From NCBI GenBank assembly GCA_945861535.1, contig CAMAUZ010000079.1, forward strand, positions 1 through 35,781: a stretch of 35,781 bases of DNA, read 5' to 3'. A program made the position numbers and the translations under genes. The notes beneath the pieces were generated by a model. That model did not search any database and was not told the origin of the DNA. It was given only the letters and a program-made list of their open reading frames with translations. This document shows, one piece after another, positions 1-35,781 of this stretch. Numbering within the stretch: position 1 is the first letter of the stretch; each line of letters opens with the position of its first letter. Source of the stretch: Akkermansia muciniphila (GTDB lineage Bacteria; Verrucomicrobiota; Verrucomicrobiia; Limisphaerales; BJHT01).

Positions 1-300
1 TTGCTCCCGTCCGATGACGACGCGACGGAACGCCACTGGCGGCTGCTCTCGCGCGCCGTCCAGCTCACCCCCGCGTCCGTCGAAGTGTAAATCTGACCGG
101 CATCCGCCACCGCCACGAGTTTGCTCCCGTCCGATGACGACGCGACGGAACGCCACTGGCGGATGCTCTCGCGCGCCGTCCAGCTCACCCCCGCGTCCGT
201 CGAGGTGTAAATCTCACCGTCAAACACCACCGCCACGAGCTTGCTCCCGTCCGATGACGACGCGACGGAACGCCACTGGCGGTTGCTCTCGCGCGCCGTC
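1..300. repeat. 120-bp tandem coding repeat (Asp-box units)
   Basis: A 120-bp unit begins at 1, 121 and 241 and is almost identical between copies; the first 42 bases differ by only one or two. Read on the minus strand, each unit encodes 40 residues containing STDAGVSW and QWRSVASSSDGS, an Asp-box/YCF48-like beta-propeller strand repeat. The array continues past the window edge. Confidence 0.9.
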
Positions 301-3300
301 CACGTCGCACCCGCCGGTCCGAAAGCTGCTGGCAGTGCAAAACTCGGCGCGTCATTCACCGCGGTGATCGTGATGGTGAAGGTGTTGGTGCTCTTGTCCA
401 CGCCACCGTTCAGTTCATCGCCGCTGTCCTGCGCGATGACGGTGACCGTCGCCACGCCGTTGGAATTGGCGGCAGGGGTGAAGGTGAGCACGCCGGAGGT
501 GTTAATCGCGGGCTGCACGCTGAAGAGGGAGTTGCTGTTGTTGGACAGCGTGTAGCCCACGAGCGTCTGGCCGCTCTCGTCGGCCGGGCCGGGCGAGAAC
601 ACGGCGAAGCTGTTGCTCGTAGTCGCGCCGCTGTCCTCCAACACCACCACGTTATTGGTCACGAACGTGATCACCGGCGCGTCGCTCACCGCCGTCACCG
701 TGATCGTGAAGGTGTTGGTCGCGGTGTCCGCGCCGCCGTTGGCCGTGCCGCCGTTGTCTTGGAAGCTGAAGGTCACCAACGCGGTGCCGTTCGAGTTGGC
801 CGCCGGGGTGAAGGTGAGCACGCCATTGGTGTCCAGCACCGGCTGCACACTGAACAAGGTCGAGTTGGTCACGCTCAGGATGGTCACATTCGTGATGCTC
901 TGCGGGGCCGCCACCTCGTTCGCCGGACCGACCGTGAACACCGCGAAGGTCAGGTTGGTGTACGGGGTGCTGTCCTCCAGCACGACCACATTGTTCGTCG
1001 CCAACGCGACGGTGGGCGCATCGTTCACCGCGGTGATCGTGATGGTGAAGGTCTGCTGCGAACTCGTATCCACGCCGCTGATGGCCGTGCCGCCGGTGTC
1101 TTGCACCGCCACGGTCACCGTGGCCACGCCGTTGGCATTGGTCGCGGGGGTGAAGGTGAGCGCGCCGGAGGTGCTGATGGCCGGCTGCACGCTGAAGAGC
1201 GAGTTGCTGTTGTTGGACAGCGTGTAGGCCAACACCGTGTCCGTTTCATTGGTCCCGGCGAAGAAGCTGGAGAAGCTGTTGTTCGTGACGGAGCCGCTGT
1301 CTTCCAGCACCACGATGTTGTTCGTGGCGAGGGTGAAGCTCGGCGCGTCGTTCACATTGGTCACGGTGATGGTGAAATACTGCGCCGCGCTCGTGTCCAC
1401 GCCGCCGAAGTCCGTGCCGCCGTTGTCCACCGCAAACACCGTGACCGTAGCCACGCCGAAGGCATTGGTCGCCGGGGTGAAAGTGAGCGTGCCCGACGAG
1501 CTGATCGCCGGTTGGACGCTGAAGAGGGCGTTGAGGTTGTTCGTGACCGTGAAGCTCACGGTCTGGCCCGATTCATCCGCCGGGCCCGCGAGGATGTTCG
1601 TCGCCAAGTTCGCTCCGCCAGAGTAGGCACCGGAGTCTTCCAACACGGTCACGCCGGGCAAGCCTCCTCCAAGCGTCCCCGGAACAGCCTTGCGGATCGT
1701 GTTGTTGCCGTAGTCCGAGATATACAGCGTGCCCGTCGCATCCACATGGATGCCGCGTGGCGAGTTGAACCGCGCCGCCGCCCCGACCCCATCTGCACTG
1801 CCGGAACTGGTCAGCGTCCCCAGCACCGTCGTCACCACGCCTGCTGGCGTTATCATACGGATGGCATGGTTGCCGTAATCTGCCACAAACAGGTTCCCGG
1901 CACCGTCCACCTTCACATCCTGCACTTGCTCGAAGCGGGCGTTGCTCCCGGTGCCATCCGCCGCTCCGAACTGGCCCGCCGCCCCGGCCACCGTCGTCAC
2001 CACGCCCGTCGGCGTGATCTTCCGCACCGTGGAGTTGTTTTGCTCGCCCACATACAAGTTGCCGTCCGCGTCAATGCCCATGCCCATGGGTGAGTTAAAC
2101 CGCGCCGCCGCACCCGTGCCATCCGTCCCGCCCGACTGCCCGGCCGTGCCCGCCAATGTCGTCACCACGCCGCCCGGGGTAATCTTGCGGATCGTGTTGT
2201 TGTTGCCTTCCGCCACATACACGTTGCCGCCGCTGTCCAGCGCAATGCCCGACGGATAATTGAACCGCGCGTCTCCGCCCGTTGCGTCGTTGTAAGCCGC
2301 CTGCCCGGCCGCACCCGCGAGAATGCTCACCACGCCTCCCGGGGTGATCTTCCGCACGGTGTGGTCATCGCCCACCGTCACATAGAGATTGTCGGCCGAG
2401 TCGATCGCGATCCACGCCACCGTTGGCAAGCCGGTCGCAAACGGGCTCACTGATCCACCGGGAGTTATCTTCACGACCCGGTTATTGAAGGCATCGCACA
2501 CGAACAGGTTGCCCGCGCTGTCCTGCACCAAGCCAACGGGGCGATTGAAGCCAGTCGCAAAGGTGGACACCGTCCATGGTCCCTGCGCGGGTTGGTTCCC
2601 CTGGCCCGCAGTCAGAGTAAAGCTCGGCGCATCATTCACCGCCGTGATGGTGATGAGGAAGCTGTTGGTCGCCAAGTCCAAGCCCCCGTTGGCCGTGCCG
2701 CCGTCGTCCTGGAAGCTGAACGTCACCAGCGACGTGCCGTTCGAGTTGGCCGCCGGGGTGAAGGTGAGCACGCCGTTGGTGTCTACGCTCGGCTGCACGC
2801 TGAAGATGGCCGAGTTGGTCACGCTCAGGATCGTCACGTTCGTGATGTGTTGCGGGAAGGCCACTTCATCCAGCGGCCCGGCCGTGAACGTGGCGAAGGT
2901 GAGGTTGGTGTACGGGCCGCTGTCCTCCAGCCGCACCACGTTGTTCGTCGCCAGCGCCACCGTCGGCGCGTCGTTCACCGCCACGATCGTGATCGTGAAG
3001 GTGTTGGTCGCCTTGTTCTCACCGCCGTTGAGCGTGCCGCCATCGTCCTGTGCGATCACCGTGATCGTCACCACGCCGTTGGAGTTGGCCGCGGGGGTGA
3101 AGGTCAGGGTTCCGTCCAGGGCCACCGCCGGGGCCACGCTGAACAGGCTGGGCTGGCTGCTGCTCGTCACCACATTCGTAACGCTCTGCCCCGCTTCATC
3201 CGCGGGTCCGACCCCGAAGAGAACAAACGCGTTGCTCGTGATCGTCCCGCTGTCCTCCAGCACCACCACATTGTTGGTCGGGAAGACGATGGTCGGCGGA

Positions 3301-6300
3301 TCGTTCACCGCCGTGATGGTGATGGTGAAAGTGTTGGTCGCCTTGTCCACGCCACCGTTAAGCACGCCGCCGCTGTCCTGCGCCACGACCGTCACCGTCG
3401 CCACGCCGTTCGAGTTGGCGGCGGGGGTGAAGGTGAGCACGCCGGAGGTACTGATGGCCGGCTGCGCGCTGAAGAGCGAATTGCTGTTGTTGGACAGCGT
3501 GTAGGCCACCAGCGTGTCCGTTTCATTGGTCCCGGCAAAGAAGCTGGAGAAGGCGTTGCTCGTGACGAGGCCGCTGTCTTCCAGCACCACGACGTTGTTC
3601 GTGGCGAGGGTGAAGCTCGGCGCGTCGTTCACATTGGTCACGGTGATGGTGAAGGTCTGCGCTGCGCTGGTGTCCACGCCGCCGAAGTCCGTGCCGCCGT
3701 TGTCCACTGCAAAGACCGAGACGGTGGCCACGCCGAAGGCGTTGGTCGCCGGGGTGAAGGTGAGCGTGCCGCTGGCGTCGATCGCCGGCTGGACGCTGAA
3801 GAGGGCGTTGAGGTTGTTCGTGACCGTGAAGCTCACGGTCTGGCCCGATTCATCCGCCGGGCCGGGCGAGATGCTCATTGCCACGTTGTTCGCCGAGTAG
3901 GCGCCGCTGTCCTCCAGCACGGTGACGACGTAGGGCGAGGCGGTGACCACCGAGGTCCAGATGTTGCCACCACCAAACACTGTCGCCGCCAGCTTGCTGC
4001 CATCGGCCGAGGAGGCGATGGAAAACCAAGACCGGCTCCCGGCGCTGCTCCGGTCTGTCCACGTCGCACCTCCGTCCGTCGAGGTCCAGATCAAGCCACC
4101 GTTCACAACCGCCGCCAGCGTGCTGCCATCGGCCGAGGAGGCGATGGAATGCCAGGCCCGGCTCCCGGCGCTGCTCCGGTCCGTCCACGTCGCGCCCCCG
4201 TCCGTCGAGGTCCAGATGTCGCCACCATCCACCACCGCCGCCAGCTTGCTGCCATCGGCCGAGGAGGCGATGGAATACCAGTTCCGGCTCCCGGCGCTGC
4301 TCCGGTCCGTCCACGTCGCGCCCCCGTCCGTCGAAGTCCAGATCAAGCCACCATACACCACCGCCGCCAGCTTGCTGCCATCGGCCGAGGAGGCGATGGA
4401 TCGCCAGTCCCGGCTCCCGGCGCTGCTCCGGTCCGTCCACGTCGCGCCCGCCGGCCCGAGCGGTCCAGCCGCCAGGTTGAAGCTCGGCGCGTCATTCACC
4501 GCCGTGATGGTGATGAGGAAGCTGTTGGTCGTGATGTCCACGCCGCCATTGGCCGTGCCGCCATCATCCTGGAAGCTGAAGGTCACGAGCGACGTGCCGT
4601 TCGAGTTGGCCGCCGGGGTGAAGGTGAGCACGCCATTGGTGTCCACGCTCGGCTGCACGCTGAAGATGGCCGAGTTGGTCACGCTCAAGATCGTCACGTT
4701 CGTGAGGCGCTGCGGGAAGGCCACTTCGTCCAGCGGGCCGACCGTGAACGTGGCGAAGGTGAGATTGGTGTACGGGCCGCTGTCCTCCAGCCGCACCACG
4801 TTGTTGGTCGCCAGCGCCACCGTCGGCGCGTCGTTCACCGCGGTGATGGTGATGGTGAAGGTGTTGGTGCTCTTGTCCACGCCGCCGTTGGCGGTCAGGC
4901 CATCATCCTGCGCGACCACGGTGATCGTCGCCACGCCGTTGGAGTTGGCCGCCGGGGTGAAGGTCAGCACGCCGGAAGTGTTGATCGCCGGCTGGGCGCT
5001 GAAGAGCGAGTTGCTGTTGTTGGAGAGCGTATAGGCGAGCAGCGTCTGCGCGCTTTCATTGGGCGGACCGATGACGATGGAAGCGAAGGCGTTGCTGCTG
5101 ATCGCGCCGCTGTCCTCGAGCACCACGATGTTGTTCGTCGTGAGCGTGACCACCGGCGCGTCGTTCACCGCCGTGATGGTGATCAGGAAGCTGTTGGTCG
5201 CAATGTCCTCGCCGCCATTGGCCATGCCGCCATCGTCCTGGAAGCTGAACGTCACGAGCGACGTGCCGTTGGCGTTCGTGGCCGGGGTGAAGATCAGCAC
5301 GCCGTTGGTGTCCACCGTCGGCTGCACGCTGAACAGCGCCGAGTTGGTCACGCTGAGGATCGTGACGTTGGTGATGCTCTGCGGGACGGCGATTTCATCC
5401 AGCGGCCCCACCGTGAACCCCGCAAAGGTCAGGTTCGTGTAGTTCCCGCTTTCCTCCAGCACCACCACGTTGTTCGTCGCCAGCGCCACGGTCGGCGCGT
5501 CGTTCACCGGGGTGATGGTGATGGTGAAGGTGTTGGTGCTCTTATCCACGCCGTTGTCGGTCGTGCCGCCGCTGTCCTGCGCGACGACCGTGATCGTCGC
5601 CACACCGTTCGAGTTGGCCGCCGGGGTGAAGGTGAGGACGCCAAAGTTGTTGATCGCCGGCTGGGCGCTGAAGAGCGAGTTGCTGTTGTTGGAGAGCGTA
5701 TAGGCGAGCAGCGTCTGCGAGCTTTCATTGGGCGGACCGAGGACGATGCTGGCGAAGGCGTTGCTGCTGATCGCGCCGCTGTCCTCGAGCACCACGATGT
5801 TGTTCGTCGTGAGCGTGACCACCGGCGCGTCGTTCACCGCCGTAATGGTGATGGTGAAAATGTTGGTGGACTTGTCCACGCCGCCGTTGGCGGTCAGGCC
5901 ATCGTCCTGCGCGACGACGGTGACGGTCGCCACGCCGTTGGAGTTGGCGGCGGGGGTGAAGGTGAGGTTGCCGCCGCTGAGCGCGGGTACGGCACTGAAG
6001 AGTCCGGGGAGATCGGTGGTGACGGTGACACCAGCGATGGTCTGCCCCGATTCGTTCGCCGGGCCGGTCGTGATGACCGCAAAGCTGTTGCTCGTGATCG
6101 CGCCGCTGTCTTCGAGCACCACCACGTTGTTGGTGACGAGGGTGATGGTGGGCGGATCGTTCACCGCCGTGACGCTGATGGTGAAGGTGTTGGTGGTCTT
6201 GTCCACACCGTTGTCGGTCGTACCGCCACTGTCCTGCGCGACGACCGTGACGATCGCCACGCCGTTGGAGTTGGCGAAGGGGGTGAAGGTGAGCACGCCG

Positions 6301-7769
6301 GAGTTGTTGATCGCCGGCTGCGCGCTGAAGAGGGGGTTGTTGTCGTTCGATAGGGTGTAAGCGAGCAGCGTCTGCCCGCTTTCATTGGGTGGACCGAAGA
6401 CGATGCTGGCGAAGGCGTTGCTGCTGATCGGGCCGCTGTCTTCGAGGACCACGACGTAGTTCGTCGTGAGTGTCACCACCGGCTGATCGTTCACCGCCGT
6501 GACGGTGAGGGTGAAGGTGTTCGTGGTCTTGTCCACGCCGCCATTGGCGGTGCCGCCGTTGTCTTGGACGATGACGGTCACGGTGGCCACGCCGTTGGAG
6601 TTGGCGGCCGGGGTGAAGGTGAGGTTGCCGTTCAACGCCACCGTGGGCTGAACGAGGAACAATCCGTTATTGTTGTTGCTGGTCACCGCGTTGGTCACGC
6701 TCTGGGCCGACTCGTCCGCGGGGCCGGCGGTGATGGTAGCCAGGGTCGCGCTGTAGGCGCCGTTATCTTCCAAGACGACCACGTCGTTGGTGTTGAACGT
6801 GAGGCGCGGGGCGCTGTTCACGGGGAGGACGGTGATGGTGAAGGTCTTGGTGACACTGTCGGCGGGAGGAACGCCATCGTCCTGCGCGACGACCGTCACG
6901 GTGGCCACGCCGTTGGAATCGGTCGCGGGGGTGAAGGTGAGCGTGCCATTGACCCCGATGGCGGGCTGGCTGCTGAACAGGCCGGTGTTGTTGTTGTTGA
7001 CCTGGAAGGAGACCACCTGGCCGTCCTCGGCGGGAGTGGGGCCGGCGAGGATGTTGGTGGCGAAGTTGACCGTGGAGCGGGCACCGGAGTTCTCATAGAT
7101 GATAAAGTCCGGGGTGGTGGCGGCGAGGCGGACGTTGTCGAGCTGGAAGGCCCCGCCACCCAAATCATCGGCCGGAATGTCGGTAACAAAGCCGACGCGG
7201 ATGGATTGCCCGGCGAAAGCGGTCAGGTCCACGGTGACCGCCGTGTTGGTAGTTGGGAGGTAGTTGGTGCCCGGGTCAAGACTGAGAATGGTCTGGGAAA
7301 ACTGTTCGGCCCCGCCGCCCAACGGCTGCACGGTCACCCGGAAGGTGCGGGGTCCGGCGGCCAGCTCGTCCGTGATAGCGTTGGCTTTGTAGGAAAAATA
7401 CAACGTCACCACACCTCCGGGCGGTATGGTGACATCCTGCGCGATGGAGATGGTGCCGGCATGGTCGCCGCTGAAGTAGTGGGTGGCGGCATTGGTGCCG
7501 TCGGTGGCGGAGACGCGGAAGAAGCCGAGGTTGAAATTGGTGAGCCGCACCGCCGGTTCCGGCGTGTTATTGGCCGTGTCGCTGGTGACCCACCCGGTGA
7601 AATTGCCGGTCTCAAAGCTCCCGTTGCTGATGAGGTTGCTCTGGAGATTGGCGGGTCGCAAGTTGAACGTCGGCGCGACGTTCTGGGCGTGAAGTCGCGG
7701 GCTGCTGACAGAACCCACGACGACGGCGAGTGCCACGAAGCAACCAGATAGAGCGCGCATTGTTCTCAT
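1..7769 (-). CDS. giant secreted multi-repeat protein (cadherin-like/tandem-95, Asp-box and NHL modules), 3' end outside window
   Basis: One minus-strand frame stays open from the ATG at 7769 to the window edge, giving at least 2,589 codons. Residues 1-30 form a signal peptide (MRTMRALSGC, a hydrophobic Val/Ala core, then LHAQ). An N-terminal lectin-like segment follows (about 7680-7100) containing NGSFETGNFTGW and ending in a beta-rich QLDNVRLA stretch. Then come about 16 cadherin-like repeats of 110 residues, each with NNVVVLEDSG, LTFTPAANSNG and ITAVNDAP. They are arranged as 8 repeats, a block of four 42-residue Asp-box repeats (STDGGATW), 4 repeats, six NHL repeats (NNTIRKITPGG type, enough for one six-bladed propeller), 4 repeats, and a second Asp-box block (STDAGVSW) cut by the window edge. 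Such proteins are usually exported adhesins or cell-surface proteins; that role is inferred. The anchoring signal is not visible. The long plus-strand reading frames here are antisense shadows. GAGGAAATGTT lies just upstream of the start. Confidence 0.93.
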   Translation of the reverse strand, partial: MRTMRALSGCFVALAVVVGSVSSPRLHAQNVAPTFNLRPANLQSNLISNGSFETGNFTGWVTSDTANNTPEPAVRLTNFNLGFFRVSATDGTNAATHYFSGDHAGTISIAQDVTIPPGGVVTLYFSYKANAITDELAAGPRTFRVTVQPLGGGAEQFSQTILSLDPGTNYLPTTNTAVTVDLTAFAGQSIRVGFVTDIPADDLGGGAFQLDNVRLAATTPDFIIYENSGARSTVNFATNILAGPTPAEDGQVVSFQVNNNNTGLFSSQPAIGVNGTLTFTPATDSNGVATVTVVAQDDGVPPADSVTKTFTITVLPVNSAPRLTFNTNDVVVLEDNGAYSATLATITAGPADESAQSVTNAVTSNNNNGLFLVQPTVALNGNLTFTPAANSNGVATVTVIVQDNGGTANGGVDKTTNTFTLTVTAVNDQPVVTLTTNYVVVLEDSGPISSNAFASIVFGPPNESGQTLLAYTLSNDNNPLFSAQPAINNSGVLTFTPFANSNGVAIVTVVAQDSGGTTDNGVDKTTNTFTISVTAVNDPPTITLVTNNVVVLEDSGAITSNSFAVITTGPANESGQTIAGVTVTTDLPGLFSAVPALSGGNLTFTPAANSNGVATVTVVAQDDGLTANGGVDKSTNIFTITITAVNDAPVVTLTTNNIVVLEDSGAISSNAFASIVLGPPNESSQTLLAYTLSNNSNSLFSAQPAINNFGVLTFTPAANSNGVATITVVAQDSGGTTDNGVDKSTNTFTITITPVNDAPTVALATNNVVVLEESGNYTNLTFAGFTVGPLDEIAVPQSITNVTILSVTNSALFSVQPTVDTNGVLIFTPATNANGTSLVTFSFQDDGGMANGGEDIATNSFLITITAVNDAPVVTLTTNNIVVLEDSGAISSNAFASIVIGPPNESAQTLLAYTLSNNSNSLFSAQPAINTSGVLTFTPAANSNGVATITVVAQDDGLTANGGVDKSTNTFTITITAVNDAPTVALATNNVVRLEDSGPYTNLTFATFTVGPLDEVAFPQRLTNVTILSVTNSAIFSVQPSVDTNGVLTFTPAANSNGTSLVTFSFQDDGGTANGGVDITTNSFLITITAVNDAPSFNLAAGPLGPAGATWTDRSSAGSRDWRSIASSADGSKLAAVVYGGLIWTSTDGGATWTDRSSAGSRNWYSIASSADGSKLAAVVDGGDIWTSTDGGATWTDRSSAGSRAWHSIASSADGSTLAAVVNGGLIWTSTDGGATWTDRSSAGSRSWFSIASSADGSKLAATVFGGGNIWTSVVTASPYVVTVLEDSGAYSANNVAMSISPGPADESGQTVSFTVTNNLNALFSVQPAIDASGTLTFTPATNAFGVATVSVFAVDNGGTDFGGVDTSAAQTFTITVTNVNDAPSFTLATNNVVVLEDSGLVTSNAFSSFFAGTNETDTLVAYTLSNNSNSLFSAQPAISTSGVLTFTPAANSNGVATVTVVAQDSGGVLNGGVDKATNTFTITITAVNDPPTIVFPTNNVVVLEDSGTITSNAFVLFGVGPADEAGQSVTNVVTSSSQPSLFSVAPAVALDGTLTFTPAANSNGVVTITVIAQDDGGTLNGGENKATNTFTITIVAVNDAPTVALATNNVVRLEDSGPYTNLTFATFTAGPLDEVAFPQHITNVTILSVTNSAIFSVQPSVDTNGVLTFTPAANSNGTSLVTFSFQDDGGTANGGLDLATNSFLITITAVNDAPSFTLTAGQGNQPAQGPWTVSTFATGFNRPVGLVQDSAGNLFVCDAFNNRVVKITPGGSVSPFATGLPTVAWIAIDSADNLYVTVGDDHTVRKITPGGVVSILAGAAGQAAYNDATGGDARFNYPSGIALDSGGNVYVAEGNNNTIRKITPGGVVTTLAGTAGQSGGTDGTGAAARFNSPMGMGIDADGNLYVGEQNNSTVRKITPTGVVTTVAGAAGQFGAADGTGSNARFEQVQDVKVDGAGNLFVADYGNHAIRMITPAGVVTTVLGTLTSSGSADGVGAAARFNSPRGIHVDATGTLYISDYGNNTIRKAVPGTLGGGLPGVTVLEDSGAYSGGANLATNILAGPADESGQTVSFTVTNNLNALFSVQPAISSSGTLTFTPATNAFGVATVTVFAVDNGGTDFGGVDTSAAQYFTITVTNVNDAPSFTLATNNIVVLEDSGSVTNNSFSSFFAGTNETDTVLAYTLSNNSNSLFSVQPAISTSGALTFTPATNANGVATVTVAVQDTGGTAISGVDTSSQQTFTITITAVNDAPTVALATNNVVVLEDSTPYTNLTFAVFTVGPANEVAAPQSITNVTILSVTNSTLFSVQPVLDTNGVLTFTPAANSNGTALVTFSFQDNGGTANGGADTATNTFTITVTAVSDAPVITFVTNNVVVLEDSGATTSNSFAVFSPGPADESGQTLVGYTLSNNSNSLFSVQPAINTSGVLTFTPAANSNGVATVTVIAQDSGDELNGGVDKSTNTFTITITAVNDAPSFALPAAFGPAGATWTARESNRQWRSVASSSDGSKLVAVVFDGEIYTSTDAGVSWTARESIRQWRSVASSSDGSKLVAVADAGQIYTSTDAGVSWTARESSRQWRSVASSSDGS
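350..7100. repeat. about 16 cadherin-like coding repeats of roughly 330 bp
   Basis: NDAP-type repeat junctions (plus-strand GCGTCGTTCACC or close variants) occur near 350, 680, 1018, 1349, 2629, 2969, 3299, 3627, 4489, 4829, 5158, 5498, 5829, 6158, 6487 and 6813. Two alternating subtypes can be seen. One has a short YTLSNNNSNSLFSAQP strand and the other a longer TNVTILSVTNSAIFSVQP strand. Several copies are nearly identical in DNA, for example the subtype at about 2640-2970 against 4500-4830. Confidence 0.88.
3930..4445. repeat. 126-bp tandem coding repeat, four copies (Asp-box units)
   Basis: The motif GCCGCCAG followed by the conserved SSADGS codons recurs at 3985, 4111, 4237 and 4363, an exact spacing of 126 bp (42 residues). 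Each unit encodes WTSTDGGATWTDRSSAGSR followed by a W-SIASSADGS segment. The units resemble the array at 1-300 in design but differ in length and sequence, so the two blocks expanded independently. Confidence 0.9.
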
Positions 7770-8134
7770 AACATTTCCTCTCTTCAATTTTAGGAGCCCC
7801 GACAAATTCAAATCTGAAACCAAAACTCAACCGCCAGTATCGAGTCCGTTGGCAGGCATGTTCTGCCCCGACCGGATACCACGCCACACACGCCGCAACT
7901 GCCAATCACCGGAAAGGGTCTGCGAGAGACCCGCTTTCCCGATCCAAGCACGCGATTTCCAACTCCCGCGCCGCAACCCCGTCACCCACCGTCACCGCCG
8001 ATTCCGTAATCATCGCCTCGCCCGGCCACGTCCTGCCCGCCAGCCCGAGGGCTGACACCATTTTCGATCCGCTCGCAGGCGCAGGGGCCTGCCCAATCCC
8101 GATCCACGTCGGGATAGTCCCGACCTAGGCGAGT
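7770..8134. other. intergenic region upstream of the giant gene
   Basis: No convincing gene is present. It should contain the promoter of the giant gene, but no clear -35/-10 pair was found on the minus strand. A perfect 7-bp inverted repeat with a 3-nt loop (GTCGGGATAGTCCCGAC, 8108-8124) lies just downstream of the response-regulator stop. It lacks a following U-tract, so it is at best a weak transcript-end hairpin. Confidence 0.5.
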
Positions 8135-8884
8135 CTAGTCGTGACTCCCCTTTAGTTTCGCCAGCGCCTCGCGTTTCGAGGACACCTCCAGTTTTCGATA
8201 GATGTTTTGGAGATGATTTCGATACGTGTTCGGAGAAATGCCCAGCCTGTCGGCGATGGTCTTGTCGCAGTCACCGTTGCTGGATTCGGCGACCACCTGC
8301 CGTTCACGGGCAGTCAGTTGATTCACGGCATCCCCGACCAGCCCCTTCCGATTGAAGTAGCTGACCACGAAGTCGGAGATGGCAGGTGCAAAGATCGTCC
8401 GGCCGGCCGCAACATTTCTGATCGCCGCCGGCAGGTCCGCCAGCGACAACGGTTTGACCAGATAGCCCCGCGCGCCGGCCTCCAACGCCTGCACCACATG
8501 GTTGGGGTCATCACAGCCCGACACGACGATCATCTGCACCCCGGGGAAGCGGCGGGTAATCCAGCCCACCACCGCGATGCCGTCCACCTTGGGGAGGATG
8601 AGATCCACCAACAGCACATCCGGCACCTGGCCGGGCAGCAAACGGAACACGTCTTCGGCCGAGGGATATGACGCAAGGAAGGAAAGGTCGGGCAGCCGTT
8701 TGAGTTTTCTTCGGACCAAATCAACCAAGCTCAGATCGTCGTCCACAATCGAGACGGTGATCGGCGCCGCCAAGCGCACCGCCGCCGCGACCGCCGCCCC
8801 CTCCGGCGAGGGAACGACAAAACCATGTTGATTGGAGGTGACGCTCATGGTGCTGGTTAAAATATCCTGACGACTTTCGGACAC
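8135..8884 (-). CDS. NarL/FixJ-type response regulator (REC + LuxR HTH)
   Basis: The protein is a two-domain transcription regulator of up to 249 residues. The receiver domain starts near residue 41 (ITVSIVDDD, acidic pocket D48-D50). The likely phosphoacceptor is D94 in VLLVDLILPK, and the conserved lysine is K144 in YLVKP. Residues 190-246 form a LuxR-type helix-turn-helix (LTARERQVV, then SPNTYRNHLQNIYRKLEV). The longest start is GTG at 8884. ATG at 8848 trims a 12-residue leader and still keeps the whole receiver domain; neither start has a strong ribosome site. No histidine kinase is visible nearby, so it is an orphan within the window. It lies 365 bp upstream of the giant secreted gene on the same strand, which makes that gene a possible but unproven target. 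Confidence 0.9.
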   Translation of the reverse strand: MSESRQDILTSTMSVTSNQHGFVVPSPEGAAVAAAVRLAAPITVSIVDDDLSLVDLVRRKLKRLPDLSFLASYPSAEDVFRLLPGQVPDVLLVDLILPKVDGIAVVGWITRRFPGVQMIVVSGCDDPNHVVQALEAGARGYLVKPLSLADLPAAIRNVAAGRTIFAPAISDFVVSYFNRKGLVGDAVNQLTARERQVVAESSNGDCDKTIADRLGISPNTYRNHLQNIYRKLEVSSKREALAKLKGSHD

Positions 8885-9115
8885 TGCTTTCGATCGATTG
8901 GCGAAGTTGTACCGGGTTGGGAAAATCAGCGATATGGTATAAAGCTACCAGATGCGTTAAGGAAAATCCCTATAGGGGGTAAGGACGAGGACCGTCGCCC
9001 AAATCACCGCGCAAGGATCGGCCAATGGGATTTCGCCCCTGGTCCGTTCGCGATTCAAATCGCGCAAGCAGGCCGCCCAGCGATCTGCCGGCAGGAAAGT
9101 CAATCATGAAATACC
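8885..9115. other. intergenic region between the response regulator and the IS remnant
   Basis: No gene was recognised. It holds a 10-bp palindrome CCCTATAGGG (8968-8977) and, at the right edge, an ATCATG/CATGAT inverted repeat with a 6-nt loop (9103-9120). The promoter of the response regulator should lie here on the minus strand, but no confident -35/-10 pair could be assigned. Confidence 0.4.
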
Positions 9116-10063
9116 ATGATTAGCGGCCACGGATACTCTCGCACGCATCTAGGATTCAGGGTGTTTGGCGAGCAATTCAACGCGGCCGCGGGCCCGTCGG
9201 TCCCCAAGGAAAAAACGAACCTGCCCTCCGACCGGGTGCAGAACCCGCACGATCCCGAGGCGACCTACGCGGTCAAGGGCACGGGGGCCAAGAAGAAGGA
9301 ACACGTCGGGTACAAGGTGCAGGTGGCCGAGACCGTCACCGAGGCCACGCTCGCGCCCGGCGAGCCGACGCAAAACTTCCTGACCGGCATCGCGACCCAG
9401 GCGGCCCACCACAGCGACGAAGCCGGGGCCGTGCAGATGCAGGCCGAGCAGACGGCCATGGGGCTGGCCAAACCGCCCGTGCTGTGTGTGGATGGGGCCG
9501 ATGTGTCGGCCCAGGAACTGGTGGCGGCGGCGGCCGAGGGTCGCAGTTTGATGGGACCGGCGGCGCTGCCGACCAACCCCGGCGGACGCCACCCGACCAC
9601 GGCCTTCGACATCCAGGTGGAACAGCGCCGGGCCGTGTGTCCGGCCGGACACGCCAACACGCAGTGCAGCCGGCTGGTGGCGGAGGCGACCGGCAAAGTG
9701 ACCTTTCGCTTCGAGTGGGGCCACCACTGCACGGAGTGCCCGCGGCGGCCGCAGTGTGTTGCGCCGGGGCAGCCGCACCGGAGCCTGGTCGTGGGGGAAC
9801 AGCACAGCGCCCTGCAGGCGCGCCGGCGGGAACAAACCACCCCGGCCTTTCTGGCGGCCATGAAACATCGCAACGCGATTGAAGGGACGCAGAGCGAACT
9901 GGTGCGGGCGCACGGGTTGCGCCACGCGCGCTACCGGGGACTGGCCAAGGTGCGGCAGCAAAACTACTGGGCGGGGGCGGCGTGCAACGTGAAACGGTGG
10001 CTGCGCCGCCAGGCGTGGGAACTGACGCGCGCAACGGCCGCGCGGGTTGCCGCCGCAAACTAA
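9116..10063 (+). pseudogene. 5'-truncated IS1182-family transposase
   Basis: The reading frame encodes 315 residues that match the C-terminal two thirds of IS1182-type DDE transposases. Visible parts are NPHDPEATYAVKG followed by GYKVQVAET, a VLCVDGADVSAQEL segment at the position of the second catalytic Asp, a Cys-rich patch (CPAGH, CTECPRRPQC), and MKHRNAIEGTQSE with the catalytic Glu. It ends in a typical RGLAKVRQQNYWAGAACNVKRWL tail. The N-terminal DUF772-like region and the first catalytic Asp are missing. The first 20 or so codons (to about 9185) do not resemble the family and are probably read-in flanking DNA. A functional transposase is therefore unlikely. Confidence 0.82.
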
Positions 10064-10260
10064 ACGGGAGGCGGGCGCGCCCGGCGGCGCCGCGGCCACC
10101 CGCAGCCGGGCCGCCCAGCAGCCCAAAAACACGGGGTCACAAATTTCCCGCTCGCCGTTCGCACCGGCAGCCGCCCTGGCGGCCAATCGGCCGCGCGATC
10201 CCGGAATGGTTTTCGCAGCCCGCAACCCTGCTGAAAAACCCCACCCTTCTAACCAAAATC
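9116..10260 (+). mobile_element. IS1182-like insertion sequence remnant
   Basis: The truncated transposase and about 200 bp of downstream sequence abut the broken 3' end of a secreted-protein gene at about 10260. This is consistent with a past insertion into that gene. No matching terminal inverted repeats or target duplication were found, so both boundaries are approximate. The left end is lost together with the transposase N-terminus. Confidence 0.6.
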
Positions 10261-10779
10261 ATTTCTGAGCCGTGGCCCCGAGAGTGTCCGTGGACTGGGA
10301 CGCCGCCCACTCAAACGTCAACTGGTATTGCTGTCCCACCGTCAGGCCGCTGACAGTTTGGCTCACCGCGGCGCTGGCATGGTCGCCGCTGGCACCGAGA
10401 AAATAGCCCCCATCAATGCTGCCGGAAAAGCCGTTGGGCGTACCGTTGCCCGGTCCCCAAAGAAAGATGTGGGTGCCAGCGCCTGCTGAAAATACCGACG
10501 GAAAACCGCCGGCCAAGCCGAACTGACCGTCGTCGGCGCGGGTATCAACGATGAAATTGAAAGGGATAGCATCTCCGAAACCGGTGTCTACTGTGGCCGG
10601 CTGTGTCCACCCCGTGGCGGAGCGATACCTCCTCCCAACTGGCCGAGCCCGCCATTCTGTTCAAAACCCCCATTGACGATGAGCGAGGCTGCCGGCGCGA
10701 GGTTAGCCGTCAGTAGCAGGGTGAGCAGGGACAGGAGTTTGACCCAACGGTTGCTGGTGGTGGTGTGGATGGCTTTCAT
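10259..10779 (-). pseudogene. secreted choice-of-anchor-type protein, frameshifted and 3'-truncated
   Basis: The ATG at 10779 opens a signal peptide (RWVKLLSLLTLLLTANLAPA) followed by ASLIVNGGFEQNGG, the usual start of exported DUF642/choice-of-anchor-like proteins of Verrucomicrobia. This frame reaches a stop at about 10588. The expected continuation is in another frame: TGWTQPATVDTGFGDAIPFN, then FIVDTRADDGQFGLAGGF and VSQTVSGLTVGQQYQLTFEW. One lost base (or two extra) near 10610-10618 explains the break. The restored frame ends GATAQK at 10259, where sequence next to the IS1182-like remnant begins, so the C-terminal half is missing. The function of the intact family is not known beyond export and a beta-sandwich fold. 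Confidence 0.78.
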
Positions 10780-10870
10780 ACAGAGGCGGGGTTAAGGCAA
10801 GGCGACTGGCCGAACGGTGCAGTGATGGGTCAGGACCGGGGGGAGGGTTTTCCCGCGATGGGAAAGGGAA

Positions 10871-11308
10871 GCCCGGCGACGCCACTGCGGCGCCGGGTTG
10901 GAGCAGAGCGCGCACAGGTTGGCTCTCCTCCAAAAAGTCTTGCGGGAAAGGACCCCGGGGAGCGACTGGGTAGGGCGGGGTGTCCTCACCCCGCCGCTGG
11001 CGGAGCGGGAGCAATGGGTCGGCGGCGGCGCGGTGGGGACACCGCGCCCTACCCGGGGTGGCTGGGCTGACCGAGGCGGGGATTAGCCGGGAGCGGGGGA
11101 ACATTTTCCGGCCAGAGGGAAAGGATGCCCGGCGACGCCATTGCGGCACCGGGTTGGAGCAGAGCGCTCACAGTTTGGCTCTTTTCCAAAAGTATTCCGG
11201 GAAAGGACCCCGGGGAGCGACTGGGTAGGGCGGGGTGTCCTCACCCCGCCGGGAACCACCCGGATGCCACGGCTCGGCGACGGCGCGGTAAGGACACCGC
11301 GCCCTACC
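10871..11308. repeat. two direct copies of a ~180-bp unit, each ending in a hairpin element
   Basis: The stretch starting GCCCGGCGACGCCA at 10871 is repeated at 11127 (offset 255-256 bp) through GGTTGGAGCAGAGCGC and AAAGGACCCCGGGGAGCGAC. Each copy runs into an 86-87 bp inverted-repeat element (10968-11054 and 11223-11308). The element's arms read GGGTAGGGCGGGGTGTCC and, inverted, GGACACCGCGCCCTACC. There is no credible gene between 10780 and 11409; short open frames here are coded by the repeats. Confidence 0.85.
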
Positions 11309-11409
11309 GGCACGGCTGGTGGGGTCGGACGCGTGGGGGATTTAGACGGAAACAAGTCCGGCGGCACCGTGAGCTTGCGCCCATCACTCAGGGGCGGCAG
11401 CCTCAGCGC

Positions 11410-11823
11410 ATGGGTGAAGTCAAAGTTGCAGTCACAATTCGAAACGCGACGGATGTCGGGATGCATCGCCGGGGCGTCCTTCCGCTGGGGCAGGTTCGCT
11501 CGGTGACAGTCGAGGCGGTGGTGGCCACGGGCGCGGTGCGGTCGTGTATTCCGGTGGACTTGAAAGAGAAACTCGGCTTGGAAACGCTGCGCCACATCAA
11601 TGCGCAGATGGCCAACGGCCACACCGAGGGCGTGGAACTGACCGAGGCGGCCTATATTGACATCTTGGACCGGGTGGCGACGGAGTCCTTCCTGGTGCTG
11701 GGCAGCGAAGTCCCGCTCGGGCAGACGGCGCTGGAGTCCACCGACCTGCTCGTGGATTGCAACCGGCGGCGGGTCACCACCAACCCGGACCATCCGAACT
11801 CGGCGGTGATCCGCATCCGCTGA
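11410..11823 (+). CDS. retropepsin-like (clan AA) aspartic protease family protein, catalytic Asp replaced
   Basis: The 137-residue product matches small bacterial clan AA aspartic-protease-like proteins in length and layout. It has an N-terminal strand MGEVKVAVTIRN, the segment VVATGAVRSCIP, then INAQMANGHTEGVELTEAA, a LGSEVPLGQTALESTDLLVD flap region and the family-typical C-terminus VTTNPDHPNSAVIRIR. In active members the first segment contains VDTGA; here residue 39 is Ala (ATGA), so the catalytic aspartate is missing. The ATG at 11410 was chosen because homology begins there; an upstream in-frame extension to 11125 is coded by the repeat unit. No strong ribosome site is seen. It stands alone between repeat regions and may be decaying, or may have a non-proteolytic role. 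Confidence 0.75.
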   Translation: MGEVKVAVTIRNATDVGMHRRGVLPLGQVRSVTVEAVVATGAVRSCIPVDLKEKLGLETLRHINAQMANGHTEGVELTEAAYIDILDRVATESFLVLGSEVPLGQTALESTDLLVDCNRRRVTTNPDHPNSAVIRIR

Positions 11824-12254
11824 GGAGGGACGCGACTGGATTGACGCTTCGTCCGCTTCGTCACCGCGGCGACCACGGTGGTCAAGGGAGGCCAGGTGGG
11901 ATGGGGTCGTGGTCGCCACTGCCCCGCACCGGGGTAGTGCGGGACGGGGAAAAAGAAATGATTCCGGATGCGGGCCGCCTTCGGCTCATCCGTCTGACTC
12001 GGCGGACCATTCCTAAGTGGTCCCATCTCGGCTCCGTCCGACACCGTCTTCATACGTCCCCTGACGATTCACCTGCGCGTCACCCTGGACCCAAGCCCAA
12101 GCGGTGCCGACCGGACACCGTTGCGCAGGTGTTGGCGCCAACAACCCGTGCTCGGAAGCGCAGGAATTTTTGGATGGCGATGGAAGCGCCATAAAACCGG
12201 GCGGCACAGCAAGCACATTGGTAAAATATCTTTCAGCCCGAAAACCGCAGAGGA

Positions 12255-12402
12255 GATGAACCACGAAACACGCGAAACACGCGAAAACAAAGGCTGCGAT
12301 TTAGCTTTCTCTGTGCCGAGAATCCTCACTTGCTGGATGAATCGGCAACTCGCTGGAACACCTTCCCCTTTCGTGTCTTTCGTGTGTTTCGTGGTTTCAA
12401 CT
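12255..12402. repeat. inverted repeat with CACGAAA-type arms
   Basis: The left arm (about 12255-12290) reads GAACCACGAAACACGCGAAA. The right arm (about 12372-12402) is its near-complement, TTTCGTGTGTTTCGTGGTTTC. About 80 bp separate them. The arms consist internally of a 9-10 bp ACACGAAA period. The unit could fold into a long imperfect hairpin. No coding content. Confidence 0.75.
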
Positions 12403-12535
12403 GCGGGATTTCGGATAATCCGTCCCGAGCGGCGGGGTGAGGACACCCGCGCCCTACCGTGGTAGGGACGCGTTGCGCGCGGGCGTAACCTCCCCACCAC
12501 CGCGCCCGATCTCCACGGGCGCGTCCGCCCCCCTT

Positions 12536-12722
12536 TGGAGTGCGGTGACTCGTCACCGCTTTCCCAAGGCGACTCGTCGCCGTCGAGTTGCCGAGATCGT
12601 GCCCAAGCAACGGGGCGTTCACGGCTCGCGCCAGCGGTGGCATGCCCGCGCGTCCGCGCCTGCCCGGTCATTCGACGGCGACCAGTCGCCTCGCCAAAGC
12701 GGTGACGAGTCACCGCACTCCA
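12536..12722. repeat. 187-bp palindromic element, copy 1
   Basis: Terminal arms of about 51 bp are inverted copies of each other. The left arm starts TGGAGTGCGGTGACTCGTCA and the right arm ends GTGACGAGTCACCGCACTCCA in mirrored order. Each arm contains two inner palindromes: GCGGTGAC-TC-GTCACCGC and a GGCGAC/GTCGCC pair. The roughly 85-bp centre (GTTGCCGAGATCGTGCCCAA and onwards) is unique within the element. It contains no open gene, so it would be non-autonomous if mobile. Confidence 0.85.
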
Positions 12723-12914
12723 CACCGGACTCCGCACGGCGGACGGGACGAGTCGGCAGGCCGCGTCTGTCCCCAACGCGTCGGGAGCGTGGCAATGATC
12801 CGGCCCGAGCGGCGGGGTGAGGACACCCGCGTCCTACCGTGGTAGGGACGCGCTGCGCGCGTCCGTAACCTCCCCACCGCCGCGCCCGATCCTACCGGGC
12901 GCATTCGCCCCCTT

Positions 12915-13101
12915 TGGAGTACGGTGACTCGTCACCGCTTTCCCAAGGCGACTCGTCGCCGTCGAGTTGCCGAGATCGTGCCCAAGCAACGGGGCGTTCA
13001 CGGCTCGCGCCAGCGGTGGCGTGCCCGCGCGTTCGCGGCCGTCGAGTCATCCGACGGCGACCAGTCGCCTCGCCAAAGCGGTGACGAGTCACCGCACTCC
13101 A
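12915..13101. repeat. 187-bp palindromic element, copy 2
   Basis: Same length, same arms and nearly the same centre as the element at 12536-12722, with one changed base in the first arm (TGGAGTACGG instead of TGGAGTGCGG) and several in the right half of the centre. It arose at least in part by the 380-bp tandem duplication. Confidence 0.85.
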
Positions 13102-13618
13102 CAGTGGATGCCCCCCCGGTTAGGGCCTTGCCCCGGCGAAACCGGATGACCGCCGCTGGTAGGGCGCGTCTGTCCCCAGCGCGCCGCGGGAGTGGTGGGG
13201 GTGGGCATCCCGATGATCCGCGTGGATCCCTGGGGCGGGGATGGTCCGTCCCCGCAAGCTTGGTGGGGACAAGCTGTCCCCACCCCGTGGTCCAGCGCGG
13301 GGCGCGCCCGGCGGGTGCGCACGCGCTGCGACGTCCGCACACTGAAGCGGCGTGAACGCCGCGCTCCCGCCGCCCGCCCCGCGTGCGTGCCATTCGCACC
13401 GGGACCTCCGGCTCCCTCTCCTCCGTTCGGAACGGAGGAGAGCCTCGCACCCGCTGCGGAAGCGTCCTGATACAGGAAGAAACTTCCGGGCGGACCCCGG
13501 ATTTCCGTAAAATTGATGGGCTTTGGAAGCGCTCCATATCAACTGCTTATGAATGTGTTTCTTAGAAGGGTTGGGGAGAGGAGGCGCTACGCCACGGCGG
13601 GATCGTCGGCAAGAGTGG

Positions 13619-13722
13619 GGCACCCCTCTCCCCGTCCCTCGCCCCGTTCGTGCCTCACGGGGAGAGGGAGCCGGACGCGCTTCTCCTTCCGGCGGCTCCG
13701 GCACGAACTCTAGCAACGATTG
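13619..13722. repeat. ~100-bp repeat, left copy of an inverted pair
   Basis: Contains CACCCCTCTCCCCGTCCCTC, then CCCCGTTCGTGCCTCACGGG, and later GGCACGAACT and CAACGATTG. The reverse complement of 15039-15142 carries the same blocks in the same order. The pair brackets the fixH-safE gene pair. Confidence 0.8.
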
Positions 13723-13819
13723 ATACCGCCTCGGCTTCAAGACTTCTCAAGCAATGCCCGGACTGGAACTTGGATCTTTATGCTTCCCTTGAGCTTTGAA
13801 CTTTGAACTTTTCACTCCC

Positions 13820-14320
13820 ATGACTCCCACCACTCCCACTTCCGCCTCCGCCCCTCCCGCCGCCTGGAACCCCTGGCCCACCGCATTGATCGCCTACTTC
13901 GTCGTCTTCATCGGCTGCATCATCGCCTACACCGCGTGGGCGCTGCGACAGCACGTCGATCTCGTCGGCGCCGATTACTACGCCCAGGAAATTCGTTACC
14001 AACAGCAGATCGACCGCCTCGGCCGCACCCGCGAATTCGCCCGCGACGTCGCCGCCACCTACGACGCCGCGCAATCCGCGATCACCATCGCCCTCCCGCC
14101 CACCCACGCCGCGCACGCCGTCGGCACCCTCCACCTCTACCGCCCCGCCGACGCCCGACTCGACCGCGAACTCAAGCTCGCCCTCGACGCCCAGGGCCGT
14201 CAGCGCGTGGACGCTCGCACCCTCGCCCCCGGCCTCTGGAAAGCCCGCCTGCAATGGACCGTGAACGGTCAGGAATATTTCTTCGACCGCACGCTCATCA
14301 TCGGCGGCGACCTCTTCTGA
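13820..14320 (+). CDS. fixH: FixH family protein
   Basis: The 166-residue protein has a Pro/Thr-rich N-terminus, one membrane helix at about residues 20-42 (LIAYFVVFIGCIIAYTAWAL) and then the FixH hallmark ADYYAQEIRYQQQIDRLGR. A periplasmic beta domain follows, ending WKARLQWTVNGQEYFFDRTL. FixH proteins assist assembly of cbb3-type cytochrome oxidase, probably at the copper delivery step. The ATG at 13820 was preferred over a TTG 24 bp earlier, which lies inside a low-complexity TTGAACTT stretch. It ends 3 bp before the SafE-type gene, so they are probably co-transcribed. The usual upstream oxidase and ccoG genes are absent, which is unusual. Codons favour C at the third position, unlike the ABC operon downstream. 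Confidence 0.86.
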   Translation: MTPTTPTSASAPPAAWNPWPTALIAYFVVFIGCIIAYTAWALRQHVDLVGADYYAQEIRYQQQIDRLGRTREFARDVAATYDAAQSAITIALPPTHAAHAVGTLHLYRPADARLDRELKLALDAQGRQRVDARTLAPGLWKARLQWTVNGQEYFFDRTLIIGGDLF

Positions 14321-14323
14321 ACG

Positions 14324-15004
14324 ATGGAACTCTGGACCGCATTTCTCCTCGGTTCGCTCGGCAGCCTCCACTGCGCCGGGATGTGCGGTCCCCTCGTGCT
14401 CGCGTTGCCCGACAACGGCGGCACGCGTGCAACCTGGCTGCTCGGCCGTGTCGCCTACAACGCCGGACGCCTCGCCACCTATTGCGCCCTTGGAGCCGGT
14501 CTCGGTCTCGTCGGGCAAACCTTCGCGCTCGCCGGACTGCAACGCTGGCTCTCCCTTGCCGCTGGAATTTTCCTGCTGATCGCCCTCGCTGCGTCGTCCC
14601 GGTTCTCACTCGGACTGCCCGCGCTGGCCACCGTGGGCTGGATGAAGCGCGGCTTCGGCGCGCTCCTCCGCCAGCGCACACTTCCCGCGCTGCTGCTGCT
14701 CGGTACGTTGAACGGGATCCTCCCGTGCGGCCTCGTCTATGCCGCCACCGCCGGGGCCGTCGTCGCCCACAGCCCGCTCGCCGGTGCCACCTACATGCTC
14801 GTCTTCGGCCTCGGCACCGTTCCCATGATGCTCACCATCGCCGTCGCCGGACAGAAACTGCCCTTCGCCCTCCGCCTCAAACTCCAGCCCCTCATCCCCG
14901 CCAGCCTCGCCCTCGTCGGCGTCCTCCTGATCCTCCGCGGCCTCGCCCTGGGGATTCCCTACCTCAGTCCCGCCGTCACCGGCGCGTGCCCCGCGTGTCA
15001 TTGA
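14324..15004 (+). CDS. sulfite exporter TauE/SafE family membrane protein (cytochrome-oxidase-associated type)
   Basis: The 226-residue polytopic protein has about six hydrophobic segments. Its N-terminal motif is LGSLHCAGMCGPLVLAL (His16, Cys17 and Cys21), typical of the SafE/UreH-like proteins that accompany FixH in cbb3 oxidase clusters, where a role in copper handling or cytochrome maturation is suspected. A second copy of the half-repeat theme appears as LLGTLNGILPCGLVYAA. The start codon lies 3 bp after the fixH stop. The C-terminus ends in CPACH, a possible metal-binding pair. Transport of sulfite itself is not supported by anything in the sequence; the family name is historical. Confidence 0.86.
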   Translation: MELWTAFLLGSLGSLHCAGMCGPLVLALPDNGGTRATWLLGRVAYNAGRLATYCALGAGLGLVGQTFALAGLQRWLSLAAGIFLLIALAASSRFSLGLPALATVGWMKRGFGALLRQRTLPALLLLGTLNGILPCGLVYAATAGAVVAHSPLAGATYMLVFGLGTVPMMLTIAVAGQKLPFALRLKLQPLIPASLALVGVLLILRGLALGIPYLSPAVTGACPACH

Positions 15005-15038
15005 GCGGCACTGCGCTGGGCGCCGCAAAGAGCGGTCA

Positions 15039-15142
15039 CAACAATCGCCGCGACAGTTCGTGCCGGGACCGTTGTAACAAGGGGCGCTTCCGTCTCCCTC
15101 GCCCCGTGAGGCACGAACGGGGAGGTCGGGGAGAGGGGTGCT
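15039..15142. repeat. ~100-bp repeat, right copy of the inverted pair around fixH-safE
   Basis: Reverse-complement match to 13619-13722. The shared blocks are ACAATCG, AGTTCGTGCC, CCCCGTGAGGCACGAACGGG and GGGGAGAGGGGTG. It begins 35 bp after the SafE-type stop codon. Confidence 0.8.
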
Positions 15143-15193
15143 TCACCATTGCGAGCGGCTCGACCGTGCGGCGCGTTCGGCGAGGCCGACGCC

Positions 15194-15242
15194 CTGCCGA
15201 CTTGGAAGTCGGCGACACAGCAGGTTTGGAAACCTGCGCTAC
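15194..15242. repeat. solo arm of the GCAGGTTT-CC-AAACCTGC palindrome family
   Basis: Two adjacent palindromes, GCCGACTTGGAAGTCGGC and GCAGGTTTGGAAACCTGC, followed by GCTAC. The block is a near-identical match to one arm of the two-armed element at 32751-32906. Here no partner arm is present. Confidence 0.85.
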
Positions 15243-15288
15243 AAGGACACGCGACCTGCTGCGGCAATCCGGCTGCGAAATATCCGCC

Positions 15289-16443
15289 CTATCCCATCAC
15301 CTCCGCCAGTTTCACCAGTCGGCTCTTCTCCGTCAGTGACTTCGCCGCCGCGTGGACGATGGCGGTGACTTCCAAGATCTCCTGGTGCGGCACCGGTTCC
15401 TTCCGGGTCAGCACCATCTCCCGGAACGTCGCGATCAGCCGGAACATTTGATAGTGATAGCCATAGTCAAAGCTGCCCTCGATCGACGGCGTGAAGCTGT
15501 GCAGCTTCTTTTTGAAATAGAGGTCGGTGCGGTCGTACTCGAACTTCTCATACGGTTGCCCAAACCACACATGACACGGATAGCGGTCGGGATAAGTGAT
15601 CAGTCCGTGGATCGTGTCCTTGTACTCATACAGACTCACTGCCTCGACACCCGCGCCCATGAGTGTGACCACCGCCCACACCGGATGCTGTCCGTAGATC
15701 ATCCACGCCGGCAGTGACGACCGGCTGAACAATCGCGCGGAGACATGCTCGAGCGCACCGAACTCCCCCGAGTCGCGCATCCGCAGCGCCGCCTCCATGC
15801 CGAACTCGTACCGCCAGCAACTGGTGGACATCAACGGCGTCCCGTGTTTCCGGGCAAATTCGAGAATCTTCCGCGTCCCCGCCACATCGCCGCCGATCGG
15901 CTTGTCACAAAATGTGGGCAGCCCTTTCGCCAGCCCCGGCGCGACCAGATCGAAATGATCCTCGCCCAACCCCGACGCGTCGCCCATCCACACGGCGTCC
16001 ACTTCCTCGAGCATCTGCGCGAGATTCGTCGCGACCTTCACGCCGGGAAACACCTCGGTGAACGGCACCGCCACGGTCGGATCGGCATCGTAGTAGTGCG
16101 TGATGCGCGTGTCGGAAAACGGCAACTGACCGAAGTTGAACTTCGGATTGCGCAGGTAACTGCTGAACAGCCGGTGCCCATACGGATAATGCTTCTTGAG
16201 CGCGTCGAGATCGCACACCGGATGCAGCCCCTGTGCGAAATGCCAGATGTGTCCGTTGCGCGGCTGCGGCTTCCCCTTGATCGCCGCCGACACCACGCCG
16301 ATGCGAATCGGCTTCTTCGCCGCCTCCGCCGCGCCCAGCGCGCCGGGCGTCCCGAACGTGCCCGCGCCAGCCAGGGCCAGCGCGCCAAGAGCGCCGGCAG
16401 ATTTCAACGTGTCACGCCGGGTGAGTGGGGAGGAGTGGTTCAT
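15289..16443 (-). CDS. Tat-exported Gfo/Idh/MocA family oxidoreductase-like protein
   Basis: The protein has 384 residues from the ATG at 16443; a TTG six bases upstream is also possible. It opens with a twin-arginine signal (SPLTRRDTLKSAG and a hydrophobic Ala/Leu core ending GALGAAEAA), so it should be exported folded. The mature N-terminus IRIGVVSAA is the first Rossmann strand, although the usual GxGxxG is degenerate here. The family's EKP motif appears as CDKPIGGDVAGTRKILEFA, followed by MSTSCWRYE. The C-terminal domain ends in a stretch with VPHQEILEVTAIVHAAAKSL. Members use NAD(P) with sugar-like substrates. Exported relatives are abundant in Verrucomicrobia and Planctomycetes, and the substrate cannot be predicted. 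No partner genes on the same strand. Confidence 0.88.
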   Translation of the reverse strand: MNHSSPLTRRDTLKSAGALGALALAGAGTFGTPGALGAAEAAKKPIRIGVVSAAIKGKPQPRNGHIWHFAQGLHPVCDLDALKKHYPYGHRLFSSYLRNPKFNFGQLPFSDTRITHYYDADPTVAVPFTEVFPGVKVATNLAQMLEEVDAVWMGDASGLGEDHFDLVAPGLAKGLPTFCDKPIGGDVAGTRKILEFARKHGTPLMSTSCWRYEFGMEAALRMRDSGEFGALEHVSARLFSRSSLPAWMIYGQHPVWAVVTLMGAGVEAVSLYEYKDTIHGLITYPDRYPCHVWFGQPYEKFEYDRTDLYFKKKLHSFTPSIEGSFDYGYHYQMFRLIATFREMVLTRKEPVPHQEILEVTAIVHAAAKSLTEKSRLVKLAEVMG

Positions 16444-16560
16444 GTTCAAGTGAGTTCAAGGGTGCCGCGGCATTCAATCGACATTCCGACGGAGAGCGAG
16501 GGCATTCCGGCAGTTCCGGTTTTCTCGGGTGGGAATGACAGTGAGTGAGGCAAGCAAAGT

Positions 16561-16641
16561 GGTAGGGCGCGTCTGCCCTCTGCGCGCCGCTGGCACCTAC
16601 GCACGGGGACCGCGGCGCGCTGAGGACAGACGCGCCCTACC
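16561..16641. repeat. hairpin element of the TAGGGCGCG family
   Basis: Arms of about 28 bp: the left arm starts GGTAGGGCGCGTCTGCCCTC and the right arm ends GGACAGACGCGCCCTACCC. They are separated by about 24 bp. It is a relative of the elements at 10968-11054 and 11223-11308 and of the solo arm near 13159. It sits in the divergent gap between the oxidoreductase and the ABC operon. Confidence 0.85.
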
Positions 16642-16691
16642 CGCCGACGGGCCGCCCGCGCTCCGGGGTGGCGACATTTTCGGCGGGTTGC

Positions 16692-16719
16692 TTGCATTGG
16701 CGCGGGTGCTCTCTATAAA
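16692..16719 (+). promoter_or_regulatory. candidate sigma70-type promoter of the ABC/HEAT operon
   Basis: TTGCAT (16692-16697), a 16-bp spacer, then TATAAA (16714-16719). The expected transcription start is about 16726, exactly where the best signal-peptide-giving GTG start lies, so the message may be leaderless. If translation instead starts at the ATG at 16747 the leader would be about 20 nt. Confidence 0.45.
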
Positions 16720-16725
16720 CGCCGC

Positions 16726-19158
16726 GTGCTCCGGGTTCCCATTGTGATGATTGCCTGCCTTTGTTGGGCGGTGCTGGCGGGCGCGGCGGAAACCGCGCCG
16801 CGCGTGCGCAATGCGGCGCTGGGGTTCAGCGGGCAGTTTCGCAACCGGCATTGGGTGCCGTTGGTGGTGGATGTTGAGAATCCCGGGCCGGCGCGGACGG
16901 GGTTGCTGGTGGTGGAATCACAGGGGCATGTCTCGCAGCAGACGGTGGTTTTTTCGCGGCCGGTTTTTCTGCCGGCCAATGCGTATCGGCGGTTTGAATT
17001 TCCCATCCGGCCGGATGCCAGGCCGCGGCTCAATCCGGGCAAGGTGCAGTTTGAAAAGGTTGCGCAGGTGCGGCTGACGGACGGCGCGTTTCAGGAATGG
17101 TCGAAGACGGATGTGGTGGGGTCGGTGGTGGCGGAGGATACGTTTTTCACGCTGGTGATTGATACGCGTTTCATTGGTTATCACCCGTTGCGCGAGGGAG
17201 TGGTCGGGCCGGAGAAGCGGCCGTTGGCGCGGGCGACGCTGCCGGTGCGGAATTTTCCGCGGCGGCCGATTGATCTCTCGGGCTTCGACGCGGTGGTGAT
17301 CGGGGACATGGGGGAGACGGATTTTACGCCGCTGCAGGTGCGCGCGTTGCGTGAATGGGTGCGGCTGGGCGGGCAGTTGTTCGTGTTGCCGTCGATCCTG
17401 CCGGCGCTCAGTCCGGCGCTGGCGGAGCTGCTGCCGGCGGGCTTTTTCTCGACGAACGCGGTGGAGACATTGCCGGCGATTGCGCCGGGGTTTGTGTTCA
17501 CCAATGGCGTCACGTTTGCCCGGATGGTCGTGCGCGAGGGGACGGGCGCGGTGGTCGAGGCGGGCGCGCGGGAGCGGCCGCTGATCGTGTCGCGGAGCGA
17601 GGGGACGGGACGGGTGACGGCGCTGGCGTTTGATGCGGGGCAGGAATCGTTTGCGATGTGGCCGGGGGCGGGGCGGTTCTGGTGCGAGCGGTTCGCGGCG
17701 GTGCCGCAGTTTTTTCATCATGCGGACCGGCTGCTGGCGCGCGCGCCGGCGGTCGAGCGGATTTTGTCGAGCCTGGCGGGGATGAAGGTGCTGGGGCGCG
17801 GCGCGCTGGTGGTTTATCTCGGCGCGGTGCTGGTGGTGTTGCTGGGGACGATTGCGGCATTTCGGTTCACGCGCGTGCCGGAGTGGGGCTGGCCGGTGGC
17901 GGTGGTGCTGGCGCTGGCGGGCGGCGGCGGCGCCGTGGTGGCCGCGGCGGCGTGGAAATCGCAGCCGCAGCCTTTTTTGAACGAGGTGTTCGTGGCGACG
18001 GCGGAGAGCGGCGGGGAGAGTGGGCGGGTGCAGGCGGCGCTCGGATTGTTCGCACCGAAGGAGACGAAATTCTCCGTGCGGCTGCCGGCGGACACGGGGT
18101 CGCTCGCGCCGTCGAAGAGCTTGTTGTCGCCGCCGGAGCAACTGCGGTTTTCGTTCGAGGAAACACTGGCGGTGACGAATCTCGCGGTGCGCGCGGATGA
18201 TCTGCGGCTGGTGTTCGGGCGCGCGCCGGTGGTCGAGACGCCGATGCCAACGGTCGCGGTGCGGATCGGCGCGGAGGGGTTGGCGGTGGTGGTGACGAAT
18301 CGCGCGGCGACGCGGCTGACGGGGGCGTTTCTGAAATTCAACCGACTGCTGGTGCCGCTGGGGGACATTGCGAAAGGGGCGCGCAGCGAGCGTTCGGGCG
18401 TTCAGAAAAACGCGGGCGAGACGGCGACAGATCTGGTGCGTAGCGCGCAGCAGGTGCAGCGGGATCAACTGCGCGAGGTGTTTTTTCCCGAGCCGGTGTA
18501 TGTCGGCGACCGGACGTGGGCGGCGGAGGAGCGGCGGTTTCAAAAAATGATGCGGGGCCGGGAGCCGTTGCCGGTGCTGTTCAGTTGGAGCGATCAGCCG
18601 ACGTTCCCGATTGCGCAGATCGAGCCGGCGGTCGCGCGGCGGGCGCTGGGGCTGTGGGCGGTGGCGGCGACGGTGGAGTATGCGGGCGGCAGGGTTTTCT
18701 TTCCGGCGGGTTCGCTGCCGTTGCAGGTGCGGAATCAGGGCGCGCTGCCGTTCGAGCGGGGCGAGGGGTGTTTCGCCAGCGCGCGGCCGGGATTGATCGT
18801 GGTGGAGTTTTCGCTGCCGCCGGGTTGCCCGCCGGTGCAGGCGGACGAGGTGACGGTGACGATGGGTTTTCGCGGCACGGCATTTTTCCCCGAGGTCTTC
18901 GTGGGCGATGGGGAGCTGGAGGTCGGGGAGGAGACGGAGCGCGCGCTGACGCGCTGGACGAAGGTCGCGGGGACCGGTGGCGTGTGGCGGATGACGGATC
19001 TGGCGCGGGTTTGGGGAGCGTCGTCGCGGAAGCTGTTGGTCGCGGTGCGGATTGCGCACACGGAGGAAGGGCGGAGACTGACGGCCAATTCGACAGCCAA
19101 TTTTCATCTGTGGCAGGTGCGCGAGCTGGATTTGGAACTCAAAGGAACTGTTCGATGA
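16726..19158 (+). CDS. exported membrane protein with GATase-like segment, first gene of an ABC-2 transporter operon
   Basis: The 810-residue protein is not assigned to a named family. From the GTG at 16726, residues 1-21 make a good signal peptide (VPIVMIACLCWAVLAGAAE); the ATG at 16747 would shorten it. A beta-rich extracytoplasmic segment follows (RNRHWVPLVVDVENPG). Residues about 185-225 (FDAVVIGDMGE, then ALREWVRLGGQLFVLPS) resemble the class I glutamine-amidotransferase-like fold of GldG/DUF4350-type proteins. No catalytic Cys is apparent there. Two membrane helices lie at about 358-383 and 388-412, and a large second extracytoplasmic half runs to the C-terminus. Its stop overlaps the ATPase start (ATGA), implying coupled translation. 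By analogy with gliding or auxiliary ABC systems it may be the extracytoplasmic partner of the transporter. Codons are strikingly G-ending. Confidence 0.8.
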   Translation: MLRVPIVMIACLCWAVLAGAAETAPRVRNAALGFSGQFRNRHWVPLVVDVENPGPARTGLLVVESQGHVSQQTVVFSRPVFLPANAYRRFEFPIRPDARPRLNPGKVQFEKVAQVRLTDGAFQEWSKTDVVGSVVAEDTFFTLVIDTRFIGYHPLREGVVGPEKRPLARATLPVRNFPRRPIDLSGFDAVVIGDMGETDFTPLQVRALREWVRLGGQLFVLPSILPALSPALAELLPAGFFSTNAVETLPAIAPGFVFTNGVTFARMVVREGTGAVVEAGARERPLIVSRSEGTGRVTALAFDAGQESFAMWPGAGRFWCERFAAVPQFFHHADRLLARAPAVERILSSLAGMKVLGRGALVVYLGAVLVVLLGTIAAFRFTRVPEWGWPVAVVLALAGGGGAVVAAAAWKSQPQPFLNEVFVATAESGGESGRVQAALGLFAPKETKFSVRLPADTGSLAPSKSLLSPPEQLRFSFEETLAVTNLAVRADDLRLVFGRAPVVETPMPTVAVRIGAEGLAVVVTNRAATRLTGAFLKFNRLLVPLGDIAKGARSERSGVQKNAGETATDLVRSAQQVQRDQLREVFFPEPVYVGDRTWAAEERRFQKMMRGREPLPVLFSWSDQPTFPIAQIEPAVARRALGLWAVAATVEYAGGRVFFPAGSLPLQVRNQGALPFERGEGCFASARPGLIVVEFSLPPGCPPVQADEVTVTMGFRGTAFFPEVFVGDGELEVGEETERALTRWTKVAGTGGVWRMTDLARVWGASSRKLLVAVRIAHTEEGRRLTANSTANFHLWQVRELDLELKGTVR

Positions 19159-20117
19159 TTGCGACGCAGGAACTCACCAAGAAATACCAGGACGTGCTCG
19201 CCCTGGATCATCTCAACCTCGTGGTCGAGGCGGGGGAAATCTTCGGCTACATCGGACCCAATGGCGCGGGCAAGACGACGACGATCCGCATTTTGTCGGG
19301 CTTGATGCGACCGACCAGCGGGCAGGCGACGGTGGCCGGCGTGGATGTCGTGCGGCATCCGCAGGAGGCGAAGAAGGTCGTCGGGTACATGCCGGACATC
19401 TTCGGGGTCTATCAGGGGATGCGCGTGTGGGAGTATCTGGATTTCTTTGGCGCGGCGTATCGGATGCCGCGCGTCGAGCGCAAGGCGCGGATCGAGGAAG
19501 TGCTGGCAATCACGGGCACGGATGAGATGCGGGATTATTTTGTGGATTCGCTGTCGCGCGGGATGCAGCAGCGCGTGGGTATTGCGCGCGCGATGATTCA
19601 CAATCCGCAGGTGTTGTTTCTCGATGAGCCGACGTCGGGGCTGGACCCGCGGGCGCGGATCGAGATGCGGCAGTTGCTGCGGCGGTTGAAGGAGATGGGG
19701 AAGACGATTCTCGTGTCGTCGCACATCCTGCCGGAGCTGGCGTCGATTTGTGATCGCATCGGGATTCTCGAACAGGCGCGGCTGCTGGTGTGCGACCGGA
19801 TGGAAGCGGTGGTGAAGCAGATCGAGCAGCGGCGGATGATCGACATCGAGATGTTGCACGACGCGGAGACGGCGGCGGGGTTGCTGGCGCAGCGGTTTCC
19901 CGCGCCGAAGCTCGAGATCAAGGAGACGCTGGGGAAGCTGATCCGGCTGTCGTTCGAGGGCGAGGATGCGGAGATCGCGGGGCTGCTCGGGTATCTGGTC
20001 GAGCAAGGGCAGGCGGTGCTGTGGTATCGCGAGGTGCCGCTGGATCTGGAGCATGTGTACATGAAGGTGACGACGCAGGCGAAGGCGGGGAAACGGAGGG
20101 CCAACGATGCCGAGTAA
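19155..20117 (+). CDS. ABC transporter ATP-binding protein
   Basis: The 320-residue ATPase belongs to the ABC-2 export (NatA/GldA-like) group. Walker A is GPNGAGKTT (residues 34-42), the signature is LSRGMQQR (133-140), Walker B is VLFLDEPTSGLD (153-164) and the switch His is H190 in VSSH. The Q-loop glutamine is replaced (VGYMPDIFG), as is common in this group. Residues beyond 220 form the usual regulatory C-terminal domain. The ATG overlaps the preceding stop by 4 bp and is preceded by AAAGGA at good spacing. It would energise the double permease encoded after the 147-bp palindromic element. The substrate is unknown. Confidence 0.93.
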   Translation: MIATQELTKKYQDVLALDHLNLVVEAGEIFGYIGPNGAGKTTTIRILSGLMRPTSGQATVAGVDVVRHPQEAKKVVGYMPDIFGVYQGMRVWEYLDFFGAAYRMPRVERKARIEEVLAITGTDEMRDYFVDSLSRGMQQRVGIARAMIHNPQVLFLDEPTSGLDPRARIEMRQLLRRLKEMGKTILVSSHILPELASICDRIGILEQARLLVCDRMEAVVKQIEQRRMIDIEMLHDAETAAGLLAQRFPAPKLEIKETLGKLIRLSFEGEDAEIAGLLGYLVEQGQAVLWYREVPLDLEHVYMKVTTQAKAGKRRANDAE

Positions 20118-20138
20118 ATCCGCACGCCGAAACGCAAC

Positions 20139-20285
20139 GGGGAGCGCACGCCGCTGGCGTGCCGGTTTGGGCGGCCCGCCCAAACCGTCGTTCCCCAGTC
20201 TGCCTTTTCTCCGGCGGGTGAAGGTTGGTGGAACGAGGTTTTCGGCGGGCCGCCGAAAACTGCACGCCAGCGGCGTGCGCTCCCC
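20139..20285. repeat. 147-bp palindromic element with perfect 24-bp terminal inverted repeats, inside the ABC operon
   Basis: The ends are perfect inverted copies over 24 bp: the left starts GGGGAGCGCACGCCGCTGGC at 20139 and the right ends GCCAGCGGCGTGCGCTCCCC at 20285. Directly inside each arm lies another palindrome, CGGTTTGGGCGG and its complement (20163-20187) and GTTTTCGGCGG and its complement (20238-20260). No target duplication is obvious. It fills most of the 245-bp gap between ATPase and permease and would form strong mRNA hairpins. Confidence 0.92.
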
Positions 20286-20362
20286 GGGGCGCGGCGGGTG
20301 CGCGTCCGACTCCTCACGTCAGCGGCTACGGGGGCGGGAGTTTTTTCACCAATCACAGCGCC

Positions 20363-22000
20363 ATGAGTAATCCGATTTTGCGGCGGGAGTTAAAGTTTGC
20401 GCTGCGCGCGCCGGTGACGCTGGGGCTGGCGGCGATGTATCTGGGCGTGCTGGCGCTGCTGTTGTGGTGGATGTGGCCGCAGGAGGGGATTTTCTCGATG
20501 GCGGCGCGGTCGTCGCGGTCGCTGCTGCTGGTGTTCAGCGTGGCGCAGTTGCTCCTGGCGATGCTGTATGCGCCGGCGTTTGCGGCGACGGCGATCACGT
20601 CGGAGAAGGAGCGGAACACGTACGACATGCTGTTCGCCACGTTGCTGCGACCGGGCGAGATCGCGGTGGGCAAGCTGGGGTCGTCGATTCTGGCGCTGCT
20701 GATTTTTGTGGCGCTGTCGGTGCCGTTGTTCGCGGCGTGTTTTTTTCTCGGGGCGGTTTCGGTACGCGAGGCGGCGGTGATTTATCTGATCACGGCGGCG
20801 AGCAGCGTGCTGTTCGGGCTGCTGGGGCTGGCGGTGAGTTCGGTGGCGCGGAGTTCGCACACGGCGCTGGTGAGCACGTATCTGCTGCTGCTGCTGGTGA
20901 ACGCGGGGCCGTGGGTGCCGTATCTGCTGCTCCAGCAGAAACCGTGGGCGGCGGAGTTTATTTACCAGGTGCGGGCGGTCAGTCCGCTGGCGGCGATGGC
21001 GTCGGTGGTGATCCCGGCGTTTCAACCGGTAGGCGCGTGGCAGGGGTATCTCGGGTTTTGCGCGGTGGGTTCGGCGGTGCTGCTGAGTTTCGTGGTGGGC
21101 CGTGTTTACTGGGCGGGGCAGCGGAACACGCGGCGGCACGGGCGCGCGATTGACGACGCCGGTGAGTTGATGAAGCGCAAGCTGCAGTTCCCGTTTTACC
21201 TGATCGATCCGATGCGCCGGAAAGGGAACATCCCGGACTGGCTGAATCCGATGTTCGCCAAGGAACTGCGCAGCCAGGCTTTCGGGGGCGGGGTGTGGAT
21301 TTTCCGCAGCGCCTACGCGTGCTTCGGCCTGTCGATGTTGCTGATGGTCGGGGCGGTGGGGAATCTCGTGGGACCGACGCCGAATCTGATTCGCTCGGTG
21401 GCGCTGGTGTTTCAGCTTGGTCTGATCGTGCTGATCGTGCCGTCGCTGACGGCGGGCGCGATCACGCAGGAACGCGAGCGCGGGAGCATGGAGCTGCTGC
21501 GGTTGTCGCGGCTCGGGGCGTTTTCGTTTCTCGTGGGGAAGGTGGCGGTGGCGATGTTGTTCGTGGCGTTCCTGATCCTAGGCGCGCTGCCGGGATGGTT
21601 CGCGCTGCATTATCTCGAAATCAACACGCTGAAGGAAATTTTGATCGCGTGGGCGGTGATCGGGACGGCGATTGCGCTGTCGCTGACGACGGGGTTGTTC
21701 AGTTCGGCGGTTGCGCCGCGCACGCCGGTGGCGACGGCGCTGGCCTACGGGCTGATGTTCGCGGTGGCGGTGGTGACGCTGCTGCCGCTGCTGGCGGCGG
21801 ATCAGATGTCGGTCCGGTTGCGCGAACTGGTGTTCACGGTGAACCCGTTTGTCGCGGCCTTGCAGGTGCTGACGCGCGGGGTGTTCGAGGACATTGGCGA
21901 GTTGTGGCGGCCGCATTTGAAGTTCGCCGGAGCCACGGCCGGGGTGTTTTTGCTCGTCGCGTATCTGCGACTGCGCCGGATGTTGTTGCCGCAAAAATGA
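20363..22000 (+). CDS. ABC-2 type permease, two fused permease halves
   Basis: The 545-residue polytopic protein has about twelve hydrophobic segments. Each half carries the ABC-2 cytoplasmic signature: AITSEKERNTYDMLFATLL near residue 76 and AITQERERGSMELLRLSRL near residue 366. A cytoplasmic linker (GQRNTRRHGR, then PMRRKGNIPDWLNPMFAKEL) joins the halves, and the second half restarts with the same MFAKELR-type opening as the N-terminal NPILRRELKFALR. This indicates an internal duplication giving a single-chain transmembrane unit for the preceding ATPase. The ATG at 20363 follows the palindromic element; the ribosome site is weak. Its stop overlaps the next small frame (ATGA at 21997). Confidence 0.9.
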   Translation: MSNPILRRELKFALRAPVTLGLAAMYLGVLALLLWWMWPQEGIFSMAARSSRSLLLVFSVAQLLLAMLYAPAFAATAITSEKERNTYDMLFATLLRPGEIAVGKLGSSILALLIFVALSVPLFAACFFLGAVSVREAAVIYLITAASSVLFGLLGLAVSSVARSSHTALVSTYLLLLLVNAGPWVPYLLLQQKPWAAEFIYQVRAVSPLAAMASVVIPAFQPVGAWQGYLGFCAVGSAVLLSFVVGRVYWAGQRNTRRHGRAIDDAGELMKRKLQFPFYLIDPMRRKGNIPDWLNPMFAKELRSQAFGGGVWIFRSAYACFGLSMLLMVGAVGNLVGPTPNLIRSVALVFQLGLIVLIVPSLTAGAITQERERGSMELLRLSRLGAFSFLVGKVAVAMLFVAFLILGALPGWFALHYLEINTLKEILIAWAVIGTAIALSLTTGLFSSAVAPRTPVATALAYGLMFAVAVVTLLPLLAADQMSVRLRELVFTVNPFVAALQVLTRGVFEDIGELWRPHLKFAGATAGVFLLVAYLRLRRMLLPQK

Positions 22001-22161
22001 GGACGCAGCCACAAACGGGGAACGAGGTGCAAGCGGACGCGGCTGCGGGCGGCGGGGTGTTCGCGTCGTGGCTGGAGGTTCGGGCGGCGAGACGCCGCCG
22101 AACTCGCAGGCGAGGACGCCTGCGGTACGTGGGGCGACGCGCGGAGTTGCAAGCGATATGA
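21997..22161 (+). CDS. small Arg-rich hypothetical reading frame, possibly a translational bridge
   Basis: The 54-codon frame starts at an ATG overlapping the permease stop (ATGA) and ends in a TGA overlapping the HEAT-gene ATG (again ATGA). It would thus couple translation of its neighbours. Its C-terminal half (ARRRRTRRRGRLRYVGRR) is encoded by a palindromic repeat arm at 22078-22124, so it resembles no family and may be an accident of repeat insertion. Expression is possible; a protein function is not supported. Confidence 0.3.
   Translation: MRTQPQTGNEVQADAAAGGGVFASWLEVRAARRRRTRRRGRLRYVGRRAELQAI
22078..22124. repeat. solo palindromic repeat arm before the HEAT gene
   Basis: Two consecutive palindromes: GTTCGGGCGGCGAGACGCCG, closing in CCGAAC, then CGCAGGCG-AGGA-CGCCTGCG with an 8-bp stem. 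The paired-hairpin layout is the same as in the other repeat arms of this window, with a different sequence. It explains the Arg-rich small frame and a spurious N-terminal extension of the HEAT gene to 22068. Confidence 0.8.
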
Positions 22162-23666
22162 CAAATCTTCTCCAAGTGCTCACGGTCTGGACGCCGCTGG
22201 TGATGCATCCGATGAAGGATGCGGCGTCGCATGATTTGCTGCGGGGGGTGCTCGCGGAGCCGGATCCCGTCGTGCGCGAGCGGGCGCTCGAGGCGCTGGC
22301 ATTGGCCAAAAGCCCGGCGGACATCGTGCTGGTGCGGAAGCTGCGCGACGCGCCGTTCGAGGCGACGCGGCAGCAGGCGGCGCGGACGGCGGTGGCGTTG
22401 GGCGAGCCGCTGGGTTCGCGCGAGGCCGCGACGGCGGCAGTGACGCGGCGGATGGTGCCGGTGGCGGGCGGGCCGACGTTGGCGGGCGCGGTGCGCAGCG
22501 GAGATGTGGTGGGAATTGCAGGGGCGTTGCGGCGGCTGGACGCGGCGGAGATTGGCGGCAGTGCGGCGGCGGTTTTGGCGCTACTCGAGCACGCGGAGAT
22601 CGTGGTGCAGGAGGAGGCGGTGCGCGCGGTGCAACGGGGGCTGCTGGTGCAGGCGGGGCCGAAGCTTTTGCAGAAACTGGCTGGTGCCGACGAGGCGTTG
22701 CGTCGCGCGAGCGCCGAGGCGTTGGGCGCGATGGCGACGAAAGTGGCGGGGGCCGAAACCATCGCAGCGGTCGTGAGGCGGATGGAGGTCGAGGAGAGTT
22801 CGCTGGTGCGGCAGGCCGCGGGGCAGGTGCTAGTCGCGCGGCACGACGAGGCGTCGCTGGCGGCGTTGCGGAAGCTTTTGAACCACGCGCGCGGCGTGAC
22901 GCGGCAGGCGGCCGCGCAGGCATGGGGCGCGTGGGGGGATGCGGAACTGGCGCGGGAGATTGAGCCATTGCTCGGCGATTCCGCGGACCTCGTGGCGCGC
23001 ACGGCGGCGGAGTCGCTGGGGCAGCTCAAGCATCCGGCGTCGAAGGCTCAGTTGATCGCGGCGCTGCCGGGGCGGTCGCCGTTCGTGCAGGAAAAGATCG
23101 CGTGGGCGCTGGGGGAGTTGCGGGCGGCGGAAGCAATCGGCGCGTTGACGAAATTGCTCGGGACGACGCAGGAGACGTTGAAGGTGGAGGTAATTCAGGC
23201 GCTGGGAAAAACCGGGGACACGGCCGCGCTGCCGCCGCTGCGGCAGGTGCTGGCGTCGATCTCGGTGATGCACCTGCTGCCGCGAACGCGCGTGGCGGCG
23301 CTGGAGGCGTTGCTTGAGGCGAAGGACAAGCTGTCGCTGCCGCGGGCGAGCGCGTTGGTGACGGACTTGGTGGTGCCGCCGCCGCCGGGGGGCGGGCCGA
23401 GCCACGACGACAATTCGGTACGCGTGGCAGCGCTGCGGTTTCTCGCAGCGCTCGGCGACAAGAACACAGGAGTCGCGTTGCAGGCGGCGTTCAAATACAT
23501 GGCGCCGCGCGATATTCGGCCGGCGGTGGCGGAAACGTACACACGGCTGTTGGGGCGGACTTATGTGCCGCTGCCGGATGAGGATTCGCGGGGGTATTTT
23601 GTGGAGAGCTTGGCGATTCGCGAGCGAGTGGAGTTGCCGGTGCCGGGGGTGAGGGTACAGCCGTAA
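22158..23666 (+). CDS. HEAT-repeat protein
   Basis: The 502-residue protein is made mostly of helical pairs of the HEAT/PBS-lyase type, for example DPVVRERALEALALAKSPAD, ESSLVRQAAGQVLVARHDEA, SPFVQEKIAWALGELRAAEA and ETLKVEVIQALGKTGDTAAL. Around ten units can be counted by eye. Such solenoids bind proteins and have no enzymatic residues. The C-terminus (MAPRDIRPAVAETYTRLLGRTYVPLP, interrupted) is not a repeat. The ATG at 22158 was chosen because upstream in-frame codons derive from a palindromic repeat; the N-terminus MTNLLQVLTVWTPLVMHP is only weakly hydrophobic. As the last gene of the ABC operon it may be a cytosolic scaffold for the transporter, which is inferred from position only. Confidence 0.83.
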   Translation: MTNLLQVLTVWTPLVMHPMKDAASHDLLRGVLAEPDPVVRERALEALALAKSPADIVLVRKLRDAPFEATRQQAARTAVALGEPLGSREAATAAVTRRMVPVAGGPTLAGAVRSGDVVGIAGALRRLDAAEIGGSAAAVLALLEHAEIVVQEEAVRAVQRGLLVQAGPKLLQKLAGADEALRRASAEALGAMATKVAGAETIAAVVRRMEVEESSLVRQAAGQVLVARHDEASLAALRKLLNHARGVTRQAAAQAWGAWGDAELAREIEPLLGDSADLVARTAAESLGQLKHPASKAQLIAALPGRSPFVQEKIAWALGELRAAEAIGALTKLLGTTQETLKVEVIQALGKTGDTAALPPLRQVLASISVMHLLPRTRVAALEALLEAKDKLSLPRASALVTDLVVPPPPGGGPSHDDNSVRVAALRFLAALGDKNTGVALQAAFKYMAPRDIRPAVAETYTRLLGRTYVPLPDEDSRGYFVESLAIRERVELPVPGVRVQP

Positions 23667-23739
23667 CACAAGGGCGACGTTGGCAGCGAGCGACGGGGTG
23701 CCGATGGGCGCAGGGGAATGGGGCAGGGGAATTTTGGGC

Positions 23740-23807
23740 AAGGGAATGGAGGCAAAGGAATGGGGATGGGGAAACTTTTTTCTTCATTCCTTTGCCTCCA
23801 TTCCTTT
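23740..23807. repeat. long stem-loop after the HEAT gene
   Basis: GAATGGAGGCAAAGGAATG (23744-23762) is perfectly complementary to CATTCCTTTGCCTCCATTC (23785-23803). With mismatches the stem extends a few bases further. The loop includes a T-run (CTTTTTTC). It could terminate or protect the operon transcript, although the U-run lies in the loop and not after the stem. The arms are built from AAAGGAATG-like subrepeats. Confidence 0.75.
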
Positions 23808-24111
23808 GCCAAATCAGGTTTGGAGATTGGGGTTCAAATTCATGTTGGCCGCGAAGCGTTGGACGAGCCGCCGCCGCCGACATGGGGAGAACCCGGGCGC
23901 CGAAACGGCACAGCGTGGTGCAGCGTGCCCGGTCGGCGGACGGCGGAACGTTGGCAGCCAGGTCGGTCGCGCCGGGTGGGAGCGTCCGCCTCCTCACGTC
24001 GGCGGCTACGGGTTCTCGGGTTCCCGTCTCTCCTCCACAACTAATTTGGCTCGCCGGTTCATTCCCCCACAACAAATGGTGTTTTTGAGGGAAAAGAGAT
24101 GGAAATAGAGG

Positions 24112-24140
24112 TTGTTATCGGAACCCCATTTTCGTAGGAT
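24112..24140 (+). promoter_or_regulatory. candidate gyrB promoter
   Basis: TTGTTA (24112-24117), a 17-bp spacer, then TAGGAT (24135-24140). This puts the transcription start near 24147, about 40 nt before the gyrB ATG. Both boxes match consensus at four of six positions, and this is the best-spaced pair in the AT-richer stretch. Confidence 0.35.
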
Positions 24141-24158
24141 TCGTCCACTGTTTTCTGA

Positions 24159-26699
<2,541 letters not shown>

Positions 26700-26715
26700 A
26701 GAATCATGATTGACG

Positions 26716-26739
26716 AATGTAGTCACGCGTGACTACATT
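26716..26739. promoter_or_regulatory. perfect 24-bp palindrome, probable antitoxin operator
   Basis: The core TGTAGTCACGCGTGACTACA (26718-26737) is flanked by AA and TT that extend the perfect dyad to 24 bp. It ends 6 bp before the antitoxin ATG and starts 16 bp after the gyrB stop. Phd/YefM antitoxins bind such dyads to repress their own operon, so autoregulation is the likely role. Binding here is inferred from position. Confidence 0.8.
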
Positions 26740-26745
26740 GGTGCC

Positions 26746-27081
26746 ATGAAGACAATCAAACCGATCAAAGACACGTCATTGCCTCCGCAGGAAACTCCCG
26801 TCCTGCGCGAGATTTCATCCGTGCCGGCCATCGGCCAGGTCATCAGCGTGCGGGCGGCCAAGGCTCATCTGTCGGCGCTGCTCGAACTGGTGGCGGGCGG
26901 ACAGGAAGTCACCATCACCAGCGATGGCGAGCCGAAGGCGGTGCTGTCGCGGGTGGGCCAGCGCGGGGGACGCAAGGTGTTCACCGGAACCTGGGCGCAC
27001 TTGAAGAAGATGCCGCCGTGGCGCGGCGGCCCCACGGCCGAAGAGATCATCCGGGAAGACCGCGATGGGCGGGGATGGTAG
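26746..27081 (+). CDS. Phd/YefM-family antitoxin
   Basis: The 111-residue protein has a disordered N-terminus (KPIKDTSLPPQETPVL). It then has the Phd/YefM core VISVRAAKAHLSALLELVAG, followed by GQEVTITSDGEPKAVLSRV, and a toxin-wrapping C-terminus (GGPTAEEIIREDRDGRGW). It should neutralise the downstream PIN toxin and bind the 24-bp dyad upstream. The ATG at 26746 was chosen; a TTG at 26710 would run through the operator. It ends 4 bp before the toxin ATG at 27086. The pair lies between gyrB and gyrA, an unusual site. Confidence 0.88.
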   Translation: MKTIKPIKDTSLPPQETPVLREISSVPAIGQVISVRAAKAHLSALLELVAGGQEVTITSDGEPKAVLSRVGQRGGRKVFTGTWAHLKKMPPWRGGPTAEEIIREDRDGRGW

Positions 27082-27085
27082 GCGT

Positions 27086-27529
27086 ATGTATCTGGACTCC
27101 TGCATCATCGTCAAATTGCTGGTGACCGAACCGGACAGCGAGTTTTTCGTTCGCTCGCTGGAAGGCCAGCCGGTGGTCACTTCGGAACTGTCTCAAACCG
27201 AGGTTTTCTCGGCGTTGCTCGCTCGCGAGCGCGCCGGGAAAATCACTGCCGCCGACCGGCGCCGGGCGTGGCGGGAATTCGAGCAGCGCATCGCCACCGA
27301 GGAGATTCACATTGAGCCGCTGAATGGAATCGTGCTCCGCAAAGCGAGGCATCTGCTGGAGCACTGCCATCCAAAAGTGCCGCTGCGCACGCTCGACGCC
27401 ATTCACCTCGCGACCGCCGAGCTGTGCCATGATTTTCCGCTAGTCACGACGGATGGCCGCTTGCGCGAAGCCGCGACCATCCTAGGCTACGAACTCCTCC
27501 CACCGGCTGAGACCCATTCGGCCAACTGA
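27086..27529 (+). CDS. PIN-domain (VapC-type) toxin
   Basis: The 147-residue protein is a probable Mg-dependent RNase of a type II toxin-antitoxin pair. The acidic PIN residues are all visible: the first Asp in MYLDSCIIVKLL, Glu in TSELSQTEVFSAL, Asp in RTLDAIHLATAEL and Asp in VTTDGRLREAATILG. The length fits the family. The ATG at 27086 follows the antitoxin stop by 4 bp; an earlier ATG at 27065 would overlap the antitoxin by 17 bp and add seven residues of no known value. gyrA starts 12 bp after its stop, so gyrA transcription may depend on read-through of this pair. Confidence 0.9.
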   Translation: MYLDSCIIVKLLVTEPDSEFFVRSLEGQPVVTSELSQTEVFSALLARERAGKITAADRRRAWREFEQRIATEEIHIEPLNGIVLRKARHLLEHCHPKVPLRTLDAIHLATAELCHDFPLVTTDGRLREAATILGYELLPPAETHSAN

Positions 27530-27541
27530 CATTTTTCCATC

Positions 27542-30235
27542 ATGCCCGACGAAACCGACCCCGACTCCACAGCCTCCCACGCGACCGGCGGTGCCTATTC
27601 CGTTGGCGAGAAGATCGCGAAAATCAACGTCGCCGACGAGATCAAGAACTCGTTCCTCGACTACTCGATGTCCGTGATCATCTCGCGCGCGCTGCCTGAC
27701 GTGCGCGACGGCCTCAAGCCCTCGCAGCGCCGCATTCTGTTCGCGATGCACGAGCTGTCGCTCTTCCCGGGGCGCAAGCATTACAAGTGCGCCAAGATTT
27801 GCGGTGACACCTCGGGCAATTACCATCCGCACGGCGAAGCGGTGATTTACCCGACGCTCGTCCACATGGCCCAGCCGTGGGTCATGCGCGAGAAACTTGT
27901 GGACGGCAAAGGGAACTTCGGCTCCATCGAAAACGATCCCCCGGCGGCCATGCGTTACACCGAGGCGCGGCTCACGCACCTCGGCGCGGCGTTGATGCAG
28001 GACATGGACAAAGACACGGTGGACTTTGTCCCAAACTACGACGAGCGGATGACCGAGCCGAAGGTCTTCCCCGCGGCCTTCCCGAATCTTCTCGTCAACG
28101 GCGGCACTGGCATTGCGGTCGGCATGGCCACCAACATGGCCCCGCACAACCTCGGCGAAATCGTCGATGGCATCTGCGCGCAGATTGAAAATCCGGACAT
28201 CACGATCCCGGAGTTGATGAAGTTCATCAAAGGCCCGGACTTCCCGACCGGCGGTATGATTTGTGGCGTCGAGGGCATCAAGAATTATTTCACCACCGGC
28301 CGCGGCAGCGTGAAACTGCGGGGCCGCGTCGGGGTCGAGGAACTCAAAGGCAACCGCGAACAGCTCGTCATCACGGAGATTCCCTTCAACGTCAACCGCG
28401 CCGGCCTCGAGGAACAGATTGCGGATCTGGTGAACGAAAAGATCATCTCCGAGATCTCGGCGATGCGGAACGAGTCCGACGAGAACACGCGGCTCGTCAT
28501 GGAGTTGAAGCGCGACGGCCTGCCCAAGGTCGTCATCAACAAGCTCTACCAGCACACCCAGCTCGAGGTTTCCTTCAGCGTCAATTCGCTCGCGATCGAC
28601 CACGGCCGCCCCAAGACGCTCAACCTCAAGGAACTCATCCAGTGCTACATCGATCACCGCCGCGAAGTGATCCTGCGCCGCACGCGCTTCGAACTGCGCA
28701 AGGCCGAGGAGCGCGCCGAGGTGCTCGAGGGCTATCTCATCGCGCTGTCCAACTTGGATGAATTCATCCGCATCATCCGCAGTTCCAAAAACCGCGACGA
28801 GGCCAAGATCAAGCTTCTCGCCTTCGAATGGAGCCGCGAGCAGGTCGAGCGCTGGGCCATTCTCATCCGCCGGGACGACCGCCTGGTCAACGGCCGCTAC
28901 GCGCTCACCGAGCGGCAGGTGGATTCGATTCTCGAGCTGCGTCTGTATCAGCTCACCGGTTTGGAAATCGACAAGGTCGAGGCCGAATACAAGGCCCTGA
29001 TCGAGGTCATCAAGGACCTGCTCGACATTCTCGCCAAGGAATCGCGCGTCATGGCGATCATCAAAAACGAGCTGCTCGCCATCAAGCTGAAGCACGCCAC
29101 TCCGCGCAAAACCCAGATCGTCCCGGACGAAGGCGAGATCGCCATCGAGGATCTCATCGCCAACGAGGGCGTCATCATCACGCTCACGCACGGCGGCCTC
29201 ATCAAGCGCACCAACGTCTCCGCCTACCGCTCGCAGCGACGCGGCGGCAAGGGCGTCATCGGCATGACCACCCGCGAGGGCGGCGGCGGCGATGGCGAGA
29301 CGGCGGATTTCATCGAGCATCTTTTCACTGCCAGCACCCACGATTACCTGATGTTCTTCACGAACACAGGCCGCGTGTACGTCGAGCGCGTGCATGAGAT
29401 TCCCGACATGGGCCGCGCCTCCAAGGGCCGCAGCATCGCGAACATTCTGGAACTGAAAGCCGACGAGAAAATCGCCGCGCTCATCCGCATCCAGTCCAAG
29501 ACTGATGCGAACCGGCAGGACATCACGTGGGAGCAATCCGGCGAGCTGTTCTTCGCCACGCGTCAGGGCACGGTGAAAAAAACGTCGCTGAACGAATTCG
29601 GCAACGTGCGCAAAGGCGGCATGATCGCCATCGGCATCGATCCCGCAGACACGCTCATTGCGGTGAAGCTTACCCGCGGCAGCATTGTGGAAAACGACGA
29701 CGTGAAGGATCCCGGCGACGACGTCGTGCTCATCACCAAGGACGGCATGAGCATCCGGTTCAGCGAGGCGGATGTCCGCTCAATGGGCCGTTCCGCCACC
29801 GGCGTGCGCGGCATCAGTCTGGAAAAGGGCGACGAACTCGTGGCCGCGGCCATCGTGGTTCCCGACGCCACGCTGCTCGTCGCGGGCGCCGGCGGCATTG
29901 GCAAGCGTACCGACTTCGGCGAATACCGCGTCCAGTCCCGCGGCGGCAAAGGCATCATCACCATGAAAACCGGCGACAAGACCGGCGTGGTGGTCGGCGC
30001 GCTGACCGTGCGGGATGCCGACGAAATCATGCTCATCACGACCGGCGGCCAGTTGGTGCGGACCTTCGTGAAAGACATCCGCGAGGCGGGCCGCAACACG
30101 ATGGGTGTGAAACTGATCAACCTCGACGCCGGCGACCAGTTGCTCGCCATCGCGCCCGTGATTAACGAGGACAAGGATGAATCCGCCGCATCGACGGGCA
30201 CGCCTGCACCTGCGCCCACGACCACGCCGGAGTAA
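27542..30235 (+). CDS. gyrA: DNA gyrase subunit A
   Basis: The 897-residue breakage-reunion subunit has its active-site tyrosine at Y139 (AAMRYTEARL). The N-terminal core VADEIKNSFLDYSMSVIISR, then LPDVRDGLKPSQRRILFAM, is intact. The C-terminal beta-pinwheel carries the canonical GyrA box QRRGGKG near residue 565, which separates it from ParC. The segment equivalent to the E. coli quinolone region reads YHPHGEAVIYPTLV: Ala where E. coli has Ser83 and Pro where it has Asp87. The tail is acidic and then Pro/Thr-rich (EDKDESAASTGTPAPAPTTTPE interrupted). The ATG at 27542 lies 12 bp after the PIN toxin gene. Third positions are C-rich, in contrast to the ABC operon on the same strand. Confidence 0.97.
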   Translation: MPDETDPDSTASHATGGAYSVGEKIAKINVADEIKNSFLDYSMSVIISRALPDVRDGLKPSQRRILFAMHELSLFPGRKHYKCAKICGDTSGNYHPHGEAVIYPTLVHMAQPWVMREKLVDGKGNFGSIENDPPAAMRYTEARLTHLGAALMQDMDKDTVDFVPNYDERMTEPKVFPAAFPNLLVNGGTGIAVGMATNMAPHNLGEIVDGICAQIENPDITIPELMKFIKGPDFPTGGMICGVEGIKNYFTTGRGSVKLRGRVGVEELKGNREQLVITEIPFNVNRAGLEEQIADLVNEKIISEISAMRNESDENTRLVMELKRDGLPKVVINKLYQHTQLEVSFSVNSLAIDHGRPKTLNLKELIQCYIDHRREVILRRTRFELRKAEERAEVLEGYLIALSNLDEFIRIIRSSKNRDEAKIKLLAFEWSREQVERWAILIRRDDRLVNGRYALTERQVDSILELRLYQLTGLEIDKVEAEYKALIEVIKDLLDILAKESRVMAIIKNELLAIKLKHATPRKTQIVPDEGEIAIEDLIANEGVIITLTHGGLIKRTNVSAYRSQRRGGKGVIGMTTREGGGGDGETADFIEHLFTASTHDYLMFFTNTGRVYVERVHEIPDMGRASKGRSIANILELKADEKIAALIRIQSKTDANRQDITWEQSGELFFATRQGTVKKTSLNEFGNVRKGGMIAIGIDPADTLIAVKLTRGSIVENDDVKDPGDDVVLITKDGMSIRFSEADVRSMGRSATGVRGISLEKGDELVAAAIVVPDATLLVAGAGGIGKRTDFGEYRVQSRGGKGIITMKTGDKTGVVVGALTVRDADEIMLITTGGQLVRTFVKDIREAGRNTMGVKLINLDAGDQLLAIAPVINEDKDESAASTGTPAPAPTTTPE

Positions 30236-30548
30236 ACGGCGGGGCGGCGCGGGCCAGATTTGGAGAACGCCAGCTGCGCGGAGTTGAGGCGAGCCGTAGG
30301 GCGCTTGTCCTCGAACTCAACAAGGCAGACGCGACGGCAATTCTCTTACCCATCCGGGAGTCGGACCTTGCTGCGCCCGAGGACGGGAGCAAGCCGCCGC
30401 CACGCCCGGTGTGCGGCCGTCCCCAGCCGCAGCGACGTGCGTGCGCAATCGGAGTCGGCTGGGCAACACAAGGGGCGCTCTTTCGGATAGATTGGGGCGC
30501 GTGAAAGCGGACGCACTTCCCCTGCCTCTGTCTCCGCCTTCCCTCCAC
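30236..30548. other. intergenic region between convergent gyrA and a small membrane-protein gene
   Basis: No gene, tRNA or convincing terminator could be identified in these 313 bp. Short GC-rich stems occur, but without a following U-tract. Confidence 0.45.
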
Positions 30549-30749
30549 TCACTGATTCACCCGAAACACCGAGAGCACCACGAGACCAAAAACCACGGCG
30601 AGGAAGACGGTCGAGGCGACGAAGAGCGTGATCGGATGAAGGCAGTGCAGGACGAACTCCAGGAACATGATGAGGATGGCGGTGAACTTCAGCGCACGAA
30701 TCAGCGCACGGAGCAGTTCACTTTTTTTCTCTGGCGTCGATTCGGTCAT
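30549..30749 (-). CDS. small two-helix membrane protein
   Basis: The 66-residue protein begins MTESTPEKKSELLRALIRAL, followed by two hydrophobic helices (FTAILIMFLEFVLHCLHPI and LFVASTVFLAVVFGLVVL) and a short SVFRVNQ tail. It is not assigned to a family. The ATG at 30749 was chosen because the longer frame to 30983 has a Cys/Arg-rich composition unlike a real N-terminus. AGGAGGG lies upstream but at about 16 nt, longer than ideal. It is separated from the HU gene by a strong terminator, so it likely has its own promoter. Confidence 0.6.
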   Translation of the reverse strand: MTESTPEKKSELLRALIRALKFTAILIMFLEFVLHCLHPITLFVASTVFLAVVFGLVVLSVFRVNQ

Positions 30750-31021
30750 TGGTTTGCGGCAATCCCTCCTGCGGGCGGAGTTTTTAGCGACGCTCTCCAC
30801 TACGTCACAGGCGCTGGTTTCGCAAGCGGCAGGGGGATTATTTTTCCAGCGCCACATTGCCCGGCGATTTCCGCGCCGCCCTTGGCGATGGCGGCAACTC
30901 CGGAGAAAAACCGCGAAATTCCAGCACTCGTTCCAGGTGTGAAAACTTCCGCGTGCCGACGCGGCGTCGCCCTCGCTAAACACCCGGGGCGGGCGTGAGA
31001 TTTTGGTTCAATCGGGGCGGT

Positions 31022-31076
31022 GAGAAGAAAAAAAGGCGCCCGCGGATCGCCAAACCGGACGATGCGCGAGCGCCCG
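31022..31076 (-). terminator. rho-independent terminator of the HU gene
   Basis: On the minus strand the stem GGCGCTCGCG pairs with CGCGGGCGCC (10 bp with one G-U pair; plus-strand arms 31035-31044 and 31065-31074). It is followed immediately by TTTTTTTCTTCTC. It lies 14 bp after the HU stop codon. Confidence 0.85.
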
Positions 31077-31089
31077 ACAACGCGGGGAT

Positions 31090-31638
31090 TTAACTGACCA
31101 CGGCGGGAGTCGGGTTGTTGGCCGGCGGCGCGGGGACAGTCGCCGAGGGCGCAGCGGCCGGAGGTGCAGGGTTCACCGTCGGCGCTGGCATCGCTGTTGT
31201 CGGCGCCTTCGCGATCGGCGCGGATTTCGCAGTTGGCGATAATTTTTTGGCCGGCTTGGGTTTCGCCGCCGGACCACTATCCGCCGCCGGCAGGGCTTTC
31301 TTCGGCGAGGCGGTCTTCGTTGCTGGCAACGCCTTCACCGCCGGGCTGGCATGAGGTGTCAGTTTGAGAACCGCTTCCCGCATCTCCTTGCCCGGTTTGA
31401 ATTTCACGACGGCGCGCGAAGGGATGGGCACGTCGCGCTTTGGCTGGTTGGGATTGCGGCCGATGCGGGCCTTCCGGATCTTGACTTCGAACACGCCGAA
31501 ATTCCGCAACTCGACCGTACGACCCTGCGCGACTTCGCCGGCGATGGCGTCGAGGGTGAGCTGCACGATTTCAAAAACCTGCTGCTGCACCAGCCCTGTC
31601 TTCTCACTGATCCGAACGACCAGATCTCGCTTTGTCAT
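31090..31638 (-). CDS. HU/IHF-family DNA-binding protein with Ala/Pro/Lys-rich tail
   Basis: Residues 1-92 are a complete HU/IHF fold: MTKRDLVVRISEKTGL, the helix pair, then TVELRNFGVFEVKIRKARIG. The DNA-intercalating arm is RNPNQPKRDVPIPSRAVVKF. A 90-residue low-complexity tail follows, rich in Ala, Pro and Lys, with the Lys concentrated in its first half. Basic tails of this kind resemble eukaryotic H1 and occur in HU proteins of several phyla, where they add DNA compaction. The ATG at 31638 is preceded by AAGGG at good spacing; an upstream in-frame start to 31716 would swallow the promoter. It is monocistronic, with a promoter at 31687-31716 and a strong terminator. Confidence 0.93.
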   Translation of the reverse strand: MTKRDLVVRISEKTGLVQQQVFEIVQLTLDAIAGEVAQGRTVELRNFGVFEVKIRKARIGRNPNQPKRDVPIPSRAVVKFKPGKEMREAVLKLTPHASPAVKALPATKTASPKKALPAADSGPAAKPKPAKKLSPTAKSAPIAKAPTTAMPAPTVNPAPPAAAPSATVPAPPANNPTPAVVS

Positions 31639-31686
31639 AGAAACCCTTGGTGTTGATGAATGGTATGCTGCTGCTAACCGGGGACG

Positions 31687-31716
31687 GATATACGCTTCGG
31701 TCCGTGCCTGCGTCAA
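31687..31716 (-). promoter_or_regulatory. promoter of the HU gene
   Basis: On the minus strand, TTGACG (plus 31711-31716), an 18-bp spacer and TATATC (plus 31687-31692). The expected transcription start is near 31680, which gives a leader of about 40 nt with an AAGGG ribosome site. Confidence 0.6.
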
Positions 31717-31837
31717 CTCGCAAACCAGCGTGGCCGAACTGGTTACAAGTCCGGTTCAGCCGCCGCAAAGTCGTTCCCGGCTCCGAAGCCCTGGTTCCAG
31801 ACTCGTGGAATGGGTGGCAGAGGTTGGCCCGGGAATT

Positions 31838-32407
31838 TCAGGTGCTTGCATGACTGCGGCGGGCAAGGAGGGCCTGCCATTTGGCAATAAGGCGGCGAAG
31901 GCTCTCATCAAGCGGCTGGGCGAGGAGTTCGGCGGGCGTGAACCAGCGGAGAGCGTGGCTCTCGGCGCTCACGGTGGCAGTGGCGTTTTCAGGCGCGATG
32001 AGGACGAAGCGCACGTCATAGTGAAGGTGCGCAGGTTCGCCGCCTTTCGCGGGGATTTCGTGAATGTCGAGATCGAAGGGGCGCGCGGAGGTGACGGTGA
32101 GCCCGTCGATGCCCGACTCTTCGCGCGCCTCGCGCTGGGCGACGCGGAGGATGTTTTCGTCGCCGTCGCAGTGGCCGCCGAACTGGAGCCACTTGTCGAG
32201 TTTGCGGTGGTGATGCAGCAGGGCGCGCGCCCCATCGGCGCTGACGACCAGAGCGCTGCCGGTGAAATGGCCGGGAAACGAAGTGCGGTGAAAGCAGTCG
32301 GGCGTGGTGTCGAGCAGCGCGATCATGCGCTGGCGGAAGGGCTCCTCGACGGCGCGGGCCGAGAGATCAAGCGTGGCGAGCTGGCTGCGGAAATCAGTGC
32401 GGTTCAT
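31838..32407 (-). CDS. Nudix hydrolase
   Basis: The 189-residue protein has a full Nudix box at residues 78-100: GHCDGDE, seven residues, then REAREESGI, matching Gx5Ex7REUxEExGU. Nudix enzymes cleave nucleoside diphosphate-linked compounds with Mg. The segments before the box ([20 protein letters not shown], then KWLQFGG) and after it ([13 protein letters not shown], then LRWFTPAEL) fit small Nudix hydrolases of the family often annotated NUDIX or MutT-like. The substrate cannot be assigned. The ATG at 32407 starts the homologous region; the frame upstream to 33628 is coded by repeats and by the antisense of the ATPase gene. The neighbours are not functionally linked. Confidence 0.9.
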
Positions 32408-32552
32408 CGCGGCGAAGGTTGGGGGAAAGAGGGGATCGAGGCCAGTCTCGGATGGGACGAATGCGCGCACAGGGCGCGTCTCAGTTTCCTGCAACCTTCG
32501 GCGGGCACGGGTGCCGTGCTCGAAGAAACCTGCGGCGGCACGCGCGCGGGCG

Positions 32553-32690
32553 GGGTGGGGCAGGCATCCGTGCCTGCCAGTTCGGGCGGCATCCCTGCCG
32601 CCCGTTTCCACAGCCGAGCACTCCCGCGGAAACGGGAACACGGGGCAGGGATGCCCCGCCAACTGGCAGACAAGGATGCCTGCCCTACCC
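32553..32690. repeat. 138-bp palindromic element with ~60-bp imperfect arms
   Basis: The left arm reads GGGTGGGGCAGGCATCCGTG, continuing into a GGCATCCCTGCC palindrome and CCCGTTTCC. The right arm repeats these in inverted order and ends GGATGCCTGCCCTACCC. Arm identity is high with a few substitutions. No coding capacity. Confidence 0.87.
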
Positions 32691-32750
32691 GGCTGGCGCG
32701 GACGCCAAGCCGCGTGCCAGAAACTAAGATGCGCCCCGCGCACAGCGGCC

Positions 32751-32906
32751 GTAGCGCAGGTTTCCAAACCTGCTGTATCGCCGATTTCCAAATCGGCAGG
32801 GGCCGCTGCATTCCGAGCGCGTGCGACGAGCCGGGGCGTTGCGCGTGGCAGGACGGTCCGCGGGTTGGGAAACCCGCGAGACAGCAGACTTGGAAGCCTG
32901 CGCCAC
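32751..32906. repeat. 156-bp palindromic element of the GCAGGTTTCC family
   Basis: Two inverted arms of about 50 bp, each with two palindromes. The left arm has GCAGGTTTCCAAACCTGC and GCCGATTTCCAAATCGGC; the right arm has GCGGGTTGGGAAACCCGC and CAGACTTGGAAGCCTG. The outer ends are GTAGCGCAGG and CCTGCGCCAC. A solo arm of the same family lies at 15194-15242. Confidence 0.9.
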
Positions 32907-33047
32907 AGGCACCGCGCGCAGCGAGACCTTCGGCGATCACACCGTCTCGTGCGTGCGGACGCCGCTGAGGTCGTGGACGGCCGCACTCCCGCAGTGCCAT
33001 CCGACAATTTACTTGAGCCACTCCCCTGCCCTCCCGACACTCCGCCC

Positions 33048-34592
33048 ATGAGCCAACACCCGGAACCCATCCTCGTCGGTCGCAGCAAAAAAGACGTCTT
33101 CCTCCTGCCACAGATGGCCAATCGCCACGGCCTCATCGCCGGCGCGACCGGCACGGGCAAGACCGTGTCGCTGCAACTCCTCGCCGAACACTTCAGCCAG
33201 ATGGGCGTGCCCGTCTTCATGGCCGACGTGAAGAGCGACCTCACCGGCCTGAGCCAGGCGGGCAAACCGACCGGCAAAGTCCAGGAGCGCGTCAACCTGC
33301 TCAAGATCACCGACCACGCCTTCTCCGGCTGCCCCGTGATGTTCTGGGATGTCTTCGGCGAACAGGGCCACCCGGTCCGCGCGACCATTTCCGAGATGGG
33401 TCCGCTCCTGCTCTCGCGCCTCCTCCAGCTCAACGACACCCAGGCCGGCGTCATCTCGCTCGTGTTCCGCGTCGCCGACGAACACGGCCTGCTCCTCCTC
33501 GATTCCAAAGACCTCCGCGCGATGCTGCAATACGTGGGCGACAACGCCGCCGCCTTCACCAGGCAATACGGCAACATCTCCACCGCCAGCATCGGCGCCA
33601 TCCAGCGCAACCTCCTCGCGCTCGACACCCAGGGCGGCGACCAGTTCTTCGGCGAACCCGCGCTGAACTTCGACGACTTCCTCCAGACCGACCCGCAGGG
33701 CCGCGGCTACATCAACATCCTCTCCGCCGACAAGCTCATGCAGGCGCCCAAGGTCTATGCCACCTTCCTGCTCTGGATGCTCTCCGAACTCTTCGAGCGC
33801 CTGCCCGAAGTCGGCGACCTGCCCAAGCCCAAGCTCGTCTTTTTCTTCGATGAAGCGCACCTCCTCTTCTCCGACATCCCCGCGCCGTTGCTCGAGAAAA
33901 TCGAGCAGGTCATCCGCCTCATCCGCTCCAAAGGCGTCGGCGTTTATTTCGTCACGCAAAACCCGCGCGACATTCCCGACAACGTCCTCGGCCAGCTCGG
34001 CAACCGCATCCAGCACGCCCTGCGCGCCTACACCCCGCGCGATCAAAAGGCCGTGCAGACCGCCGCCGACACCTTCCGCCAGAACCCCGCGTTCGACACC
34101 GGCACCGTCCTCACCGAACTCGGCGTCGGCGAGGCCCTCGTCTCGTTGCTCGATGAAAAAGGCCAGCCCACCATGGTCGAGCGCGTCTTCATCTGCCCGC
34201 CCGGCAGCCAGATCGGCCCCATCACGCCCGAGCAGCGCAAGGCCATCATCGAGCAGTCGCTCGTCTTCGGCCAATACGAGAAAACCATGGACCGCGAGTC
34301 CGCCTACGAACGCTTGAAAGGCGTGGCCGCCAGCTCCGGCGACGCCGCCGCGCAAGCCCAGGCCAGCGGCGAAAAAGGCGGCTTCTTCAGTTCCCTCGGC
34401 TCCCTCTTCGGCGGCGGCGCGAAAACCCCGAGCGCGCCGAGCCTGCCCGCGTCGGCACCGCGCGGACGGCAGCCCGAGTCGCTCATGGGCACCATGGCCA
34501 AGAGCGCCGTGCGCAGCATCGGCAGCGCCGTCGGCCGCGAGATCATCCGCGGCGTGATGGGTTCCCTCTTCGGCGGCGGCAAGCGAAGGTGA
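33048..34592 (+). CDS. HerA-like helicase/ATPase (DUF853 family, YjgR-like)
   Basis: The 514-residue P-loop ATPase has Walker A GATGTGKT (residues 32-39) and Walker [14 protein letters not shown] (near 263). [15 protein letters not shown] and [20 protein letters not shown], both typical of the DUF853/YjgR family, are present. Members resemble the HerA/FtsK translocase core, but their cellular role is poorly defined. The C-terminus is Gly/Ala/Ser-rich ([20 protein letters not shown]) and ends [12 protein letters not shown], as in relatives. The ATG at 33048 starts the homology; upstream in-frame codons to 32304 cross two palindromic repeats and are not real. No companion nuclease such as NurA is adjacent, which argues against a HerA-NurA repair pair. 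Confidence 0.93.
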
Positions 34593-35324
34593 ATGGAGGC
34601 GGCGCGGCGGCGCAATCCCGCCAGCACGACCAGCCGTGCGGACGCGCCGGTGTTGTGGGGAGGGCTTCGAGCCTTCCGCTGGAGTTTGGACATTTTCGTT
34701 CTCTCCCTACCGCACGCCCGGCTGCGGCTCCGCGTCGTGCCGGAGGCACGTAAGATATTAGCCGGTGGTGAAGCGCAGCGGAACCACCGGACCCGCCGCC
34801 CCAACCCGGCCCTGCGCCCCGGCGGGGCGCGAGAGTCGTGAAACCTCCCCGGCACCTCTCGCTGGGGAGGGACCACTGAGCCGCAACTATTCAGTGAGGG
34901 CAACAGGAGCGCGGCCTTCAGGCCGCAGAAGCGTCCGACCGCAGTGATCGCGTCACAAACTACGAACGCGTGCTCCCACTCAAACTTTTGGTGAGTTTAA
35001 TAAGACGGTTCGGATGATTCTCCCGCCCCCTACAGGACGCACGTTTCTGCGGCCTGAAGGCCGCGCTCCTGACACCCTCATTGCATGGTTACGGCTGAGT
35101 TGTGAAGGGGCCGTTATGTCGGCCCATGATGCCGCGTCGCCGTGGTGAGGGGTGTCGTCGGGGAGCGCGCCTCTCGCGCCCCGCCGGGGCGCAACCCTCT
35201 TTGGTTCGGGTTTTCCGGTGGTTCCGCTGCGCTTCACCACCGGCTAATTTCTTGCGTGCCTCCGGCACGAAGGGGGGGCGAGCAGAAGCTTGGCACCGGA
35301 GCGAGCGCGTGCCACCGTCGGTAC
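34593..35324. other. intergenic region built mainly from a mirrored repeat array
   Basis: No gene is supported in these 730 bp. From 34733 to 35275 the sequence is a large imperfect inverted repeat (described separately). The 140 bp before it and the 50 bp after it show nothing recognisable. Confidence 0.65.
34733..35275. repeat. 540-bp mirrored array of several hairpin repeats
   Basis: The left half reads, in order, GTGCCGGAGGCACG, TTAGCCGGTGGTGAAGCGCA, GCGGAACCACCGG, GCGCCCCGGCGGGGCGCGAG, CTGAGCCGCAAC, TGAGGG and GGAGCGCGGCCTTCAGGCCG. The right half (35035-35275) has the same blocks as reverse complements in mirrored order. A unique 100-bp centre remains at about 34936-35034. Several blocks are themselves palindromes, so both halves fold locally as well as with each other. 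Confidence 0.85.
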
Positions 35325-35555
35325 ATGAGCACGATCACGGTTCCGCTGCCGGATGAAGACTTTGCCTTTCTCCGCCACTTCTCCGCCGCGCAGGGGACTT
35401 CGGCGGAGGCGTTTCTGGCGCGGCAGGCGCGCAATTTGCGCGAGCAGTTGCAACGGCCGCTGCCGCCCGAGGCGCTGCGGGCCACCGGCATCATTTCGGC
35501 GGAGATCGCGGGCGAGGAAACCCACCGCGAACATCTCGCAAAGAAGCACTCGTGA
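35325..35555 (+). CDS. probable antitoxin of a PIN toxin-antitoxin pair
   Basis: The 76-residue protein starts with a short strand (MSTITVPLPDEDFAFLRHFS) and continues with helices (TSAEAFLARQARNLREQLQR). This arrangement fits ribbon-helix-helix-like antitoxins, but the family assignment is tentative. Its stop overlaps the GTG start of a PIN-domain frame by 4 bp (GTGA), the classic layout of an antitoxin-toxin operon. The ATG at 35325 was chosen; the longer frame from 35142 reads through the mirrored repeat. The toxin partner is broken, so this antitoxin may now be an orphan. Confidence 0.7.
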   Translation: MSTITVPLPDEDFAFLRHFSAAQGTSAEAFLARQARNLREQLQRPLPPEALRATGIISAEIAGEETHREHLAKKHS

Positions 35556-35637
35556 AAGTCACGCTGGACATCAACGTATTGCTGGATGTGTTCCAAAAGC
35601 GCGAGCCGCACTACGCGGCGTCCGCGCCGTGGGCCGC
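35552..35637 (+). pseudogene. PIN-domain toxin gene, disrupted after ~28 codons by an IS630-family element
   Basis: The frame from the GTG at 35552 begins VKVTLDINVLLDVFQKREPH, a clear PIN-domain first strand with its catalytic Asp and Asn. After about codon 28 the sequence passes into the terminal sequence of an insertion element (from 35638), and the remaining catalytic residues are lost. The frame stays open through the element to the window edge but encodes nonsense (SLKTILIILSARNLRR). Confidence 0.82.
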
Positions 35638-35781
35638 TAGTGTAGTGTCTCTCAAAACTATACTCATAATTCTTTCGGCGCGGAATTTGCGGCGGCCCGC
35701 GCCCGCTGAATCTTGGCCAGGATTTCCTCCCCCGCGGCTTTCCAGACGTAGCGCTTGGGGCGGAGATTGCGTTCCCGCAGG
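35638..35781 (-). mobile_element. IS630-family insertion sequence, right part outside window
   Basis: The element appears to begin right after the TA dinucleotide at 35638-35639, the target expected for IS630-type elements. Its terminal sequence starts GTGTAGTGTCTCTCAAAACT. The other end and the duplicated TA lie beyond the window. Confidence 0.75.
35664..35781 (-). CDS. IS630-family transposase, C-terminal 38 residues
   Basis: The minus-strand frame entering from the window edge reads LRERNLRPKRYVWKAAGEEI, then LAKIQRARAAANSAPKEL, and stops at 35664-35666. The RPKRYVWKAAGEEILAKI segment matches the conserved end of IS630 transposases (usually PKPFVWTKSADEIL). The catalytic DDE residues are outside the window. 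The stop lies about 25 bp from the element's terminus, a normal distance. Confidence 0.78.
   Translation of the reverse strand, partial: LRERNLRPKRYVWKAAGEEILAKIQRARAAANSAPKEL

Follow-up and report, generated by a model that had tools for sequence, protein, structure and literature searches.

The mirrored array at positions 34733-35275 of the window (the whole stretch of 35,781 nucleotides that was analysed) is composed of two different palindromic elements, one of which, here termed INNER, is nested in the other, termed OUTER. The best explanation, with a probability of roughly 0.88, is that INNER, a MITE, inserted with a 5-bp duplication of the CTNAG type near the middle of the older OUTER, a relative of IS200-like elements, and that the symmetries of the two sum to the observed array. 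Since each element is palindromic, the position of the symmetric INNER near the middle of the symmetric OUTER produces a multi-family array mirrored around its centre. The locus is a fresh instance of already known kinds of element, and a puzzling array becomes an ordered history, with OUTER first and INNER later. What looks like an inverted duplication can thus be produced by two palindromic elements, which cautions against reading such arrays as rearrangements.

The mirror symmetry described in the initial annotation is real. Three pairs of inverted arms were identified, at 34725-34804/35201-35280 (80 nt, 85% complementary), 34813-34838/35168-35193 (26 nt, 96%), and 34872-34940/35035-35103 (69 nt, 83%). 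The array folded as single-stranded DNA at -216.2 kcal/mol, compared with a mean of -115.0 kcal/mol for shuffled sequences (z, -17.9; 0 of 100 shuffles as good), and its score against its own reverse complement was 203 bits, compared with a best of 129 and a median of 22.6 among 131 window tiles. On each side, five types of block are distinguishable, namely, the hairpins H1, H2, and H3, the inner terminal inverted repeat (TIR), and the inner hairpin. Other strongly self-complementary stretches of the window (12196-13280, 16261-17074, 19784-20597, and 32250-33063; 79 to 129 bits, compared with the tile median of 22.6) are probably further palindromic elements.

A search of the same genome with the 557-bp array yielded 134 matches (40 of 358 first-look candidates were scored), which were split between query positions 1-156 plus 373-557, corresponding to OUTER, and query positions ~152-375, corresponding to INNER. 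The check for the same block order elsewhere was negative in this genome, as apart from the window itself none of these matches spanned the whole array.

OUTER lies at approximately 34679-35285 and is a palindromic, apparently noncoding element with inverted arms and a length of ~388 bp once the insert and one CTGAG are subtracted. Its limits are approximate; on the left, 16 of 69 matches in the genome start at query positions 77 to 84 (window 34676-34683), and on the right, six copies have, by eye, ~70 nt more in common than the window keeps. The left arm contains CGTC followed by H1 (CGTGCC GGA GGCACG; 34733-34750, minus strand), a TTAG tag followed by H2 (CCGGTGGT...ACCACCGG; 34758-34790, minus strand), and H3 (GCGCCCCGGCGGGGCGC; 34814-34830). 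The right arm contains H3' (35176-35192), H2' followed by CTAA, the reverse complement of TTAG (35215-35247, plus strand), and H1' (CGTGCC TCC GGCACG; 35255-35269, plus strand). The H1 form GTGCC-GGA-GGCAC was counted by eye in 34 of 40 arm cores. Copies of OUTER are present on other contigs at identities of 96% (L002), 94% (L004), 93% (L005), 82% (L012), 79% (L024), 77% (L026), and 76% (L030). A 338-bp query made by joining the two flanks, with INNER and one CTGAG removed, was matched without interruption in contigs C63 (96.4%), C22 (93.8%), and C121 (93.1%), and four further copies had identities of 76% to 82%. INNER is absent at the junction point in all seven aligned OUTER copies, three of which are 93% to 96% identical across the join, and the copy L004 on C22 reads ACCA-CTGAG-TTGTG, which is the exact empty site (ACCACTGAGTTGTG) before insertion. 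The OUTER copies without INNER and the empty site in L004 indicate that INNER inserted into an existing OUTER.

INNER (34881-35094, 214 bp) has a TIR (CCGYAACNATTCAGTGAGGGC), which is ~21 bp long and accompanied by a subterminal hairpin, GCGGCCTTCAGGCCGC on the left (34911-34926) and GCGGCCTGAAGGCCGC on the right (35049-35064). The two copies of the target site duplication CTGAG are at 34876-34880 and 35095-35099. INNER is short and noncoding, with TIRs and a target site duplication, as is characteristic of MITEs. Apart from this copy, the genome has at least 17 that match 180 or more of the 213 query positions with 76% to 93% identity; this count is a lower bound, as scoring covered 20 of the 240 first-look candidates. 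The stretch 34936-35034, first described as a unique centre, is therefore the middle of a repeated element. The congener genome G001 contains three copies over positions 1 to 213 (79% to 84% identity). Related versions of ~190 to 213 bp have the TIRs in common and differ in their middles. The TIR query CCGTAACNATTCAGTGAGGGC matched 63 sites in the genome with at most three mismatches, compared with 0 for a reversed control. The 5-mers flanking the family follow the pattern YTNAR and are duplicated; among 46 TIR pairs accepted by the script, the 5-bp flanks were identical in 19, matched at four of five positions in 10, and matched at three or fewer in 17, the 27 imperfect or absent duplications including false pairs admitted by loose TIR thresholds. 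Across 2,000 shuffles, the number of perfect flanks averaged 2.9 and never exceeded 9, compared with the 19 observed, and identity just outside the flanks was 27%.

INNER and OUTER-type elements cluster in this genome. OUTER-type arms occur beside an INNER-like element at L312:392-727 (C12), L313:343-874 (C50), and L314:302-1003 (C25), at distances of ~5, ~30, and ~210 bp, respectively. At these three places, the elements lie side by side, none is nested, and only one flank of INNER has OUTER arms. Two contig starts (C27 and C58) and two contig ends (C46 and C27) fall within INNER copies whose letters are identical, which is expected of recent copies. One INNER copy (L147:471-1366; contig C17:82270-83165 of G000) is 896 bp long instead of the usual ~211 bp and contains an insert of ~685 bp with group II intron domains (RF02001, 80.3 bits; RF01998, 38.2 bits; RF00029, 44 bits), located a few bases behind the right subterminal hairpin. 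In G003, G018, and other genomes of the order, the INNER hairpin region (about GGAGCGCGGCCTTCAGGCCGCAG) matches stand-alone palindromes of ~22 to 43 nt, in relatives having no longer INNER match among the matches listed.

An autonomous partner of INNER was not found among the inspected TIR sites, which are short elements, contig ends, or sites with no convincing second end; the search covered an assembly of 169 contigs that is broken at such repeats, and it would overlook a partner whose TIRs have diverged. IS1380, a candidate helper on account of the CC ends and 5-bp duplications, was rejected; none of the four IS1380-type loci has the INNER TIR at up to four mismatches, and at the one on C45, a search for inverted ends yielded three 14-letter candidates with two mismatches, none of them like the INNER TIR. 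A distant blastn search against phage records yielded no match at an E value of 1e-5.

The genes downstream of the array, first described as a toxin-antitoxin pair, do not support an intact pair. The 76-amino-acid ORF at 35325-35555 has no Pfam match over the cutoff (the best is DUF6290, with an E value of 0.21), the 31-amino-acid start of the following frame has no Pfam match, and the congener's version of this second frame ends after 26 codons. Together, the lack of a Pfam match over the cutoff and the short congener frame indicate no more than an antitoxin-like gene whose partner is truncated. The frame at 35552-35781 has a GTG start (VKVTLDINVLLDVF), appears PIN-like by eye, and diverges from the congener near 35630, close to the contig end; it is probably a decayed toxin gene. 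The orthologous locus of G001 (L140) has no OUTER or INNER match at an E value of ≤1e-3. The interval between its HerA-like and antitoxin-like genes holds a different palindromic element and so cannot serve as an unoccupied reference site for OUTER; such elements have entered this gap on more than one occasion. The mirrored element of G001 is at L140:3190-3520 and has the ends GCCTTTCGGTAATTCC and GGAATTACCGAAAGGC. A search for HerA neighbours returned 80 loci with 56% to 66% identity, which have diverged too far for the locus to be seen. Of 100 matches in the congener genome, most fall on residues ~130 to 215 of the HerA-like ORF at 32304-34592 (window 32304-33050), and Pfam HerA_C starts only at residue 260; the true start is thus probably downstream, and the N-terminal part is probably derived from a repeat.

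One of the nine matches to PF01797 in the genome, L034 on contig C29, is flanked on both sides by OUTER arms. In L034 coordinates, the left arm is at 1119-1221, the gene is at 1483-1929, and the right arm is at ~1923-2051; the arms share 80% to 85% identity with OUTER over ~100 to 130 nt, and the OUTER interior has nothing longer than 10 to 11 letters in common with L034. The Y1 gene is uninterrupted and encodes 148 amino acids that match Pfam Y1_Tnp (PF01797) with 77.6 bits and pass the NCBIfam IS200/IS605 model NF033573 (59.3 bits; cutoff, 55). None of seven proteins passed the model for REP-associated transposases (RAYTs), NF047646, with a best score of 24.3 bits against a cutoff of 80. A phmmer search with the L034 transposase led to PDB entry 2fyx, and its translation contains HVH and YxxxQ, which we take to be the catalytic motifs. 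The left H1 of L034 is GATCCC-GGA-GGGATC, in which both sides of the stem have changed together, and this form is also present in the congener loci L173 and L175. The H2 hairpin likewise flanks the L034 gene, and its stems covary between related elements, so that the subterminal hairpins are conserved as structures. A fragment of a similar transposase in the congener (79% identity over residues 97 to 148, with one stop) also lies beside an OUTER-type arm. OUTER itself carries no gene, and the presence of its arms around the L034 Y1 gene indicates that it is probably a nonautonomous relative of the L034-type IS200-like element.

Transposases of the IS200/IS605 type recognize hairpins in single-stranded DNA, and their elements insert beside a fixed tetranucleotide and leave the target unduplicated. 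The L034 Y1 enzyme or a close relative may accordingly be the one that recognizes the hairpins of OUTER on single-stranded DNA and moves the element, and INNER would be moved by a DDE-type transposase, none of which was found here. On the nested-insertion explanation, the entry of the 214-bp palindromic INNER near the middle of the older palindromic OUTER left the CTNAG-type duplication of 5 bp (CTGAG/CTGAG here), and the symmetry of INNER added to that of OUTER gives one long mirrored array.

The ends of OUTER match the Rfam family Acido-Lenti-1 (RF01687) at 34736-34765 on the minus strand (27.4 bits) and at 35240-35269 on the plus strand (28.6 bits), both below the gathering score of 37. In the order to which the genome belongs, RF01687 matches were found in 41 of 58 genomes at an E value of ≤0.001 and over the cutoff in 31, and at this E value none were found in 14 control genomes. 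The genome analysed here contains at least 86 (86 of 2,180 candidates were scored). Twenty of 37 listed matches were re-examined, in the order listed, leaving out matches at C40, C20, and C41 that already appeared as pairs. Seventeen had a second match in a minus/plus arrangement ~146 bp apart, with three partners below the gathering score (L279, L280, and L285); the other three places (L276, L287, and L288) were not simple pairs. The ends of OUTER show this minus/plus arrangement as well.

Thirty Y1 loci related to L034, being those fetched of more matches listed, were examined for RF01687 in their flanks at an E value of ≤0.1; 13 had a match, and 17 had none. Seven of nine nearest upstream matches lay on the minus strand and 9 of 10 nearest downstream matches on the plus strand (16 of 19; binomial P = 0.004), with the unexpected orientation in both nearest hairpins of L227 and in the only one of L254. 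In the six loci matched on both sides (for L227, the outer upstream copy was used), the H2 stems on the two sides have a mean identity of 98%, compared with 60% between different elements. Two of the eight base pairs in the H2 stem are the same in all these elements and the other six differ, and pairing is kept in all 12 stems examined. By eye, the complementary-strand tetranucleotide before the H2 stem is in many cases TTAG, ATAG, or GTAG, a REP-type tag. Across the 58 genomes, 32 have both RF01687 and an L034-like Y1 gene, 9 have RF01687 only, 3 have Y1 only, and 14 have neither (Fisher P = 5e-5; rank correlation of counts, 0.68; the counts are lower bounds, and the values are uncorrected for relatedness); larger genomes also tend to have more of both (rho, 0.36 and 0.38). 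A small tandem array of four RF01687-like hairpins on the same strand, spaced ~69 bp apart, is present at L255:2002-2252, directly downstream of a Y1 gene.

Nested insertion has to be weighed against three other origins of the array. The initial annotation considered independent insertions hard to reconcile with the array and proposed replication-template switching or an element carrying the whole array. If one half of the array were an inverted copy of the other made by template switching, the mirrored block order on both halves would follow directly. However, the longer arms are only 83% to 85% complementary, similarly imperfect left and right pairs recur in other copies, and the middle is a repeat family with target duplications in an OUTER that also occurs without it, which leaves template switching hardly any weight. 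The OUTER copies that lack INNER and the duplicated CTGAG contradict it. Nor is it needed, as these observations and the copies of INNER found alone suffice to explain the array by nested insertion. The proposal of a carrier element was right in that the array derives from mobile elements, and wrong in that there are two of them, each found without the other. A single composite moving as a unit would account for every block being a repeat found elsewhere and for the three places where INNER-like and OUTER-type sequences adjoin. It is nonetheless highly improbable, since among the matches scored the window alone spans the 557-bp query and at those places the OUTER arms flank INNER one-sidedly. 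The repeats are abundant, and the assembly does break within INNER copies, as a chimeric join of two repeats would suppose; however, both junctions bear the type of 5-bp duplication seen at other INNER copies, and the OUTER halves align with copies that are uninterrupted in three other contigs (93% to 96%). As both parts and the empty junction are found on other contigs, an assembly artefact is very unlikely.

A different question is whether OUTER and the Acido-Lenti-1-like hairpins are ends of mobile elements or transcribed functional RNAs, such as terminators, mRNA stabilizers, or small RNAs. RF01687 is classed as a small RNA gene, and the hairpins fold strongly, both of which would fit an RNA function. 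However, the copy number, the inverted dimers, the siting beside Y1 genes, and the stems matched within each element make the RNA reading, on balance, unlikely, although the hairpins may have a secondary role as RNA, and 17 of 30 related Y1 loci are without such a hairpin. Copy number, inverted pairing, orientation in Y1 flanks, matched stems, and co-occurrence across genomes suggest, from sequence comparison, that Acido-Lenti-1 often marks transposon ends in this order. It is likely that Acido-Lenti-1 is not primarily an RNA gene here but the end hairpin pair of IS200-like or REP-type elements, spread by Y1 enzymes as inverted dimers, with OUTER as a larger relative. Among 19 Y1 loci of the wider phylum, picked by Pfam score and not by likeness to L034, two weak RF01687 matches were found (E value of ≤0.05; 29 and 27.7 bits), and one Acidobacteriaceae genome (that of L083) has neither an RF01687 nor a Y1_Tnp match; the proposed reading therefore applies to this order and is not extended to the hosts originally described.

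In the main text of Weinberg et al. (2010; PMC2864571), Acido-Lenti-1 appears once, in a table, and according to a passage of a 2026 paper (PMC13298647), little is known about its function, and it may take part in the regulation of neighbouring protease genes. If the transposon-end reading is true, genes beside Acido-Lenti-1 elsewhere would be near the ends of mobile elements instead of being targets of a trans-acting RNA, and Rfam-based annotation would label transposon ends as small RNA genes. The locus thus offers a testable proposal for the origin of Acido-Lenti-1, which is a more useful outcome than the ordered history of the array.

Both elements resemble known systems. Like bacterial MITEs, INNER is ~190 to 214 bp long, lacks coding capacity, and has TIRs, a 5-bp target duplication, and many copies. 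REP sequences and REPINs were reportedly treated by Bertels and Rainey in 2011. The units here are longer and contain two or three hairpins, the tag of OUTER is TTAG, and, unlike in REP systems, the seven proteins tested scored under the cutoff for REP-associated transposases. As described by Di Nocera et al. (2013; PMC3733652), GTAG REPs and REPINs are likewise short palindromes with NTAG before the stem, which form inverted dimers and occur near Y1 genes. In the TIRYT/TIRtron elements described in the same paper, a Y1 gene likewise lies between inverted repeats, some of which are self-complementary and form moderately repeated families, often as dimers or clusters, as here. By the description given there, the present elements differ in having arms in which an NTAG-tagged H2 is accompanied by another hairpin, H1, and in OUTER also by H3, and in having transposases that score as IS200/IS605 TnpA. 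Finally, although the OUTER ends score under the 37-bit gathering threshold of RF01687 and have an H2 loop of 13 nt instead of 4, they have the layout of Acido-Lenti-1 as given by Weinberg et al. (PMC2864571) in common, with the stem H2, a CTAN link, and the stem H1.
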